Below the pieces are notes generated by a model. That model did not search any database. It worked only from the letters and a program-made list of their open reading frames with translations, and had not been told where the DNA came from. A stretch of 64,000 bases of DNA from Leuconostoc inhae (GTDB lineage: Bacteria > Bacillota > Bacilli > Lactobacillales > Lactobacillaceae), in NCBI RefSeq assembly GCF_019656015.1, contig NZ_BPKW01000003.1, forward strand, positions 1-64,000, written 5' to 3'. This document shows positions 1 through 64,000 of this stretch, piece by piece. Both the position numbers and the translations under genes were made by a program. Numbering within the stretch: position 1 is the stretch's first letter; every line of letters begins with the position of its first letter.

Positions 1-60
1 ATCACGCCGAAAGTAGTTGCCGGATCGCTGGCTGCGAGGATAGGAAGATGCGGTGCCGTA
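1..60 (+). rRNA. rrf: 5S ribosomal RNA, 3' portion
   Basis: The first bases read CACGCCGAAAGTAGTT followed by GGATCGCTGGCTGCGAGGA and a closing GATGCGGTGCCG. This is the familiar 3' half of bacterial 5S rRNA (loop C/helix IV/helix V and the terminal stem strand). The 5' half lies outside the window, so the window begins at the end of a probable 16S-23S-5S operon. The exact 3' end is uncertain by a few bases. Confidence 0.88.
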
Positions 61-67
61 CATAGGG

Positions 68-93
68 AGTACTCTGAAAAGAGTGCTTTTTTT
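68..93 (+). terminator. rRNA operon intrinsic terminator
   Basis: AGTACTCT and AGAGTGCT pair (one G-T wobble) around a GAAA loop and are followed by six or more T residues. It sits directly after the 5S sequence and would end the rRNA transcript. Confidence 0.85.
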
Positions 94-131
94 GTTGGTA
101 ATTTAAGGCCATATACTTTCTTAAGAAAATT

Positions 132-140
132 TGTTATAAT
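132..140 (+). promoter_or_regulatory. Extended -10 promoter of spx
   Basis: TG-T-TATAAT is a perfect extended -10 element, with no good -35 hexamer 17 bases upstream. An AAGGAGG ribosome site follows at 157-163, nine bases before the chosen ATG. An extended -10 can work without a strong -35. Confidence 0.65.
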
Positions 141-172
141 TAGCTTATTAGTATTTAAGGAGGCATTATTCT

Positions 173-613
173 ATGGCTATGGTTACACTATTTTCATCAC
201 CAAGTTGTACCTCTTGCCGAAAAGCAAAATTGTGGTTAAGCAATCATGATATTCCTTATATTGAGCGTGATGTGAATAAAGAACCACTGCGTGCTGAAGA
301 AGTTAAAGAAATACTTAGATTAACTGAAGATGGGACAGAAGAGCTTATTTCTAAGCGCTCAAAAATATTTTCTAAATTGAATATAGACCTTGATAGTATT
401 TCTACTAATACATTTATTGAACTGATAGTGGCTAACCCTTCTTTGCTGAAGAGACCAATTATTATGGACGATCATCGCATGCAAGTTGGATATAATGATG
501 ATGAAATACGTCGTTTTCTACCTCGTGATATACGTCAGCGTGAACTTATTCGTGCAACATTTAAGGCGGACTTTGAAGAAAAGGCAAAAGATTTAGTAGT
601 TGAGAGAGAATAA
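173..613 (+). CDS. spx: Spx/ArsC-family transcriptional regulator
   Basis: Thioredoxin-like regulator of the Spx family, which binds the alpha C-terminal domain of RNA polymerase and redirects transcription under thiol stress. The N-terminus carries the redox switch CTSC (Cys12 and Cys15) in a typical [10 protein letters not shown] context, and the 146-residue length is in the family range. The ATG at 173 is preferred over the one at 179 because AAGGAGG ends nine bases before it. It has its own extended -10 promoter and is followed within 64 bases by mecA. Spx proteins are usually controlled by Clp proteolysis and MecA is a Clp adaptor, so the pairing is meaningful, although MecA is not the known adaptor for Spx. 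ArsC reductase activity is unlikely given the CxxC motif. Confidence 0.92.
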
Positions 614-676
614 TTAGCTTCAGCTAGTTTTGCCATAATAATTTTTAAAATTGATATGAAAGGCGGCTATTAAATT

Positions 677-1381
677 ATGGAAATGGAAAGAATTAATGAT
701 AATACAATTCGTGTCATGATTGAAAATACTGATTTAAAGGAACGTGGTATTTCTGTTATGGAATTGCTAGGGGATCACGATAAAATAGAGTCTTTTTTTT
801 ATAATATTTTATCTGAGGTTGATGTTGATCATGATTTTAGTGATGATGATCAAGTTAGTTTTCAAATTTTACCTAATCGTAATGGATTGGAATTATTTAT
901 TTCAAGATTAGATAATGATAACCAAGTAGGCGATGTTATTAACAACTTAATGAGTTATGCAAAAAATAAATCGGAAAACATTGACGATGTTAGCGATGAA
1001 AGACGTGTTGAATTACAACAAACTGACGATAGTATAGTTAGTTCGAATGGCCCTGAATCAAACAAAGTAGCAACAAATTCTGATAGTGCTATGAATTCTG
1101 AATTAGTTTTAAAACTTTTAGATTTTGAGTCAATTATTGCAATTTCAAAAATAAATCAAATAAAAAATACGTTGTCTGATTTATATCGATATAATGATAC
1201 ATTTTATCTTGTATTGACATTTCCAATTGATAAAATGACACTGGAAAAAATTAAAGATCAAAAATCTTTTGCGATTGAATTTGCTTCAGAAAGTGCTATT
1301 AAAAAAGATGTGCTAAGTGAGCATGGCGAAATAGTTATGCGTGAAGATGCACTTGCCCAAATAAAAAATATTTTTAAATGA
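677..1381 (+). CDS. mecA: Adaptor protein MecA
   Basis: Adaptor that delivers substrates to the ClpC ATPase for degradation by ClpCP; in related species it controls competence and stress regulators. The N-terminal substrate-binding domain begins MEMERINDNTIRVMI and covers about residues 1-85. A variable acidic/polar linker (about 85-130) follows, then the ClpC-binding C-terminal domain (about 130-234). Length (234 aa) is normal. The ribosome site AAAGGCGG lies about ten bases before the ATG. No terminator separates it from spx, so read-through is possible. Whether the organism uses it for competence cannot be judged here. Confidence 0.92.
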   Translation: MEMERINDNTIRVMIENTDLKERGISVMELLGDHDKIESFFYNILSEVDVDHDFSDDDQVSFQILPNRNGLELFISRLDNDNQVGDVINNLMSYAKNKSENIDDVSDERRVELQQTDDSIVSSNGPESNKVATNSDSAMNSELVLKLLDFESIIAISKINQIKNTLSDLYRYNDTFYLVLTFPIDKMTLEKIKDQKSFAIEFASESAIKKDVLSEHGEIVMREDALAQIKNIFK

Positions 1382-1427
1382 GTGTGTCGTATAATATAGA
1401 AATTGGCGTGATTAGAAGAGGTGAGTT

Positions 1428-1829
1428 ATGAATTTATTAACAACTGTCATTATAGTTGTTGTTGTGTGGGGTTTAATTGCTTTAGGAAGTTGGTTGTGGG
1501 TGTTTTTATCTGCAAAAAATAGTGCTGTATTGCTTAAACCTGTTGATTTTACAGACAAAATATCAAATGAAAACGGCCAAATTATTGATGTGAGAGAGTC
1601 TGCTGCATATAAGCGTTCGCATATAATGGGTGCGCGGAATATACCAATGACCAATTTTTTACAGGGAAAATCTGGGTTACGAAAAGACCGTGACATTTTC
1701 TTATATGACGAACGATTACGTGATGTGGCTCGTGTTGGTAAGTCTTTGAAAAAGCAAGGTTATCATAAAAGTAACATATTTATTTTACGCGGTGGTTTTA
1801 GTCGATATGATGGTAAAACTACAAAATAA
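1428..1829 (+). CDS. Membrane-anchored rhodanese-like protein, catalytic Cys absent
   Basis: A 133-residue protein with one N-terminal membrane segment (about residues 3-26) followed by a single rhodanese fold: DVRESAAYKRSHIMGARNIP is the CH2A-like start of the domain, and LRGGFSRY is its end. In active sulfurtransferases the loop after the central beta strand begins with cysteine (LYCxxGxR). Here it reads FLYDERLRDVAR, with Asp94 in place of cysteine, so sulfur transfer by the usual mechanism is not expected. Related small membrane rhodaneses (YqhL-like) occur in Bacilli without a firm function. It has its own GAGGTGAG ribosome site and is followed by a good terminator. Confidence 0.82.
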   Translation: MNLLTTVIIVVVVWGLIALGSWLWVFLSAKNSAVLLKPVDFTDKISNENGQIIDVRESAAYKRSHIMGARNIPMTNFLQGKSGLRKDRDIFLYDERLRDVARVGKSLKKQGYHKSNIFILRGGFSRYDGKTTK

Positions 1830-1843
1830 CTGATATTGAAGTA

Positions 1844-1876
1844 AAAAACACTTAGATTTTTCTAAGTGTTTTTTTG
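1844..1876 (+). terminator. Intrinsic terminator after rhodanese gene
   Basis: AAAAACACTTAGA pairs with TCTAAGTGTTTTT around a TTTT loop, followed by a T run. It separates spx-mecA-rhodanese from the pdh operon. Confidence 0.88.
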
Positions 1877-1912
1877 TCTAAAAAATTATAGTTATTTTTT
1901 ATCAAAAGCGTG

Positions 1913-1918
1913 TATAAT
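1913..1918 (+). promoter_or_regulatory. -10 element of the lplA-pdh operon
   Basis: TATAAT preceded directly by TG; the -35 region is weak. The predicted start point is about 1925, so the cre site at 1932-1945 lies just downstream of transcription initiation. Confidence 0.6.
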
Positions 1919-1931
1919 AAAAGGTGTAATA

Positions 1932-1945
1932 TGTAAGCGGTTACA
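1932..1945 (+). promoter_or_regulatory. cre site (CcpA operator) of the pdh operon
   Basis: TGTAAGCGGTTACA matches 13 of 14 positions of the cre consensus TGWAARCGYTWNCW and is nearly palindromic. It sits 14 bases after the TATAAT, where CcpA binding would act as a repressing roadblock. CcpA itself is encoded at 38229. Confidence 0.72.
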
Positions 1946-1963
1946 ATTTAAGGAGTGTTATTT

Positions 1964-2974
1964 ATGCGATATATTAATTATTTTAATCAAGATGCCTACA
2001 CAAATATTGCCATGGACGCTTGGTTGTTAAAAAATTTAAAACCGAAAGAGCCTGTATTCTCTTTGTGGCAAAATAAACGTGCTGTTATCGTTGGTGAGAA
2101 TCAAAATACATTTTCTGAAGTTAATGCTGACTATGTTGATGCACATAACGTGCAGGTTGTACGACGCGTATCTGGAGGTGGTGCGGTTTATCATGATTTA
2201 GGAAATATTTGCTTTACATTCTTTGTCCCTGTTTCTAGCAGTGCACGCGTTGATTTTCATCAATTTGTTCAGCCTATGGCTGATGCACTGGAGTCGCTTG
2301 GTATCCATGTAGATATATCTGGCAGAAATGATTTGGAAATTGAAGGAAAAAAAGTGTCAGGTAATGCACAGCGTTATGCTGGTGGCTATTTGATGCACCA
2401 TGGTACGTTACTTTGGGACACTGATGTGGATGCTATGGTTCGCTCATTGAACGTTGCCGATGAAAAATTTATATCTAAGGCTGCTAAATCGGTTCGATCA
2501 CGTGTTGGTAACATTAAGGACTATGCGCCAAAAGATTTGACGATTGACAAATTTATTGAACAGTTGACTTATTATTTGACGAATGAGGGACAAGACGATG
2601 AATATAAATTAAATGCTAAACAAAAATCCGATATTTTAACGTTGCGGGATGAAAAGTTTTCTCAGTGGTCATGGAATTATGGTCAAAGTCCAGAATTTAT
2701 GTATAATAATCATGCCAAATTCAATGGTGGTAGTATTGATGTTCAAGTTGATGTTCATGATGGTAAGATAACAGACATTAATTTTACAGGTGATTTTTTA
2801 GGAGTTCGTGACTGGCGAGAGATGAAGTCACAATTGATTGATGTACCGTTCACATATGAATATATTGCTGATATTTTAGAGAAAAATAAGGATGGTCAAT
2901 ATTTTGGTAGCATTACCAATGATGAGTTGCTAAAAACGTTCTTTCAGAAAGATGAGGTAGAGACTAATGCGTGA
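1964..2974 (+). CDS. lplA: Lipoate-protein ligase
   Basis: Activates lipoate with ATP and attaches it to the lipoyl-domain lysine of 2-oxoacid dehydrogenase E2 subunits. The signature RRVSGGGAVYHD (residues 67-78) and the GKKVSGNAQ segment with the active-site lysine (about 129-130) are both clear, and the C-terminal accessory domain is present; total 336 residues. The ATG at 1964 is chosen because AAGGAG ends nine bases upstream; a GTG at 1955 overlaps that ribosome site. It is the first gene of the pdh operon and overlaps pdhA by eight bases. Its position implies that lipoylation depends on scavenged lipoate; no lipoate synthase is visible in the window. Confidence 0.93.
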   Translation: MRYINYFNQDAYTNIAMDAWLLKNLKPKEPVFSLWQNKRAVIVGENQNTFSEVNADYVDAHNVQVVRRVSGGGAVYHDLGNICFTFFVPVSSSARVDFHQFVQPMADALESLGIHVDISGRNDLEIEGKKVSGNAQRYAGGYLMHHGTLLWDTDVDAMVRSLNVADEKFISKAAKSVRSRVGNIKDYAPKDLTIDKFIEQLTYYLTNEGQDDEYKLNAKQKSDILTLRDEKFSQWSWNYGQSPEFMYNNHAKFNGGSIDVQVDVHDGKITDINFTGDFLGVRDWREMKSQLIDVPFTYEYIADILEKNKDGQYFGSITNDELLKTFFQKDEVETNA

Positions 2975-4103
2975 TGTCGTTGTAGCAAATAAGGAAATTC
3001 TTGATTTCGATAATCAAATACAGATACAAGATGATGTGTTTCCAATATTGCATATTTTAGACAGTGATGGTGAAATTGTTGATAATGAATCACTGAAAAG
3101 GGCACAGTTAACCGAAGAAGATTTTATAACTATAATCAAGCGTATGTTATTAAGTCGGCAACTAGATATTCGTTCAACTAAGTTGGCAAAGCAAGGACGT
3201 TTTGGATTTTTTGCACCAACTGCTGGACAAGAAGCTTCTCAAATGGCGTCATCATATGCTTTTAAAGATGATGATTGGTTAATGCCAGGCTATCGTGACA
3301 TTCCTCAAATTGTTGTTAAAGGATGGCCAATTTGGAAAGCGATTTTATGGTCGCGCGGGCATGCATTGGGTAATGTGTTTACAACTGAAGAAGGAAAACC
3401 AGTTAATTCATGGATGCCACAAATTATTATCGGTGCACAGTATGTGGAGGCGGCAGGTATTGCACTTGGCATGAAAAAGCGTCAAAAGGACGCTGTTGCT
3501 TATGCCTATACAGGTGAAGGTGGTTCATCACAAGGTGATTTTTATGAAGGCGTTAATTTTGCTGGTGCTTATAAGGCGAATGCCGTTTTCTTTATACAAA
3601 ATAATGGTTTCGCTATTTCAACACCCCGTGCGATGCAGACGGCTGCATCGCATTTGGCTGCAAAAGGTTGGGCTGCAGGTGTACCTAGTATTGTTGTTGA
3701 TGGCAACGATCCTATTGCGGTTTATTTGGCTTCAAAGGAAGCAAGAGCATGGGCAACGAGCGGCAAAGGACCTGTCTTGATTGAAACGCTCACTAACCGC
3801 TTAGAGGCGCATTCAACTGCTGGTGATGATCCATTACGTTATCGCACACAAGCTGATATTGATGCTGCTTGGAAAAAAGAGCCATTAATTCGCATGCGTC
3901 AATATATGACCAGCCAAGGTATTTGGGATGAAGATAAAGAAACAGCTTACATCACTGAAGTCAATGCCCTGATTGATGACCAAATTAAGATAGCTGATAA
4001 GGTTTCTAAACAAAAAATTTCTGACTTTATCAAAAATACACTTGAAGTACCAAGCTATGCAATGGTTGAGCAAATTACCAAGTTTGAAAGCGAGGGAAAG
4101 TAA
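2967..4103 (+). CDS. pdhA: Pyruvate dehydrogenase E1 alpha subunit
   Basis: Thiamine-diphosphate subunit of the E1 component, which decarboxylates pyruvate and reductively acetylates the E2 lipoyl group. The diphosphate-binding motif is recognisable at about residues 182-217 as GEGGSSQGDFYEG ending in QNNGFAIS, and the phosphorylation-loop-like HSTAGDDP lies further on. Length (378 aa) fits the Gram-positive alpha subunit. The gene overlaps the end of lplA and is followed after one base by pdhB. The general E1 alpha family also serves branched-chain 2-oxoacid and acetoin dehydrogenases. The four-gene order with pdhBCD and single-lipoyl E2 makes PDH the best call, but the substrate is inferred. 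Confidence 0.93.
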   Translation: MRDVVVANKEILDFDNQIQIQDDVFPILHILDSDGEIVDNESLKRAQLTEEDFITIIKRMLLSRQLDIRSTKLAKQGRFGFFAPTAGQEASQMASSYAFKDDDWLMPGYRDIPQIVVKGWPIWKAILWSRGHALGNVFTTEEGKPVNSWMPQIIIGAQYVEAAGIALGMKKRQKDAVAYAYTGEGGSSQGDFYEGVNFAGAYKANAVFFIQNNGFAISTPRAMQTAASHLAAKGWAAGVPSIVVDGNDPIAVYLASKEARAWATSGKGPVLIETLTNRLEAHSTAGDDPLRYRTQADIDAAWKKEPLIRMRQYMTSQGIWDEDKETAYITEVNALIDDQIKIADKVSKQKISDFIKNTLEVPSYAMVEQITKFESEGK

Positions 4104-4104
4104 C

Positions 4105-5085
4105 ATGGCTGTTAAAAGTTATATTGATGCGGTTCGTGAAGCGATGGACTTAGCGTTAGAAAAAGACAATAATGTTTTGGTTTTTGGTGAAGATGTTGGT
4201 AAAAATGGTGGTGTATTTCGAGCGACAGATGGTTTACAAGCAAAATATGGTGAAGACCGTGTTTTCAATACGCCTTTGGCAGAATCAGGTATAGGCGGAT
4301 TAGCCATTGGATTAACGACACAAGATTATCGGCCAATTATGGAAATTCAATTTTTTGGTTTTGTGTTTGAAGTGATGGATTCTATTGCTGGTCAGATGGC
4401 TCGTAATCGATACCGGTTTAATGGTACACGTAATATGCCTATTGTTGTACGATCACCTTATGGTGGTGGTACTAAAACACCTGAAATGCATGCAGATAAT
4501 CTTGAAGGTATGGTGGCTCAGGTTCCTGGTATTCGTGTGGTTATGCCAGCTAATCCTGCAGATGCAAAAGGGTTACTCTTGAGTGCCATTGAATCTAACG
4601 ACCCTGTTGTTTTTTTGGAAAATATACATTTGTATCGTTCAATGAAAGGTGAGGTACCTGAAGGATACTATACAACACCGCTAGATAAGGCAGCAATTGT
4701 TCATGAAGGTACAGATGTGTCAATTATTTCTTACGGTGGTGGTGTACCAGTTGCTTTGAAAGCGGCAGATGAATTAAATAAAAATGGTATTTCGGCCGAA
4801 GTGTTAGATTTACGTACGGTGTCGCCATTGGATATTCAAAGTATTGGTGATACGGTTACTAAAACTGGTCGAGTTGTTGTTGTTCAAGAGGCACAACGTA
4901 TGGCTGGTATTGGTGCAAGTATTATGAGTGAAATTTCGGAACGATTTATTTTGAGTTTAAAAGCGCCAATTGGGCGTATTGCAGCACCAGATTCAGTGTA
5001 TCCTTTTGGACAGGCAGAAAATGATTGGATGATTAAATCTGATGATGTTGTGGCCAAGGTAATGGAGGTTGTGAATTATGACTGA
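4105..5085 (+). CDS. pdhB: Pyruvate dehydrogenase E1 beta subunit
   Basis: Partner of PdhA in the alpha2-beta2 E1 enzyme. The protein begins MAVKSYIDAVREAMDLAL and contains the conserved GEDVGKNGGVFRAT and NTPLAESGIGGLAIG segments, plus the transketolase C-terminal domain from about residue 200. The start at 4105 is set by homology of this N-terminus and by the GAGGGAAAG ribosome site; a longer frame begins at 4042 but would overlap pdhA deeply. Length 326 residues is usual. It overlaps pdhC by eight bases, indicating translational coupling. Confidence 0.94.
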   Translation: MAVKSYIDAVREAMDLALEKDNNVLVFGEDVGKNGGVFRATDGLQAKYGEDRVFNTPLAESGIGGLAIGLTTQDYRPIMEIQFFGFVFEVMDSIAGQMARNRYRFNGTRNMPIVVRSPYGGGTKTPEMHADNLEGMVAQVPGIRVVMPANPADAKGLLLSAIESNDPVVFLENIHLYRSMKGEVPEGYYTTPLDKAAIVHEGTDVSIISYGGGVPVALKAADELNKNGISAEVLDLRTVSPLDIQSIGDTVTKTGRVVVVQEAQRMAGIGASIMSEISERFILSLKAPIGRIAAPDSVYPFGQAENDWMIKSDDVVAKVMEVVNYD

Positions 5086-6385
5086 GATTTTTAAGATGCC
5101 TGATATTGGCGAAGGTATGGCTGAAGGAGATATTACAACATGGCTTATTAAGGTCGGAGATGTTGTTGCTATGGATGATCCCGTTGCTGAAGTTCAAAAT
5201 GATAAATTGATTCAGGAAATTTTATCACCTTATGGTGGTAAAGTGACTAAGTTATTTGTTGAAGCGGGTACAACTGTTGAAGTGGGTGATTCCTTAATTG
5301 AATTTGATGGCGATGGTAGTGGTGATTCTGTCAGTGAAGAGCAACCCGACACGGTGGAAAAAAAGCCAGTTTCTGAAACAGTGCCAGAAAATAAAATCGC
5401 ACAAATGCCAACTGTGACAAGTACACAAGCAGAAACAACCGTACAAGTTGTTAATGGCCATGTTTTGGCCATGCCATCGGTTCGTCATTTGGCTCATGAA
5501 AAAGGAATTGATCTGACAAAAGTTATACCTAGTGGTCGACATGGTCATGTTACTTTGTCCGATGTTGAAAATTTCCAAGATATTGATGAAACAACGGAAA
5601 TTAACGTACAACCAACTATTAAGCCAAAAGAAGCGATCGCCACAAAGAATGATGCGCCTCTGGCTGCTGCACCTGAACCATTGCGAGAGGGACGTCAACC
5701 ATTAACAGCAGTACGTAAGGCAATTGCTAAAGCAATGAGCACACAAAATACGACAATTCCAACGGTTACTAATTTTGATTCTGTTGAGGTTAGTAAGTTG
5801 GTGGCGCATCGTCAAGCATTTAAAGCGCAAGCTGCTAATGATGACATTCGATTGACGTATTTAGCATATGTTGTGAAGGCGTTAGCTGCCACAGCTAAAA
5901 AGTTCCCAGAATTGAATGCGAGTCTAGATATGGCAACACAAGAAGTCATCTATCATGATGATGTTAATATGGGGATAGCAGTTAGTGCACCATCAGGACT
6001 GTATGTACCAGTGATTGCACATGCGGATCAGAAGTCAATTTTAACTATTGCTGCAGAAATTGCTGAACTCGCCGAGGCGGTTCGTACTGGGACTATTCGA
6101 CCTCAGCAAATGCAAGGTGGGACGATTACTATTTCTAACTTAGGGTCAGCACGTGGCACGTTGTTTACCCCAATTATTAGCGGTAAAGAAGTTGCTATCT
6201 TGGGACTGGGTTCGATTTTGAAGGAACCTATTGTCAATGAAGCGGGTGATCTTGCGATTGGTCAAAATATGAAGTTATCTCTCAGTTATGATCATCGTTT
6301 AATTGATGGTATGTTAGGGCAATCAGCCTTGAATTATTTGAAGCAATTATTGGCTGATCCTGCTTATATGTTAATGGAGGTTTAA
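5078..6385 (+). CDS. pdhC: Dihydrolipoamide acetyltransferase (PDH E2)
   Basis: Core of the complex; transfers the acetyl group from lipoyl to coenzyme A. One lipoyl domain (residues 1-77) carries the acceptor lysine at Lys43 in VQNDKLIQE. A flexible linker is followed by a peripheral-subunit-binding domain at about 131-166 (SVRHLAHEKG...IPSGRHGHVTLSDV) and the catalytic domain, with HRLIDG (His406) near the end. Only one lipoyl domain is present, as in many low-GC Gram-positives. AATGGAGG lies nine bases before the start inside the end of pdhB. Confidence 0.94.
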   Translation: MTEIFKMPDIGEGMAEGDITTWLIKVGDVVAMDDPVAEVQNDKLIQEILSPYGGKVTKLFVEAGTTVEVGDSLIEFDGDGSGDSVSEEQPDTVEKKPVSETVPENKIAQMPTVTSTQAETTVQVVNGHVLAMPSVRHLAHEKGIDLTKVIPSGRHGHVTLSDVENFQDIDETTEINVQPTIKPKEAIATKNDAPLAAAPEPLREGRQPLTAVRKAIAKAMSTQNTTIPTVTNFDSVEVSKLVAHRQAFKAQAANDDIRLTYLAYVVKALAATAKKFPELNASLDMATQEVIYHDDVNMGIAVSAPSGLYVPVIAHADQKSILTIAAEIAELAEAVRTGTIRPQQMQGGTITISNLGSARGTLFTPIISGKEVAILGLGSILKEPIVNEAGDLAIGQNMKLSLSYDHRLIDGMLGQSALNYLKQLLADPAYMLMEV

Positions 6386-6387
6386 TC

Positions 6388-7797
6388 ATGGTTGTCGGTG
6401 CACAAGCACGTGAAATTGATACTGTAGTGATTGGTTCTGGACCTGGTGGTTATGTGGCTGCAATTCGTGCAGCTGAGTTAGGCCAAAAAGTTACTATTAT
6501 TGAACGCGATACGATTGGCGGTGTTTGTTTGAATGTCGGGTGTATACCTTCAAAGGCTTTAATTAATGTAGGACATCATTATCGTAAATCAATGTCGCCA
6601 ACACCTTTTGGTTTAACGACGACTGGAACGGCACTTGATTGGCATCAAGTTCAAGATTGGAAACAAAATAAGGTTGTTCATACGTTGACTAGTGGTGTTG
6701 ATATGTTACTCAAAAAGCATCATGTAGAAGTTATTAAAGGTGAAGCAAGATTTAACGATAATGCGACACTCAATGTGTTACAAGAAGATGGACATGAATT
6801 ACTACAGTTTAATAATGCGATTATAGCAACTGGCTCTCGCCCAGTAGAATTAGCTAACATGCCTTTTGGCGGTCGTATTATTGATTCAACGGGGGCTTTG
6901 AATTTAACTGCTATACCAAAAAAATTGATCATTGTAGGTGGTGGCGTGATTGGTTCCGAGTTAGGCGGGGCCTATGCTAATTTAGGGACACAAGTGACAA
7001 TTATTGAAGGTTTAGATCACACATTAAACGGCTTTGATCACGAAATGACGAAGCCAGTATTAGACGACTTCACAAGTCGTGGTGGTGTGATTGTGACATC
7101 TGCAGTTGCTAAATCAGCAGAACAAACAGTAGATGATGTGACATTGACTTATGAGGTTGACGGTAAAGAACAAACAGTTACTGGTGAATATTTGCTAGTG
7201 GCAGTTGGACGTCGTGTGAACACGGATGATGTCGGACTGAATAACACGGATATTAAGTTGTCAGATCGTGGTGTGATTGAAATAGCTGATAATATGCAAA
7301 CAAGCGTTGCACATATTTATGCGATTGGAGATATTACTGCTGGCCCACAGCTTGCGCATAAAGCGAGCTTTCAAGCAAAAATTGCGGCTGGTGCAATTGC
7401 AGAAGACCCACAAGCCCATGATTTACATTATTCATTACCAGCTGTGGCGTACACTAATTTTGAATTAGCAACAACTGGTGAAACACCAGATTCAGTAAAA
7501 GACAAAAAACTGAATGTTAAAATTTCAAAATTTCCGTTTGCCGGTAACGGACGTGCTATTTCCATGGATGAAACAGTTGGCTTTATTCGACTCATTAGTG
7601 ATAAGGAGACACATGCGCTACTGGGTGGTCAAATTGTTGGACCAAGTGCATCAGATTTGATTTCTGAATTGTCACTTGCAATTGAAAATGGGTTAACTAC
7701 GAATGATATAGCATTAACAATTCATCCACATCCAACATTGGGAGAAGCAATTATGGACACTGCGGAATTGGCTGATGGTTTACCAATTCATATTTAA
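6388..7797 (+). CDS. pdhD: Dihydrolipoamide dehydrogenase (PDH E3)
   Basis: FAD disulfide oxidoreductase that reoxidises dihydrolipoamide with NAD+. The FAD site GSGPGG (about residues 16-21), redox pair CLNVGC (Cys47 and Cys52), NAD site GGGVIGSE (about 187) and the C-terminal HPHPTLGEA with the catalytic histidine are all present; 469 residues. It starts two bases after pdhC and is the last gene of the operon, followed by a hairpin terminator. Confidence 0.95.
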   Translation: MVVGAQAREIDTVVIGSGPGGYVAAIRAAELGQKVTIIERDTIGGVCLNVGCIPSKALINVGHHYRKSMSPTPFGLTTTGTALDWHQVQDWKQNKVVHTLTSGVDMLLKKHHVEVIKGEARFNDNATLNVLQEDGHELLQFNNAIIATGSRPVELANMPFGGRIIDSTGALNLTAIPKKLIIVGGGVIGSELGGAYANLGTQVTIIEGLDHTLNGFDHEMTKPVLDDFTSRGGVIVTSAVAKSAEQTVDDVTLTYEVDGKEQTVTGEYLLVAVGRRVNTDDVGLNNTDIKLSDRGVIEIADNMQTSVAHIYAIGDITAGPQLAHKASFQAKIAAGAIAEDPQAHDLHYSLPAVAYTNFELATTGETPDSVKDKKLNVKISKFPFAGNGRAISMDETVGFIRLISDKETHALLGGQIVGPSASDLISELSLAIENGLTTNDIALTIHPHPTLGEAIMDTAELADGLPIHI

Positions 7798-7827
7798 ATC
7801 ACAATGCTCTTTTAAATAATCATGATA

Positions 7828-7862
7828 AAATAAAGTTGTCACAATTGTGGCAACTTTATTTA
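7828..7862 (+). terminator. Terminator of the pdh operon
   Basis: AAATAAAGTTGTC pairs with GGCAACTTTATTT (one mismatch or wobble) around ACAATTGT. The T tract is part of the stem and short, so read-through into the hydrolase gene is possible. Confidence 0.65.
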
Positions 7863-7875
7863 GATAGGAATAAAC

Positions 7876-8658
7876 ATGGCAAAATTTACAACAACTGATG
7901 ATGTTACGATTGACTATAATATATATGGGCTGGGACAGCCGATAATTCTCGTTGCAGGTTATTCTGGTAATCAGGCAACATGGGTAGCACAAATTGACGT
8001 TTTAGTAGCCAATGGGTTACAGGTTATTACCTATGACCGCCGTAATCATGGTAAAAGTGATACGGTTAATTACGGGATGCGTCTGTCACGGCATGGCAAA
8101 GATTTAGCAGAATTGATATCCGTACTTCAGTTAAAAAAGCCAATATTGTTAGGCCATTCCATGGGAGCAAGCACGATTTGGGCTTATTTGTCGTTATTTG
8201 GTGATGAAGGTGTTAGCGCTGTGATTACTGAAGATCAAGTTCCAACGATGTTACAGGATGATACATGGCCCTTTGGACTTTTTGATGCTGACATGGGGAC
8301 ACTTATGCAGGCAATTGAAAAGTTACCACATACAAAATTGACGCGGTTGAAAATTTCAGATGACATCAAACGGGCAATCGGTGAAAATTATCAACCTTTT
8401 GATTTCCAATTTAACATGCCATTATTGTTAAATAGTGCTGTACAAGATTGGCGGGATGTGGTGCGTCGTGAACGTACACCACATCTTTATTTAGCCGGTG
8501 GTGAGTCCCCATTATGGCCTGCTAAGCATGCTGAATTAGCGGCCAAAATGACCAAACATGGGCAGTATGTTATTTTTGATGGTGCAGGACATATACCGCA
8601 TATTGAAGTGCCAGAGATGTTTAATCAAGTTGTGTTAGAATTTATTAATCAGTTGTAA
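7876..8658 (+). CDS. Alpha/beta-fold hydrolase
   Basis: A 260-residue alpha/beta hydrolase with the nucleophile elbow GHSMGAS (Ser95) and a late histidine in AGHIPHIEVPE (about His238). The oxyanion-region glycines near GYSGNQATW are also present. Members of this group include esterases, haloperoxidase-like enzymes and C-C hydrolases; the substrate cannot be read from the sequence. It has its own TAGGAA ribosome site and is separated from pdhD only by a moderate hairpin. It converges on the DUF3042 gene. Confidence 0.82.
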   Translation: MAKFTTTDDVTIDYNIYGLGQPIILVAGYSGNQATWVAQIDVLVANGLQVITYDRRNHGKSDTVNYGMRLSRHGKDLAELISVLQLKKPILLGHSMGASTIWAYLSLFGDEGVSAVITEDQVPTMLQDDTWPFGLFDADMGTLMQAIEKLPHTKLTRLKISDDIKRAIGENYQPFDFQFNMPLLLNSAVQDWRDVVRRERTPHLYLAGGESPLWPAKHAELAAKMTKHGQYVIFDGAGHIPHIEVPEMFNQVVLEFINQL

Positions 8659-8679
8659 AAGAATAAATGACTACTCAAA

Positions 8680-8723
8680 AAAACCTGTGACTTATCAAAA
8701 TTTATTGGTAAGTCACAGGTTTT
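8680..8723. terminator. Bidirectional terminator
   Basis: A perfect 19-base inverted repeat (AAAACCTGTGACTTATCAA and its complement) with a six-base loop lies between two convergent genes. It has A and T runs on both flanks, so it can work in both directions. Confidence 0.9.
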
Positions 8724-8733
8724 ATGGTTGATT

Positions 8734-8916
8734 TTAGTAGCGTGATTGATGTGCTGCAACACTACGACGAATTGCTTGTTTTGATACTTCTTCATGATGT
8801 TCTTCGGCTTCTTGTGCTGGCTTAATCACTGTATGGCGGTAGCTTAGTGCTGTGGCAGCAGCGACAGCAACTGAACTTAAAATACCAACAATAATACCTG
8901 ACTTAAATGATTTCAT
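8734..8916 (-). CDS. DUF3042 small membrane protein
   Basis: Sixty residues with one N-terminal hydrophobic segment (about 7-26, preceded by basic residues) and a charged tail containing TVIKPAQEAEE. The pattern of a short membrane helix, then YRxTVIKP and an acidic/basic tail, is that of the DUF3042 family found in Lactobacillales; its function is unknown. AAAGAGG lies about eleven bases upstream on this strand. It is monocistronic and shares a bidirectional terminator with the hydrolase gene. Confidence 0.8.
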   Translation of the reverse strand: MKSFKSGIIVGILSSVAVAAATALSYRHTVIKPAQEAEEHHEEVSKQAIRRSVAAHQSRY

Positions 8917-8967
8917 AATAGTAACAACCTCTTTCTTAAGTTTTCTTAAAGTCTATTATCAACTATT

Positions 8968-8998
8968 TTGACGCATTTGTAAATGAATTTAGTATAAT
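8968..8998 (+). promoter_or_regulatory. Promoter giving a probable leaderless gdpD mRNA
   Basis: TTGACG at 8968 and TATAAT at 8993-8998, separated by 19 bases. The expected start point, about seven bases after the -10, is the ATG at 9005 itself, and no Shine-Dalgarno sequence precedes that ATG. Confidence 0.6.
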
Positions 8999-9004
8999 TA
9001 AGTT

Positions 9005-9760
9005 ATGATGAATAAAACACAAATTATTGCGCATCGTGGCTACCGTGCCGTAGCACCGGAAAATACCTTGCCAGCTTTCGAAGCAGCTTTAGCTTATCAA
9101 CCAGATATGTTGGAAATGGATGTTCACCGGACTAAAGATGGGCATCTGGTAGTGATTCACGATGAAAAAGTTGATCGCACAACTAATGGGACTGGATTTG
9201 TCAAAGATATGACGTTAGCTGAAATTAAATCGTTAGATGCTGGTAGTTATAAAGAACCAAAAATGATTGGTGTGACAATTCCAACTTTTGATGAGTTTTT
9301 GGCTTTTTTGCGTACACAAAATTTTGAGCAGACATTAATGTTAGAAATAAAAACAGATCATGTTGCTTACCCAGGTATTGAAAAAGAAATATTGGATAAA
9401 GTGGACGCCTATCAACCAAAATACCATGTGCTATATCAAAGTTTTAATTTAAATTCGTTAAAAATTGTCCGAAAATTACAGCCAAATGCGGACATTGCGG
9501 CGTTGGTATATTGGGCAACGCCAATAGTTTATTGGCTGAAGTGGCGAGGTGTCTTTGATTATATTCATTCAGATATTCGTGTCTTAAAAAATAAACCAAA
9601 TATTTTTTGGCGACCTAACGTGCACATGAGAACCTGGACGGTTGATAACGAGGCAGATATGCGTCGTATTTTTAAGGCTGGTTTACGGGGAATAATCACA
9701 AACCAAGTGGCATTAGCTACTAAAATACGTCAAGAAATTCAAGGGGATGAACATGACTAA
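9005..9760 (+). CDS. Glycerophosphodiester phosphodiesterase
   Basis: Cytoplasmic GDPD-family enzyme hydrolysing glycerophosphodiesters to glycerol 3-phosphate and an alcohol. The HRGYRAVAPENT motif near the N-terminus, the metal/catalytic EMDVHRTKDGHLVVIHD block (about residues 37-54) and a late TWTVDNEADM segment are diagnostic; 251 residues. Two ATG codons are adjacent (9005 and 9008). Neither has a ribosome site, and the -10 element ends only six bases upstream, so the message is probably leaderless. The 3' end overlaps miaA by eight bases. Confidence 0.9.
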   Translation: MMNKTQIIAHRGYRAVAPENTLPAFEAALAYQPDMLEMDVHRTKDGHLVVIHDEKVDRTTNGTGFVKDMTLAEIKSLDAGSYKEPKMIGVTIPTFDEFLAFLRTQNFEQTLMLEIKTDHVAYPGIEKEILDKVDAYQPKYHVLYQSFNLNSLKIVRKLQPNADIAALVYWATPIVYWLKWRGVFDYIHSDIRVLKNKPNIFWRPNVHMRTWTVDNEADMRRIFKAGLRGIITNQVALATKIRQEIQGDEHD

Positions 9761-10634
9761 ACTAGTCGTTATTGCGGGACCGACTGCATCGGGGAAAAGT
9801 GACCTAGCCATTGCCATGGCACAAAAATTTAACGGTGAAATCATTTCAGCTGACGCGATGCAAATTTATCGTGAGTTAGACATTGGCACAGCAAAAGTCA
9901 CCTTGACTGAACGAAAACTAGTACCCCATCATTTGATAGATATTATTGGTATGACCGACCAATTTTCGGTGGCTGATTTTGTTGCTCGTGCTGATGCGGC
10001 GATTGTGGATATTGTGTCACGTGGTAAATTGCCGATTATCGCAGGAGGAACAGGCTTTTATGTCAAAGCATTGCTAGGCGAGCAACCGCTTGATTTTGTC
10101 GCAAGTGACGCACAAGAAGTGATTGACTTAAAACAACGTGACTTGTCTGATCTTATGAGTGAATTACAGAGGCTTGATAGCACGTTAGCAAATAAAGTTG
10201 ATCAACATAATAAACAGCGGATCATTCGAGCAATTGAAATTGCTCGTCATGGGGCGCATGTCAAAAAAACGATGCGCCCTAAATACGATGCGTTAGTTGT
10301 TGGCATTGATTGGTCACGTGATATATTATACGAGCGAATTAATTCACGCGCGCAAACGATGATTGATGCTGGTTTGCTAACAGAGGCAAACCGCATTTTA
10401 AATGCTGGCGGTGAAAATATTCAAGCGGGAAAAGCAATCGGTTATAAAGAATTTTTTCCATATTTATATGGTGACATAACGCTGGATGAAGCTATAACAA
10501 AAATGCAGCAAGACTCTAGGCGGTATGCCAAGCGCCAGTTAACGTATCTGAGACATCAAATTCCAGGATTAATCTGGCTTGATGGCGCGCAATCGCAGGC
10601 AGAATTGGCGACGCGTATTGAATCTTGGGTATAA
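9753..10634 (+). CDS. miaA: tRNA dimethylallyltransferase
   Basis: Transfers a dimethylallyl group to N6 of A37 in tRNAs reading UNN codons. The P-loop GPTASGKS (residues 9-16) and the substrate segment DAMQIYRELDIGTAK are diagnostic, as is the later AIGYKEFFPYL block; 293 residues. The ATG at 9753 is preferred because AAGGGG ends six bases before it; another ATG at 9747 abuts that ribosome site. The start overlaps gdpD, so translation is probably coupled. Confidence 0.93.
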   Translation: MTKLVVIAGPTASGKSDLAIAMAQKFNGEIISADAMQIYRELDIGTAKVTLTERKLVPHHLIDIIGMTDQFSVADFVARADAAIVDIVSRGKLPIIAGGTGFYVKALLGEQPLDFVASDAQEVIDLKQRDLSDLMSELQRLDSTLANKVDQHNKQRIIRAIEIARHGAHVKKTMRPKYDALVVGIDWSRDILYERINSRAQTMIDAGLLTEANRILNAGGENIQAGKAIGYKEFFPYLYGDITLDEAITKMQQDSRRYAKRQLTYLRHQIPGLIWLDGAQSQAELATRIESWV

Positions 10635-10760
10635 AAATGATGGTTTAGGTGGATAATATTAAGGTTTGCTGTACTTTTTAGAAAGACTGAATGTACCAAA
10701 ACTTCAATATAGGAAATAGAATTGTATATGGCATATTCTAAAAATATTAGGGGGATTAAC

Positions 10761-11021
10761 ATGATTGACAACTCTGTTTTTTGTGAACTGACTGAAAGAG
10801 ACCTAGCAAACATTTGTGGTGGCAGCTCTGAAGATATAGCAGTTAACCTTAAAGTACTAAGACTAACTGCTGGATTTAAAAGGGTAGATTTAGCGGACAT
10901 GTTAAATGTTAGTTTATCAACAATTACGAAGTATGAAAAAGGCTCTAGGGTGCCTGACATTGATACAATAATCAAATTAGCTGAAATTCTGAACACAGAT
11001 GTTGATAACTTGATTTTTTGA
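10761..11021 (+). CDS. XRE-family HTH regulator carrying a double-glycine export leader
   Basis: An 86-residue protein. Residues 1-21 end in LTERDLANICGG, which fits the class II bacteriocin leader pattern at every key site: Leu-12, Thr-11, Asp-8, Leu-7, Ile-4, Gly-2, Gly-1. The rest is one complete Cro/CI-type helix-turn-helix (LKVLRLTAGF, VDLADMLNVSLSTITKYEKG, VPDIDTIIKLAEIL). The frame is continuous, and AGGGGGA lies about six bases before the ATG. The next gene is a bacteriocin precursor with LSEQELSQIFGG at the same place, so the similarity is not likely to be chance. The HTH domain suggests control of the bacteriocin promoter; the role of the leader is unknown. Alternatives are a recombination relic between a precursor gene and a regulator gene, or a genuinely exported or exporter-sensed regulator. 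Confidence 0.82.
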   Translation: MIDNSVFCELTERDLANICGGSSEDIAVNLKVLRLTAGFKRVDLADMLNVSLSTITKYEKGSRVPDIDTIIKLAEILNTDVDNLIF

Positions 11022-11026
11022 AAGTG

Positions 11027-11054
11027 AAATTTCGGACATATTGTCCGAAATTTT
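11027..11054. repeat. Perfect inverted repeat after the XRE gene
   Basis: AAATTTCGGACA, TAT, TGTCCGAAATTT: arms of 12 bases with a three-base loop, starting six bases after the XRE stop codon. It can terminate XRE transcription (T tract only TTTTAT) and, lying just upstream of the bacteriocin promoter, could also be a protein-binding site. Confidence 0.7.
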
Positions 11055-11058
11055 ATAA

Positions 11059-11085
11059 GTTATCTTGTATATAATATAAGATAAC
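11059..11085 (+). promoter_or_regulatory. Bacteriocin promoter inside a dyad operator
   Basis: GTTATCTT (11059-11066) and AAGATAAC (11078-11085) form a perfect 8-base dyad with an 11-base centre that contains TATAAT (11070-11075). No recognisable -35 hexamer lies 16-18 bases upstream. The arrangement suggests a regulated promoter with a repressor or activator site over its -10; the XRE protein encoded just upstream is the obvious candidate ligand. Confidence 0.65.
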
Positions 11086-11109
11086 CTATAGAAGGAGTAA
11101 TGGATATTT

Positions 11110-11334
11110 ATGAATAAGTTGTCAGAACAAGAATTATCACAAATTTTTGGAGGAGCTAAGGGTAGTATAGGAGGGTATCTTGCATCTACGTCTATTGGAA
11201 CTGCTACTGGAATGCTAAAAGGTGCTTGGAATGGTCGTTTAGCTGGACCAGAAGGTATGGTTATTGGAGCGGGAATTTGGGGAACTGCTGGATTTTATGG
11301 CTCAACGATTACCTATTTGGGATCACACAATTAA
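11110..11334 (+). CDS. Class II bacteriocin precursor, peptide A
   Basis: A 74-residue precursor with a 15-residue double-glycine leader (LSEQELSQIFGG) and a 59-residue, cysteine-free, glycine-rich mature peptide starting AKGSIGGYL and ending YLGSHN. It contains the GxxxG motif GTATG and the block GPEGMVIGAGIWG, as expected for helix-helix pairing in two-peptide (class IIb, lactacin F-like) bacteriocins that permeabilise target membranes. GAAGGAG lies 12 bases before the ATG. It shares AK..GGYL, a GxxxG and a G-rich C-terminal helix with the next gene, so the two are paralogues. Spectrum and activity cannot be inferred. Confidence 0.85.
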   Translation: MNKLSEQELSQIFGGAKGSIGGYLASTSIGTATGMLKGAWNGRLAGPEGMVIGAGIWGTAGFYGSTITYLGSHN

Positions 11335-11358
11335 TTATTTAACAAGGGAGAAAATGCC

Positions 11359-11589
11359 ATGAACAATGTTAACTTTATCAGTGAACAAAATTTATCTTTG
11401 ATACATGGGGGTGCTAAGCCAAATATGGGAGGATATTTATCGACGGTTGCTGCCGGTACAGCTGGAGGTGCTACTAAGGGGGCTTTGGGATCTTGGTGGA
11501 CAGGAGAAGGAGTTGTTGTAGGAGCAGGCATTGGTGCTGTAGGTGGATTTTATATCAGTACAGCAGGTTATTTTGCAACGCATCATTAA
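11359..11589 (+). CDS. Class II bacteriocin precursor, peptide B
   Basis: A 76-residue precursor with an 18-residue double-glycine leader (ISEQNLSLIHGG) and a 58-residue mature peptide starting AKPNMGGYL and ending FATHH. GxxxG motifs occur in GTAGG and GAGIG; there is no cysteine, and two adjacent tryptophans lie mid-sequence. It begins 24 bases after peptide A with its own AAGGGAG ribosome site and is almost certainly co-transcribed. The pairing of two such genes with a small membrane gene is the standard class IIb layout; which peptide plays the alpha or beta role is unknown. Confidence 0.85.
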   Translation: MNNVNFISEQNLSLIHGGAKPNMGGYLSTVAAGTAGGATKGALGSWWTGEGVVVGAGIGAVGGFYISTAGYFATHH

Positions 11590-11601
11590 TTTAAAATTTA
11601 A

Positions 11602-11643
11602 TATTATTAGATATTTATTGATATCTATTGATATCTAACAATA
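11602..11643 (+). repeat. Hairpin and tandem 10-mer between peptide B and the membrane gene
   Basis: TTAGATAT (11607-11614) pairs with ATATCTAA (11631-11638), and the stem extends by a few more pairs on each side. The loop contains two tandem copies of ATTGATATCT. No T tract follows. It may be a processing or stability hairpin that makes the downstream gene's expression differ from that of the bacteriocin genes. Confidence 0.55.
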
Positions 11644-11661
11644 ATGTATAGGAAAATTAAT

Positions 11662-11862
11662 ATGAAAAAAATATTTCTAAGAGAAACCATAGGCAGTATG
11701 GTGATGGCAATTGTATATTTTATAGGTATTTTTGTATTTTCTTTGCTGTTTAAACAAAAGTTCAACTTTCATGACACGGTAATTGATAGTTTGATTTTTA
11801 CAATTATTATGACCGTGATGTCAATTGTAATCAATAGATATTTTTATTCTGATAGAAAATAA
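11662..11862 (+). CDS. Small membrane protein, probable bacteriocin immunity protein
   Basis: A 66-residue protein with two predicted membrane segments (about residues 8-30, SMVMAIVYFIGIFVFSLLF, and 38-58, DSLIFTIIMTVMSIVI) and positive ends. Its place directly after the two precursor genes, on the same strand and before the terminator, is where class IIb immunity genes normally lie. The ATG at 11662 is preferred over 11644 because TAGGAAAA precedes it. I do not recognise a specific family; the immunity role is inferred from position and topology. Confidence 0.65.
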   Translation: MKKIFLRETIGSMVMAIVYFIGIFVFSLLFKQKFNFHDTVIDSLIFTIIMTVMSIVINRYFYSDRK

Positions 11863-11894
11863 TGATTGCGTATAAAGAACTATATGATCTTAAC

Positions 11895-11945
11895 AAAAAT
11901 AAGGACATTCATGATAATCAAACATGAATGTCCTTATTTTTTATT
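11895..11945. terminator. Bidirectional terminator
   Basis: AAAAATAAGGACATTCATG and its exact complement flank a nine-base loop and are followed by TTTTTTATT. It ends the bacteriocin operon and the oppositely oriented antiporter gene. Confidence 0.9.
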
Positions 11946-11954
11946 GACGAAACA

Positions 11955-14087
11955 TTATACTTTCGATTCTACGTACTCATCTGTAGCCAATTGTTCAGTT
12001 TGATCTAATTGTAACATTTGTGCCTGATTAATTTCTTTGTAAAGCGCACTTGCCATGGGTTGGACAATAGTACCTTCGGAAACACCTTGTTGTACAAAGT
12101 CGTATTCATATTGGAATGCTTGAATATAAAGGGAACTATTAACGGGGACAGATTCGTGCTTATAGTCACGTTTTACGCGATTAAAGAAGCGATTCATTGT
12201 TTCACGAACGAAATAAATGTGGTCATTATCACTTTGCTGGCTGGCAAGGCGGTCACGTAATGTATCATCCAAATAGGTATCTGTAGCATGAGTCAGGTCG
12301 ATATTGAGTGCTATGAGCCCATCACGTGTGTCAGTCCATTTTTTGATGTTGGCAGCAAATGTGGGATCAGTCTTTAATTTATTTTTTCGGAAACGATTGC
12401 GTTGCGCACGTGTAATAACGCCATTTGCAAGGTGCCAAGTTGATTCGCGAGCGTATCGACGTAAAGTGCGTTTAAGTTGGTGCTTGAACGATCTCGTTTG
12501 CTTGGGACCAATATTGCGAGTGTGTTGTAAAATCTTAGCATAGATATTAATTGTGTTGGCGCTGTAAATCTTAGTGACGGAATCATTGCGAATGTACATC
12601 AAAGCAAAATCTTGTGTATCTGCTAGTAAGTCAAGAAATTGAGATGAAGCGCTTTTTCTATCATCCATCATGAACAATTTATTTTTTTGTGATTGAAGTT
12701 GCGTTGACAGGGTTTCACGGATATCATGATCTGATACATGATCAAGAATTTTTAGTGAGGCGTAATCTATCATTTTATCACGTGTTTGGTTGAAATCAAC
12801 TGTTGTATATGATTCGATTTTTGCAGGTAATTGTAATGGCAAAACAATGGCACTAACAAGCATACTGATTAAAATGACTAAGGTTGCCACAATAATGAGT
12901 GTTTCACGGTAGGGAAATGCATGACCTGCAATTTTGTAAGGTAAAGAAAAAGCCATGGCTAACGTTACAGTGCCATGAACACCACTAATAGCGAAAATAC
13001 GGGCATAAAATTTGTGTTGTTTATCATTACGATCGCCAAAAAATAATGCAAAGCTGCTTGGTTTATGATGATTTTGTCTATCATTACTGTCGCGTAAAGC
13101 CCAAAAGTATCGTAAAACCAGCATAATGACATAAATCAAAACACTCAATGCCACGAGTTGTAATGTGCCAGACAAACCAATTTTTGTGATTGATAACCAA
13201 ACGCCAGGTAAAGAAACACCTAAAATTAAGAAAACAACAGCATTTAACACATCTGCAATGGTTTGCCAAATCGTACGCGAGGTTAATTGTACAGTTGTCG
13301 AAGTCAAACGTAAGCGACTTGACTCCCAATTATGCACCATGCCAGTTGCCACGACTGCTAAAATGCCAGACGTTCCTAAGTGTTCAGCGAGTAAATAGAC
13401 AGCGAATGGGGTTAACAAACTAATAGGAATGATGGTTGTTTCTGGGTTTGATGCGCGCTGTTGTAAATTAACACGTAATGCCACAATAAGAAATCCAAGA
13501 ATTGTACCAACAAGAACACCGCCAACTGCCACGAAGAAAAAATGTTCTAAGCCATGAACAACGGAAAAAGTACCTTGTGATAAAACTGATAGCGCCAAAT
13601 CTAACATGACCAGGCCGGTAGCATCATTAAAAAGTGACTCGAGTTCTAATGCCTCGCCAACGCCTTCAGGCATGTCAGTGCCTGCTGTTAATGATTTAAC
13701 AGCGACTGCATCGGTAGGCGTGACAATAGCAGCTAAGGTAATAGCTAAAGGTAGTGTCCAAGTGACTTCAATGTGATTGGTAATGATACCAACCACAAGC
13801 GTCGTCACGACGGCTAAAACGACCGATAATAGCCAAATACCTTCAAAACGTTTTTTTATTTTAGCAAATGATTGTTTTTGACCATCAATAAACATGATTG
13901 GGGCGATAATCATTAACATAAAAAATTCAGGTTCAAGTTCAAAATTTTTAAAAATTGGTGTCAATGACATGGCAACACCAACAGCAATTAAAATAAAAGC
14001 CTCAGGTATTTTAGGAACAAATTCTTTAATAATATTGGTCGCAATGACACCAATCAATAATAAAGCTAAGGTATATAAAGTAGTCAT
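11955..14087 (-). CDS. Na+/H+ antiporter, NhaP/CPA1 type with long cytoplasmic tail
   Basis: Monovalent cation:proton antiporter of the CPA1 family in the cytoplasmic membrane. About the first 410 residues are a multi-span transport domain, including TPTDAVAVKSL and ESLFNDATGLV, which carry the ion-binding aspartates of the family. The remaining 300 residues are hydrophilic and charged, a probable regulatory tail. Total 710 residues, longer than a minimal NhaP. AAGGAG lies just upstream of the ATG. It is monocistronic and convergent with the bacteriocin operon. Na+ versus K+ preference is not decidable. Confidence 0.88.
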   Translation of the reverse strand: MTTLYTLALLLIGVIATNIIKEFVPKIPEAFILIAVGVAMSLTPIFKNFELEPEFFMLMIIAPIMFIDGQKQSFAKIKKRFEGIWLLSVVLAVVTTLVVGIITNHIEVTWTLPLAITLAAIVTPTDAVAVKSLTAGTDMPEGVGEALELESLFNDATGLVMLDLALSVLSQGTFSVVHGLEHFFFVAVGGVLVGTILGFLIVALRVNLQQRASNPETTIIPISLLTPFAVYLLAEHLGTSGILAVVATGMVHNWESSRLRLTSTTVQLTSRTIWQTIADVLNAVVFLILGVSLPGVWLSITKIGLSGTLQLVALSVLIYVIMLVLRYFWALRDSNDRQNHHKPSSFALFFGDRNDKQHKFYARIFAISGVHGTVTLAMAFSLPYKIAGHAFPYRETLIIVATLVILISMLVSAIVLPLQLPAKIESYTTVDFNQTRDKMIDYASLKILDHVSDHDIRETLSTQLQSQKNKLFMMDDRKSASSQFLDLLADTQDFALMYIRNDSVTKIYSANTINIYAKILQHTRNIGPKQTRSFKHQLKRTLRRYARESTWHLANGVITRAQRNRFRKNKLKTDPTFAANIKKWTDTRDGLIALNIDLTHATDTYLDDTLRDRLASQQSDNDHIYFVRETMNRFFNRVKRDYKHESVPVNSSLYIQAFQYEYDFVQQGVSEGTIVQPMASALYKEINQAQMLQLDQTEQLATDEYVESKV

Positions 14088-14177
14088 GTTACTCCTTGTT
14101 AATTTTTATACGGTCTATTATATTAAATAGCCACCACAAAAGGACGCTTTTTTGACATGAAAACGTTGTTTAGTTCA

Positions 14178-15164
14178 TCATAAGGAATCGCGCAATTGAA
14201 TCGTAGACGGAATGCGGATGTTTTTAGGCAACAGGCCATGTTCATTCATAATCATAGTTAATTTTTCAGCAGCGGTACGCCCAATTTCTTGCGGATTTTG
14301 TGAAATAGAAGCAATTGCTGGTGAAATCATGTCTGCAAATTGGTCATCATCGTAGCCAATCAAGCCGATATCTTCTGGCACACGTAGCTGCTGTAATTTT
14401 AAGAAACGAACAGCAGACCATAGTACTTGACCATTAAGTGCAAAAATAGCTGTCCGTTGATTAGCATTTAGGGTAGCGGTTAAAATTGATTGCCAATTGG
14501 AATCATCAATTTCAATTAAATGAACTGTTATCTGGCTTCCAGTCAGCCCAGCTTTTAGACCATTGTAGCGATTCATACGACTTGACACACCAGTAATCTT
14601 ATTGGCTAATACGATGACTGTATCGTAATGCTTTGTCTTAAATATTTTGGCGAGATCAACTGATTTTTGAAAATTATCAGATACAACAGCTGGCCAAGTA
14701 AACGGTTCGGTGTAACGATCGACTTGTACCACTGGTGTTTTATTATTGATCAAAAATTGATAATGATCAGGTTGATGAACTAATGGTTGCAAAATAATAC
14801 CATCTACTTGCTCTGTCATCATTTTTTCTAAATTACTTAATTCGCGATCAATATTGTTATCAGCATCCATGATTAAAACTTGATAATGTGTTTTTTGAAA
14901 ATAATCACCAATACCTTTTAGCAAACGAGAGGTGTACATATTCGAAATATCAGCCACGGAGACGCCAATTAAAAAAGAATTACGGGCTTTCAAGGCTTGG
15001 GCTTGTCTGTTGGGACGATAATCAAGTTCAGCAATTGTTTGTTCAATACGAACTTTTGTTGCTTTTGACATATTGTCGAATTTATCATTTAAATAACGAG
15101 AAATTGTTGTTTTTGAAACGCCAGCTTTTGCAGCAATATCGTTAATTGTGATTTTTTTATCCAT
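14178..15164 (-). CDS. LacI-family transcriptional regulator
   Basis: A 328-residue LacI/GalR regulator: N-terminal helix-turn-helix ITINDIAAKAGVSKTTISRYLN followed by a periplasmic-binding-protein-like effector domain to the C-terminus. It is divergent from the ketogluconate-type operon and very probably its local repressor; the AAACCGGTTT palindrome at 15235 is the likely operator. The ATG at 15164 gives the canonical N-terminus MDKKITIND. TATAAT on this strand (15176 to 15171) ends only six bases before it, with no ribosome site, so the message looks leaderless. A TTG at 15182 would lie upstream of the -10 and is rejected. Confidence 0.9.
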   Translation of the reverse strand: MDKKITINDIAAKAGVSKTTISRYLNDKFDNMSKATKVRIEQTIAELDYRPNRQAQALKARNSFLIGVSVADISNMYTSRLLKGIGDYFQKTHYQVLIMDADNNIDRELSNLEKMMTEQVDGIILQPLVHQPDHYQFLINNKTPVVQVDRYTEPFTWPAVVSDNFQKSVDLAKIFKTKHYDTVIVLANKITGVSSRMNRYNGLKAGLTGSQITVHLIEIDDSNWQSILTATLNANQRTAIFALNGQVLWSAVRFLKLQQLRVPEDIGLIGYDDDQFADMISPAIASISQNPQEIGRTAAEKLTMIMNEHGLLPKNIRIPSTIQLRDSL

Positions 15165-15197
15165 GAAGATATTATACGCCAAATTAAAAACAAGGGC

Positions 15198-15246
15198 TTG
15201 ACAAAAATCTGGAAGCGTTTACAATAGACTTTGTAAACCGGTTTCC
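15198..15246 (+). promoter_or_regulatory. Promoter, cre site and LacI-type operator of the ketogluconate operon
   Basis: TTGACA (15198-15203), 16 bases, TACAAT (15220-15225). TGGAAGCGTTTACA (15210-15223) lies between them and matches 13 of 14 cre positions, so CcpA would block RNA polymerase. Around the expected start point lies GTAAACCGGTTTCC (15233-15246), whose core AAACCGGTTT is a perfect palindrome of LacI-family type and the probable target of the divergent regulator. Confidence 0.78.
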
Positions 15247-15275
15247 GAAAACGTTAAACTAAAAAAGGATAAATG

Positions 15276-15533
15276 ATGACAAAAGAAAAAATGAGTATTA
15301 ATCCTGAGAAATTTGCCCTACAGTTTATTGCATCTGTCAATTTTGACTTTGATGAAAAAGAACTCGAGAGCATGGCTAAAAAAGAGTTAGCAGCTTATCT
15401 GTCTGCTTATTTTCTTGCTGAAAAATTCAATAAAATTGAAAGCAAAAATTTTGATAAATCACAATCACCTGATTTATCAGACTTAGGCTTTGATGCGTTA
15501 TTGAAACATGTTGCAGATTTAAATAAATATTAA
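15276..15533 (+). CDS. Small acidic/basic protein of unknown function, first gene of the ketogluconate operon
   Basis: About 85 residues, no membrane segment or signal peptide, predicted mostly helical (ELESMAKKELAAYLSAYFLAEKFNKIE), ending DLGFDALLKHVADLNKY. I do not recognise the family. AAAGGA lies six bases before the ATG at 15276; ATG codons at 15273 and 15291 are alternatives. It lies directly behind the regulated promoter and ten bases before the TIM-barrel gene, so it should be produced with the catabolic enzymes. No counterpart is known to me in the Pseudomonas kgu operon. Confidence 0.72.
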   Translation: MTKEKMSINPEKFALQFIASVNFDFDEKELESMAKKELAAYLSAYFLAEKFNKIESKNFDKSQSPDLSDLGFDALLKHVADLNKY

Positions 15534-15543
15534 GGAGTGTATC

Positions 15544-16287
15544 ATGGAAAAATCACAAATTGTTTTGAACCATTTAGTATTTGCATCCGACCGCGAAAAG
15601 GGTGAACAACAATTAGATATGTTAAAAAAAGTCGTTGGTTTTGGTGTTAATTCTGCTGAGTTACGGCGTGAATACTTCGACAACATCATTGCAGAAGCAC
15701 CGGCAATATCAGCATATGCTAAAATTAAAAATCTACGTCTTTTTTACTCGGTACCTGATGACGTGTTTGTTAATCATCGCGTTAATCCAAAGTTGAGTCA
15801 ATATTATGATGAGGCCATTCAGCTAGGTGTGACTGTCATCAAGTTCAATACGGGAGACTTTGATATTTTATTGCCAGAAGATATTGCGACATTAGAAAAG
15901 TTATTGCAAATGGGGATTCAAACAAATATTGAAAACGACCAGACGCAGACATCTGGTAAAATGCGCGCCATTGAAAAATTTATGGTCGCAGCTCATGCCG
16001 CAAATCTTGCTATTGGTTATGTTTATGATATGGGGAATTGGCGATATGTAGGGGAAGACGAGATGACAGCAGCAAAACAATTATCATCATATGTCAAATA
16101 CATTCATGTCAAAGACGATAAAGGTGTTGGCGATCAGTTAGTTACTGTGCCATTAAACGATGGTGACATTGCATGGCATGAAATTATGCATATATTACCA
16201 CAAGATGTCCCAGTAGCTATCGAGTATCCAACTGCAAATGAACAGACCATTCTTGATGGTATTCAAGCACTTAAAGTGTTTAATTGA
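15544..16287 (+). CDS. Sugar isomerase/epimerase-like TIM-barrel protein (KguE-like)
   Basis: A 247-residue xylose-isomerase-type TIM barrel. Conserved acidic and histidine positions appear in TNIENDQT, YDMGNWRY, YIHVKDDKG and VAIEYPT, the usual metal and substrate strands of the family. Similar proteins (KguE) head the Pseudomonas 2-ketogluconate operon, where their exact reaction is unclear. Start is supported by AAGGAG seven to nine bases upstream. The transporter gene begins eight bases after its stop. An epimerase of another sugar acid remains possible. Confidence 0.8.
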   Translation: MEKSQIVLNHLVFASDREKGEQQLDMLKKVVGFGVNSAELRREYFDNIIAEAPAISAYAKIKNLRLFYSVPDDVFVNHRVNPKLSQYYDEAIQLGVTVIKFNTGDFDILLPEDIATLEKLLQMGIQTNIENDQTQTSGKMRAIEKFMVAAHAANLAIGYVYDMGNWRYVGEDEMTAAKQLSSYVKYIHVKDDKGVGDQLVTVPLNDGDIAWHEIMHILPQDVPVAIEYPTANEQTILDGIQALKVFN

Positions 16288-16295
16288 GGTATATG

Positions 16296-17573
16296 ATGAC
16301 CAATATTATTATTAGTATTTTACTGTTACTGACGTTTGTCGGATTTATCTATTATATTGTTAAAGGTGGCAATTTAGTCATCGGGTTCTTCATTATGGCG
16401 CTACTATGGTCAGTCATTGGCTTGATTCCCTTTAATGTCGTAATCCAAGATGTTATCGCGAAACCAGCACTCAATTATGGGCCAACAATTATATATATTG
16501 TGTTTGGTTCGTGGTTTGGTCGCGTATTAGTGGATTCTGGTATTGCTGGGTCCATCTCTGCTCAAACCGAAAAAGTTGGTCGTAAGGCGCCAATTCTTGC
16601 AGCTATTTTGGTTGTATTAGTTACGGCTTTGATTTTTTCATCAGCTTATGGCGTGGGGTCAGTTATTGCAATCGGTGTTATTTTGATTCCGATTCTGTTA
16701 TCAATTGGTGTCCCTAAAAAAGTCGCTATTCCAGCATTTACAATGGCCATTGGTGCGCCAATGTATATCAACGTGGTACTATTTAATCAAATTAAAGCTT
16801 TTTTTCCTTCAGTTAACTTTTCTGGTAACTATTTGGTTTTTGGTTTAACAGCCATGAGTGTCCAATTGATTGGTGTGATTATTTTTATTTTAGTGCATAG
16901 CAAAAGTATTAAAAACGGTAAAATTGAAACGATTGCTACCAATGACCAAGTTGCATTCAAGCGGACACATCCAGTGACATTCATTGTACCAATCATACCA
17001 GTTGCCCTAAACATGTTTTTTCACTGGGATGCGATTCCGGCGTTATTGTTAGCAACAATTATTGCTTTACTGTTAACTGGTCAAATGAAATCCTATACTG
17101 GCTTAGTTGCGTTTATTAATAAAACTGTGTCGCAAGCAATTAATGATATTTCTGGTTTGATCATCTTTTTGATGGCATTGGTTATGTTTGCCGGTGCAGC
17201 AACTGTTAATGTGCCTCATTTTAAGGGCATTATTGAAGTGATTTTGCCACATAGCCCGTTAGTTTTGGCTATTGCCGTGGGTATTTTAGCACCATTAGCC
17301 TTATTCCGTGGACCATTGCATGTTTGGGGTGCTGGTGCAGCAACGGCAGCAGTTTTAGCAGCAACTGGCACATTCCCACCAATCTTTTTGTTACCACTCT
17401 TATACACAGCAAGTATTATGGCGGTTTCTATCGACTTGACTCAGTCATGGAACACATGGGCATTGACGTATTCTAAACTTGAAACCAAAGAGTATTTGAA
17501 AATGGGTATTCCAGTGATGTGGGCAGTCTCGATTGTGAATGAATTATTAGTGTTTGCTTTCTTTGGACATTAA
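16296..17573 (+). CDS. Sugar-acid/proton symporter of the ion-transporter (GntP-like) superfamily
   Basis: About 425 residues and 11-12 predicted membrane helices, with glycine-rich re-entrant-type segments (FSSAYGVGSVIAIGVILIP, GAPMYINVVLF, FRGPLHVWGAGAATAA). The architecture is that of the gluconate/citrate ion-transporter superfamily. Gene context (kinase and reductase of ketogluconate type) predicts uptake of 2-ketogluconate or a related sugar acid. The ATG at 16296 lies six bases after TGAGGT; 16293 is also possible. Note that the Pseudomonas operon uses an MFS carrier (KguT), so the transporter would be a non-homologous replacement. Confidence 0.78.
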   Translation: MTNIIISILLLLTFVGFIYYIVKGGNLVIGFFIMALLWSVIGLIPFNVVIQDVIAKPALNYGPTIIYIVFGSWFGRVLVDSGIAGSISAQTEKVGRKAPILAAILVVLVTALIFSSAYGVGSVIAIGVILIPILLSIGVPKKVAIPAFTMAIGAPMYINVVLFNQIKAFFPSVNFSGNYLVFGLTAMSVQLIGVIIFILVHSKSIKNGKIETIATNDQVAFKRTHPVTFIVPIIPVALNMFFHWDAIPALLLATIIALLLTGQMKSYTGLVAFINKTVSQAINDISGLIIFLMALVMFAGAATVNVPHFKGIIEVILPHSPLVLAIAVGILAPLALFRGPLHVWGAGAATAAVLAATGTFPPIFLLPLLYTASIMAVSIDLTQSWNTWALTYSKLETKEYLKMGIPVMWAVSIVNELLVFAFFGH

Positions 17574-17597
17574 AACGAACAGTTTAAGGAGAATAAA

Positions 17598-18560
17598 ATG
17601 AGTGAAATTTTGACATTAGGTGAACCAATTGTTACCTTTACATCAACTGATTTGAATGCAGGATTAGTTGATAGCATTAATTACTATAAATTTTTGGGTG
17701 GTGCAGAACTTAACGTTATGATTGGTGCCACGCGTTTAGGACATAGCACTGAATATATTTCTCAAGTGGGTGCTGACCCCTTAGGGCAGTTTGCCATCAA
17801 AGAAATATCGAAATATCATGTGGGCAATCAATATATTTCAACTGATGATAATAACTGGACCGCTTTTCAGTTAAAAGAGTTAGTTGATCAAGGGGATCCA
17901 ACCACGTTTAATTTCCGACGTCGGTCGGCAGCGGCACATTTTGATAAATCAAATATTGATCATATTGACTTTACTGATGTTAAAATGGCCCACCTATCAG
18001 GTATTTTTCCAGCTATTTCAATGCAGGCACGAGAAGCATTTCGTTACTTTGCTGAGCAACTTATTACACGAGGCATTCAAACGACATTTGATCCCAATTT
18101 ACGTCCAGCACTATGGGAATCACAGGCGGTGATGATTGAAACCATTAATGATCTAGCTAAATATGGTGAAATTGTGTTGCCTGGTATTAACGAAGGGGAA
18201 ATTCTGATGGGATCACGTGATCCTGAAAAAATTGCTGACTTTTACTTGGAAAATAGTGACAGAACGCAGACTGTTGTGGTAAAACTTGGGCCAGAAGGTG
18301 CATATGTTAAAAATAAATCTGGCGACAGCTATACAGTTAAAGGATTTCATGTTAAAAAGGTAGTCGATACGGTTGGTGCAGGGGATGGCTTTGCATTAGG
18401 ATTGATTACTGCACTCATTGAAGGATTACCAATGGCTAAAGCAGTTGCACGTGGTAATGCGGTTGGTGCATTACAGGTGCAAACAACGGGTGACAATGAT
18501 GGCTATCCAACACCAGATGAGTTGACACAATATTTAATATCAGAACAGAAAGAGGATTAA
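17598..18560 (+). CDS. PfkB-family ketogluconate/2-keto-3-deoxygluconate kinase
   Basis: A 320-residue ribokinase-fold sugar kinase with the N-terminal GEPIVTF and GGAELNVMIGATRLG substrate motif shared by KdgK and KguK, and the C-terminal DTVGAGDGFALG (about residues 257-268) with the catalytic aspartate. It would phosphorylate the sugar acid at O6 after uptake. The kinase alone cannot tell 2-ketogluconate from 2-keto-3-deoxygluconate. No KDPG aldolase is present nearby, and a 2-hydroxyacid dehydrogenase follows directly, so the ketogluconate kinase role is favoured. AAGGAG precedes the start. Confidence 0.85.
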   Translation: MSEILTLGEPIVTFTSTDLNAGLVDSINYYKFLGGAELNVMIGATRLGHSTEYISQVGADPLGQFAIKEISKYHVGNQYISTDDNNWTAFQLKELVDQGDPTTFNFRRRSAAAHFDKSNIDHIDFTDVKMAHLSGIFPAISMQAREAFRYFAEQLITRGIQTTFDPNLRPALWESQAVMIETINDLAKYGEIVLPGINEGEILMGSRDPEKIADFYLENSDRTQTVVVKLGPEGAYVKNKSGDSYTVKGFHVKKVVDTVGAGDGFALGLITALIEGLPMAKAVARGNAVGALQVQTTGDNDGYPTPDELTQYLISEQKED

Positions 18561-18562
18561 AC

Positions 18563-19504
18563 ATGACAAAGCAAGTATATTTACCAGATGATATTCCGGC
18601 AGTTGGCAAGACAATTTTAACTGATGCCGGCCTTGAGGTGAGTGTTGGTTCTGGTCGTGAACGTCAAACAATGAAAAATGAAGGGGCTCAAGCATCTGCA
18701 GTTTTGATTGGTACGCAGCCTTTTGATGGCAATATGATGGACAGCATGCCTAATTTAAAAGTAATTGCCCGTAATGGTGTTGGTTATGATGCGGTTGATG
18801 TTGATGCAGCAACAAAGCGTGGTATTTACGTGGTAAATACACCTAAAGCCTTGTCTGGCTCAGTTGCTGAAACAGCCGTCTCTGAATTATTAGCGATTAG
18901 TAAAAATTTGTATCAAAATGCAACAGCAATTCATGAAGATAATTGGCATTATCGTAAGGCACATCCAGGTCGTGATATTGCAGGCAAAACAGTGGGTATT
19001 CTTGGATTTGGTCGTATTGGGCAACAGGTCGCTAAAAAGTTAAGTGGCTTTGATGTTAAAATAATCGCCTATGATCCATTTGCAAAATCGACAGATACCG
19101 TTAACATAGTTGATCGTGAGACAATTTTTAAAACAGCTGATTATGTTATGATCCATTTACCAGCAATACCTGAAACAATACACACGATTGGTACAGCTGA
19201 ATTTAAAATGATGAAAAACGATGCGTATTTAATTAACATGGCGCGTGGGGCGATTATTGTTGAATCAGAATTAGTGACCGCTTTAAAAAACGATGACATT
19301 GGTGGCGCTGCTCTGGATGTTTTTGAAGAAGAGCCATTGCCAGTAACCAACCCATTGGTTGGCTTAGATAATGTTTTACTAACACCACATATTGCGTCTA
19401 ACACGATTGAAACAAAGGCACGGATGGCAATTGATGCAACACGCGATATTGTGCGTGTATTGCAGGGAGAAAAACCAGAATCAGCTGTGAATCAGTTAAA
19501 TTAA
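18563..19504 (+). CDS. D-2-hydroxyacid dehydrogenase, probable 2-keto-6-phosphogluconate reductase
   Basis: A 313-residue NAD(P)-dependent D-isomer-specific dehydrogenase: Rossmann motif GILGFGRIG, catalytic arginine in INMARGAI, glutamate in DVFEEEPLP, histidine in LLTPHIASN. It resembles phosphoglycerate dehydrogenases, but it lacks a regulatory ACT domain, and its place two bases after the sugar-acid kinase points to reduction of 2-keto-6-phosphogluconate to 6-phosphogluconate (KguD role). The product is the substrate of gnd at 43764. The catalytic fold is certain; the exact substrate is inferred. Confidence 0.85.
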   Translation: MTKQVYLPDDIPAVGKTILTDAGLEVSVGSGRERQTMKNEGAQASAVLIGTQPFDGNMMDSMPNLKVIARNGVGYDAVDVDAATKRGIYVVNTPKALSGSVAETAVSELLAISKNLYQNATAIHEDNWHYRKAHPGRDIAGKTVGILGFGRIGQQVAKKLSGFDVKIIAYDPFAKSTDTVNIVDRETIFKTADYVMIHLPAIPETIHTIGTAEFKMMKNDAYLINMARGAIIVESELVTALKNDDIGGAALDVFEEEPLPVTNPLVGLDNVLLTPHIASNTIETKARMAIDATRDIVRVLQGEKPESAVNQLN

Positions 19505-19516
19505 TGCTTATTTTTT

Positions 19517-19546
19517 AAACGTTCCTGATGAGGGACGTTTTTATTT
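19517..19546 (+). terminator. Terminator of the ketogluconate operon
   Basis: AAACGTTCCT and AGGGACGTTT pair (one G-T) around GATG and are followed by TTATTTT. TATAAT of the pepN promoter follows at 19555-19560. Confidence 0.8.
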
Positions 19547-19591
19547 TAAACGTGTATAATAGAAGTATTCTAACAATTTGAAGGAGAAATT

Positions 19592-22123
19592 ATGGCTGAA
19601 TTAACACGATTTTATAATACATTCCAACCAAATCATTATGATATATATTTGGATATTGATCGATCGTCAAAAATAATTACTGGAACAACGACAATTTCAG
19701 GGATAGCGCAAAAGTCAAAAATTGCGTTGCATCAAAAAGATTTGTCTGTTCATGCTGTACAAGTTGATGGCCAGTCAGTGCCATTTTTGATTGACCATGA
19801 ACTAGACGCGCTTAACATCACATTGCCAAAATCTGGGGAAACAAAGGTAACCGTTGACTATACAGCACCTTTAACGGATACGATGATGGGTATTTATCCG
19901 TCTTACTATGAGATTGATGGCGAAAAGAAGCAAATTATTGGTACACAGTTTGAAACTAATTTTGCACGCCAAGCATTTCCTTGTATTGATGAGCCAGAGG
20001 CTAAGGCAACATTTGATTTAGCCATTAAGTTTGATGAACAGTCAGACGAAACAGTATTGGCTAACACACCGGAATTACGTGTTGAAAATAATATCCATTA
20101 TTTTGATACCACAGTAAAAATGTCAACTTATTTAGTTGCTTTTGCGTTCGGTGAGTTACAAAACAAACAAACACAAACAGATAGTGGGGTTAAAGTGGGT
20201 GTTTATGCGACAAAGGCACATGACCCTAAAACACTTGATTTTGCATTAGATATCGCTAAACGTTCGATTGAATTTTTCGAAGATTTCTATCAAACACCTT
20301 ATCCATTAGCACAATCAAATCAACTGGCATTACCTGACTTTTCAGCTGGCGCCATGGAAAACTGGGGATTGGTGACTTATCGTGAAGCATATTTAGTGCT
20401 TGATCCAGACAATACGGCTTTGGAAGCTAAACAGGTTGTTGCCACAGTGATTGCTCACGAACTCGCCCATCAATGGTTTGGTGATTTGGTGACGATGAAA
20501 TGGTGGGATGATTTGTGGCTAAATGAGAGTTTTGCCAACATGATGGAATATGTTGCTATTGATGCGCTTGAGCCTGATTGGCACATTTGGGAATTGTTCC
20601 AAACATCTGACGTACCAGCAGCCTTACACCGCGATGCAACCGATGGTGTGCAAGCTGTGCATGTTCAAGTTAACCACCCAGCTGAGATTGATTCGCTGTT
20701 TGATGCCGCAATTGTTTATGCAAAGGGTGCACGTATGTTGGTGATGGTGCGTGCGTTAATTGGCGATGATGCTTTGCGTCAAGGCTTAAAAAATTATTTT
20801 GCTGCGCACAAATATGGCAACGCCACTGGATCTGACTTGTGGCAAGCATTGGGTGATGCCTCTGGTCAAGACGTTTCAGCTATTATGAACTCGTGGTTAG
20901 AACAACCAGGCTATCCAGTTGTTTCTGCTGAAGTGATTAATGGGCAGTTAACTTTAACACAGCAACAATTCTTCATTGGTGAAGGTAAAGACGCTAATCG
21001 TTTGTGGCAAATACCTGTTAACAGTAACTATGAGGCAGTGCCTAAAATAATGACTGAACAAAAAGTTGTTTTAGGTGATTATGTGACGTTACGACGAGAT
21101 GCTGGCGAAGCATTTTATCTCAACATGAGCAATGATTCGCATTTTATTGTCAACTATGACGCGACGCTCTTACAAGATATATTAGTCAATGTTGATCAAC
21201 TAGACGCGATTACGCAACGTCAAATTATTCAAGATTTGCATATACTTGCGCAGGGACGACAAATCGCATTTGCAGAAATTGTACCGTTACTTGTACGTTT
21301 TGCTAACAGTGACTCTAAGATTGTTAATGATGCTTTATACACTGTTGCACAAGACCTACGTCAATTTGTAACACCTGATTCTGATAAAGAAAAGAATTTG
21401 AAGCAGTTCTATGATAAATTGAGTCATCAGCAATTTGAACGATTAGGTTGGCATGCCAAGGAAAATGAATCATTAGATGATGAATTAACGCGTCGTTACA
21501 TTGTTTCAGCTTCATTGTACGCAGAGAATAGTGTTGCAACGACACAGGCGCATGACCTATTCAAAACGCATGAGGGTGATTTGAAGCAGTTACCAGCAGA
21601 AATACGTGTGTTCATTATTCGTAATGAAGTTCAAAATTATGGCAATCAAACGTTATTTGATGACTTGCTCTTAAATTATCGCCAAACTTCTGACGCGGGG
21701 TACAAACAAGATTTGCGTGCAGCGATTACGAGTGTCACGGATCCAAAACTTGTCAGTCAGTTGGTGGCAACATTTAAAAACACGGATGTGATTAAGCCAC
21801 AAGATTTGCGGGGATGGTTTGGTAATACTTTGCGTAACGCACATGGCGAACAGGCTGCTTGGGATTGGCTACGACAAGACTGGGCTTGGCTAGAAGCTAA
21901 AGTTGGTGGTGATATGGAATTTACGACTTACATTACCGTGGCTGCTAGTGTTTTGAAAACAGACCAACGCCTAGAAGAATTTAAAAATTTCTTTAATCCA
22001 AAAATTGATCAACCGGGCTTAACTCGTGAAATTAAAATGGATACACGTGTAATTAGTAGTCGTGTGGCACTAATCGCATCAGAAAAAGACGCAGTGAATC
22101 AAGTGATTGCTGATAATATTTAA
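19592..22123 (+). CDS. pepN: Aminopeptidase N (lysyl aminopeptidase)
   Basis: Zinc M1-family metallopeptidase releasing N-terminal residues from peptides, a main exopeptidase in lactic acid bacteria. The exopeptidase motif GAMEN is at residues 253-257, the zinc site HELAH at 289-293 and the third ligand Glu312 in NESFAN. Full length, 843 residues, no signal peptide, so cytoplasmic. Its own promoter (TATAAT at 19555) and GAAGGAG ribosome site precede it, and a terminator follows. Confidence 0.95.
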   Translation: MAELTRFYNTFQPNHYDIYLDIDRSSKIITGTTTISGIAQKSKIALHQKDLSVHAVQVDGQSVPFLIDHELDALNITLPKSGETKVTVDYTAPLTDTMMGIYPSYYEIDGEKKQIIGTQFETNFARQAFPCIDEPEAKATFDLAIKFDEQSDETVLANTPELRVENNIHYFDTTVKMSTYLVAFAFGELQNKQTQTDSGVKVGVYATKAHDPKTLDFALDIAKRSIEFFEDFYQTPYPLAQSNQLALPDFSAGAMENWGLVTYREAYLVLDPDNTALEAKQVVATVIAHELAHQWFGDLVTMKWWDDLWLNESFANMMEYVAIDALEPDWHIWELFQTSDVPAALHRDATDGVQAVHVQVNHPAEIDSLFDAAIVYAKGARMLVMVRALIGDDALRQGLKNYFAAHKYGNATGSDLWQALGDASGQDVSAIMNSWLEQPGYPVVSAEVINGQLTLTQQQFFIGEGKDANRLWQIPVNSNYEAVPKIMTEQKVVLGDYVTLRRDAGEAFYLNMSNDSHFIVNYDATLLQDILVNVDQLDAITQRQIIQDLHILAQGRQIAFAEIVPLLVRFANSDSKIVNDALYTVAQDLRQFVTPDSDKEKNLKQFYDKLSHQQFERLGWHAKENESLDDELTRRYIVSASLYAENSVATTQAHDLFKTHEGDLKQLPAEIRVFIIRNEVQNYGNQTLFDDLLLNYRQTSDAGYKQDLRAAITSVTDPKLVSQLVATFKNTDVIKPQDLRGWFGNTLRNAHGEQAAWDWLRQDWAWLEAKVGGDMEFTTYITVAASVLKTDQRLEEFKNFFNPKIDQPGLTREIKMDTRVISSRVALIASEKDAVNQVIADNI

Positions 22124-22128
22124 GCACT

Positions 22129-22158
22129 AAGGGGAACCATAGCTAGGGTTCCTTTTTT
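22129..22158 (+). terminator. Terminator of pepN
   Basis: GGAACC and GGTTCC pair with flanking extension around a loop ATAGCTAG, and TTTTTT follows the 3' arm. Confidence 0.75.
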
Positions 22159-22265
22159 GTTGTAGTAAAAAAATTAGAAAATCAAGATAATGATAAAGTT
22201 ATGAAGCACTTAGCCGCTTTAGTTTAAGTTAAAAAGAAACAGATGTCTGTATTTTAATAAAAATG

Positions 22266-22306
22266 TTAAACGTTTAATTGCTTCTTATCGTTATTTATGG
22301 TTTAAT
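22266..22306 (+). promoter_or_regulatory. MFS transporter promoter with adjacent palindrome
   Basis: TTGCTT (22278-22283), 17 bases ending in TGG, then TTTAAT (22301-22306): a good promoter with an extended -10. A perfect 12-base palindrome, TTAAACGTTTAA (22266-22277), abuts the -35 on its upstream side. It contains a cre-like core but deviates at the outer positions, so it could be a degenerate cre or another LacI-family operator. Confidence 0.6.
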
Positions 22307-22362
22307 ATTTAACGGACAAAATAAAGGTTGCCAGTGAGCAATCATTTTGAAGGGGAATTATA

Positions 22363-23643
22363 ATGTCACAGAGTCAGTCTAGTAACACCGAAGAAAATTT
22401 AATGTCGAGCAAGATGACTAGCGAACAAAAAGTGGTCCTTGGATCGACAACGTTAGGCTTTACATTAGACCACATGGATGCAACATTTTTGTCATTTGCT
22501 TTGGCACCGATGATTGCAGAATTGCACATTACTGGGGCGCAAGGTGGTATTATTGCTGCCATGTCTAACTGGGGTGCCTTACTTGGTAGTGTCCTGTTTG
22601 GCATATTAGCTGATCGCATTGGCCGTGTACGTGTTTTGTCATATACAGTGATGTTAGTGACATTTGCGACGGTCATTCTAGCATTTCTTGATAATGCACA
22701 TACGATTTATGCTTCTCGTTTCTTATTAGGTATGGTAACTGGTGGTGAATATGGTGTCAGCATGGCGTTGATTGCTGAAAGTTTCCGAGCTAACCGTGTC
22801 GGTAGAATGAGTTCAATTACAGCAATTGGCGGTCAAGTGGGTGCTATTCTAGCAGCCATCTTGGCAACGTTGATTATGCCAGCCTTTGGTTGGCGTGGTT
22901 TGTTCATGATTGGTTTCTTACCATTAATTGTTGTTTATATTGTTCGTCGGCATTTGAAAGAAACACCGGCATTTGAACAATTGAAATCAGACTACAAATC
23001 AGGTCGAAAGAAATTCAGCTTTAAATTTATCGCTAACACACCAAAGCGTGCTTACACATCATTCGTGTTGATCATTATGCTAACCATCCAAACATCTGGC
23101 TATTATGGCTTGATGAACTGGTTACCAACAATTATGCGTAAACAGTTGGGGATAACGTCAACTGTGACAGCCGGTTATGTGAACTTAGGCATGATTCCAA
23201 TTATTATGGGGATGGCAGTTGGGATGATGACATTTGGGACTATTTTAGATAGAATTGGACCACGACAGGCGTTTGCTATTTTCTTAGTGGGTTCAGCGAT
23301 TATGATTTATACGTTTACCTTTGCTTATAACATGTGGACGTTAACCATATTGGGCGCTGTCGTTGGTTTTTTCTCTAATGGTATGTATGGTGGCTTTGGT
23401 GCTGTCATTAGCCGTCTGTATCCAGCCGAAATTAGAGCAACGGCTGCTAACACGCTCATGGGCTCAGGACGCGCCTTAGGTGCCTTCTCGTCCGTTGTTA
23501 TTGGTTGGATTATGGACAACTATGATGTCGCCACAGTCATGTTGAGTTTGACAGTGATGTACTTGATTAGTTTGGTATTCATGTTAACGATTCCAGACTT
23601 TAAAAAACTTGGAGCAAATAGTCAATATCAAGAAACAAATTAA
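22363..23643 (+). CDS. MFS transporter, organic/aromatic acid:H+ symporter-like
   Basis: A 426-residue major facilitator with 12 predicted helices. The loop 2-3 motif GILADRIGRVRV and the repeat of the second half GTILDRIGPRQ are clear, and DHMDATFLSFALAPM in helix 1 is like carriers of sialate, benzoate or short organic acids. The substrate cannot be assigned. It is preceded by a 240-base intergenic region with its own promoter and a 12-base palindrome, followed by a strong terminator, and therefore stands alone. GAAGGGG is the ribosome site. Confidence 0.82.
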   Translation: MSQSQSSNTEENLMSSKMTSEQKVVLGSTTLGFTLDHMDATFLSFALAPMIAELHITGAQGGIIAAMSNWGALLGSVLFGILADRIGRVRVLSYTVMLVTFATVILAFLDNAHTIYASRFLLGMVTGGEYGVSMALIAESFRANRVGRMSSITAIGGQVGAILAAILATLIMPAFGWRGLFMIGFLPLIVVYIVRRHLKETPAFEQLKSDYKSGRKKFSFKFIANTPKRAYTSFVLIIMLTIQTSGYYGLMNWLPTIMRKQLGITSTVTAGYVNLGMIPIIMGMAVGMMTFGTILDRIGPRQAFAIFLVGSAIMIYTFTFAYNMWTLTILGAVVGFFSNGMYGGFGAVISRLYPAEIRATAANTLMGSGRALGAFSSVVIGWIMDNYDVATVMLSLTVMYLISLVFMLTIPDFKKLGANSQYQETN

Positions 23644-23652
23644 TAAATCTGC

Positions 23653-23690
23653 AAGTTCACAAATCAAACTATGATTTGTGAACTTTTTTG
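23653..23690 (+). terminator. Terminator of the MFS gene
   Basis: AAGTTCACAAATCA and its exact complement around AACTA, followed by TTTT. Confidence 0.9.
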
Positions 23691-23742
23691 ATGTCAACTT
23701 AATGGGTGTATAATGAGAATAATTATTGAAAGGTACGCTGAG

Positions 23743-26091
23743 ATGACAAAAATACAACAATTTGGTAAAAAAACAGTGGATAAAACAACTGAAATAACTG
23801 AGTTATCAACCATTGGATTTTATAATGAGACATGGGTAAAAGCAGATATTTTAAATCATTTGCTACGTCGAGCATTACCTGAGTATCATAGCTATGCTCT
23901 AGAAAATGACTGGTTAACGGATCATTTAGCCACAGCAGAGTTAACGATATTAGAATTTTTACAAAACAAACAACCCTTAACGACAGCGATTTTTTACACA
24001 ATTGCGACACAATTATTAGGTTTTGAGGACGAATTGCAGGAAGCTAATTTTGATGGACAACAGGTTTTTAAAAATGTGGGGCTCGCCATAACTGATGTAT
24101 CAGATATTTATCACGCGTGGTATGTCCTTTTAAACACGCATACGAAGAATGGTCTATTGTTCGTTGACGAATTGGCGAGCCATGGTTATTTTAAAGCAAC
24201 CAATCAACGTCTCATATTTAATGGCAAATCTTTGGTCACTTACGATACGAGAGATTTAATTCAAGAAACGGTTTGGGTTGAAACAGCAGTTGATTCGGAT
24301 AATGATGGCAAACCAGATCTTGTACAAGTTGATATTCAACGGCCTAAATCACTGGAAAAATTACCAGTCTTGTTTACGGCGTCGCCGTATTATCAAGGTA
24401 TGATGTTGAAAGAAAACGATGCAAAGATACATGATGTTAATCAGCTATTAACGTATAAAATACCGACAAAAGTGGCTAATGCGCCCACTGCTCATCATGA
24501 TATGAAGGCAATCTCACCGCGGGTGATTGCCGATGAAACAACCACAGCAACAAAAACCTTTACGGATCTTGCAGGTCGCGCTTGGGATTTGAACAATTAT
24601 TTTTTATCACGTGGTTTTGCGGTAGCATATGCCGCTGGCGTGGGTACAAGGCATTCTGATGGCATGCAAGACACTGGTTCACCAGAACAGGTTGAATCTA
24701 TGAAGAACGTTGTAGAATGGCTAGCAGGCAATCGTGTGGCTTTTACAGACAGGACAAGCCAAATTGCAATTACTGCTGACTGGTCTAATCACAAAATCGC
24801 CATGACGGGTCGTTCTTATTTAGGCACGTTAGCCACAGCAGTGGCAACAACTGGTGTTGAAGGCTTGAAAACAGTTATTTCTGAAGCGGCTATTTCTGAT
24901 TGGTATCAATATTATCGTGATAATGGCTTAGTGATTGCACCAGGCGGGTTTCCAGGTGAAGACATGGATGTGTTAGCTGAGTTAGTTTATAGTCGTATGC
25001 AGGATCCTGCTGATTGGGCTCGTACAAAATCAGCTTGGCAAATTTATCAACAGAACACGGCACGGTTGCAAGATCGTCAAAATGGTAATTATGATACTTA
25101 TTGGGCTGCACGAAATTATCTTAATCAAGCTAAAAACATCAAAGTGGACATTATTTCTGTGCATGGGTTAAACGATTGGAATGTCAAGCCACGTCAAGTT
25201 TATCGTTTGTGGCAAGCATTACGAGGAACCGCTCATCATAAACTGATTTTGCATCAAGGCCAACATATTAACATTAATAATAATCGTTCACTCGATTTTG
25301 CTGACCAAATCAATTTATGGTTTTCTGATAAGTTACTAGATCTTGATACTAGCGCTACAACAATTTTGCCAACAGTAACTTGGCAAGATAACACCAAAAC
25401 GCAAACTTGGTATAAATTAGAAGATTGGGGTGCAGCGTCAAAAAAGACGACATATTATTTAGCAACAAATCAACTGACCTTAGCGCCTGCAACTGGTGAA
25501 GGCGCTTTTACGGATTATTTGCCTGAGAGACTATTTAAAAAATATACAACAAATTTTAATCATTGGCGTGCTCAAACGTTGAAACAAGTGCCAGAATTAC
25601 TGCATACGCAACAACATTTTAGAAGTGAAAGGATCACAAAAGCACAGGTAATTAACGGAGAAAGTGTCTTACAGTTACGCGTTAAATCATCGAAAAATAT
25701 TGGACTGATCAGCGCGATGTTAATTGATTACGGCGAAGATGATTATCTCAAACCGCATACCACTAATCAAAATGTCATGATTGATCGCGGTGTTAATTTT
25801 GCTAAAGTCGCGTTACAAGAATTTGAGTTGCAAAAAGCGAGTAGCAAAATGATTACAATTGGACATATTAATTTACAAAATCGCACAAATGCTTGGCAAA
25901 ATGATGCGTTAATTGCCAATGATTATGTATCAATAACCCTTAAATTGCAACCAACGTTGTACAAATTACGTGCAGGACATCAATTAGGATTAATTATTTA
26001 TGCCACTGATTTTGAGATGACGATACGTGGCAATCAGGCGATCACTTATACAATTGATTATGAAAATAGTAATTTAACGCTACCACAATAA
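23743..26091 (+). CDS. pepX: Xaa-Pro dipeptidyl-peptidase
   Basis: S15-family serine peptidase that removes X-Pro dipeptides from casein-type peptides. The catalytic serine lies in GRSYLGT (Ser358), with Asp478 in NDWNVKP and His508 in GQHIN; an N-terminal helical domain and C-terminal jelly-roll complete about 782 residues. The ATG at 23743 is used because GAAAGG lies nine bases upstream; an in-frame ATG at 23713 lies inside the promoter's TATAAT (23709-23714). It converges on the HD gene. Confidence 0.93.
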   Translation: MTKIQQFGKKTVDKTTEITELSTIGFYNETWVKADILNHLLRRALPEYHSYALENDWLTDHLATAELTILEFLQNKQPLTTAIFYTIATQLLGFEDELQEANFDGQQVFKNVGLAITDVSDIYHAWYVLLNTHTKNGLLFVDELASHGYFKATNQRLIFNGKSLVTYDTRDLIQETVWVETAVDSDNDGKPDLVQVDIQRPKSLEKLPVLFTASPYYQGMMLKENDAKIHDVNQLLTYKIPTKVANAPTAHHDMKAISPRVIADETTTATKTFTDLAGRAWDLNNYFLSRGFAVAYAAGVGTRHSDGMQDTGSPEQVESMKNVVEWLAGNRVAFTDRTSQIAITADWSNHKIAMTGRSYLGTLATAVATTGVEGLKTVISEAAISDWYQYYRDNGLVIAPGGFPGEDMDVLAELVYSRMQDPADWARTKSAWQIYQQNTARLQDRQNGNYDTYWAARNYLNQAKNIKVDIISVHGLNDWNVKPRQVYRLWQALRGTAHHKLILHQGQHININNNRSLDFADQINLWFSDKLLDLDTSATTILPTVTWQDNTKTQTWYKLEDWGAASKKTTYYLATNQLTLAPATGEGAFTDYLPERLFKKYTTNFNHWRAQTLKQVPELLHTQQHFRSERITKAQVINGESVLQLRVKSSKNIGLISAMLIDYGEDDYLKPHTTNQNVMIDRGVNFAKVALQEFELQKASSKMITIGHINLQNRTNAWQNDALIANDYVSITLKLQPTLYKLRAGHQLGLIIYATDFEMTIRGNQAITYTIDYENSNLTLPQ

Positions 26092-26131
26092 AAAAGCATT
26101 AACTCGACTTTTTATCGTCGTAGTAAATGCT
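26092..26131 (-). terminator. Terminator of the HD phosphohydrolase gene
   Basis: On the minus strand AGCATT-ACT-CGAC pairs with GTCG-GT-AATGCT (a few mismatches) and is followed by TTTTTT. It may also stop pepX transcripts. Confidence 0.65.
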
Positions 26132-26148
26132 AGGCCATCAGTTATTGC

Positions 26149-27504
26149 TCAACTTTCGGGATTTGGCGTCGTGAGTGAATTATTATGAATATAACTACGA
26201 AATGTTTTAAAAGTATCCGCAAATAATTCGTCAGGTTCGATGTTTAACATTTCTTTTGGAAAATAAAATCGCTTATCAAACGACACTTGTCCTTTGATTG
26301 CTGCAACAAGTGGCGATAATTCTGATAGTTCTCTATGTGAACCATCATCTAACACAAAGTCTATTTGTGTGCGTGGCTTGGCGACGTTAGGCTTGTAATC
26401 GTCATATGGTAGATCAAACGCATCATTTCGTGCTGTGTAGTACTCGGCATTATAGCCGGCAATGCCAACCAATTTGTCGAGATCTTCTAGTAACGGCGCT
26501 GTTTCATCATTAATAATGATAGATTTTAATGGCCGTCGATCTAAGAAACGTTGTGACAAGTCAGATAAAATCGGATCTGGATGATGGCGCCACATAGAAA
26601 TATAAGTCATAAACACATGGTCGTCAATTTGTAAATAATCATAAATAGTGAGTGGTGCGTCATTAAATAATGGCGTGAGTAGCGGACCGACAAAATCTTT
26701 TTCATGTGTCTCACTGGCGCGATATAATTCACGTGCACGGTGCAATAAATGCTCAAGCAGTACTTCCATACCACGAGATACTGGATGGAAATAAACCTGT
26801 AGATACATTTGATAACGACTGACAACATAATCTTCAACGGCGTGCATACCAGCAATGTCAAAGGCAATACCATTTTTGGTCGGTTTCATTGTCCGCAATA
26901 TACGATCAATATCAAACTCGCCATACTTCGTGCCAGTAAAATAAGCATCCCGCAACAAATAGTCCATACGATCAACATCTAGTTGGCTAGAAATTAACTG
27001 CACAACTTGTGGGTTATCATAGGTTTTAGCAATGACACTGGCAACTTTATTTGGGAAATCTGGTGCCACACTTGCTAATACAGCATGTATTTCTGTATTG
27101 CCGGTGATAATTTCACGGGTAATAGCTTCGTGATCTGTACCGAATAAGTGTTCAAAAGTATGTGAAAATGCACCATGGCCAATGTCATGCAATAACGCTG
27201 CCACTAAGGTCACTAAACGTTCGTCTTTTTGCCATAAGCCATCATTAGGTGTTTGAGACAGATAGTACTGTTCAAAGTGTTCAGTGATTCGTCTGGCAAT
27301 CTCATAAGCGCCAACTGAATGACCAAATCGTGAATGTTCAGCACCGTGAAATACAGAACTAGTGATACCTAGCTGTTGGACCCGTCGAAGGCGTTGAAAT
27401 TCACTTGTGTTAATTAAATCAAGAATGACGCGATCTTGAATATGGATAAAGTTGTGAATAGGATCACGGAGTACTTTTTCGTTTAATAATTTATCTTGTA
27501 ACAT
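26149..27504 (-). CDS. HD-domain phosphohydrolase (YwfO-like)
   Basis: A 451-residue HD-superfamily protein related to dGTPases/SAMHD1-like enzymes. The metal-site residues are His57/His62 in AEHSRFGHS, His106-Asp107 in LLHDIGHGAFSH and a later aspartate in QLDVDRMDYLLRD. The family hydrolyses (d)NTPs or related nucleotides, but the substrate of this branch is not fixed. AAAGGG precedes the ATG on this strand. It stands alone, convergent with pepX and divergent from the DUF1934 gene. Confidence 0.85.
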   Translation of the reverse strand: MLQDKLLNEKVLRDPIHNFIHIQDRVILDLINTSEFQRLRRVQQLGITSSVFHGAEHSRFGHSVGAYEIARRITEHFEQYYLSQTPNDGLWQKDERLVTLVAALLHDIGHGAFSHTFEHLFGTDHEAITREIITGNTEIHAVLASVAPDFPNKVASVIAKTYDNPQVVQLISSQLDVDRMDYLLRDAYFTGTKYGEFDIDRILRTMKPTKNGIAFDIAGMHAVEDYVVSRYQMYLQVYFHPVSRGMEVLLEHLLHRARELYRASETHEKDFVGPLLTPLFNDAPLTIYDYLQIDDHVFMTYISMWRHHPDPILSDLSQRFLDRRPLKSIIINDETAPLLEDLDKLVGIAGYNAEYYTARNDAFDLPYDDYKPNVAKPRTQIDFVLDDGSHRELSELSPLVAAIKGQVSFDKRFYFPKEMLNIEPDELFADTFKTFRSYIHNNSLTTPNPES

Positions 27505-27655
27505 ATTCTGCCCTTTTAGTCTTTCTTATATTATAATTGATTTCTAAAGAAAATAATAACAAAGTTGTATTAATGCGCCAAATGAGTAAAATAATACGGT
27601 TACTTGACACATTAATAATTAATTTTACGTTAACATAATTGAAATGAGAAAAAGA

Positions 27656-28096
27656 ATGGCAAATGATAATGTGACTATATATTTAAAAACAACAATTAAT
27701 CAAGCGGGTGAATCTGAAGTTTTTGAATTTGACACAACAGGTGAAGTGTTAATTAAAGATGGGGTGGTTTTTTTGCGTTATACTGAAGTCATTGCTGGTC
27801 AAAGTCAGACAAAAGTATTGTTCAAAATAGCAGGCGATCATGCGCGATTAAATCGCAGTGGTGAGGGGTCAACTAAACTTGCTTTTACAGAAGGTCAAAG
27901 ATTGCCGGCGCATTATCAAACACCGGCAGGACAGATGCAATTAGAAACTTATACAACAACTTTATCAAGTCAATTTGATTTAACACAACTATCCGGTTTA
28001 GCAAATATTAGCTATGAACTTTATGCAAATGATGCAATTGTCGGGCAATATGATATTTTGTTGCAATTTAGTCAAAAATCTAGTAAACTTAATTAG
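27656..28096 (+). CDS. DUF1934 family protein (YwiB-like)
   Basis: About 146 residues forming a calycin-like beta barrel by family resemblance. It begins MANDNVTIYLKTTI with GEVLIKDGVVFLRYTE and ends in ISYELYANDAIVGQYDILLQF. The family is common in Bacilli and has no established function. The start is ambiguous: ATG at 27656 matches the usual N-terminus, ATG at 27644 is in frame, and neither has a convincing ribosome site. rpoE follows after 25 bases, an association seen in other Lactobacillales. Confidence 0.78.
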   Translation: MANDNVTIYLKTTINQAGESEVFEFDTTGEVLIKDGVVFLRYTEVIAGQSQTKVLFKIAGDHARLNRSGEGSTKLAFTEGQRLPAHYQTPAGQMQLETYTTTLSSQFDLTQLSGLANISYELYANDAIVGQYDILLQFSQKSSKLN

Positions 28097-28121
28097 TTAG
28101 AAACTCGAAAGGACGGGCACT

Positions 28122-28691
28122 ATGGCACTCACACAATTAAGCAGTCACCCAAAAGAAGAATTAGCATTGGTTGAAATTGCTTCTGAAATTTTGGCGGAAC
28201 ATAAGAACGTTATGCCGTTTAGCTCATTAGTACAAGAAATTCAGGATTTTTTGGCAGTTGATGCCGAGACGTTCAAGTCACGTCTCTCACAATTTTATAC
28301 AGATTTAAACACAGATGGCTCATTTATTTCCCTTGGAAACAATGAATGGGGACTACGTGCTTGGTATCCAGTCGATGCGATTGATGAATCAATTCATGAA
28401 ATTGATGATGACGACGATACACCAAAGCGTAAAAAAGTTGCAAAGAAAGTTAACGTTTTTGCAGATGCTTCTACAGATGATGATGTCATTGATTATAATG
28501 ATGATGATCCAGAAGATGAAGATTTCGGTGAAGTTAGTAATGATGAAAACAATGCTAATGGTTCAGAAGTTGCAGATGACGATGACGAAGATATTGCTGT
28601 TGGTGACGATGAGTCGATTGATGACAATTTGACAGAACTGACCGGCACAAACGATTTAGATGATTTGAGTGACGGTGATATTGAAAAATAA
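28122..28691 (+). CDS. rpoE: DNA-directed RNA polymerase delta subunit
   Basis: Accessory RNA polymerase subunit of Firmicutes that reduces non-specific DNA binding and speeds recycling. The folded N-terminal HARE-HTH-like domain covers about residues 1-90 (ending NNEWGLRAWYPVDAI), and the remaining 100 residues are the hallmark unstructured acidic tail rich in Asp and Glu, broken by a short basic patch (KRKKVAKK). 189 residues. GAAAGGA precedes the start, and a terminator follows. Confidence 0.94.
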   Translation: MALTQLSSHPKEELALVEIASEILAEHKNVMPFSSLVQEIQDFLAVDAETFKSRLSQFYTDLNTDGSFISLGNNEWGLRAWYPVDAIDESIHEIDDDDDTPKRKKVAKKVNVFADASTDDDVIDYNDDDPEDEDFGEVSNDENNANGSEVADDDDEDIAVGDDESIDDNLTELTGTNDLDDLSDGDIEK

Positions 28692-28697
28692 TCCTAT

Positions 28698-28727
28698 TAA
28701 AAATTCGCGAAAGCGATTTTTTTTTTG
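28698..28727 (+). terminator. Terminator of rpoE
   Basis: AAATTCGC and GCGATTTT pair with one mismatch around GAAA, followed by a long T run. Confidence 0.78.
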
Positions 28728-28761
28728 CACTGAAACGCTGGTATATCAACGAATTTTAAAG

Positions 28762-28779
28762 TGATTACAAATGTAATCA
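28762..28779. repeat. 18-base perfect palindrome upstream of the tRNA
   Basis: TGATTACA-AA-TGTAATCA lies 20 bases before the tRNA promoter's -35. It could be a protein-binding site or a weak hairpin; nothing else in the interval explains it. Confidence 0.5.
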
Positions 28780-28798
28780 ACAAACTTTCTAAAAAGGG

Positions 28799-28827
28799 TT
28801 GCTTTTTTAGAAGAATGTCTGTAATAT
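28799..28827 (+). promoter_or_regulatory. Promoter of the tRNA gene
   Basis: TTGCTT, 17 bases, TAATAT; the predicted start point at about 28834 gives a 19-base tRNA leader. Confidence 0.65.
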
Positions 28828-28852
28828 ATATAAATGTGCTACGGCATTGTTT

Positions 28853-28926
28853 GCTCCTTTAACTCAGTTGGTTAGAGTAGGGGATTTTTAATCCCAAGGT
28901 CCTCGGTTCGAGTCCGAGAGGGAGCA
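28853..28926 (+). tRNA. tRNA-Lys (anticodon UUU), atypical
   Basis: A complete cloverleaf can be drawn. Acceptor stem GCTCCTT/AGGGAGC (one T-G pair), D stem ACTC/GAGT, anticodon stem GGGGA/TCCCA, seven-base loop TTTTTAA with anticodon TTT (28887-28889), five-base variable loop, T stem CTCGG/CCGAG with TTCGAGT loop, discriminator A. Oddities are a G27-A43 mismatch at the top of the anticodon stem, A at position 10, and no encoded CCA. It reads as a lysine tRNA, but the deviations leave open a degenerate or non-canonical copy. Confidence 0.8.
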
Positions 28927-28955
28927 CTGATTTCACAATCAGGAGACCTTGGGAT
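28927..28955 (+). other. tRNA trailer with hairpin and segment complementary to the anticodon arm
   Basis: CTGATT-TCAC-AATCAG forms a hairpin directly after the discriminator base. It is followed by GACCTTGGGAT (28945-28955), an exact complement of 28891-28901, which spans the 3' side of the anticodon loop, the anticodon stem and the variable loop of the tRNA. The precursor could therefore fold in two ways. Confidence 0.6.
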
Positions 28956-28963
28956 ATTCCATT

Positions 28964-28997
28964 AAAAGCAAGTAACTTCGGTTACTTGCTTTTTTTT
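28964..28997 (+). terminator. Terminator of the tRNA transcript
   Basis: AAGCAAGTAAC and GTTACTTGCTT pair around a TTCG tetraloop, followed by eight T residues. Confidence 0.92.
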
Positions 28998-29042
28998 GTC
29001 TTTAAAAATTTGCACAAAAAGATAAAACATAGTATTATTAGA

Positions 29043-29292
29043 TACAGACGTTGAGACGGACATTTTGTGTGATTACCCTTGAATAAGAGACATCATGGAC
29101 GGTGAGAATGATGAGGGGAACTAGCAAAGACTACCGTTGAGGTTTGGTATGAGTAAACTAAAAGTTGAAATTACCATCGGAGTAATTGGTCGTTAACCTA
29201 ATTGTTTTAAGAAGTACGTATATTTTACGTCTAAAATTGGGTTGGTACCGCGCAAAAGCGCCCCTAGATTAAGTTCTAGAGGCGCTTTTTTT
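29043..29292 (+). promoter_or_regulatory. T-box leader of the amino-acid permease gene
   Basis: Stem I contains the AG bulge (AAGAGA) and distal loop GGTGAGAA. The conserved T-box GGTTGGTACCGCG ends at 29252. The terminator is a 13-base stem starting AAGCGCC (29256) and ending in GGCGCTT plus T run. Stem I can be closed by GACGG (29055-29059) with CCGTT (29134-29138). The triplet before the single base preceding that 3' strand is ACT (29130-29132), suggesting threonine as the sensed amino acid. The same reading gives GCT (Ala) in the alaS leader, which supports the method. Confidence 0.85.
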
Positions 29293-29341
29293 ACGCCGAT
29301 AATATTTAATTATAGAGAAACATGTTGGAGGAGTGCTGCTA

Positions 29342-30724
29342 ATGGCAGAAAAAAAGAACAGAGAATTAAATAGAGACTTATCATCTCACCAAATGCAGAT
29401 GATAGCCCTTGGTGGGACGATTGGCGTTGGCCTATTTATGGGGTCAGCCGCAACAATTAAGTGGACAGGTGTTTCTGTTATATTAGCGTATGCACTTGCA
29501 GGGTTTGTACTTTATCTAGTCATGCGTGCGCTAGGCGAGATGTTATATGTTGATCCGTCTGTCGGATCATTTGCCAACTATGCTACAAAATATATTCATC
29601 CACTTGCTGGTTACTTAACAGTTTGGGCGAATGTATTTCAGTGGGTTACGGTTGGTATATCAGAAACAATTGCAGTTGGTTTGTATCTAGACTTCTGGTT
29701 TCCAGGCGTTCCAAGTTGGGTAACAGGCGTTGTTGTGTTAGCAACACTAACATTAGCTAATCTGACCACTGTCAAGGCTTATGGCAATCTGGAATCATGG
29801 TTTTCGATGATTAAGGTTGTGACAATTATTCTGATGATTATTCTAGGCTTGATGGTTATTTTGTTCGGTTTGGGTAATCATTGGCAACCTGTTGGTTTTT
29901 CTAACCTTTGGCGTCATGGTCCTTTTTTTGCAGGTGGTTTTAAGGGCTTTATGTTTGCCTTATCAATTGTTATTACCTCATATCAGGGTATTGAAGTAAT
30001 TGGTATCACTGCTGGAGAGACAGAGAATCCAAAACATGCCATTGTTGCCTCGATTAGATCAATTGTCGCACGAATTTTAATTTTCTACATTGGCGCAATT
30101 TTTGTTATTATTACAATATATCCATGGAATCAATTAGATCAAGTTGGATCACCGTTTGTGGAAACTTTTTCACGTGTTGGCATTACAGCAGCAGCTGAAA
30201 TCATTAATTTTGTGATGTTGACTGCAGCGATGTCGGCGTTAAATTCTGGTATTTTTAGCTCGAGTCGTATGTTATACACTTTGGCACTAAATAAGGAGCT
30301 GCCCCCAAAGTTTTTGGGATTATCAAAACATCATGTGCCAACACTGCCAATTTTGGCCGTTTCAGGCGGTATCTTATTGGGAATCATACTCAACGCAATA
30401 TTACCGTTTTTCTGGCGTGGCAGTTCAAATATTTTCGTATTAGTTTATTCTGCTAGTACATTACCTGGTATGGTGCCATGGTTTGTCATCTTGTGGAGTC
30501 AAATAAAGTTCAGACGTGAAAACGAGCAACATATGGCTGAACATCCGTTCAAAATGCCTTTATCGCCTTATACGAACTACTTTGCCATGATCATGTTACT
30601 GATTACGCTGATATACATGGTTATTAATCCAAATACACGCATACCACTAGTTATTGGTTTGGGATTTCTGTTTATCATGTCGATTATTTTTTTGTTAACA
30701 CGTAAAAGACATGCTAGAAAATAA
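29342..30724 (+). CDS. AAT-family amino-acid permease
   Basis: A 460-residue amino-acid:proton symporter of the AAT/APC superfamily, with 12 predicted helices and the N-terminal signature LSSHQMQMIALGGTIGVGLFMGS. GGAGGAG ends eight bases before the ATG at 29342; an in-frame GTG at 29333 overlaps that site. The T-box leader immediately upstream means transcription depends on an uncharged tRNA, so this permease imports the amino acid sensed there. The leader's best specifier reading is ACT (threonine). Related permeases carry many different amino acids, so substrate assignment rests on the leader. Confidence 0.86.
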   Translation: MAEKKNRELNRDLSSHQMQMIALGGTIGVGLFMGSAATIKWTGVSVILAYALAGFVLYLVMRALGEMLYVDPSVGSFANYATKYIHPLAGYLTVWANVFQWVTVGISETIAVGLYLDFWFPGVPSWVTGVVVLATLTLANLTTVKAYGNLESWFSMIKVVTIILMIILGLMVILFGLGNHWQPVGFSNLWRHGPFFAGGFKGFMFALSIVITSYQGIEVIGITAGETENPKHAIVASIRSIVARILIFYIGAIFVIITIYPWNQLDQVGSPFVETFSRVGITAAAEIINFVMLTAAMSALNSGIFSSSRMLYTLALNKELPPKFLGLSKHHVPTLPILAVSGGILLGIILNAILPFFWRGSSNIFVLVYSASTLPGMVPWFVILWSQIKFRRENEQHMAEHPFKMPLSPYTNYFAMIMLLITLIYMVINPNTRIPLVIGLGFLFIMSIIFLLTRKRHARK

Positions 30725-30780
30725 ACAGCACGTTATGACTATAAATGATAAAATAAGTAAATATTAAACACGGAGGAAAT

Positions 30781-30879
30781 ATGTTTGGCGCTGTATATAA
30801 AAACGGAACACTTTATTTTCTGTTTATCATAACAAATGATATCCAAAAATTAAGAGATAGCTGTTACGTTAAGCGATGA
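30781..30879 (+). CDS. Putative 32-residue leader peptide coupled to plsX
   Basis: The best ribosome site in the region, CGGAGGAAAT, directly precedes an ATG that opens a 32-codon frame beginning MFGAVYKNGTLYFLFII and ending in a basic stretch (SCYVKR). Its TGA stop overlaps the ATG at 30876 of plsX as ATGA, the classic layout of translational coupling. plsX has no ribosome site of its own. The peptide has no recognisable family and may matter only for coupling or for attenuation-like control. Confidence 0.6.
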   Translation: MFGAVYKNGTLYFLFIITNDIQKLRDSCYVKR

Positions 30880-31943
30880 CAAACATTTCTAAAATTATGA
30901 AAATAGCAATAGATGCAATGGGTGGCGATTTTGCGCCACTAGAGATAGTTAAAGGTATTGAACAGGCACGTGATCGTTATAAAGACATTTCATTTCAACT
31001 TTATGGCACAGAAAATAAAGTTAAACCTTTAGTTCAAAATTGGGAGCGCATTGAATTGATTCCAACGACTGAGGTCATAGAGATGGGTGACGAGCCTGTA
31101 AAGGCGATGCGACGTAAGAAAGACTCATCAATGGTACAAGCTGCTATGGCTGTTAAAGAAGGTCGTGCAGACGCATTATTTAGTGCCGGCAATACGGGTG
31201 CGTTATTATCAAGTGCAATTTTCTTGATTGGTCGTATCAAAGGCGTTGATCGTCCTGCACTCGCAACAGCATTGCCAAGCTTTAATGGCCCGCATGATCA
31301 ATTTGTTTTCATGGATTTAGGCGCAAATGCTGAAAATAAACCATCACATCTATATCAATATGGTATCTTGGGTAGTTTCTACGCAACGCATGTTTTAGGT
31401 ATAAAAAATCCGCGTGTGCGACTACTTAATAATGGGGCGGAAGAAGATAAAGGTGATGAAGTTCATAAAACAGCACATATGCTAATGAAGGATGCACCAT
31501 CATTTAATTTTATTGGTAATATCGAAGCACGTGAATTACTTGAAGGTACTGCCGATGTTGTTGTCGCTGATGGCTTTTCAGGTAATGCTGCTTTGAAAGC
31601 CACAGAAGGTACAGCTTTGATGATGCTAAAACAAATCAAAAATGCTATCATGTCATCTGGACTTAAGGGCAAAATTGGTGGGGCGCTACTCAAACCAGCC
31701 TTTCGTGAGGTTCAAAAAAAGTTGGATTATAATGAAGGCGGTGGGGCTGTTATTTTGGGTGTCAAAGCGCCTGTAGTTAAAACACATGGTTCAGCAAAGG
31801 CTAATGCCGTGGCTAATACTATGGGACAGATTAAAACAATGATTGATAATCAATTAGTGCTAGACGTACAGACTTATATCACAGCACATAAAGAAGAACT
31901 CCAATCTGGTAAAGAAGTGCTACATGCACAATTCAATGATTAG
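30876..31943 (+). CDS. plsX: Phosphate acyltransferase PlsX
   Basis: Converts acyl-ACP to acyl-phosphate for the PlsY route of phospholipid synthesis. The family N-terminus MKIAIDAMGGDFAP begins at an internal ATG at 30897, and GNTGALLSS, GFSGNAALK and NEGGGAVILG are further conserved blocks; about 348-355 residues. The ATG at 30876 is annotated because it overlaps the stop of the upstream 32-codon frame (ATGA); 30897 fits homology but also lacks a ribosome site. acpP follows 53 bases downstream, as commonly seen. Confidence 0.92.
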   Translation: MTNISKIMKIAIDAMGGDFAPLEIVKGIEQARDRYKDISFQLYGTENKVKPLVQNWERIELIPTTEVIEMGDEPVKAMRRKKDSSMVQAAMAVKEGRADALFSAGNTGALLSSAIFLIGRIKGVDRPALATALPSFNGPHDQFVFMDLGANAENKPSHLYQYGILGSFYATHVLGIKNPRVRLLNNGAEEDKGDEVHKTAHMLMKDAPSFNFIGNIEARELLEGTADVVVADGFSGNAALKATEGTALMMLKQIKNAIMSSGLKGKIGGALLKPAFREVQKKLDYNEGGGAVILGVKAPVVKTHGSAKANAVANTMGQIKTMIDNQLVLDVQTYITAHKEELQSGKEVLHAQFND

Positions 31944-31956
31944 TGGTATACTAATC
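31938..31956 (+). repeat. Hairpin between plsX and acpP
   Basis: GATTAGT-GGTAT-ACTAATC spans the plsX stop codon. With no T tract it is not a terminator; it may stabilise or separate the two messages. Confidence 0.5.
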
Positions 31957-31996
31957 ACTTGAGATAATTGATTAAATAAATATTGGAGAACCAACA

Positions 31997-32245
31997 ATGG
32001 CTATGGAAAAAGAAGCAATCTATAATATGATGGCTGACGAGATTGCAGAACGTTTCAATGTGGAACGTTCTGCAGTAACACCGGATTTGAATTTTTTAAC
32101 TGACATTGACGCAGATTCTATTGATTTTGTTGAGTTGATTTTGGAAGTGGAAGATATGTTTAACATTAGTATTTCAGATGAAGATTCAGAAAACTTAATC
32201 ACACTACAACAGACTGTTGACTATATTGCGGCACATCAAAATTAA
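31997..32245 (+). CDS. acpP: Acyl carrier protein
   Basis: An 82-residue acidic four-helix carrier of growing acyl chains. The phosphopantetheine attachment site is Ser41 in DADSIDFVELILE. GGAG lies about eight bases upstream. It is placed directly after plsX; the full fatty-acid synthesis cluster is not in this window, so this may be the ACP dedicated to phospholipid synthesis. Confidence 0.93.
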   Translation: MAMEKEAIYNMMADEIAERFNVERSAVTPDLNFLTDIDADSIDFVELILEVEDMFNISISDEDSENLITLQQTVDYIAAHQN

Positions 32246-32262
32246 AAGAGAATATAGTGCGA

Positions 32263-32291
32263 TTGACACTTACTAAAAATAAGCTTATACT
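32263..32291 (+). promoter_or_regulatory. Consensus promoter of the GAF-gene leader
   Basis: TTGACA, exactly 17 bases, TATACT. It is the strongest sigma-A-type promoter seen in the window. Transcription should start at about 32298, 225 bases before the next coding sequence. Confidence 0.82.
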
Positions 32292-32297
32292 GATTTA

Positions 32298-32471
32298 AAA
32301 GTTAGTTAACCAAAGCTATCGTGTCAAAAAAGTATGTGATTTAAACAAAACATTGTCCGTTTGAATGATGTAAACTTTAGGGTTGTGCTGTCATGGCAAT
32401 GCTAATCATTAACGCTATGTCATGTTTAGCATTTCTGTACAAATAAAATATTTGTGCGGAAATGCTTTTTT
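32298..32471 (+). ncRNA. Attenuator-like leader RNA or small RNA with its own terminator
   Basis: The RNA of about 175 bases starts at a consensus promoter and ends at a strong terminator (AGCATTTC.GTACAAATA, loop AAA, TATTTGTGC.GAAATGCT, then TTTTT; 32428-32471). AATGCTAA (32398-32405) is complementary to TTAGCATT (32426-32433), which overlaps the 5' arm of the terminator, so a competing antiterminator can form. This is the layout of a riboswitch or other attenuator for the downstream GAF gene; an independent small RNA is the alternative. I do not recognise a known riboswitch or T-box motif in it. Confidence 0.65.
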
Positions 32472-32522
32472 GATAAATTGAAGCTCAGTGATAGCGCCTT
32501 AATAAAATTGGAGGATTAACAG

Positions 32523-33008
32523 ATGTCAGAAATTCAAAAAAATGCGCCTTTAATTTCGCAGTTATTGGCAACCTGGATTAAAGGTGAAAACAGTGAGTCT
32601 TACACGCTTGCTAATTATGCTAATGCTGCCGCAATCCTATTTCAAAATATGACTGCAGTGAATTGGGCAGGATTTTATTTGTATCATGCAGAAACAAATA
32701 CGTTAGCTTTGGGACCATTTTTAGGAAAACCGGCTACGGCTTTGATTGCACCTGACAAGGGTGTTGTGGGTAACGCTTTTACAGCACAGAAAACAATTGT
32801 TGTGCCAGATGTGCATGCTTTTTCGGGTCATATTGTATGTGATGTTGATTCAAATGCAGAAATTGTGATACCAATTACAACTGCAAATGGTCAAAAAATT
32901 GGTGTTTTGGATATTGACTCAACGCAACTCAATCGATTTAGTAAACAAGAACAGGCTGATTTGGAACATTTTGTTCAGACTTTGATACAGTATATTGAAG
33001 TGTCTTAA
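32523..33008 (+). CDS. GAF-domain protein, free methionine-(R)-sulfoxide reductase-like
   Basis: A 161-residue single GAF domain of the fRMsr (YebR/MsrC) family, which reduces free L-methionine-(R)-sulfoxide. The conserved blocks GPFLGKPA, DVHAFSGHIVCD, SNAEIVIP and GVLDIDS are all present. The only cysteine in the protein is the one in HIVCD, corresponding to the nucleophile; the two other cysteines used for disulfide formation in the E. coli enzyme correspond here to Thr and Val. Activity may need an external thiol or may be altered. GGAGG precedes the ATG, and the gene sits behind an attenuator-like leader. Confidence 0.82.
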   Translation: MSEIQKNAPLISQLLATWIKGENSESYTLANYANAAAILFQNMTAVNWAGFYLYHAETNTLALGPFLGKPATALIAPDKGVVGNAFTAQKTIVVPDVHAFSGHIVCDVDSNAEIVIPITTANGQKIGVLDIDSTQLNRFSKQEQADLEHFVQTLIQYIEVS

Positions 33009-33094
33009 TTCGGTACGACTATTGGTTTTTGTCAAATGACTGTTGTGGTATTTAAAACTATGCGGCAGCAATAGAATTTAAAAAGAGGTTTATT

Positions 33095-34609
33095 ATGTGG
33101 GGCACACTAATTGCTCGTCACACGCAATTTTTTGCTGCGCTATGGCAGCATATTCAATTGACAGTCAGTGCCGTTGTGATTGCAGCGTTGATTGCAATAC
33201 CACTTGCTATTTGGGCTGAAAGGCATGGACGTTATGCTGAGTGGCTTTTACAAATCACTAGCATATTTCAAACGTTACCGTCATTAGCTATACTTGGTTT
33301 GCTAATCCCACTTGTTGGCATTGGCACACCAGCAGCCTTAATAGCACTGGTGATTTATGCGTTATTGCCTATTTTTCAAAATACTTACTTAGGATTAACA
33401 GGCGTTGATCCAGGTGTATTGGACGGCGGTCGTGCGCTTGGGCTGCCACGGCGATTACTATTACGTAAAATTCAAATACCGTTAGCTATGCCAAGTATCA
33501 TTGCAGGCATTAGAACGGCGACTGTTTTGATTATTGGCACAGCAACATTAGCGTCATTAATTGGTGCCGGTGGTTTGGGAGACTTCATTCTCCTAGGTAT
33601 TGATCGTAATAATACGAATTTAATTTTGATTGGCGCCTTGGCGTCAGCTTTGTTAGCTATTGTTGGTGGTTTGATGATTACTTTTGTAGTAAACCTAAGT
33701 GGTTGGTTACGAAAAAGTGTGGTCAGTATTTTGATCTTATTATTTGTTGGTGGTAGCATTTTACCATTAATACCACAAAAACAAGCACCGCAAACTATTA
33801 CAATTGCTGGTAAACTCGGTTCTGAACCAGAAATTTTAATTAATATGTATGCTGCATTGATTAAACAGGCGCAACCAAATACAAAAATCGAGTTACGACC
33901 AAATTTTGGTGTGACAACTTTTCTGTCTTCAGCACTAAAAAGTAGTAAAATTGATATTTATCCAGAATTTACAGGAACGATTACAGAATCTTTTGCTAAA
34001 CCTGCTATAAAATTACCGGCTGGTGCCGATGCTAAAACAACTTACGAAGCGGCAAAAGACGTGGCAGCAAAACAAGGGCTATTTTTAACACAACCAATGC
34101 GTTTTAATGACACCTATGCTATTGCTGTACCCATAAAAGTAGCCAAGCAATACGATCTGAAAACGATTGGGGATTTGAAACATCTGCCAAATGCCAAAGC
34201 AGGTATGACCGCTGAATTTTTAGATAGGTCTGATGGTATGCCAGGTATTGAGAAAACATATAATCTTAATATACCAACAGTGAGTTTAGATCCAGCAATC
34301 CGATATCATGCTATGAATCAAAAGCAGATAAACGTTGTCGATGCGTATTCAACAGATTCACAGTTAGTAGAATATAAGTTACAAGCATTAAACGATGATC
34401 GCCATTTTTTCCCAATTTATCAAGGTGCTGCGCTAATGAAAAATAGTTTTGCGACCCAAAATCCCAAAATAGTTGCTGCTATTAATCGCTTAACGGGAAA
34501 AATTTCAAACTCGGATATGCAAAAAATGAATTATGCTGTCAATGTTAAGCATGAATCTGCAGGCCAAGTAGCGAAACACTACTTAACAACTCATAATTTA
34601 CTCAAATGA
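33095..34609 (+). CDS. Osmolyte (glycine betaine/carnitine/choline) ABC permease fused to its binding protein
   Basis: A 504-residue fusion. Residues 1 to about 215 are the OpuB/OpuC-type permease, with the ABC-interaction loop GGRALGLPRRLLLRKIQIPLA. After a further membrane helix the remainder (about 230-504) is an OpuAC/OpuBC-type substrate-binding domain (GSEPEILINMYAALI, SALKSSKIDIYPEFTGT). The binding domain would face outward, tethered to the membrane. The expected ATPase gene is not adjacent on either side, so the ATPase must be encoded elsewhere. AGAGG precedes the start. The SprT gene overlaps the stop as ATGA. Confidence 0.87.
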   Translation: MWGTLIARHTQFFAALWQHIQLTVSAVVIAALIAIPLAIWAERHGRYAEWLLQITSIFQTLPSLAILGLLIPLVGIGTPAALIALVIYALLPIFQNTYLGLTGVDPGVLDGGRALGLPRRLLLRKIQIPLAMPSIIAGIRTATVLIIGTATLASLIGAGGLGDFILLGIDRNNTNLILIGALASALLAIVGGLMITFVVNLSGWLRKSVVSILILLFVGGSILPLIPQKQAPQTITIAGKLGSEPEILINMYAALIKQAQPNTKIELRPNFGVTTFLSSALKSSKIDIYPEFTGTITESFAKPAIKLPAGADAKTTYEAAKDVAAKQGLFLTQPMRFNDTYAIAVPIKVAKQYDLKTIGDLKHLPNAKAGMTAEFLDRSDGMPGIEKTYNLNIPTVSLDPAIRYHAMNQKQINVVDAYSTDSQLVEYKLQALNDDRHFFPIYQGAALMKNSFATQNPKIVAAINRLTGKISNSDMQKMNYAVNVKHESAGQVAKHYLTTHNLLK

Positions 34610-35052
34610 TGACAGAATATGAACTGCAAACGCTTGTCATGGAAATTTCAAAAAAATATTTTGGCCGATCATTTGATCATAATGCAAGTTTTAATACACG
34701 GCTAAGAACGACCGGCGGTCGCTATTTACTGGCTAGCCATAATTTGGAATTTAATTTAAAAATGGCTAATTTACCAGAATTTGAAGGTATCATTAAACAT
34801 GAATTGACACATTATCATTTGCACATACAAAAACGAGGCTATCAACATAAAGATTTAGATTTCAAAAGATTACTCGCACAAGTGGGCGGTTCACGCTTCG
34901 CACCATCGCTAAAGCGGGAACAAAAAATTTGGTTATATCGTTGTGAAAATGAACATAATATCATGCGAAAACGACGTGTGCAAGAAGGTAATTATCGGTG
35001 TGGCCTGTGCGGCGGGGGAATACACTTTGTTGGTCAAACTGGCAATAAATAA
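34606..35052 (+). CDS. SprT-like zinc-dependent protein
   Basis: A 148-residue SprT/SprT-like (YdcK-type) family protein. The zinc-metalloprotease motif HELTH lies at residues 65-69, followed by H71, and a C-terminal zinc ribbon is outlined by YRCENEH and YRCGLCGG. Family members are predicted metalloproteases; eukaryotic relatives act on DNA-protein crosslinks, but the bacterial substrate is not known. The start overlaps the stop of the permease fusion, which suggests coupling rather than shared function. Confidence 0.85.
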   Translation: MMTEYELQTLVMEISKKYFGRSFDHNASFNTRLRTTGGRYLLASHNLEFNLKMANLPEFEGIIKHELTHYHLHIQKRGYQHKDLDFKRLLAQVGGSRFAPSLKREQKIWLYRCENEHNIMRKRRVQEGNYRCGLCGGGIHFVGQTGNK

Positions 35053-35101
35053 CCGTCTTCAGTTATAATGATTGTAGACGTAATTAGAAAGTGAGAATAA
35101 C

Positions 35102-35929
35102 ATGATTCAGTTGATTTTATCTGACCTTGATGAAACACTATTAAACGATGATGGGTCTATTCATCAAAAAAATATTGATGCCATTCAAAAATTTACGCAA
35201 AATGGTGGCTATTTTGTGCCAAATACTGGTCGATCGTATAAGTCAGTTACTGGCACATTAAATACGCTAGGTTTAAATCAAACAAGACAATATGTTGTTT
35301 CGTATAACGGCGGGGCGATTGTCGCTATTGATCCTGATGGCAAAGAAGAAGTTATTGCCCAGCATAGTATGTCACTTGATTTGGCAAAAAAAATTTTTAA
35401 GCTTGGACAAATTCAAGCTGATGTCGATACACACATTTATACGTTAGATAAATTATTTATTTATAATATTTCACCCGCTGACAAGCAATATATGAGTGAA
35501 CGACAAGTACCATATACTGAAATAAAAAGTGATGATTTAACTTTTCTAGCTCATGAAAAACCAATTATGAAAGTTATTTTTGAACATAGTGAGCCATCGG
35601 TACGGCAAAAAATTGCTGATAACGTGACAAACGAGTTAGCGTCATCGGTTTTGTTGACGTTTAGTTCAAATCGTTATGTTGAATTTAATCCTAAAGGGGT
35701 CGATAAGGGTGTCACTGGATTAGAATTGGCAGATATACTACAGATTAATCATGATAATACAGCTGCCTTAGGTGATAATTTAAATGATGCGGCACAAATT
35801 AAAGCTGCAGGTATCGGTGTAGCTGTTGCCAATGCCAAACAAGAAATTAAAGATATTGCTGATATTGTGTTAACGACAACTAACAATGAGGCTGCCGTTG
35901 CTGATTTTATTGAAAATTATGTGAAATAA
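35102..35929 (+). CDS. Cof-type HAD-superfamily phosphatase
   Basis: A 275-residue HAD hydrolase of the Cof/IIB subfamily. The nucleophile motif DLDET has Asp8 and Asp10, motif II lies in VPNTGRSY, the lysine motif is in NPKGVDKG, and motif IV is GDNLNDAAQ. These enzymes dephosphorylate sugar phosphates, nucleotides or cofactor phosphates; the substrate is not predictable. It is followed two bases later by a small membrane protein gene. Confidence 0.88.
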   Translation: MIQLILSDLDETLLNDDGSIHQKNIDAIQKFTQNGGYFVPNTGRSYKSVTGTLNTLGLNQTRQYVVSYNGGAIVAIDPDGKEEVIAQHSMSLDLAKKIFKLGQIQADVDTHIYTLDKLFIYNISPADKQYMSERQVPYTEIKSDDLTFLAHEKPIMKVIFEHSEPSVRQKIADNVTNELASSVLLTFSSNRYVEFNPKGVDKGVTGLELADILQINHDNTAALGDNLNDAAQIKAAGIGVAVANAKQEIKDIADIVLTTTNNEAAVADFIENYVK

Positions 35930-35931
35930 TT

Positions 35932-36138
35932 ATGAAGAATTGGCTTGCAAGTGTCATGCTTGGCGTGATAACACTCATTTTATTTTTAGGGCTATTTTTT
36001 CTAAGTGATAGCCAACAGTGGCCAAAAGGTATCACAATTGGCTTGACAGTTATTTTATTGATTATTGTTAATGCGAGTTTTACTTGGCTTTTTTGGCAAT
36101 CGCGTAAGCAACATTTAAACGAAGAAGAGGATAATTGA
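35932..36138 (+). CDS. Small two-helix membrane protein
   Basis: A 68-residue protein with two hydrophobic segments (about 5-25 and 32-56) and a charged tail SRKQHLNEEEDN. I do not recognise a family. It lies between the HAD gene and the CPBP gene with almost no spacing, so all three are probably co-transcribed. It has no ribosome site of its own beyond the end of the upstream gene, implying coupling. Confidence 0.65.
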   Translation: MKNWLASVMLGVITLILFLGLFFLSDSQQWPKGITIGLTVILLIIVNASFTWLFWQSRKQHLNEEEDN

Positions 36139-36875
36139 ATTTGCTTGATTTAAGGCACGAACCGCAACCAAAGTATCTTTTTCAAAGAATAATAAATTTT
36201 ATTATCGTGACGTTGTTAATCATGATCACGCCGGTACTATTAGGTATTGCAGTATTACAAAAATCTGTTGCGCTACAAGTACTTTGTGTTTTGATCATGT
36301 TTTTAATCTATGCTGCGATTGGTTATTATGCCTATAATTTGTTAAAAAAAACAACAATAAAACCTATTTTCCATAAACCAAATATGAGGCATTGGCAGCA
36401 TATTTGGTATCTTATGGGCGTGTTTTCTCTGATGATATGCTTGGAATATGTCATCATTTTTTTACGAATACATCTGACTGGTGTGTCGACAACGGCAAAT
36501 CAAACCGCTATTGATAATTTAACTTCAAATTTGAATGTGACAATGGTTGGTATGATTATATACGGTGTCTTCTTGGCACCTGTTGTTGAAGAAATTATTT
36601 TTCGAGGACTAGTTATTAATTATTTTTTCCGTCAATCATGGTGGTGGGCAAGTATTATTCTTTCAGGCTTATTATTTGCTTTCCCACATATGAATGAGAT
36701 ACCAACTAATTTAGCTGATGTGTTGGGTTATCTGATTTATATGCTCATGGGGATGGTATTGGCCTTTGTATACAAAAAAACTGGTAATTTACAAGATAGC
36801 ATCATGATTCATTTTATCAATAATGCTGTTACAATGTTACCGATGCTCATTATGGCAATTAGTAAAGCTATGTAA
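36135..36875 (+). CDS. CPBP-family intramembrane metalloprotease homologue
   Basis: About 246 residues and seven to eight membrane helices. The family signature is complete: EEIIFRG (Glu152, Glu153, Arg157), FAFPHMNE and HFINNAV. Relatives cleave prenylated proteins or serve as bacteriocin immunity/maturation factors in lactic acid bacteria; no bacteriocin gene is next to this copy. No ATG fits. A TTG at 36135 overlaps the previous stop, and another TTG at 36141 lies ten bases after GAGG; either may be used. A strong bidirectional terminator follows. Confidence 0.8.
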   Translation: MNLLDLRHEPQPKYLFQRIINFIIVTLLIMITPVLLGIAVLQKSVALQVLCVLIMFLIYAAIGYYAYNLLKKTTIKPIFHKPNMRHWQHIWYLMGVFSLMICLEYVIIFLRIHLTGVSTTANQTAIDNLTSNLNVTMVGMIIYGVFLAPVVEEIIFRGLVINYFFRQSWWWASIILSGLLFAFPHMNEIPTNLADVLGYLIYMLMGMVLAFVYKKTGNLQDSIMIHFINNAVTMLPMLIMAISKAM

Positions 36876-36916
36876 TATAAAAGATGTCGCTACATGTGTA
36901 GCGACATCTTTTATAT
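36875..36916. terminator. Bidirectional terminator between the CPBP gene and pepQ
   Basis: A perfect 20-base inverted repeat with a two-base centre (AAAAGATGTCGCTACA and its complement at the core), flanked by A and T runs between convergent genes. Confidence 0.92.
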
Positions 36917-36923
36917 TGAGTAG

Positions 36924-38021
36924 TTAAAATTGTAATAATTCTTTAGATGTATGCGTGTAGGAAACAAAGCCATCGGTGCTCATGTAACCTGAATCTTCAA
37001 GTCGAACGCCAGCAACACCTGGCATATAAATACCTGGTTCAATTGAAAAAACCATACCTTCTTGTAGTATTAGATCGTTACCAGCCATGATTGAGGGGAA
37101 TTCATGAACAGAGGATCCGAGACCGTGTCCTAAACGGTGTACAAAATAGTCACCATAACCTGCTTTAATAATAATCTGACGCGCAATGGCATCTAGTTCG
37201 CTTGCAGTCATGCCAATTTTTGCCTGTGATTGTGCAGCAAGCTGTGCTTCTAATGTCACTGCATGAATTTCTTTAGCCTGTTTGCTCACTTCACCAAAAG
37301 CTACTGTGCGAGTGGCGTCAGAGGCATAGCCTTCTGTCATTGTACCTAAATCAAACAGTGCCATATCTCCTTGCTGCAGTGTGCGTGTTGAAGTTGCACC
37401 ATGGGGGTCGGCGGCATGATCACCAAATTGTACTAAGGTGTCAAAACTCATAGCAGGGACGCCAGATTTTTTGAGATCATATTCTATTTTTGCTGCAACG
37501 GCTAATTCTGAGATACCTTCAGTTAATGTGTGAAATCCAATATCAAATGCACGATCTGCATCATGGCCAGCAGCAATCATGTGCGCAATTTCTGCTGGGG
37601 TTTTAATAAGCCTTAGGCGGTTAATTTGATCTGTAATGTCCATATTGAACGAGGCTGATGGATACGCTGATTGCAGCGCATGATAACGTGAAACTGATAA
37701 GTTATCAGCTTCGATAGCAAAAGATTGACCTGGTGTCGCATTTTTGATGTGAGCGGTAAGTTTATCCCAAGGTTTCTCTTGATCTTCATAACCAAATGCT
37801 TGAAAATGCCAACCGCTTTCTTTCATGCTGTTGACTTCCAAGGCTGGGCCAAATAAAAATGGTGACTGTCCTGATATGAGAACGAGTGCCAGTACGCGTT
37901 CAATCGGATCGGATTCAAATCCTGATAGATAAGCAACGCTATGAAAATCGGTTATTATAGCGCCAGCAAGTGAATTTTTTTCAAGCCAAGTTGTTAATGT
38001 GGCTATTTTTTCCTTATTCAT
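36924..38021 (-). CDS. pepQ: Xaa-Pro dipeptidase (prolidase)
   Basis: M24-family metallopeptidase cleaving X-Pro dipeptides. The pita-bread metal ligands are visible in order: FDLGTMTEGYASDATRT (two Asp), HRLGHGLGSSVHEFP (His), EPGIYMPG (Glu) and VRLEDSG (Glu). 365 residues, AAAGGAT ribosome site. It is divergent from ccpA, the arrangement found across many lactic acid bacteria, and the shared intergenic region contains a perfect cre. Confidence 0.93.
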   Translation of the reverse strand: MNKEKIATLTTWLEKNSLAGAIITDFHSVAYLSGFESDPIERVLALVLISGQSPFLFGPALEVNSMKESGWHFQAFGYEDQEKPWDKLTAHIKNATPGQSFAIEADNLSVSRYHALQSAYPSASFNMDITDQINRLRLIKTPAEIAHMIAAGHDADRAFDIGFHTLTEGISELAVAAKIEYDLKKSGVPAMSFDTLVQFGDHAADPHGATSTRTLQQGDMALFDLGTMTEGYASDATRTVAFGEVSKQAKEIHAVTLEAQLAAQSQAKIGMTASELDAIARQIIIKAGYGDYFVHRLGHGLGSSVHEFPSIMAGNDLILQEGMVFSIEPGIYMPGVAGVRLEDSGYMSTDGFVSYTHTSKELLQF

Positions 38022-38132
38022 AAAAATAGATCCTTTTTTAATTAGTTACTAATTACATTTTAACACTTACAATAAAAATTATCTTTTCTTGTAACAAACA
38101 GAAACAATGATGAAAACTTGTAAAAATAGCAT

Positions 38133-38169
38133 TGTAAGCGTTTGCAATTTGCTATTTCTTTGATATAAT
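38133..38169 (+). promoter_or_regulatory. ccpA promoter with a perfect cre over its -35
   Basis: TGTAAGCGTTTGCA (38133-38146) matches all 14 positions of TGWAARCGYTWNCW. Its end forms the -35 TTTGCA (38141-38146), 17 bases before TATAAT (38164-38169), which also carries the extended element TG-A. CcpA bound here would exclude RNA polymerase, so negative autoregulation is expected; the site may also affect divergent pepQ. Confidence 0.87.
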
Positions 38170-38184
38170 AAGAAGGGGTCAATT

Positions 38185-38202
38185 ATGAAAAAATTTAATT
38201 GA
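38185..38202 (+). other. Five-codon mini-ORF in the ccpA leader
   Basis: AGAAGGGGTCAATTATG opens a frame Met-Lys-Lys-Phe-Asn-stop. An almost identical ribosome site and start, AGAAGGTCAATTATG, recurs 44 bases later as the ccpA start. The first copy lies at the very 5' end of the predicted message. Confidence 0.55.
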
Positions 38203-38228
38203 ATAAAAAATAAAAAAGAAGGTCAATT

Positions 38229-39236
38229 ATGCAGAAAAAAAATTCAGCAACAATTTACGATGTCGCACACCGTGTAGGCGTGTCTTTAGCAACAGTTTCT
38301 CGGGTTGTTAACGGAAACAGTAATGTACGCGACTCAACAAAACGTAAAGTGTTAGACGCAATCGAGGAACTTGGCTATCATCCAAATGCTGTTGCGCGTG
38401 GATTGGCGTCGAAAAAAACAACAACAATTGGTGTTGTTATGCCAGACGTAACCGATGTCTACTATTCAGAATTAGCGCGTGGTATTGATGATGTGGCAAA
38501 TATGTATCATTATGATGTTTTGTTAACAAATACCGATGAAGATCCTGTTCGCGAAACGATGGCTGTGAACAATTTGGCAAGTAAGCAAGTTGATGGTATT
38601 ATTTTTATGGGTAATGAGCTGGACCATGAAGTTGTGAATACAATTTCTGGCGTCAATGCACCAGTTGTCTTAGCAGGTTCTCTAGATAGTGATGAACAAT
38701 TACCAAGTGTCAACATTGATTATGTTGCAGCTATTAAAGAGGCGGTCACAGCGGTCATTAAAAATGGACACAATCGTGTGGCAATTGTGACCGGACCAGT
38801 GGCGCATGCAATTAACGGTATGCATCGTTTGGTTGGTTATAAAAAAGCACTTGAGGAGGCGCAAATAGAATTTGACGATTCTTTATTGTTTGTAACGCAT
38901 CAAGATTATGCTGCAGGCCTCCAAGTTGCTGAAAGAATTCTTGCCACAGGTGCAACAGCAGTTGTGACATATGATGACGAGATTGCTATTGGCATTATGA
39001 ATTATTTGCGTGATCATGGCAAAAAAATTCCTGAAGACTTTGAAATCATCACATCAAACGACACTAAGTTTACAATTATAACGCGACCTCAAGTTACTTC
39101 TATTGGGCAACCTAAGTATGATATTGGCGCTGTTGCTATGAGAATGCTGACAAAGTTAATGAACAATGAAAAAATTGAACTCACACAAGTTAAATTACCA
39201 CATACTTTAGAACGACGTGGAACGACAATTAATTAA
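38229..39236 (+). CDS. ccpA: Catabolite control protein A
   Basis: LacI/GalR-family master regulator of carbon catabolite control, binding cre sites together with Ser46-phosphorylated HPr. The N-terminal HTH reads TIYDVAHRVGVSLATVSRVVNGN, and the hinge helix region ends NAVARGLASKKT, followed by the effector core with the expected GVVMPDVTDVYYSEL. 335 residues. Its perfect cre overlaps its own promoter, and cre sites also lie at the pdh and ketogluconate promoters here. The divergent pepQ neighbour is the classic context. Confidence 0.95.
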   Translation: MQKKNSATIYDVAHRVGVSLATVSRVVNGNSNVRDSTKRKVLDAIEELGYHPNAVARGLASKKTTTIGVVMPDVTDVYYSELARGIDDVANMYHYDVLLTNTDEDPVRETMAVNNLASKQVDGIIFMGNELDHEVVNTISGVNAPVVLAGSLDSDEQLPSVNIDYVAAIKEAVTAVIKNGHNRVAIVTGPVAHAINGMHRLVGYKKALEEAQIEFDDSLLFVTHQDYAAGLQVAERILATGATAVVTYDDEIAIGIMNYLRDHGKKIPEDFEIITSNDTKFTIITRPQVTSIGQPKYDIGAVAMRMLTKLMNNEKIELTQVKLPHTLERRGTTIN

Positions 39237-39356
39237 AAATATATGTTAAAGAAATAAATCCGTAACAATTGACATTTAAACGTAAAAAAAGTAAACTAAT
39301 AAAAGTGGTTTGCTTTTTATTTTGAAGAAATGTACTAGGGAAGGTTTGTTTTTCAA

Positions 39357-41216
39357 ATGGGGAAAAGACGTTACATTACAGGTTTTGATGGGTTACGTGC
39401 GATTGCAGTTATTGGTGTGATGCTTTTTCATCTGATGCCAACTAAAATAATTGGCGGTTGGCTAGGCGTGCCACTTTTTTTTGTGCTTTCAGGTTATTTA
39501 ATAACAGACTTGTTAATCCAAGAGTATGATAATACACAGCATATTGCACCGATTAAATTTTATATTCGACGGTTGAAACGTCTTTATCCGGCATTGGTTG
39601 GTATGCTGTTAATCAGCACGACAATTATTTTGTTGTTTGATCAACAACTCATTTACAACTTAAGACATATTTTGATCACTAATCTGGTTTATGTGTATAA
39701 TTTTTGGGCAATTAATAATGGTCAATCCTATTTTCAACAATTTGGTGGTTCATCACCTTTTACGCATTTGTGGTCGCTATCTATTGAAGGGCAATTTTAT
39801 CTCGTTTGGCCATTTGTTGTATGGGGTGTTTTGAAATTACGCATTAAAAAAATATATGTTTTTGTATCGTTGGTGCTTATGTCAGGAATGAGCGCAATTT
39901 TAATGGCTGTTTTATACCAACCAAATGCAATTAATCGCGCCTATTATGGCACAGACACACGATTATTTGCAATTTTGTTGGGATCTGCGTTAGCATTTGT
40001 TTGGTCGTCAACCAAATTACGACCAATAGCAAATAAAACATCAAAAAACCTGCTGAATAGTATAGGCGTCGTTTCATTAGTGATTGTGCTTAGTGGTTTT
40101 TTATGGCTAAATGGGCAAAATGATGCGACTTATCATGGCTTAATGTATCTGTTCACTATTATGATTACCATTTTAATTGCAGTTATTGTGCATCCAGCAT
40201 CATGGTTTTCAAGCGCCTTTGATAACAAATTTCTAAACTATCTTGGTAAACGCAGTTACAGTATCTATCTATATCAATTACCAGTGTTCGTTTTTTTTGA
40301 AAAATTTGTGCCACACTATAAAACATCTTTCTTAAATATGATCATTGAAGTGTTAATAGTTATTGGAGTTAGTGAATTGAGCTATCGATACATTGAAAAA
40401 ATTTTCAGTTATACGACAGTATTGAAGCATATATTTCAATGGTTTGTAGCATCACGTAATCGCTTTTTTGGTGGTGTCGTTGTTAGTTTAATGTATCTGC
40501 TTTTTTTAGGAAACGGGCTAACTGATCATCGGGCAGGCATAGCTTTACCAGAAACAAAATTACAAAAAACATTAAAAAAGAATGAAGTTGAAGTGGCTAA
40601 ACGTAATGCAATAGCCGAAAAAAAAGCGCATGCATCTGCTTCTAAAAAGCAAAAAAATACAACATTAACAAATGATCAAAAAAATATTGTGGCAACTTAT
40701 GGTTTGAAATCCAAACAATATTTGGCTTTTAAAGACTTGCCGTTTAAAGCAGTTGGTGATTCTGTCATGCTAGACGCGGCACCTTATTTGCAAGAAGTGA
40801 ATAACAATATGGTAGTAGATGCAGAAGTTGGACGGCAATCGTATCAAACACCACAAATTGTTGAACAATTGGCTAAAAATGGAAAATTGGCACCAAACAT
40901 GTTGATTGGATTAGGGACAAATGGTGATATTAAACGTGCTGATCTAGATCAAATGATGACAACGTTTGGTAAAAAGCGTCAAGTTTATTGGATGAATAAT
41001 TTTGTCCAGAGCCGTTCATGGCAAGATGAAAATAACAAAATGCTACTTGATGCAGCAAAACATTATCCAAATCTACATGTGATTAATTGGTTTGAGCTTG
41101 CGGAACAACATACTGACTGGTTTGCTGACGATGGTGTGCATCCAGGCCCAGTAGGTGATCGTAACTATGTGCGGTTATTGGTAGAAAAAGTTAGTCAAGT
41201 AAATCATATTAAATAA
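39357..41216 (+). CDS. Membrane acyltransferase with SGNH domain (OatA-type)
   Basis: A 619-residue protein of acyltransferase-3 type. About ten membrane helices occupy residues 1-385, beginning GFDGLRAIAVIGVMLFH, the family signature with the catalytic histidine. After a lysine-rich linker an extracellular SGNH hydrolase-like domain contains GDSVMLD (Ser469) and a C-terminal DDGVHP (Asp/His of the triad). This is the architecture of OatA, which O-acetylates peptidoglycan and gives lysozyme resistance. Other sugars or teichoic acids are possible acceptors. The GGGAAGG ribosome site is about 12 bases away, somewhat far. Confidence 0.85.
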   Translation: MGKRRYITGFDGLRAIAVIGVMLFHLMPTKIIGGWLGVPLFFVLSGYLITDLLIQEYDNTQHIAPIKFYIRRLKRLYPALVGMLLISTTIILLFDQQLIYNLRHILITNLVYVYNFWAINNGQSYFQQFGGSSPFTHLWSLSIEGQFYLVWPFVVWGVLKLRIKKIYVFVSLVLMSGMSAILMAVLYQPNAINRAYYGTDTRLFAILLGSALAFVWSSTKLRPIANKTSKNLLNSIGVVSLVIVLSGFLWLNGQNDATYHGLMYLFTIMITILIAVIVHPASWFSSAFDNKFLNYLGKRSYSIYLYQLPVFVFFEKFVPHYKTSFLNMIIEVLIVIGVSELSYRYIEKIFSYTTVLKHIFQWFVASRNRFFGGVVVSLMYLLFLGNGLTDHRAGIALPETKLQKTLKKNEVEVAKRNAIAEKKAHASASKKQKNTTLTNDQKNIVATYGLKSKQYLAFKDLPFKAVGDSVMLDAAPYLQEVNNNMVVDAEVGRQSYQTPQIVEQLAKNGKLAPNMLIGLGTNGDIKRADLDQMMTTFGKKRQVYWMNNFVQSRSWQDENNKMLLDAAKHYPNLHVINWFELAEQHTDWFADDGVHPGPVGDRNYVRLLVEKVSQVNHIK

Positions 41217-41275
41217 CATAGTTAGGCCTTTACAGTCTGATTATATTCGCTTAGAATGGGAGAGAATACAAGTAT

Positions 41276-41314
41276 GGAGGAAGTGTGTAGATGATACACA
41301 CGTAAAAAATAAAA
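41276..41314 (+). promoter_or_regulatory. Ribosome site separated from the budA start by a hairpin
   Basis: GGAGG (41276-41280) is followed after two bases by GTGTGT-AGATGAT-ACACAC (41283-41301) and then 13 A-rich bases before the ATG at 41315. No Shine-Dalgarno sequence lies at normal distance from that ATG. If the hairpin forms it would bring GGAGG closer to the start. Confidence 0.5.
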
Positions 41315-42028
41315 ATGACTAGTTTATATCAACATGGTACGTTGGCAATGCTTATGGGTAAACAGATGCAGGGAACAATAACAGCTGCTGAACTTTTAAA
41401 ACATGGGGACACAGGTATTGGTACACTGACTGGACTCAATGGTGAGGTCATTATTTTAGAAGGTCAAGTCTATCAGGCGCAAAGTGATGGGCAAGTCAAT
41501 CATATTACAGACTTAGACACGTTACTGCCGTTTGCATCAATTCATTTTTATAACCCAACTCAAAATTTACCCTTTGACCAGGTTGATTTTACAACATTGA
41601 GTGATCAATTAAAATCCGCACAGTTACAAAATATTTTTTCATCTGTTAATTTTCATGCTGATTTTTCGCGGATGCATGTTCGTATTGCGCCTAAGCAAGT
41701 CACACCATTTCCAAGTTTATTAGAAGTTGCTACGAATCAACCAGAATTTGAAGAGACAAATATATCCGGTACCGTAATGGGCTATTATGCACCTGAAATA
41801 TTTAATGGCCCAACGGCAGCTGGTTGGCATTTACACTTTTTGTCTGATGACAAATCTTTTGCTGGACATATTTTGGATTTTTCAGCAACTCATGTGACAG
41901 GCACGCTGCAAGTATTTGACGAATTTGTGCAACACTTGCCAATTGAGAATGCTGACTTCCGAGGCATGTCATTGGACTTAGATGGCTTGCATGCTGGTAT
42001 TGAAGCCAGCGAAGGAGGAAAAAAATAA
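41315..42028 (+). CDS. budA: Alpha-acetolactate decarboxylase
   Basis: Decarboxylates alpha-acetolactate to acetoin, an outlet for pyruvate in citrate- and sugar-fermenting lactic acid bacteria. The N-terminal SLYQHGTLAMLM and GDTGIGTLTGLNGEVIILEGQVYQ are diagnostic. The zinc-binding histidines lie in GWHLHFLSDDKSFAGHILDF. 237 residues, full length. The start codon lacks a nearby ribosome site (see the hairpin-separated GGAGG upstream). It overlaps udk by one base. Confidence 0.92.
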   Translation: MTSLYQHGTLAMLMGKQMQGTITAAELLKHGDTGIGTLTGLNGEVIILEGQVYQAQSDGQVNHITDLDTLLPFASIHFYNPTQNLPFDQVDFTTLSDQLKSAQLQNIFSSVNFHADFSRMHVRIAPKQVTPFPSLLEVATNQPEFEETNISGTVMGYYAPEIFNGPTAAGWHLHFLSDDKSFAGHILDFSATHVTGTLQVFDEFVQHLPIENADFRGMSLDLDGLHAGIEASEGGKK

Positions 42029-42663
42029 TGGTTCAAAAACCATTAGTGATTGGTATTACAGGTGGTTCTGGTTCTGGAAAGACAACTGTCAGTCGTGAAC
42101 TAGTACGTCGTTTAACTGCGGATGGCTCTTCTGCAATTTTGTTACAACAAGATTCATATTATAAGAGTCAATCTGACAAACCAATGTCTGAACGTATATT
42201 AACCAACTATGATCATCCAGATTCTTTCGAAACAGATTTGTTTATTTCAGACTTGCGTCGCTTATTACGACATGAATCAATTAATAAGCCAATATATGAT
42301 TACGAACAGCATACACGCTCTCAAGAAGTTGAAAATGTTGAACCGGCAGATGTTGTGATTGTTGATGGTGTTTTACTATTTAACGATGAGCGCGTACGTG
42401 ATTTGCTTGATATGAAAATCTTTGTTGATACAGATGATGATATTCGTTTTTTGCGTCGTTTAGAACGCGATATTGAAGAACGTGGTCGCACTGTTCGTGG
42501 TGTCATTGAACAATATTTGGCGACTGTTAAGCCGATGTATCATCAGTTCGTTGAACCAACGAAACGCTATGCGAATATTATTGTCCCAGAAGGTGGCGAA
42601 AATTTAGTAGCGATTGATATGTTAACAAATCAAGCCAAGGCGATGATTAAACAACCTAAATAA
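42028..42663 (+). CDS. udk: Uridine kinase
   Basis: Phosphorylates uridine and cytidine in pyrimidine salvage. P-loop GGSGSGKT at residues 12-19; the substrate segments QQDSYYKSQ and NYDHPDSFE and the lid region RRLERDIEERGR are conserved. 211 residues. AGGAGG within the end of budA provides its ribosome site, so the two are co-translated. A bidirectional terminator follows. Confidence 0.94.
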   Translation: MVQKPLVIGITGGSGSGKTTVSRELVRRLTADGSSAILLQQDSYYKSQSDKPMSERILTNYDHPDSFETDLFISDLRRLLRHESINKPIYDYEQHTRSQEVENVEPADVVIVDGVLLFNDERVRDLLDMKIFVDTDDDIRFLRRLERDIEERGRTVRGVIEQYLATVKPMYHQFVEPTKRYANIIVPEGGENLVAIDMLTNQAKAMIKQPK

Positions 42664-42674
42664 TAGGCTTAATG

Positions 42675-42710
42675 AAAAAAGATTGTCCAACAATGGACAA
42701 TCTTTTTTTA
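42675..42710. terminator. Bidirectional terminator between udk and the RpiR regulator
   Basis: AAAAAAGATTGTCCA and TGGACAATCTTTTTT pair perfectly around ACAA between convergent genes. Confidence 0.92.
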
Positions 42711-43556
42711 GTGTGAACGCGTTTCCTCAATAATGTTGCGCATAGTATCCACAACGTTTTGTGTTTTTTTAGATAATTGCGAACCGACAATTGTAAATAA
42801 GGTATCAATAATGGTGATTTGGGCAATAAGAGAACTCATAGATTCGCTTCGAAAATTGATTTCTTCAGCAAGTGACAGTAACACCAAATCGGCTATTTTA
42901 GATAGCGGTGAATCAGCAAAAGAAGTTATTGCAATAACTTTAACGCCGTTTTCTTTTAGTTTTTGAGCAATCAGTAAGGTATCTTTGTTACGACCTGAGT
43001 GAGAAATAACCACTGCAGCATCATCTGCGTCTAATTTGACTGCTTGCATAAGCTGAATATCATAATCAGGATGTGCTATAACATCAAGCGGGGTGCGTAA
43101 AAATTTGTGATAGGCATTAAAGGCAACAATGGATGATCCGCCTATACCAAAAAAACCAACACGTTTAGCATGAATCAAGTAATGACTGGCATCATCTAGT
43201 AAATCAGGAGATAAATTATTAATGGTAGCATTTAATGCATTAGTTGCACCAGCAAAAACTTTTTGTCCGATTGCTGCAGTATCATCTTCATCAGTAATCT
43301 CACCAAAAAAATCAGACGTTGCTGATTTTGGTGCGCTTGCCAAGGCAACAGAAAAATCGCGAAAAGAATCGAAGCCCACTTTTTTAGCAAAGCGAGAAAT
43401 AGTTGCAGTTGAAACACCAGAGCCAACAGAAAGTTCTTGAATAGTTGCTTCTCCCGCAAGATTAGTATCTCGAATGACATAATCAATTAATTTATTTTCA
43501 GTTGTATTGAATTGCTTTTTTTGAGCGCGAAGCTGCGCTATAATGTTGCGTGACAT
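42708..43556 (-). CDS. RpiR-family regulator with SIS domain
   Basis: A 282-residue regulator. The N-terminal RpiR HTH covers about residues 1-80 (ATIQELSVGSGVSTATISRFAKKVGF), and the C-terminal sugar-isomerase (SIS) domain about 120-260 (VGFFGIGGSSIVA, ISHSGRNKDTLLIAQ) binds a phosphosugar. It is divergent from gnd and the gluconate genes, so it most likely senses 6-phosphogluconate or a related ester and controls them. A long inverted repeat lies in the shared intergenic region. TAGGAAA is its ribosome site. Confidence 0.9.
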   Translation of the reverse strand: MSRNIIAQLRAQKKQFNTTENKLIDYVIRDTNLAGEATIQELSVGSGVSTATISRFAKKVGFDSFRDFSVALASAPKSATSDFFGEITDEDDTAAIGQKVFAGATNALNATINNLSPDLLDDASHYLIHAKRVGFFGIGGSSIVAFNAYHKFLRTPLDVIAHPDYDIQLMQAVKLDADDAAVVISHSGRNKDTLLIAQKLKENGVKVIAITSFADSPLSKIADLVLLSLAEEINFRSESMSSLIAQITIIDTLFTIVGSQLSKKTQNVVDTMRNIIEETRSH

Positions 43557-43622
43557 AGTTTAATATTTCCTAAATTAGTTTAGTTAAAAATGACGTGCCA
43601 TACGATTTTTTCAACGTAATAA

Positions 43623-43663
43623 TTGTATACAGTATCGCTTGTTTGAATACATTAAGTATACAA
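43623..43663. repeat. Inverted repeat TTGTATAC ... GTATACAA
   Basis: Two perfect 8-base half sites (43623-43630 and 43656-43663) separated by 25 bases in the RpiR/gnd intergenic region. A candidate second operator or an operator for the regulator gene itself. Confidence 0.5.
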
Positions 43664-43668
43664 GATTA

Positions 43669-43719
43669 GAAAATTATTTACAATAATAGGTTGCAATATG
43701 TAAATAATTTTCATATAAT
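43669..43719 (+). promoter_or_regulatory. gnd promoter with 14-base inverted repeat
   Basis: GAAAATTATTTACA (43669-43682) and TGTAAATAATTTTC (43699-43712) are exact complements separated by 16 bases. TATAAT follows at 43714-43719, so the repeat covers the -35 region. It is the most likely operator of the divergent RpiR-type regulator. Confidence 0.68.
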
Positions 43720-43763
43720 AAGTATGTAACAAAAATACAAAAAATATAAGAGGTAAGTAAACC

Positions 43764-44672
43764 ATGAAGTTTGCGATGATCGGCCTTGGTAAGATGGGCT
43801 TGAACTTAGTTAAAAACGCTGTTGATAATGGTCATGAAGTTGTAGCATTTGATTTGAATGCTGATTTCGTTAAGGAAGCAACCGACTATTCATCATCAGT
43901 TGAAAGTGCATCAGACATCGATGATATGTTGTCAAAATTGCCTTCACCTAAGGCTGTTTGGGTAATGGTACCTGCAGGTGTCCCAACAAACTCAACAATC
44001 GATACTTTGATTGAAAAGATGGACAAGGGCGACATCATTATTGATGGTGGTAACTCTAACTATAAGGACAACTTGGAACAAAACAAGCGTACAACAGCTG
44101 CTGGTATCAAGTTCTTTGATGCTGGAACATCTGGCGGTATGAGTGGTGCCCGTAATGGTGGTAACTTCATGATTGGTGGCGATGATGCCCAAGCTTGGAA
44201 AGTTATCGAACCACTCTTTGAATCAATCGCTGAAGAAGATGGTTACTTGTACACAGGTCGTTTGGGATCAGGTCATTATTTGAAGATGGTTCATAATGGT
44301 ATCGAATATGGTATGATGCAAGCAATTGCTGAAGGCTTTGAAGTTTTGGAAGCATCACAATTCGATTACGATTATGAAGCTGTTTCAAAGTTGTGGAATC
44401 ATGGTTCAGTTATCCGCTCATGGTTGATGGAATTGGCTGAAGAACAATTTGCTAAGGATCCACATTTGGATGCTATTGCAGGTCGTATGCATTCATCTGG
44501 TGAAGGTCAATGGACTGTTCAAGAATCATTAGATCTTGGCGTACCAGCCCCTGTTATCTACTTGTCACTTGCAATGCGTTACCGTTCATTACAAGATGAC
44601 ACATTTACAGGTAAGGTTGTTTCAGCTTTGCGTAACGGCTTTGGCGGTCACGCAATGGATTCAGCTAAATAA
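43764..44672 (+). CDS. gnd: 6-phosphogluconate dehydrogenase, decarboxylating (short form)
   Basis: Oxidatively decarboxylates 6-phosphogluconate to ribulose 5-phosphate, the CO2-releasing step of heterolactic fermentation. The cofactor motif GLGKMG is at residues 7-12, the substrate loop is GTSGGMSGARNGGNFMIGG, and KMVHNGIEYG contains the catalytic lysine. With 302 residues it belongs to the short, NAD-type (YqeC/GntZ-like) class rather than the 470-residue form. Its codon use (AAG for Lys, ATC, TTG, TTC) is more biased than that of its neighbours, as in very highly expressed genes. AGAGGTAAG precedes it. Confidence 0.93.
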   Translation: MKFAMIGLGKMGLNLVKNAVDNGHEVVAFDLNADFVKEATDYSSSVESASDIDDMLSKLPSPKAVWVMVPAGVPTNSTIDTLIEKMDKGDIIIDGGNSNYKDNLEQNKRTTAAGIKFFDAGTSGGMSGARNGGNFMIGGDDAQAWKVIEPLFESIAEEDGYLYTGRLGSGHYLKMVHNGIEYGMMQAIAEGFEVLEASQFDYDYEAVSKLWNHGSVIRSWLMELAEEQFAKDPHLDAIAGRMHSSGEGQWTVQESLDLGVPAPVIYLSLAMRYRSLQDDTFTGKVVSALRNGFGGHAMDSAK

Positions 44673-44707
44673 TTAATTAATATAAGTACTGTTTAATTGT
44701 TGAACAG

Positions 44708-44733
44708 AAGCTCCCGCTAAGGGAGCTTTTTCT
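44708..44733 (+). terminator. Terminator of gnd
   Basis: AAGCTCCC and GGGAGCTT pair perfectly around GCTAA, followed by TTT. It suggests that gnd is expressed more than the gluconate genes that follow. Confidence 0.85.
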
Positions 44734-44782
44734 GTCTTGAGTGAATATTGTTTAGCGGTTAGCAAAAAGTTGAGGGAAAATT

Positions 44783-46324
44783 ATGGAATATATGATTGGT
44801 GTTGATTTAGGTACAACAGCAACAAAAGCAGTTTTATTTGACGATCAAAATCAAGTTGTTACGACTGTAAGCAAAGCATATCCGTTATACCGTGATTTAC
44901 CAGACATGGCTGAAGAAGACTTAGATGAAATTTTTGATGCGCTAATGGATGCTTTGCATGATATTGTGCGTGACGCTCACTTTAATACGGATGATGTGGT
45001 TGCAGCAGTTTCGTTTTCATCAGCTATGCATTCATTAATAGCCTTTGATGAAGATTGGCAGCCACTGACTCGTGTTATTACATGGGCTGATACACGTGCT
45101 GTAAAGTATACGGAAAAATTAAAAAAATCTGGTCTTGGTGATCAAATCTATAAAAAAACCGGTACACCGATTCATCCAATGGCACCTTTATCAAAGTTAT
45201 TGTGGTTGCAAGCAGAGCATTCTGATATTTATAATCGTGCGGCACATTACTTAGGCATTAAAGAATATTTGTTCCACCGTTTGTTTGGTACAAATAAAAT
45301 GGATATTTCTTTAGCTTCGGGTACGGGATTATTTAACATTTTCAATCTTGATTGGGATGAACAAGCTTTAGAAGTTACTGGTATAAATAAAGAGCAATTA
45401 CCAACACCGGTTGAACCCTATGAATATGAAACCGGGATGGCGACTGAATATACTGTGATTACCGGATTACCAAGTAGTACACCATTTGTTTATGGTGCAG
45501 GTGATGGTCCATTATCTAATTTAGGTGTTAATGCGGTTAAACCTGGTGTTGCAGCAATTACAATTGGGACATCAGGTGCCATTCGTGTGGTATCAGATCA
45601 GCCAGTAATTGATCCAAAGGGGCGGACATTTACTTATGCCTTGGATAAGGATCATTGGGTCATTGGTGGCCCTGTTAACAACGGTGGGGATGTCTTTCGA
45701 TGGGCGCGCGACAATATGTTCGATGCCGAAAAATCAACGGCTGCTTTACTTGGGACAGATGCTTATGATTTAATGACACAAATTGCTTCGCGTGTTCCTG
45801 CGGGTTCTGAAGGTTTGATTTTTCATCCCTATTTAGGTGGAGAACGTGCACCCATTTGGGATGCAAACGCTCGAGGATCATTCTTTGGTTTAAATCACAG
45901 ACATACACGAGCTCATATGGTACGTGCTGTTCTGGAAGGCATTACCTTTAATATTTATATGGTTAGTTTAGCGCTAGAAGAAGTTGTGGGCGAGTTAACA
46001 TCAATTCAAGCAACTGGTGGCTTTGCGCGTTCACCATTGTGGCGTCAAATGTTTGCTGATATTTTTGAACAACCTGTCACTGTGCCAGAAGCATTTGAAT
46101 CAGGCGCACTAGCTGCAGTAATTGTGGCACAAAAAGCCTTAGGAAAAATTGATGACTTGTATGAAATTGAAAAGTATGTTGGCAATTCAAATACATACCA
46201 ACCAATGCCAGAAAATTTTGAAGCTTATCGTGAATTAGCACCTATTTTTATTCGGTTATCTCGACAGTTACAAACTGAATATGAGAATATTGCCAATTAT
46301 CAAAGAAAGCATGCAAGTAAATAA
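44783..46324 (+). CDS. gntK: Gluconate kinase, FGGY family
   Basis: Phosphorylates gluconate to 6-phosphogluconate. The N-terminal GVDLGTTATKAVLFD and the C-terminal FGGY-type motif ATGGFARSPLWRQM define the family; ITWADTRA and TIGTSGAIRV are further nucleotide and substrate segments. 513 residues. The specificity for gluconate rests on its neighbours (gnd and a GntP permease); xylulose kinase belongs to the same family. GAGGGAAAA precedes the ATG. Confidence 0.9.
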   Translation: MEYMIGVDLGTTATKAVLFDDQNQVVTTVSKAYPLYRDLPDMAEEDLDEIFDALMDALHDIVRDAHFNTDDVVAAVSFSSAMHSLIAFDEDWQPLTRVITWADTRAVKYTEKLKKSGLGDQIYKKTGTPIHPMAPLSKLLWLQAEHSDIYNRAAHYLGIKEYLFHRLFGTNKMDISLASGTGLFNIFNLDWDEQALEVTGINKEQLPTPVEPYEYETGMATEYTVITGLPSSTPFVYGAGDGPLSNLGVNAVKPGVAAITIGTSGAIRVVSDQPVIDPKGRTFTYALDKDHWVIGGPVNNGGDVFRWARDNMFDAEKSTAALLGTDAYDLMTQIASRVPAGSEGLIFHPYLGGERAPIWDANARGSFFGLNHRHTRAHMVRAVLEGITFNIYMVSLALEEVVGELTSIQATGGFARSPLWRQMFADIFEQPVTVPEAFESGALAAVIVAQKALGKIDDLYEIEKYVGNSNTYQPMPENFEAYRELAPIFIRLSRQLQTEYENIANYQRKHASK

Positions 46325-46430
46325 CATACGACATGATATAAAAGGATTAAAATTAATACATTCAGGCAATGAATTAGTCAGTTAAGTGCTTAATGGTTAA
46401 ATTATTGTGGTTAGTATTAAAATAATTATT

Positions 46431-46473
46431 TAGGAGAAAACGCGTTGTTAAGGATACGCGTTATATAAATAAC
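46431..46473 (+). promoter_or_regulatory. Ribosome site separated from the gluconate permease start by a hairpin
   Basis: TAGGAGA (46431-46437) is followed after one base by AACGCG (46439-46444) pairing with CGCGTT (46457-46462), then 11 bases to the ATG at 46474. A second purine-rich AAGGAT lies in the hairpin loop. Neither is at a normal distance from the start codon unless the hairpin forms. Confidence 0.5.
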
Positions 46474-47856
46474 ATGGAATTTGTCATGTTGATTGTATCA
46501 ATTTTAATTTTATTGCTTTTAATAGCTAAATTTAAATTGAATACATTCGTTTCATTAATTATTACAGCTTTTATTTTGGCTTTACTACTCGGTATGAAGC
46601 CTATGGAGATTCCAGATGCTGTATTGGGTGCACAAGGTGTTGGTAATATTTTGGGACCTAATTCTGTTATCTTTATTTTTGGTGGCATGATTGGTCGACT
46701 AGTTGCTGATGCTGGTGGTTCATATCGTATCGCCAAGACCTTGATTGATTGGTTTGGCGTTAAGCGCTTACAATGGGCGGTATTGATTGCCTCGTTTATT
46801 ATTGGTATTTCAATGATTTTCGGCGTTGGTATGGTATTATTAATTCCTATTGTGTTTGCTGTTGCGATTGAATCAGGGGTGCCTTTACTTTACCTTGGTA
46901 TCTCAATGACTGCTGCACTATCATCTGCACAAGGATTTTTGCCACCTCAGCCAGCGCCAACGGCTGTTGCTTCAGCATTGGGTGCTAATATTGGCATGAT
47001 GCTGATTTTTGGATTAGTTGTCTCAGTTATCACAGCTATTGTTGCGGGACCATTATTTACAAAATTGGCACAAAAATATGCACCTGACGCGTTTCAATTT
47101 AAAACTGAAATTGCCGCAGTGGGTCCAGTGAAAGAATATGATTTGAAGACCACACCTAACTTCGGATTATCTGTGCTAACTTCGATCTTTCCATTAATAT
47201 TTATGATTATTGCCACCATTTATAAATTGATTTATACAGGTGGTGTGACACCTAAAAATCCAAATTTGATGGATCAAATTATTGAGTTTGCTGCTAATCC
47301 GGCAGTTGCCATGACGATTGCTTTGATTTTCGCAATATTTACAATGGGTATTTGGCAACATAAGTCGATGACCGAGGTAGGCAAATCACTCAATGCCGGT
47401 ATGGCAGCAGTTGCGGGTATTTTGTTAATTGTTGGTGGTGGTGGCGCTTTGCGTGGTGTATTGGTTACGTCAGGTTTGTCAGATAAAATTGCATCAACAT
47501 TCCAGTCAGGTGGCGCAATGAGCCCAATGGCTATTGTCCTGTTTGCGTGGGGCGTTGCAGCCATTTTACGTATTTCAGTTGGTTCAGCTACGGTAGCTGG
47601 TATGACAGCTGCAGGCATTGTAACGGGTATTTTAGCTGCTAATCCAGGCAATACATTATTACCAGTGTTCGTGGCATTAGCTATTGGTGCAGGCTCACTT
47701 ATTGCTTCACATGTTAATGATGCTGGTTTTTGGATTTTTAAAGAATTCTTTGATTTATCAGTTAAACAGACTTTTCAAATTTGGACAGTACTTGAGACAA
47801 TTATCTCAGTGACTGGTCTAATAATCATTTTAATTATGACGGCTATATTTGCATAA
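46474..47856 (+). CDS. Gluconate:H+ symporter, GntP family
   Basis: A 460-residue GntP-family permease with about 12 membrane segments. GNILGPNSVIFIFGGMIGRLVADAGG and SAQGFLPPQPAPTAVA are the family signature regions, and the C-terminal half holds RISVGSATVAGMTAAGI. Together with gntK and gnd it completes gluconate use: uptake, phosphorylation and oxidative decarboxylation. No closer in-frame start with a ribosome site exists; an alternative ATG at 46486 has none either. Confidence 0.9.
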   Translation: MEFVMLIVSILILLLLIAKFKLNTFVSLIITAFILALLLGMKPMEIPDAVLGAQGVGNILGPNSVIFIFGGMIGRLVADAGGSYRIAKTLIDWFGVKRLQWAVLIASFIIGISMIFGVGMVLLIPIVFAVAIESGVPLLYLGISMTAALSSAQGFLPPQPAPTAVASALGANIGMMLIFGLVVSVITAIVAGPLFTKLAQKYAPDAFQFKTEIAAVGPVKEYDLKTTPNFGLSVLTSIFPLIFMIIATIYKLIYTGGVTPKNPNLMDQIIEFAANPAVAMTIALIFAIFTMGIWQHKSMTEVGKSLNAGMAAVAGILLIVGGGGALRGVLVTSGLSDKIASTFQSGGAMSPMAIVLFAWGVAAILRISVGSATVAGMTAAGIVTGILAANPGNTLLPVFVALAIGAGSLIASHVNDAGFWIFKEFFDLSVKQTFQIWTVLETIISVTGLIIILIMTAIFA

Positions 47857-47864
47857 TATATTTA

Positions 47865-47890
47865 AAGCAGAATTTCGATTCTGTTTTTTT
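47865..47890 (+). terminator. Terminator of the gluconate genes
   Basis: AAGCAGAAT and ATTCTGTTT (one G-T) around TTCG, followed by T residues. Confidence 0.87.
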
Positions 47891-47891
47891 A

Positions 47892-47926
47892 TTGACAATA
47901 AGATTAGAAAATGTTAATATTGTCAA
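47892..47926 (+). promoter_or_regulatory. APC permease promoter framed by an inverted repeat
   Basis: TTGACA (47892-47897), 17 bases, TAATAT (47915-47920). TTGACAATA at 47892-47900 and TATTGTCAA at 47918-47926 are exact complements, so one half site is the -35 itself and the other overlaps the end of the -10. This is a likely operator for an unidentified regulator. Confidence 0.65.
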
Positions 47927-47958
47927 GTAACTTTTGTAACCTTTGGAGGGATAAATAT

Positions 47959-49389
47959 ATGTCGGAATCAAAATCAAAAACTGGGTGGTTTCATAAAGCG
48001 AGTCCATCGAGCTTTGCTAGTAGTGATGCGCACTTACGTAAAACACTAGGGGTTAAAGAAATGTTGGCACTAGGGATTGGTACAATCGTATCAACTGCCA
48101 TCTTCACACTGCCTGGTATTGTAGCTGCTAATCATGCTGGACCGGCGGTTGCAATTTCGTTTGTTATTGCTGCTATTGTATCGGGGCTGGCCGCCTTTGC
48201 TTACTCTGAATTTGCGTCTGCTTTACCATTTGCTGGCTCAGCTTATACCTGGGCAAATGTTGTTTTTGGTGAAGTGTTTGGCTGGATTGCTGGCTGGGCG
48301 CTTTTAGCGGAATATTTTATTGCCGTTGCTTTTGTGGCTTCTGGCTGGTCAGCAAACTTCAAACTATTTCTTGGATCTCATAATCTAGTCTTACCACCTG
48401 CCTTAGCAGGATCATTTGCTGCTGGGCATGGTGGCATGGTTGATATCGCTTCATTATTTGCAGTTTTAGTCGTAGCTGTTTTATTGTGGCACGGAACAAA
48501 CACAACAGCGCGCGTTGAAAATGTGTTAGTTGTTGGTAAAGTATTAGTTATTTTGATTTTCATTGGCGTTGGCTTAACGGCCATTCACCCGGGTAACTAC
48601 GTACCCTTTATTCCACCTCGTAATGAGAGTACCAATTTTGGTGGTTGGTCAGGTGTGTTTGCTGGCGCCTCACAAATTTTCTTAGCTTATATTGGTTTTG
48701 ATTCTATTGCAGCCAGTTCAGCTGAAGCTAAAGATCCAAAAAAGACGATGCCACGTGGTATTATTGGTTCCTTGATTATTGCGACAATCCTGTTTGTAAC
48801 AGTAGCATTGGTCTTAGTTGGTATGTTCCATTATTCAAAATATGCCAATAACGCAGCGCCTGCTGCATGGGCATTGTTGCACTCTGGACATGAATTTACA
48901 TCTAATTTATTATCAATTGTAGCTTTGCTTGGTATGTTCACCGCAATCATTGGTATGATGCTTGCTGGTTCACGATTATTGTATGCTTTTGGCCGAGATG
49001 GGTTACTACCTGCTTTCTTAGGAAAAGTTAATGATAAAGGTCTTCCTAACAATGCTTTATTAGTATTGTCAATTATTGCTATTTTGATTGGTTCAGTATT
49101 TAGCTTTACCGAGTTAGCTGGACTGATTTCTGCCGGTACTTTGATTGCATTTATAATTGTGTCACTTGGTATTTATGCATTGCGTCCCCGTGAAGGCAAA
49201 GATATTCAAGAACCAGGATTTAAAATGCCGTTTTATCCAGTGATGCCAGCACTGTCAGCGTTAGGATCTGGATTTATTTTTTATGAATTAGACAATCAAG
49301 CAAAATTGTATGCTTTTGGATGGTTTGTTATTGGTTTAATTATTTACGCTGTTTATGGTGTTAGACACAGTAAAATATCGCGCGAATAA
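47959..49389 (+). CDS. APC-superfamily amino-acid permease
   Basis: A 476-residue permease with 12 to 13 helices. The N-terminal VKEMLALGIGTIVSTAIFTLPG is the substrate-binding helix 1, and FLAYIGFDSIAASSAEAKDPKKTMPRG is the characteristic helix 6-7 region of YfnA/CAT-like transporters. The ATG at 47959 follows GGAGGGAT; an earlier in-frame start lies inside the promoter. The downstream class-III PLP gene suggests an amino acid substrate that is epimerised or transaminated, perhaps a branched-chain one. Confidence 0.86.
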   Translation: MSESKSKTGWFHKASPSSFASSDAHLRKTLGVKEMLALGIGTIVSTAIFTLPGIVAANHAGPAVAISFVIAAIVSGLAAFAYSEFASALPFAGSAYTWANVVFGEVFGWIAGWALLAEYFIAVAFVASGWSANFKLFLGSHNLVLPPALAGSFAAGHGGMVDIASLFAVLVVAVLLWHGTNTTARVENVLVVGKVLVILIFIGVGLTAIHPGNYVPFIPPRNESTNFGGWSGVFAGASQIFLAYIGFDSIAASSAEAKDPKKTMPRGIIGSLIIATILFVTVALVLVGMFHYSKYANNAAPAAWALLHSGHEFTSNLLSIVALLGMFTAIIGMMLAGSRLLYAFGRDGLLPAFLGKVNDKGLPNNALLVLSIIAILIGSVFSFTELAGLISAGTLIAFIIVSLGIYALRPREGKDIQEPGFKMPFYPVMPALSALGSGFIFYELDNQAKLYAFGWFVIGLIIYAVYGVRHSKISRE

Positions 49390-49446
49390 ACTTCGAAAGT
49401 CCTGTTAAATCGGGGCTTTTATTGTAAGCAAAAAGAAGGTGACTGT

Positions 49447-50781
49447 ATGTCAAAAAATCAAGATATTTTGAATGAAGAAAAAATACATTTAGCCGATGCA
49501 ACTCGGGTTAAATATTTTGATATAGTTATTGATCACGGTCAAGGCGCAGTAATTACTGACGCAAATGGTCGCGACTATATTGATCTTTTAGCCAGTGCTA
49601 GTGCAACTAATATTGGACATTCGCATCCAAAAGTTGTGGCAGCAATTACGGCGCAAGCAAAAAAACTGATTCAGTATACACCGGCGTATTTCGCTAATAC
49701 AACGACAGCTACTTTAGCAAAGCGATTAACTGAGCTGGCACCTGGAAATTTTGATAAACAAGTTGCTTTTGGTAATTCAGGTTCAGATGCCAATGATGCA
49801 ATGATTAAATTTGCTCGAGGATATACTGGTCGGCAATATATTGTGAGCTTTACCGGTGCTTATCATGGATCAACCTATGGTGCGTTGTCTATTTCTGGCG
49901 TGAGTTTAAATATGGCACGTCATATTGGACCACTTTTACCAGGAACTGTTAAAGTCCCTTTCCCGGATCAAACACAGAGATTATCTGGAGAATCGGACAA
50001 TGATTTTTCCGAACGGTTATTTAAACAATTTAAATTACCGTTTGAAACTTATTTACCAGCAGATGAAGTGGCCCTAGTAATCATTGAACCTATTCAAGGT
50101 GATGGTGGCATCATTAAGGCACCACAAAAGTATATGTCATTAGTATATGAGTTTACTAGAGAAAATGGGATTGTTTTTGCTGTTGATGAGGTTAATCAAG
50201 GGCTAGGGCGGACAGGAAAAATGTGGTCGATTGATCATTTTGGTATTGCACCGGATATGATGAGTATTGGCAAATCAATTGCAAGCGGGTTACCATTAAG
50301 TGCTGTTATTGGTCGTACTGAGATTATGTCGAGTTTGTCAGCGCCAGCTAATGTCTATACAACCGCGGGAAATCCCGTTACCGCTGCAGCGGCATTGGCA
50401 ACGCTAGATGTCATAGATGAAGAACAGCTAGTAACACGTTCTGCAAGATTAGGCCTGTTAGCGCAAGCATTTTTTCAACAAGCAGCACAACGCTATGCAT
50501 TTATTAGTGATGTAAGATTATATGGTTTGAATGGTGGCATTGATATTGTAGACATGGCTGGTATGCCCGATAATGAGGCAACAACAAAGTTAATTTATCG
50601 TATTTTTGAATTAGGCGCAATTATGATTAGCCTGCGTGGCAATACGTTACGTTTTCAACCACCATTAGTGATAACAGAAAAGCAATTAACCCATGCATTT
50701 AATATTATAGAACAGGCGTTTAGTGAGTTAGCATCTGGTAAGTTAACTTTGCCAAAAACTGACAATCATATTGGTTGGTAA
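49447..50781 (+). CDS. Class-III PLP enzyme, isoleucine 2-epimerase-like
   Basis: A 444-residue fold-type I PLP enzyme of the class-III aminotransferase family. The cofactor lysine is Lys276 in SIGKSIASGLPLSAVIG, with the aspartate in FAVDEVNQGLGRTG and the phosphate-binding GNSGSDAND. From memory, segments such as IDLLASASA, GYTGRQYIVS, IEPIQGDGGIIKAP and the terminal IGW closely resemble the Lactobacillus buchneri isoleucine 2-epimerase, which racemises branched-chain amino acids. A true aminotransferase (for example on GABA) is the alternative. It follows an APC permease with a short gap and shares its regulated promoter. Confidence 0.82.
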   Translation: MSKNQDILNEEKIHLADATRVKYFDIVIDHGQGAVITDANGRDYIDLLASASATNIGHSHPKVVAAITAQAKKLIQYTPAYFANTTTATLAKRLTELAPGNFDKQVAFGNSGSDANDAMIKFARGYTGRQYIVSFTGAYHGSTYGALSISGVSLNMARHIGPLLPGTVKVPFPDQTQRLSGESDNDFSERLFKQFKLPFETYLPADEVALVIIEPIQGDGGIIKAPQKYMSLVYEFTRENGIVFAVDEVNQGLGRTGKMWSIDHFGIAPDMMSIGKSIASGLPLSAVIGRTEIMSSLSAPANVYTTAGNPVTAAAALATLDVIDEEQLVTRSARLGLLAQAFFQQAAQRYAFISDVRLYGLNGGIDIVDMAGMPDNEATTKLIYRIFELGAIMISLRGNTLRFQPPLVITEKQLTHAFNIIEQAFSELASGKLTLPKTDNHIGW

Positions 50782-50786
50782 TGTGC

Positions 50787-51010
50787 TATAATAATTTATG
50801 AAATCTGAATATGCAAAATTTCTAAGACGTCAAGTTAGAAATGTGTTGGTTAATGTGAGACACACGTCACGAATTTTGTGCTCTCAGGTCATCTTGTAAC
50901 TGAAAAGTTACCGCGCCTCAGCGTTATGAGATTTAAAGGTAAAGATTAAAGATCATTACAAATTGCGGTGGTACCACGGTCACGCGTCCGCACTTTGTTA
51001 TGGTCTTTTT
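50787..51010 (+). promoter_or_regulatory. Promoter and T-box leader of alaS
   Basis: TATAAT at 50787-50792 starts a leader of about 210 bases. Stem I closes with CTGA (50805-50808) and TCAG (50884-50887), leaving the specifier GCT (50880-50882), an alanine codon. The T-box GGTGGTACCACG is at 50967-50978, within a long terminator hairpin whose outer arms are AAAGATCATTACAAA and TTTGTTATGGTCTTT, followed by a T run. Uncharged tRNA-Ala would allow read-through. Confidence 0.9.
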
Positions 51011-51036
51011 ATAGTTAAATGAAGGAGAAATTAATT

Positions 51037-53718
51037 ATGAAAGAACTCAATTCCTCACAAATACGTCAAATGTTTTTAGACTTTTTTGCATCAAAAGGGC
51101 ATGAAATCGTGCCTTCAAAAAATCTTATTCCAAAAGATGATCCAACCTTATTATGGATTAATTCAGGTGTTGCCACTTTAAAAAAATATTTCGATGGCTC
51201 AGTTATCCCAGAAAATCCAAGAATTACTAATGCACAAAAGGCTATTCGAACCAATGATATTGAAAATGTTGGTAAAACAGCACGACATCATACATTATTT
51301 GAAATGATGGGTAATTTCTCAATTGGTGATTATTTTAAAGAAGAAGGGATTCCTTGGGCATGGGAATTATTAACAAGCCCTGATTGGTATGGTTTGGATA
51401 AAGAATTATTATATGTCACAGTTTATCCCAAAGATACTGAAGCTAAAAAAATCTGGCAAGAAAAAACAGATATTCCAGAGGGGCATATTTATGAAGTAGA
51501 AGATAACTTTTGGGATATTGGTGAGGGACCTTCAGGACCAGATTCGGAAATTTTCTTTGATCGCGGTAAAGATTTTCAGGATTTGCCAGACAATGATCCA
51601 GAAATGTATCCAGGTGGTGAAAATGAACGATATTTAGAAATTTGGAACATTGTCTTTTCACAATTTAATCATCTGCCAGGTTTAACAGATAACGCGCAAT
51701 ATCCAGAATTGCCACATAAGAATATTGATACTGGTATGGGCCTTGAACGTGTAGTTTCTGTTTTCCAAAAAGGGCGCACTAACTTTGATACAGACTTATT
51801 TTTACCAATTATTAAAGCAACTGAAGTGATGTCAGACGGCTTTAAATATGATAGCCGTATCAACTCAGAAAGTAATACAAGTTTTAAAGTTATTGCCGAT
51901 CATATTCGTGCGGTGACATTTGCAATTGGTGATGGTGCATTACCTTCCAATGAAGGGCGCGGATATGTTATTCGGCGTTTACTACGTCGCGCAGTTTTGC
52001 ATGGCCAAAAATTAGGTATAACAGGTGAATTTTTAACACAGTTGGTTCCTGTTGTGGGCAATATCATGCAAAGCTATTATCCGGAAATTTTGGAAAATAC
52101 AGCTAAAATTCAAAAAACAATTGCCGCTGAGGAAAAACGTTTTAATGCAACATTAACTGGTGGTTTAGCATTACTAAACCAGGTTATTAATCAAGCTAAG
52201 GCAGAAAACAAGACACAATTATCCGGAGCTGATGCTTTTAAGTTATCTGATACCTATGGTTTTCCTTTGGAATTAACACAGGAACAGGCTGCTGATGCTA
52301 ACTTGACTGTTGATATTCAAGGATTTAATGATGCGCTTCAAGCACAACGTACGCGTGCACGTGCCGCACGCGCAACTGACAAATCAATGGGTGTCCAAAA
52401 TGCAGTATTGACGGATTTGAAAGTTGACTCTCAGTATGTTGGGTGGTCAGTTACTGCGGTTGAGGATGCCAAAATTTTGGCTATTATTGGTCAAGATAAG
52501 CAAGGTGTTGATGCCTTATTAAATTCAGCTAGTACAGGCCAAAAGTTACAATTAGTCTTTGATAAGACACCATTCTATGCTGAGATGGGGGGGCAAGTAG
52601 CTGATTACGGTGAGGTGTCAACGACCTCAGGTAAAGTTATTGCCCATGTCGTTGATGTGCAAAATGCGCCAAACGGACAGCATATTCATACAGTTAATGT
52701 GTTAGGTGATTTTAGTTTGACTGACACAGTGAATTTGCAAGTAGATCTTGCACGTCACAGTGCAATATCAAGAAATCACACTGCAACTCACATGTTGGAT
52801 CAATCTTTACGAAATATTATTGGCGGTGACATACATCAAGCTGGGTCACTTGTAGAGCCTGAATATTTACGCTTTGATTTTACTAATGAAGGCCCCGTTT
52901 CAGAGAAAAATATAGAAAAAATTGAAACCTTGATGAACCGTGAAATTGCTAATAATTTGCCTGTGTCATGGTTAGAAACTGATATTGAATCAGCTAAAAA
53001 AATGGGAGCTGTGGCTGTGTTTGGCGAAAAATATGGTACCTTAGTTCGTGTTGTTTCCATTGGTGATTTCAATAAAGAGTTCGATGGTGGTACACATGCT
53101 AAATCTACTGCAGAACTTGGTTTATTTAAAATTGTTTCTGAATCAGGTATTGGTGCAGGTGTTCGTCGTATTGAGGCGGTAACTGGTTTACAAGCACTTG
53201 CGTTATACAAAGAAGAAGAAACTGCTTTAAAAGCTATCGCAGTGACTGTCAAAGCACAAAAACTAACAGATGCCCCTGTAAAAGTGACCGATATGCAAGC
53301 AGAATTAAAGGCAACACAACGCACGTTAGAGTCACTTGAATCTCAATTAGCTAATGCTGCTGCTACGGAAGTATTTTCTGATGTGAAAACAAGTCACAAA
53401 CACTCATATATCACCGCACAACTACAAGTTTCAGGCATGGATGGTTTGCGACAAGTGGCCGATAATTGGAAAACCAATTATCCATCTGATGTTTTGGTAT
53501 TGGCGGCTACTGTTGATGGTCGAGTTAATCTGATTGTAACCGCATCGCCAAATGCAAATGCCGCAGGTATTAAAGCAGGAGACCTAATTAAAACCATTGC
53601 CCCTCTAGTAGGTGGTGGTGGCGGTGGACGCCCTGATATGGCCCAAGCAGGCGGTAAAAACCCTGCAGGCATTGCTGACGCATTTGCGGAAGTCGCTAAT
53701 TATTTAGCTAAAGTGTAA
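51037..53718 (+). CDS. alaS: Alanyl-tRNA synthetase
   Basis: Charges tRNA-Ala and edits mischarged Ser/Gly. The class II catalytic domain begins with [23 protein letters not shown]. The editing domain contains HTATH (His581 and His585) and GGTHAKST (His687). In well-studied enzymes a cysteine four residues before that last histidine completes the zinc site; here that position is Asp683. The C-terminal DHHA1 region has the glycine-rich [16 protein letters not shown]. 893 residues. The ATG at 51037 follows GAAGGAG, and expression is controlled by the T-box leader. Confidence 0.95.
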
Positions 53719-53853
53719 ACAAAAAGTTGGATTCTTTACCTGATTGTTATGTTATGGTTATAATAATTAGGTATAGTGGTGGTATGCAACAAATCAAGAT
53801 TTTCATATGATGATAAGATATCATAAATTTTCAAAAGGAAAGGAGCGTGTACG

Positions 53854-54105
53854 ATGTCAGTAGGAGATGAAACAGCTATATTTGATTTTGGCAATCAAAT
53901 GCCAAAAGATATCCATGATACATTAGAGATAGTTTATAATGCCCTAGAAGAAAAGGGTTATAATCCAATTAATCAAATTGTTGGTTATTTAATGTCAGGA
54001 GATCCAGCCTATATCCCGCGTCTTAATGATGCCCGTAATTTAATTAAACGTCATGAACGTGATGAAATTATTGAAGAACTTGTGCGCGCCTATCTAAAAA
54101 AATAA
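53854..54105 (+). CDS. ireB: IreB family regulatory phosphoprotein (DUF965)
   Basis: An 83-residue helical protein matching the IreB/YrzL family throughout ([51 protein letters not shown]). In Enterococcus the homologue is a substrate of the IreK Ser/Thr kinase and lowers cephalosporin tolerance; the threonine and serine residues near the N-terminus are candidate targets. AAAGGAG precedes the start. It overlaps ruvX by one base, and the alaS-ireB-ruvX-DUF1292 order is conserved in Firmicutes. Confidence 0.92.
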
Positions 54106-54536
54106 TGCGTATATTAGGATTAGATGTAGGAAGCCGTACAGTTGGTGTATCAGTTAGTGATCCTATGGGATGGACCGCACAAGGCGTTGAAATTATTCGT
54201 ATCAATGAGGACGAAAAAGAATTTGGTTTGAAACGACTTGGTGAAATTATCAAGGAAAAACAAGCTAAAGGAGTCGTTGTTGGTTTACCAAAAAATATGA
54301 ATAATTCTGAAGGGCCACGAGCAGAAGCTGCGCGTGACTATGCCAAAATGGTAGAAGAAAATTTTGAATTACCAACAGATTTTCAGGATGAACGACTTAC
54401 CACTGTACAAGCAGAGCGTATGTTAATTGAAGAAGCAGATGTGTCGCGAAAAAAACGAAAACAAGTCATTGATAAAATTGCTGCCGAGTTTATTTTACAA
54501 AACTATTTAGATGCTAATGGTAAATTAACAAAATAA
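54105..54536 (+). CDS. ruvX: Putative pre-16S rRNA nuclease / Holliday junction resolvase YqgF
   Basis: A 143-residue RNase H-like fold protein. The first acidic residue is in [29 protein letters not shown] is the conserved central block, and [11 protein letters not shown] contains the later acidic/arginine site. Homologues process the 5' end of 16S rRNA, and a resolvase role was proposed earlier. Its start overlaps the ireB stop (TAATG). A terminator follows directly. Confidence 0.93.
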
Positions 54537-54539
54537 CGT

Positions 54540-54573
54540 AAAAACAACGTTTCTATACGAAACGTTGTTTTTA
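54540..54573 (+). terminator. Terminator of the ireB-ruvX message
   Basis: AAAAACAACGTTTC and GAAACGTTGTTTTT pair perfectly around TATAC. The T-rich arm runs into the next promoter, whose TATAAT is at 54577-54582. Confidence 0.88.
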
Positions 54574-54598
54574 CGTTATAATATAGTTATTAACTTTG

Positions 54599-54648
54599 AA
54601 GGGAATGCGTGAATAAGTTGTTAACAACTTATTCACGCGCTAATAAAT
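54599..54648 (+). promoter_or_regulatory. 32-base palindrome between ribosome site and start codon of the DUF1292 gene
   Basis: AAGGGA (54599-54604), two bases, then a perfect 32-base palindrome (54607-54638, arms GCGTGAATAAGTTGTT and complement), then ten bases to the ATG at 54649. The promoter's TATAAT at 54577 implies that the hairpin is within a 60-base 5' leader. No other ribosome site exists, and no T tract follows the hairpin. Confidence 0.7.
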
Positions 54649-54945
54649 ATGGCAAATCAAAACGAGATACAAAACATCACATTAGTTGATGAAAATGGGG
54701 ATGAAACACTGTATGAAATACTATTCACATTTCACTCTGATGAGTATAGTAAAGATTATATTTTGCTTGTTCCAGAAGGTGTTGAAGATGATGAAGAAGT
54801 TGATATTCAAGCTTACATCTTTAGTCCTGATGAAAATGGGGATGCCACTGAAGAAGACCTGATTCAAATAGAAGATGATAAAGAATGGGACATGGTTGAA
54901 GAAGTATTAAATACATTTTTAGACGATGATAATAATTTTGAATAA
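54649..54945 (+). CDS. DUF1292 family protein (YrzB-like)
   Basis: A 98-residue very acidic protein (NITLVDENGDETLYEILFTFHS, SPDENGDATEEDLIQIEDDKEWDMVEEVLNTF) of the DUF1292/YrzB family, which is regularly found next to ireB and ruvX in Firmicutes; no biochemical role is established. It has its own TATAAT promoter, and its ribosome site lies on the far side of a long hairpin, which suggests structure-dependent translation. A terminator follows. Confidence 0.88.
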   Translation: MANQNEIQNITLVDENGDETLYEILFTFHSDEYSKDYILLVPEGVEDDEEVDIQAYIFSPDENGDATEEDLIQIEDDKEWDMVEEVLNTFLDDDNNFE

Positions 54946-54951
54946 CGACTG

Positions 54952-54975
54952 AAAACGCAGTTTGCGTTTTTTTTG
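54952..54975 (+). terminator. Terminator of the DUF1292 gene
   Basis: AAAACGCA and TGCGTTTT around GTT, followed by TTTT. Confidence 0.85.
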
Positions 54976-55134
54976 TTACAAAAATTTAACAACTTAATTG
55001 CTTATCAAGTGATAAACTAGGAAATGGAGATGATACAGGGAATAATGGCATCTTAGTATCTTTGACGAGTTAAAAATGAATGATGAGTTACTTTTCAGTA
55101 AAGATAAGCGCTGGTCATAACTTTGGAGGAACAC

Positions 55135-56607
55135 ATGGTTACATTAGTAGGCATTCTGGATTTAGCAAGATTTCAGTTTGCAATGACAACGATATTTCAC
55201 TTCTTTTTCGTACCAATGTCAATTGGTTTGGGTGTGGTGGTATCGGTTATGGAAACATTGTACGTCATCAAAAAAGATGTGATGTACAAAAAAATGGCAC
55301 AGTTTTGGGGCAAAATATTCTTACTCAGTTTTGCCGTTGGTGTTGTAACAGGACTAATTCAAGAGTTTCAGTTTGGTATGAATTGGTCTGCGTATTCAAG
55401 ATATGTCGGAGATATATTTGGTTCGCTGTTAGCGATAGAAGCCTTAGTAGCATTCTTTGCTGAATCAACATTTATCGGTTTATGGTCATTTACATGGGAT
55501 CGATTTAAGCCGGGTATTCATGTTTTGTTCATTTGGATAACAACCATTGGATCCGCAATATCATCGCTTTGGATTTTAGCTGCGAACTCATTCATGCAAA
55601 ATCCTGTAGGTTATGCCATTGATAATCATATGGGACGTGCCCAGCTAGTTAGTTTTAGTGCATTGCTCAAAAATAAGCAATTGTGGGTTCAATTTCCACA
55701 CGTACTTGTTGGCACATTAATTACAGCTGGTTTCTTAGTAGCTGGTATGTCGGCATTTAAACTATTAAATTTGAAAAAAAATGATAGTCAAATTCTATTT
55801 TTCCGAAAATCAATTAATATTGCTTTGATTATTGGTATGATTGGCATAGCTGGTGCATTAGTGACAGGTGATAGGCATGCTTTTGATTTGCAATCCATGC
55901 AACCTATGAAGTATGCAGCGATGGAAGGTGTCGATGAGACAATTAAATCATCTGACAGAAAAGACAAAGCTCAGCCATGGTCTGCTATCTCTGTTACAAA
56001 TCCTGATACACATAAAGTTATTGCCAAGATTGAAATACCATATGTCTTATCGATTTTGGGGCATCATTCATTAACGGGTGGTGATACAGTTGGTACAACA
56101 GAGCTTGAAAAGCAATTCCAAAAGAAATACGGTAAAACACATGGTGATATTAAAAATTATTATGTGCCCGAAAATACGTTATTTTATGCCTTTCGTGTCA
56201 TGGCAGTTGGTGCCGGTGGTTTGCTCATGTTAGCAATTGTTGCTTTGTGGATGAACCGTAAAAAGTCTCAACTTATTTTGACACAACGCTGGTTTTTATG
56301 GATTTTGGGTATTGCCATTTATGTGCCATTTGCATTAAACACTGCTGGTTGGTTGGTAACAGAGTTAGGTCGTTATCCATGGGTTGTTTATGGCTTAATG
56401 CCAATCAGTGATGCCGTTTCGCCAAATGTTTCGGCAGCCTCACTCTTGATTTCTAATATTATCTACTTTTTGACTTTTGCAGCCATTGGTGGTGTGATGA
56501 TTTGGTTAGCACGCAGAGCATTGCATGCAGGGCCATACGCTGAAGAAGAGGCACAGTCGTCACAAAGTGACCCTTATAGTCATTTATCAGAAGGGAGTGA
56601 AGCTTAA
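55135..56607 (+). CDS. cydA: Cytochrome bd quinol oxidase subunit I
   Basis: Haem-bearing subunit of the bd-type terminal oxidase, which reduces O2 with menaquinol. Membrane helix 1 holds the haem b595 histidine in IFHFFFVPMSIG (about His22). GFLVAGMSAF and the later helices carry the b558 ligands, and WLVTELGRYPWVVYGLM is the conserved late motif. About 490 residues. The ATG at 55135 follows TTTGGAGGA; a frame opening at 55123 overlaps that ribosome site. Function needs external haem, and usually menaquinone, in lactic acid bacteria; neither pathway is visible here. Confidence 0.94.
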   Translation: MVTLVGILDLARFQFAMTTIFHFFFVPMSIGLGVVVSVMETLYVIKKDVMYKKMAQFWGKIFLLSFAVGVVTGLIQEFQFGMNWSAYSRYVGDIFGSLLAIEALVAFFAESTFIGLWSFTWDRFKPGIHVLFIWITTIGSAISSLWILAANSFMQNPVGYAIDNHMGRAQLVSFSALLKNKQLWVQFPHVLVGTLITAGFLVAGMSAFKLLNLKKNDSQILFFRKSINIALIIGMIGIAGALVTGDRHAFDLQSMQPMKYAAMEGVDETIKSSDRKDKAQPWSAISVTNPDTHKVIAKIEIPYVLSILGHHSLTGGDTVGTTELEKQFQKKYGKTHGDIKNYYVPENTLFYAFRVMAVGAGGLLMLAIVALWMNRKKSQLILTQRWFLWILGIAIYVPFALNTAGWLVTELGRYPWVVYGLMPISDAVSPNVSAASLLISNIIYFLTFAAIGGVMIWLARRALHAGPYAEEEAQSSQSDPYSHLSEGSEA

Positions 56608-57620
56608 TGAGTACTTTGGAAATTGTTTGGTTTGTTTTGATTGGTATTTTATGGGCAGGCTTCTTCTTTTTAGAAGGTTTTGATTTCGGTATTGGCATGC
56701 AGTTTGTTCTTAATGCCCGCGACCAAAAAGATCGCGAGGCTTTATATCAAGCTATTGGTCCGAACTGGGATGCAAACGAAGTGTGGCTAGTTAGTGCTGG
56801 TGCGTCAATGTTTGCGGCATTTCCATTTTGGTATGCTTCTTTGTTCTCAGGATTCTATTTGATGCTATTTGTTGTTTTATTAGCTTTAATTTATCGTGGT
56901 GTGTCATTTGAGTTTCGTGAGCAAATGCCGACGATTCAAGGGACACAACTTTGGGAACGCTTAATTGCACTCACATCATTTTTGGTGCCATTCTTCTTAG
57001 GCATGATTTTCACCGCTATGGTTTCTGGCACACCAATAGATGCACAAGGTAATTTATCAGCAGGATTTTTTGATTATGTGACGCCGTTTACATTAGTTGG
57101 TGGCGTAGCAGTATCGTTAATGAGTTATGTGCATGGATTAAATTATACACGGTTGCGTATAGAAGGACCGTTACGACAACGGGCGCTGACACAGTTAAAA
57201 TACTTGTATCCGGTTTTACTAGCTGGTGAGGCATTGTTTGCCGTATTGTTATTCTTTTATACAGATTTTATACAAACTAAAACAGTATTAATGCTTATCC
57301 TTTTGGTAACACTTGTTTTAACGACTATTATAGGCTGGGTATTAGCTGTGCAAAAGCGGCAGGAAATTATACCATTTATCTTGTCGGGCCTAGCATTGAT
57401 TGAAGTGGTTGTGTTGCTATTTTCCGGACTGTTTCCACGCGTAATGGTAGCAAATAATCCATTACACACATTAAATATTGTGACAGCATCTTCTTCTGCT
57501 TATACATTAAAGGTGATGACAATTGTTGTGATGATTGCTTTACCTGTCACACTCGTTTATCAAATTTGGAGTTTCTGGGTTTTCCGTAAACGTATTGTGT
57601 CACACAAAGTGGTAGAATAA
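56607..57620 (+). CDS. cydB: Cytochrome bd quinol oxidase subunit II
   Basis: Second integral subunit of cytochrome bd, with about eight to nine membrane helices; begins LEIVWFVLIGILWAGFFFLEGFDFGIGM, the conserved N-terminus, and contains GPNWDANEVWLV. 337 residues. It overlaps cydA by one base (TAATG) and is followed by a partial terminator before cydC. Confidence 0.94.
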   Translation: MSTLEIVWFVLIGILWAGFFFLEGFDFGIGMQFVLNARDQKDREALYQAIGPNWDANEVWLVSAGASMFAAFPFWYASLFSGFYLMLFVVLLALIYRGVSFEFREQMPTIQGTQLWERLIALTSFLVPFFLGMIFTAMVSGTPIDAQGNLSAGFFDYVTPFTLVGGVAVSLMSYVHGLNYTRLRIEGPLRQRALTQLKYLYPVLLAGEALFAVLLFFYTDFIQTKTVLMLILLVTLVLTTIIGWVLAVQKRQEIIPFILSGLALIEVVVLLFSGLFPRVMVANNPLHTLNIVTASSSAYTLKVMTIVVMIALPVTLVYQIWSFWVFRKRIVSHKVVE

Positions 57621-57627
57621 AATTAAC

Positions 57628-57665
57628 AAAAACGTTTACAATTGTATGTAGGCGTTTTTTATTTT
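57628..57665 (+). terminator. Partial terminator between cydB and cydC
   Basis: AAAAACG pairs with CGTTTTT, with an inner TACA/TGTA pairing, and T residues follow. Internal mismatches make it weak; it probably sets a lower level of the transporter genes rather than fully stopping transcription. Confidence 0.6.
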
Positions 57666-57731
57666 AAAAAAGATTCCCCATAGAAAAAGGATTTTTAAAA
57701 TGAACAGCAGTAAATATAGGAATAAAGTAAA

Positions 57732-59450
57732 ATGATAGATAAAAGACTTTTTAAACTTAAAGGTATTATAAGTACACTTGTTGTGCTTGTATTTATGACT
57801 GGGGTTCAAGGATTAGCGATCCTTGCGCAAGGTATATTTATAGCAAGAGCGATTGTTGATTTCTGGCAAAATAATTTATCATCTGAAACGAGCATTAATA
57901 TTGCTTTGTTTGCGCTAGCTTTTTTTGTACGACAGCTGTTAGTTGTTATGAAAAATAAATATATGGCAGTTTATGCTGACAAGGCGGTTGAAAATTATCG
58001 CATTAAGCTATTAGAAAAATATACAGAGATTGGCTCGACTATAATTGCTGATCAAGGAACTGGTAATGCGGTGACGACCCTAGGCGTTGGTTTAGATAAT
58101 GTCAAAAACTATTTTCAGCTCTTATTGATTAAAGTATTTGATTTAAGCATTATTCCTTGGTTAATTTTAATGTACATCTTGTATACTAAATGGGAGCAGG
58201 GACTATTTTTGTTATTGATTTTCCCAGTAGTCATTATGTTTTTTATTATCTTAGGATTAGCAGCGCAAAGCAAAGCGGACGCGGAGTTTATTAACTTTAA
58301 AAATTTAAATAATCGTTTTGTTGATGCCTTGCGTGGCTTACCAACTTTAAAACAACTTGGATTGGCAGATCAATATAGTGATGAAATTTATCAAATTTCT
58401 GAAGATTATCGCAAAACAACGATGCGAACATTGCGAATTGCAATGACTTCAACATTTGCTTTAGATTTTTTTACGACCCTCTCTATTGCTGTTGTTGCAG
58501 TTTTTTTGGGATTTGATTTATTGAATGGCAAGCTGACACTTTTACCTGCTTTAACGATATTAATTTTAGCCCCAGAATATTTTTTGCCACTACGAAATTT
58601 TTCTGATGATTATCACGCCACATTAAATGGTAAAAATGCGCTAACTGATGTGTTATCAATGATTGATAGACCGACAATTAAAAATCAGGATAAATTGCAA
58701 TTAAAAACATGGCATAATTCGGAACAATTAACCTTAGCACATGTTGATTTTTCTTATGATGAACAAGTCGTTTTAAAAGATATTAATATCCAAGTTAGTG
58801 GTTACCAAAAAATTGCTGTGGTGGGTGAAAGTGGTTCAGGAAAATCGACTTTACTTAATATTATAAGTGGCTTTTTATTACCAACTAGTGGAAAAATTAC
58901 TGTGGCGAATCAAACAATGCCGCATTTAGCCCAAGTAGATTGGCAGAAACAATTTTTTTATATGCCACAGCATCCTTATATTTTTCATGATACGCTGAGA
59001 GAAAATATAACATTTTATGCGAAAAATGTTACGAATGAACAAATAACAATTGCTACGCAAAAAGCTGGATTAACTGAACTTGTCAACGACTTACCAGCAG
59101 GTTTGGATAGTATTATCGGTGAAAGTGGCCGACAGGTTTCTGGTGGACAGGCACAGAGAATAGCATTGGCAAGAATGTTATTAGATGATCAGCGAAAAAT
59201 TTTATTTTTTGATGAACCAACCGCACATCTTGATATTGAAACCGAATATGATCTGAAGCAGACTATGGCGCCAATTTTATCGTCACATTTAGTATTTTTT
59301 GCAACACATCGACTGCATTGGTTAGATCAAATGGATTATGTTTTAGTCATGCGGCATGGCAAAATAGTAGAACAAGGTGAACCGCAGCAATTATTAGCAG
59401 ATGGGCACAGCCAATTAAATCAATTACGTCATGACTTAGGAAGTGTATAG
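57732..59450 (+). CDS. cydC: ABC transporter required for cytochrome bd assembly, first subunit
   Basis: A 572-residue half-transporter: a six-helix membrane domain (residues 1 to about 310) and an ATPase domain with Walker A GESGSGKST, signature VSGGQAQRIALAR and Walker B ILFFDEPTAHLD. The heterodimer with the next protein exports thiols/handles haem for cytochrome bd maturation in E. coli. There is no C39 peptidase domain, so it is not a bacteriocin exporter. Named by gene order; the CydC/CydD labels differ between E. coli and Bacillus. Confidence 0.9.
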   Translation: MIDKRLFKLKGIISTLVVLVFMTGVQGLAILAQGIFIARAIVDFWQNNLSSETSINIALFALAFFVRQLLVVMKNKYMAVYADKAVENYRIKLLEKYTEIGSTIIADQGTGNAVTTLGVGLDNVKNYFQLLLIKVFDLSIIPWLILMYILYTKWEQGLFLLLIFPVVIMFFIILGLAAQSKADAEFINFKNLNNRFVDALRGLPTLKQLGLADQYSDEIYQISEDYRKTTMRTLRIAMTSTFALDFFTTLSIAVVAVFLGFDLLNGKLTLLPALTILILAPEYFLPLRNFSDDYHATLNGKNALTDVLSMIDRPTIKNQDKLQLKTWHNSEQLTLAHVDFSYDEQVVLKDINIQVSGYQKIAVVGESGSGKSTLLNIISGFLLPTSGKITVANQTMPHLAQVDWQKQFFYMPQHPYIFHDTLRENITFYAKNVTNEQITIATQKAGLTELVNDLPAGLDSIIGESGRQVSGGQAQRIALARMLLDDQRKILFFDEPTAHLDIETEYDLKQTMAPILSSHLVFFATHRLHWLDQMDYVLVMRHGKIVEQGEPQQLLADGHSQLNQLRHDLGSV

Positions 59451-61177
59451 TGAACAAGATAAAGCATCTATTAGCAAATGATCGATGGATTGTACCGTTT
59501 TTGAAGACACAAAAATCAGGTTTTTTTTGGTCGATATTTCTAAATTTATTAACAATAGTAGCGGCCAGTGCATTAATGTTTGTTTCTGGCTATCTGATTT
59601 CGCGAGCAGCCCAGCGTCCTGATAATATTTTGTTGATTTATGTGCCTATTGTGCTAACGCGTGCTTTTGGTATTGCACGGCCAATTTTTCGGTATGCACA
59701 GCGGCTAGTATCACATAATTGGGTATTGCGCTTTGTTTCAAAGTCTCGTCAACGTCTCTACGAAAGTGTTGCTAGTACAGCAAGCAGTATTCGTGGGCGA
59801 TTACAAACAGGCGAAGTTTTAAGTTTGTTGGCAGATGATTTAGATCAGTTACAAAATTTGTATTTAAGAACACTATTTCCTCTAGCTACAGGGTTATTGG
59901 TCTATTTATTTGTTAGTGTAGCTGTTGGCACTGTTAATTGGCTATTTATGCTATGGTGGCTGTTTATGCTAGCTATCATTATGATCGTTGTGCCGACAAT
60001 AAGTTTTTTGATGAACCGGGCACGTGTGCACAGACAAAAGCAATTACAGTCGCAATTATATACTGACGCAACTGATGCTGTATTGGGTTTACAAGATTGG
60101 GTACTATCAGGTCGCCAAAAGGATTTAGTGACGCAACAAGGTCATATCATGGCTAATTTAGCGAAAACAAAAAATGCTGGGATGACATTTGGTTGGTGGC
60201 GTGATTTTGCGCTTCAAATGTTGGCTTTAATTTTGGTAATTACGACCTTGATAGGTGTAGGTTTGCAATTTAAAAGTAATCACATGGCAGTTAATTTCAT
60301 TGCTGCCTTTACATTGGCAATCTTTCCCCTTATTGATGATTTTATTGGCGTCAACCAAGGTGTTAGTGAGGCTTCGTTTTATGAGGATAGCATTGAACGC
60401 TTGAATGCTTTGCCGGTTCCTGAAACAAGTCAGATTAAAGCTGAGAAATTAACTGATACAACAGTGGCTTTAAATCATGTAATCTTTAAATATGATAATA
60501 AAAAAATTATTGATGCAGTAGATTTAATAGTACATCCGGGTGAAAAAATAGCATTATTAGGGCGATCTGGTTCTGGGAAGACAACACTCTTAAAACTGAT
60601 AGCTGCAGATATTGCACCACTTTCTGGGACTATCACGATTGGTAACCAGCCGATTAATCAATTACAACATCAATTATCAAAACTCGTGGCGGTTTTAGAT
60701 CAACAATCGTATTTATTTAACACAACAATTTTAAATAATGTGAGAATGGGTAATATAAAAGCGACAGATGATCAGGTGAAATTGGCGATTAAACAAACTG
60801 GTTTACAGCCGCTAATTGACAGTTTACCAAATGGCTATGAAACACAAATGCAGGAGGCTGGCGCTAGGTTTTCAGGAGGCGAACAGCAACGTTTTGCTTT
60901 AGCTCGTATCTTGTTACAAGATGCACCCATTGTTATTTTGGACGAACCAACTGTTAGTTTGGATCCGAAAACTGAATATGATGTGTTAACACAAATTTTT
61001 GAAGTATTACAAGATCGAACAATTATTTGGGTGACGCATCATTTAACAGGTATTGACTATGTTGATAAGGCCTATTTTTTAGAAAATGGCCGTTTTGTAT
61101 TAGCGGATACACCTAAAAACTTACGTCAAACGTCAGTTCACTTTCAACAATTATTGACAATGGATGGCATTAAATAA
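59450..61177 (+). CDS. cydD: ABC transporter required for cytochrome bd assembly, second subunit
   Basis: A 575-residue half-transporter with an N-terminal six-helix domain and an ATPase domain: Walker A GRSGSGKTT, signature FSGGEQQRFALAR, Walker B VILDEPTVSLD. It forms a heterodimer with the preceding protein. It starts with GTG, overlapping the previous stop by one base (TAGTG), with AGGAAG at the normal distance. It completes a cydABCD set. Confidence 0.9.
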   Translation: MNKIKHLLANDRWIVPFLKTQKSGFFWSIFLNLLTIVAASALMFVSGYLISRAAQRPDNILLIYVPIVLTRAFGIARPIFRYAQRLVSHNWVLRFVSKSRQRLYESVASTASSIRGRLQTGEVLSLLADDLDQLQNLYLRTLFPLATGLLVYLFVSVAVGTVNWLFMLWWLFMLAIIMIVVPTISFLMNRARVHRQKQLQSQLYTDATDAVLGLQDWVLSGRQKDLVTQQGHIMANLAKTKNAGMTFGWWRDFALQMLALILVITTLIGVGLQFKSNHMAVNFIAAFTLAIFPLIDDFIGVNQGVSEASFYEDSIERLNALPVPETSQIKAEKLTDTTVALNHVIFKYDNKKIIDAVDLIVHPGEKIALLGRSGSGKTTLLKLIAADIAPLSGTITIGNQPINQLQHQLSKLVAVLDQQSYLFNTTILNNVRMGNIKATDDQVKLAIKQTGLQPLIDSLPNGYETQMQEAGARFSGGEQQRFALARILLQDAPIVILDEPTVSLDPKTEYDVLTQIFEVLQDRTIIWVTHHLTGIDYVDKAYFLENGRFVLADTPKNLRQTSVHFQQLLTMDGIK

Positions 61178-61809
61178 TGGCAAAAAAAAGAAAAAAACGT
61201 ACAAAAAAAAGACTATTAAAATTAAATTTATGGTTATGGGTAAGTAGTATTTTAATCATAGCAATTGGCGCTACTTTTTGGTCGCAAACACTTATTTATG
61301 ATAAACAAGAAACGCCCAATCAAGATGCAGTGCGCCAACAAAAAACTGATTGGATTAATCAGTTGGCACCATATGCAAGACAAATGCAAGAAGAGTATGG
61401 TGTCATTGCTTCAATCAGTATTGCACAAGCTATTTTAGAATCGGATTGGCATACGTCAACGTTGTCAACACAATATAATAATTTATACGGCATTAAGGCT
61501 GATGCGAATCAAAAAAGTGTTGTTTTACCAACACAAGAATTTGAAAATGGTCAGTGGATAACAATTCAAGGCCGTTTTGCAGCTTATGATACATGGCAAG
61601 CGAGCATGAAAGCGCATGCAAAATTACTATATCATGGGACGAGTTGGAATACTGAGCAATATGAGCATGTTTTACAAGCACGCGATTATAAGTCAGCAGC
61701 TCAGGCATTAACCCAAGATGGTTATGCAACTGATCCGATGTATGCAAAAAAATTAATTGCAATTATTCAAGAGTGGCACTTATCGCGTTTTGACATACCA
61801 CAAAAGTAA
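61177..61809 (+). CDS. Membrane-anchored GH73 N-acetylglucosaminidase
   Basis: A 210-residue peptidoglycan hydrolase. A very basic N-terminus (AKKRKKRTKKR) is followed by one membrane helix (about 18-36) acting as an uncleaved anchor, then a GH73 domain with catalytic Glu88 in QAILESDWH and NNLYGIKA, GRFAAYDTW, DGYATDPMYAKKL. It has no separate cell-wall-binding repeats. It overlaps the stop of cydD by one base, so it is translated with the bd-assembly transporter, although a functional link is not evident. Confidence 0.87.
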   Translation: MAKKRKKRTKKRLLKLNLWLWVSSILIIAIGATFWSQTLIYDKQETPNQDAVRQQKTDWINQLAPYARQMQEEYGVIASISIAQAILESDWHTSTLSTQYNNLYGIKADANQKSVVLPTQEFENGQWITIQGRFAAYDTWQASMKAHAKLLYHGTSWNTEQYEHVLQARDYKSAAQALTQDGYATDPMYAKKLIAIIQEWHLSRFDIPQK

Positions 61810-61835
61810 ACGAGAGGTATCTCGTTTTTTATTTT
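61808..61835 (+). terminator. Terminator of the cyd-GH73 operon
   Basis: AAACGAGA and TCTCGTTT around GGTA, followed by TTTATTTTT; the stem overlaps the stop codon. Confidence 0.85.
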
Positions 61836-61839
61836 TGTC

Positions 61840-61876
61840 ATAGCGAACTGATGTTCGCTATAAAATCTGGTATAAT
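61840..61876 (+). promoter_or_regulatory. LexA (SOS) box and promoter of pcrA
   Basis: CGAAC-TGAT-GTTCG (61844-61857) has the perfect arms of the Gram-positive LexA box and extends to a 22-base palindrome (61840-61861). It covers the -35 region of a promoter with extended -10 TG-G-TATAAT (61868-61876). DNA damage should therefore induce pcrA. Confidence 0.85.
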
Positions 61877-61909
61877 ATATAGAAGTTAATTTACACTTTA
61901 GGAGCGCAC

Positions 61910-64000
61910 ATGTCAGTAGAAGAACTTATTAGCGGAATGAACGATAAACAGGCCGAAGCAGTCCAGATCACACAAGGACCTCTTTTGATTATGGCAGGTG
62001 CGGGTTCAGGTAAAACTCGCGTTTTGACGCATCGTATTGCGCATTTAGTGCAAGATTTAAATGTCTTTCCATGGCGTATATTAGCCATTACATTTACTAA
62101 TAAAGCAGCAAAAGAGATGCGAGAACGAATTAGTTCGTTATTGTCAGAAGATGTTGCACGCGATATATGGGTATCAACGTTTCATGCACTAGCTGTACGT
62201 ATTTTGAGACGTGACGGAGAAAGCATTGGCTTGGCGCGTAATTTCACGATTATAGACACGAGTGCGCAACGCACATTAATGAAACGTGTGATTAGTGATT
62301 TGAATCTGAATACCGATCAATATGATTCTCGTACTATTTTGGGTATGATTTCAAACGCTAAAAATGACATGTTACGTCCACATGATTACGCAAAACAAGC
62401 AGACAATGCATTTCAAGAAACAGTTGCAGAGGTTTATACGTCATATCAAGCCGAGCTTAAACGCTCACAGAGTGTTGATTTTGATGATTTAATTATGTTG
62501 ACGATTGATTTATTTCAATCTTCACCTGAAGTGCTTGAACGCTACCAAAAACAATTTGAATATTTACATGTTGATGAATATCAAGATACCAATGATGCGC
62601 AATATACAATTGTTAATCTGTTGGCACAACGTTCGCAAAATTTAGCCGTGGTTGGTGACGCTGATCAGTCTATTTATGGTTGGCGTGGTGCTAACATGAA
62701 TAATATTTTGAATTTTGAAAAAGACTACCCAACGGCACATACTGTCATGCTAGAACAAAATTATCGTTCAACACAAAATATTTTGGATGCTGCAAATGCC
62801 GTAATTAATCATAACAATGAGCGTGTCCCTAAAGAATTATGGACACAAAATGGTAAAGGCGATAAAATAACCTATTATCGTGCACAGACAGAGCATGATG
62901 AAGCGAATTTCATCTTATCAAACATTCAGAAAATGCGGACCGAAAACAAGATGGCGTATAGTGATTTTGCCGTTTTATACCGTACGAATGCACAGTCTCG
63001 TAGTGTTGAAGAATCCCTAGTTAAAGCGAATATGCCATATACGATGGTTGGTGGTCATAAGTTCTACGAACGTAAAGAAATCTTAGACATTATGTCGTAT
63101 ATGAATTTAATTACAAATCCTGACAATAATGCAGCATTTGAACGTGTAGTGAATGAACCTAAACGTGGCATAGGTGCGACTTCGTTAATACGCTTAAGAG
63201 AATTAGCTAATCGTTTAAATGTTTCTTACATGACAGCAATTGACAGTATTGAGCTTGCGCCAGAAATTTCAACGCGAGCAGCTACTAAATTTTTAACATT
63301 TGCAGAGATGATGCATGATTTGCGTCAGCAGTCAGAATTTTTAAATGTGACAGAACTTGCTGAAATGGCTATGACAAAATCTGGCTATCGTCAAATGTTG
63401 GCTGAAAAAAATGATCCAGATAGTCAGGCAAGATTAGAAAATTTGGAAGAGTTTTTGTCTGTTACAAAAGAATTTGATGCCAAATATAATCCGGAAGATC
63501 CTGAATCAGTCGATCCAATGACTGATTTTCTAGGATCAACTGCTTTAATGAGTGATCTAGATAATTTTGAAGAAGGCGACGGATCTGTCACCTTAATGAC
63601 ACTGCATGCGGCTAAAGGTTTGGAATTTCCGGTTGTATTTTTGATAGGCTTGGAAGAGGGGATTTTTCCACTTTCACGATCATTAATGGATGAAGATCTT
63701 CTTGAAGAAGAAAGGCGTTTAGCGTATGTTGGTATTACCAGAGCAATGAAAAAATTGTTCATGACTAATGCTTTTTCACGGTTACTTTATGGGCGAACAC
63801 AGGTTAATGAAGCATCCCGTTTTATAGATGAAATTTCACCAGAATTACTTGAGTCAAAACAGTCAGAACCACACATTGGCAATAATCGTGTCATGCCATT
63901 TGATCGGAAAAGACAAATGGCAACAGCAACAACGTATCAGTCAACACCAGTGACAAAACAGGTCAGTGGCACTACCGGTGGTGATAGTGTTGTTTGGTTG
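61910..64000 (+). CDS. pcrA: ATP-dependent DNA helicase PcrA (5' part; runs off the window)
   Basis: UvrD/Rep-family superfamily 1 3'-5' helicase acting in repair, replication restart and rolling-circle replication. At least 697 codons are present, without a stop. Motif I GAGSGKT is at residues 30-36, motif Ia is AITFTNKAAKEM, motif II is VDEYQDTNDAQY, motif III is VVGDADQSIYGWRGA, motif IV is EQNYRST, motif V is TLHAAKGLEFPVVF and motif VI is YVGITRA. Only the C-terminal tail is missing. AGGAG precedes the ATG, and the promoter carries a LexA box. Confidence 0.94.
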   Translation, partial: MSVEELISGMNDKQAEAVQITQGPLLIMAGAGSGKTRVLTHRIAHLVQDLNVFPWRILAITFTNKAAKEMRERISSLLSEDVARDIWVSTFHALAVRILRRDGESIGLARNFTIIDTSAQRTLMKRVISDLNLNTDQYDSRTILGMISNAKNDMLRPHDYAKQADNAFQETVAEVYTSYQAELKRSQSVDFDDLIMLTIDLFQSSPEVLERYQKQFEYLHVDEYQDTNDAQYTIVNLLAQRSQNLAVVGDADQSIYGWRGANMNNILNFEKDYPTAHTVMLEQNYRSTQNILDAANAVINHNNERVPKELWTQNGKGDKITYYRAQTEHDEANFILSNIQKMRTENKMAYSDFAVLYRTNAQSRSVEESLVKANMPYTMVGGHKFYERKEILDIMSYMNLITNPDNNAAFERVVNEPKRGIGATSLIRLRELANRLNVSYMTAIDSIELAPEISTRAATKFLTFAEMMHDLRQQSEFLNVTELAEMAMTKSGYRQMLAEKNDPDSQARLENLEEFLSVTKEFDAKYNPEDPESVDPMTDFLGSTALMSDLDNFEEGDGSVTLMTLHAAKGLEFPVVFLIGLEEGIFPLSRSLMDEDLLEEERRLAYVGITRAMKKLFMTNAFSRLLYGRTQVNEASRFIDEISPELLESKQSEPHIGNNRVMPFDRKRQMATATTYQSTPVTKQVSGTTGGDSVVWL

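Follow-up and report, generated by a model that had tools for sequence, protein, structure and literature searches.

The locus at 10761-11021 of the window, the whole 64,000-nucleotide stretch of Leuconostoc inhae DNA that was analysed, raises the question of why a protein with a DNA-binding domain should begin with the double-glycine (GG) leader of a bacteriocin precursor. The sequence-only reading of this locus described a single uninterrupted 86-codon gene with a ribosome site that joins such a leader to a complete HTH_3 domain, and the translation, the ribosome-binding site and the domain and leader scores given below bear this out.

A double-glycine leader fused to an HTH_3 domain

The following features make up the regulator gene:

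10750-10755, plus strand: ribosome-binding site GGGGGA of the regulator gene, from the sequence
10761-11021, plus strand: regulator gene, GG leader fused to an HTH_3 domain, 86 aa, from translation, Pfam and relatives
10761-10823, plus strand: double-glycine leader, residues 1-21, with a predicted C39 cut after ICGG, from a leader matrix and from positions -1, -4, -7 and -12 kept in 24 of 24 members
10848-11006, plus strand: HTH_3 DNA-binding domain, residues 30-82 (Pfam PF01381, E 4.1e-14)

The reading frame is unbroken and encodes MIDNSVFCELTERDLANICGGSSEDIAVNLKVLRLTAGFKRVDLADMLNVSLSTITKYEKGSRVPDIDTIIKLAEILNTDVDNLIF, the first 21 residues of which end in LTERDLANICGG, with GG at -2/-1 where C39 substrates carry GG or GA/AG. 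The HTH_3 domain is complete (52.8 bits against a gathering cut-off of 23), placing the protein among the XRE/HTH_3 regulators, and the core that follows the leader matches no bacteriocin core family (Bacteriocin_IIc or similar) in Pfam. Searches against Pfam and NCBIfam returned the HTH domain and weak leader matches only, with both curated leader models below their cut-offs (TIGR01847, 14.0 bits against 15.7; ComC, 13.1 bits against 20.4), and detected no homology to FlgM, ExsE or LcrQ. An AlphaFold model of the regulator as a single sequence had a pLDDT of 42 and was set aside.

For a more specific score, a 15-column leader matrix was built on 41 leaders of small GG ORFs from the fetched loci, which by oversight include one regulator leader (G412a). 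The window regulator reaches 20.2 bits on this matrix, with the site after residue 21, against a maximum of 9.8 bits among 500 shuffles of its own N-terminus and at most -1.1 bits among 40 control HTH proteins, and a chance leader was rejected on these comparisons. The 99.9th percentile of shuffled N-termini, pooled over all members of the family described below, is 10.3 bits; the weakest member is G010b, for which 6 of 500 shuffles score as well. Judged from its sequence, the window regulator is a small DNA-binding protein with the tag by which bacteriocins are recognised for cleavage and export.

A conserved family in Lactobacillaceae

A whole-protein search of relatives returned full-length matches, leader included, in many genomes, and after the loci were read at least 24 leader-HTH_3 genes were recognised in Lactobacillaceae genomes and plasmids. 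These are spread over five genus groups of this one family as well as plasmids of Leuconostoc mesenteroides and Latilactobacillus curvatus, and a second fused regulator lies in the window's own genome (contig C24:1353-1613). Position -1 is Gly in all 24, -2 is Gly in 21 (Ala in two, Cys in one), -4 is Ile or Val, -7 is Leu, Ile or Met, and -12 is Leu, Ile, Met or Val, so that every member has the hydrophobic -4, -7 and -12 residues of a C39 substrate; in a 20-row alignment the second Gly of the GG pair is one of only four invariant columns. One alignment of the family carries a mistyped C-terminal tail for G412a, an error that does not touch the leader. The notion that no homologue keeps the leader is contradicted by this conservation. 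Leader-HTH fusions are open reading frames in many genomes, and therefore a frameshift joining two genes, one of the artefacts that the sequence-only reading had allowed for, was rejected. In every scorable pair of members, codon comparison gave a dN lower than dS for both leader and core; in most pairs the leader is less constrained and evolves faster than the core. These fused genes adjoin GG peptides, C39-ABC exporters and/or accessory proteins, which is the recurrence of leader-HTH_3 proteins beside bacteriocin genes that the sequence-only reading had proposed to look for.

An order-wide profile search, together with plasmid and phage matches of which three were opened, detected no member outside Lactobacillaceae; such HTH-dominated searches might overlook leaders joined to HTH domains of other subfamilies. 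The nearest leaderless HTH relatives (MREVV...; L086:4989-5243) are found in one genus of the family, with a trxB-like gene on one side and a phosphoglucomutase-like gene on the other. A tree of the HTH domain requires about five leader changes, while one clade is still compatible with the data (AU p = 0.22) at 66 columns, which are too few. In G412, two GG-leader regulators (L083:3422-3682, minus strand, and 7671-7958) flank one C39 exporter. Their HTH domains show little likeness to one another, so the leader may have been acquired repeatedly.

The predicted operator and the bacteriocin genes

Downstream of the regulator lie a predicted operator, a promoter and the bacteriocin genes:

11034-11046, no strand: predicted operator, dyad GGACATATTGTCC centred at -42, unique in the genome and at the same 23-bp distance from the -10 in relatives
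11070-11075, plus strand: -10 hexamer TATAAT of the bacteriocin promoter, with no -35 hexamer and a predicted start at about 11082
11110-11334, plus strand: bacteriocin precursor 1, 74 aa, leader MNKLSEQELSQIFGG, from the leader and Bacteriocin_IIc
11359-11589, plus strand: bacteriocin precursor 2, 76 aa, leader ending LSLIHGG, from the leader and Bacteriocin_IIc
11662-11862, plus strand: 66-aa hydrophobic protein, possible immunity protein, from position and composition only

The two GG-leader precursors directly after the regulator, with leaders of the same design as its own, are as the sequence-only reading had described them. Precursor 2 exceeds the Pfam Bacteriocin_IIc cut-off of 27.1 bits (28.0 bits), and precursor 1 falls below it (19.4 bits). 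The 66-aa protein, which may confer immunity, matches no family above cut-off in Pfam or the curated models. A five-codon ORF in another frame (ATGGATATTTATGAATAA, 11100-11117) overlaps the start of precursor 1 and has the better ribosome-site spacing. No RNA family was found within 10500-12000.

The dyad sits exactly 23 bp ahead of TATAAT, between the regulator and the bacteriocin genes, and GGACANNNTGTCC occurs once in the 1.96-Mb genome. A looser dyad pattern has four sites in this genome, two of which are followed after 23 bp by TATAAT, namely the window site and C24:100-112, which precedes the second bacteriocin locus of the same genome; the remaining two lie inside or at unrelated genes with no -10 after them. 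The same dyad at the same distance from the -10 is found in G015, G001, G025 and G010; the window shares 11 of the 13 dyad positions with G010, and likewise with the second locus of its own genome, against about a quarter to a half of the flanking positions. Ten bacteriocin promoters have this layout, the half-sites varying with the regulator subgroup: TACCAAAGTGGTA occupies the same place in G010b and G008, TAACGAAACGTTA in G006a and TTACAGTTGGTAA in G404, and CAACTAGCGGTTG lies 24 bp before TATAAT at two bacteriocin promoters of G412. Taken singly, seven promoters have a layout that arises in 0 to 22 per 1000 shuffles, the layouts of G008, G261 and G320 are indistinct from shuffles when taken alone, and the layout is absent from G005, G016, G006b and the L. 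curvatus plasmid. The conserved spacing argues strongly that the regulator binds the 13-bp dyad at 11034-11046.

The best match to a -35 hexamer, sought at 16-18 bp, covers 0-3 of 6 positions in each of the ten promoters. A dyad near -42 with no -35 hexamer is the arrangement of a lambda-CI-type class II (-41.5/-42) activator site; lambda CI activates PRM from -42. An activator is favoured because of this likeness, and the regulator probably activates the bacteriocin promoter, a conclusion held with moderate confidence; repressors, too, can act from sites near -42.

The window dyad is part of a longer hairpin (11024-11056), which has a terminator score as well. Interpretation of the hairpin as a pure terminator was rejected, as relatives keep only the 13-bp dyad and its spacing and their flanks would form no long stem. 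The centre of a second inverted repeat (TATAAGTTATCTTGTATATAATATAAGATAACCTATA, 11057-11093) coincides with the -10 of the bacteriocin promoter, and a second regulator may bind there; G010 also has a dyad over its -10.

C39 exporters and stand-alone C39 peptidases

Among genomes of the genus, a C39 domain is present in 11 of 11 that carry the regulator and in two of eight that do not (Fisher p = 0.001, a guide only, as the genomes are related), and counting full-length C39 proteins only, the figures are 10 of 11 and one of eight. All six regulator-carrying genomes of other genera encode a full-length C39 exporter. A C39 exporter lies near the regulator in many relatives. In G010, G320 and G373 and on the L. 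mesenteroides plasmid, the start of the regulator gene falls inside the accessory gene or shortly downstream of it. Several loci (L035:6106-6828, L044:6167-6895, L047:5825-6565, L082:4934-5656 and L041:2284-3072) also encode, upstream of the regulator and mostly in divergent orientation, a 240-aa XRE protein whose C-terminal part is helical; the window lacks it.

The sequence-only reading had assumed that the strain possesses a C39 peptidase, and no intact one is present in the assembly: the sole C39 is a truncated 97-aa fragment on another contig (C14), and an intact exporter may lie on a missed plasmid. The fragment ends before the catalytic His (L004:1839-2132, minus strand), and a G006 copy is similarly truncated (L046:9877-10113). 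Because the assembly holds only this truncated C39 and no accessory protein was found in it, the regulator-bacteriocin module looks orphaned in this isolate.

In three species (G002, G007 and G012), the regulator is closely followed, in the same gene neighbourhood, by a complete C39 domain of 145-146 aa with no transporter (L044:7304-7771; L045:6471-6911, minus strand; L043 beside 6995-7252, minus strand). By motif, the active-site Gln, Cys, His and Asp are all present in these stand-alone peptidases. Codon comparison of G012 with G002 gave a dS of 1.09 and a dN of 0.25 for the peptidase (dN/dS about 0.2) and a dS of 1.72 and a dN of 0.08 for the regulator core, indicating purifying selection on both. 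Neither G007 nor G012 has another C39 gene, G002 has one weak second match only, and no GG peptide was found in the 14-kb loci of the three. Since a soluble stand-alone C39 cannot export anything, cleavage, not transport, is likely the regulated step.

Leader conservation in 24 members, the C39 co-occurrence and the stand-alone C39 in three species lend good support to the proposal of the sequence-only reading that a C39 enzyme acts on the regulator through its leader; among trapping, cleavage and competition, which that reading had set side by side, the stand-alone enzyme favours cleavage. Recognition of the regulator leader by C39 is strongly indicated by these comparisons. The predicted operator and the wider family lay beyond the sequence-only reading.

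A possible link between transcription and export capacity

The reading tentatively favoured here, with somewhat less than even confidence, is that the regulator is an activator of the bacteriocin promoter licensed by C39 processing, its binding, activation and cleavage all being predicted from genome comparison. The HTH domain would bind the 13-bp dyad at -42 of the -35-less bacteriocin promoter and recruit RNA polymerase, and the GG leader would be read by the C39 domain of the exporter, or by the stand-alone C39 in some species, as leader conservation and gene association suggest. Removal of the leader would change the activity of the regulator, most likely from inactive to active; that cleavage switches the regulator on is a weak conclusion, chosen because it would match output to export capacity and explain the stand-alone C39. 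The bacteriocin genes would then be expressed only while free C39 capacity exists, and once the precursors fill the peptidase the regulator would stay unprocessed and production would fall. With no intact exporter in the assembly, the module of the window's isolate would be in the unlicensed state. This absence weighs against the favoured reading, as do the members without the dyad layout and the faster evolution of the leader in most pairs. The broader proposal, that one class of transcription factors consists of C39 substrates and that cytoplasmic leader removal by the peptidase domain of the exporter or by a dedicated stand-alone C39 switches a DNA-binding activator, tying bacteriocin transcription to export capacity, is about evenly balanced in our judgement. 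Taken as a whole, the pattern suggests that bacteriocin production is coupled in the cell to the apparatus for bacteriocin processing and export.

The same licensing could operate with the opposite sign, the HTH protein blocking the bacteriocin promoter until cleavage or export by the C39 exporter lifts the block, comparable to the export of FlgM through the flagellar machine. Small Cro-like HTH proteins are often repressors, the dyad would cover the -35 region, and the C39 evidence is the same as for an activator; however, ten promoters without a -35 hexamer should be weak without an activator, and a soluble stand-alone C39 has no means of exporting the protein, even if cutting it could be enough for inactivation. 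A repressor is therefore considered unlikely. Slightly less likely again is sequestration, whereby an idle exporter holds the full-length activator by its leader and frees it when precursors occupy the C39 domain, cleavage being a side effect or a means of disposal. The association of leader and exporter fits this scheme, and MalT-MalK offers a general precedent for an ABC transporter that holds an activator, but in three species the C39 next to the regulator stands alone, without a transporter, production would rise when the exporter is already full, and the genes would be left on in exporter-less strains such as that of the window.

An improbable alternative to a C39-licensed activator is that the leader serves as a regulatory or dimerisation segment for a partner other than C39, for example the divergent 240-aa XRE protein, whose gene adjoins the regulator in several loci; the window lacks such a gene, the regulator co-occurs with C39, and the leader motif of the members is the C39 motif. 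Export of the HTH protein to act outside the cell as a bacteriocin or signal would fit its export leader and a size within the cargo range of C39 exporters, yet the DNA-binding residues and the matching predicted operator are conserved and the core has no bacteriocin features, which makes this role very improbable. That bacteriocin loci often recombine speaks for a recombination relic, which the sequence-only reading had also considered; a fused family of 24 members that all keep the leader motif, with the core under purifying selection, rules out the relic and leaves a chance resemblance practically negligible as well.

Comparison with known systems

The regulator shares its leader motif, neighbourhood and approximate total length with the GG-leader substrates of C39-ABC exporters (class II precursors and ComC/BlpC pheromones), but the part that follows its GG is a DNA-binding domain with a conserved predicted operator, not an antimicrobial or a pheromone. 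With XRE/HTH_3 regulators of the Cro/CI type it shares the complete HTH_3 domain and a dyad placed at -42, as for lambda CI at PRM, whereas ordinary regulators of this kind have no export leader and its nearest leaderless relatives lie beside housekeeping genes. The type III export-coupled regulators FlgM, ExsE and LcrQ resemble it in logic only: each controls the substrates of an export machine that also handles the regulator itself. They differ in the lack of homology, and in the present case the exporter is an ABC protein with C39, the regulator itself would bind DNA and a stand-alone peptidase can replace the exporter. MalT-MalK is similar in that an ABC transporter controls a transcription activator, as is generally known, and differs in being an import system with no cleavage and no leader. 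HetC of Nostoc is another C39 exporter that takes part in a regulatory pathway; its substrate is unknown, and according to its authors no GG-leader gene lies near hetC (PMC10986499).

Literature searches, thin for subscription journals and without preprints, found no description of such a regulator, which in itself is no proof of novelty. Bacteriocin producers should not outpace their own processing and export, and pheromone quorum sensing provides no direct gauge of export capacity; a regulator with an export leader would be one. If the proposed mechanism is correct, C39 peptidases would gain a role in gene regulation, and the regulator with its stand-alone C39 would form a simple two-gene protease switch. 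The leader-HTH regulator could also serve as a marker for unannotated bacteriocin loci; the members seen with an annotation go by no other name than "helix-turn-helix transcriptional regulator" or "hypothetical protein".
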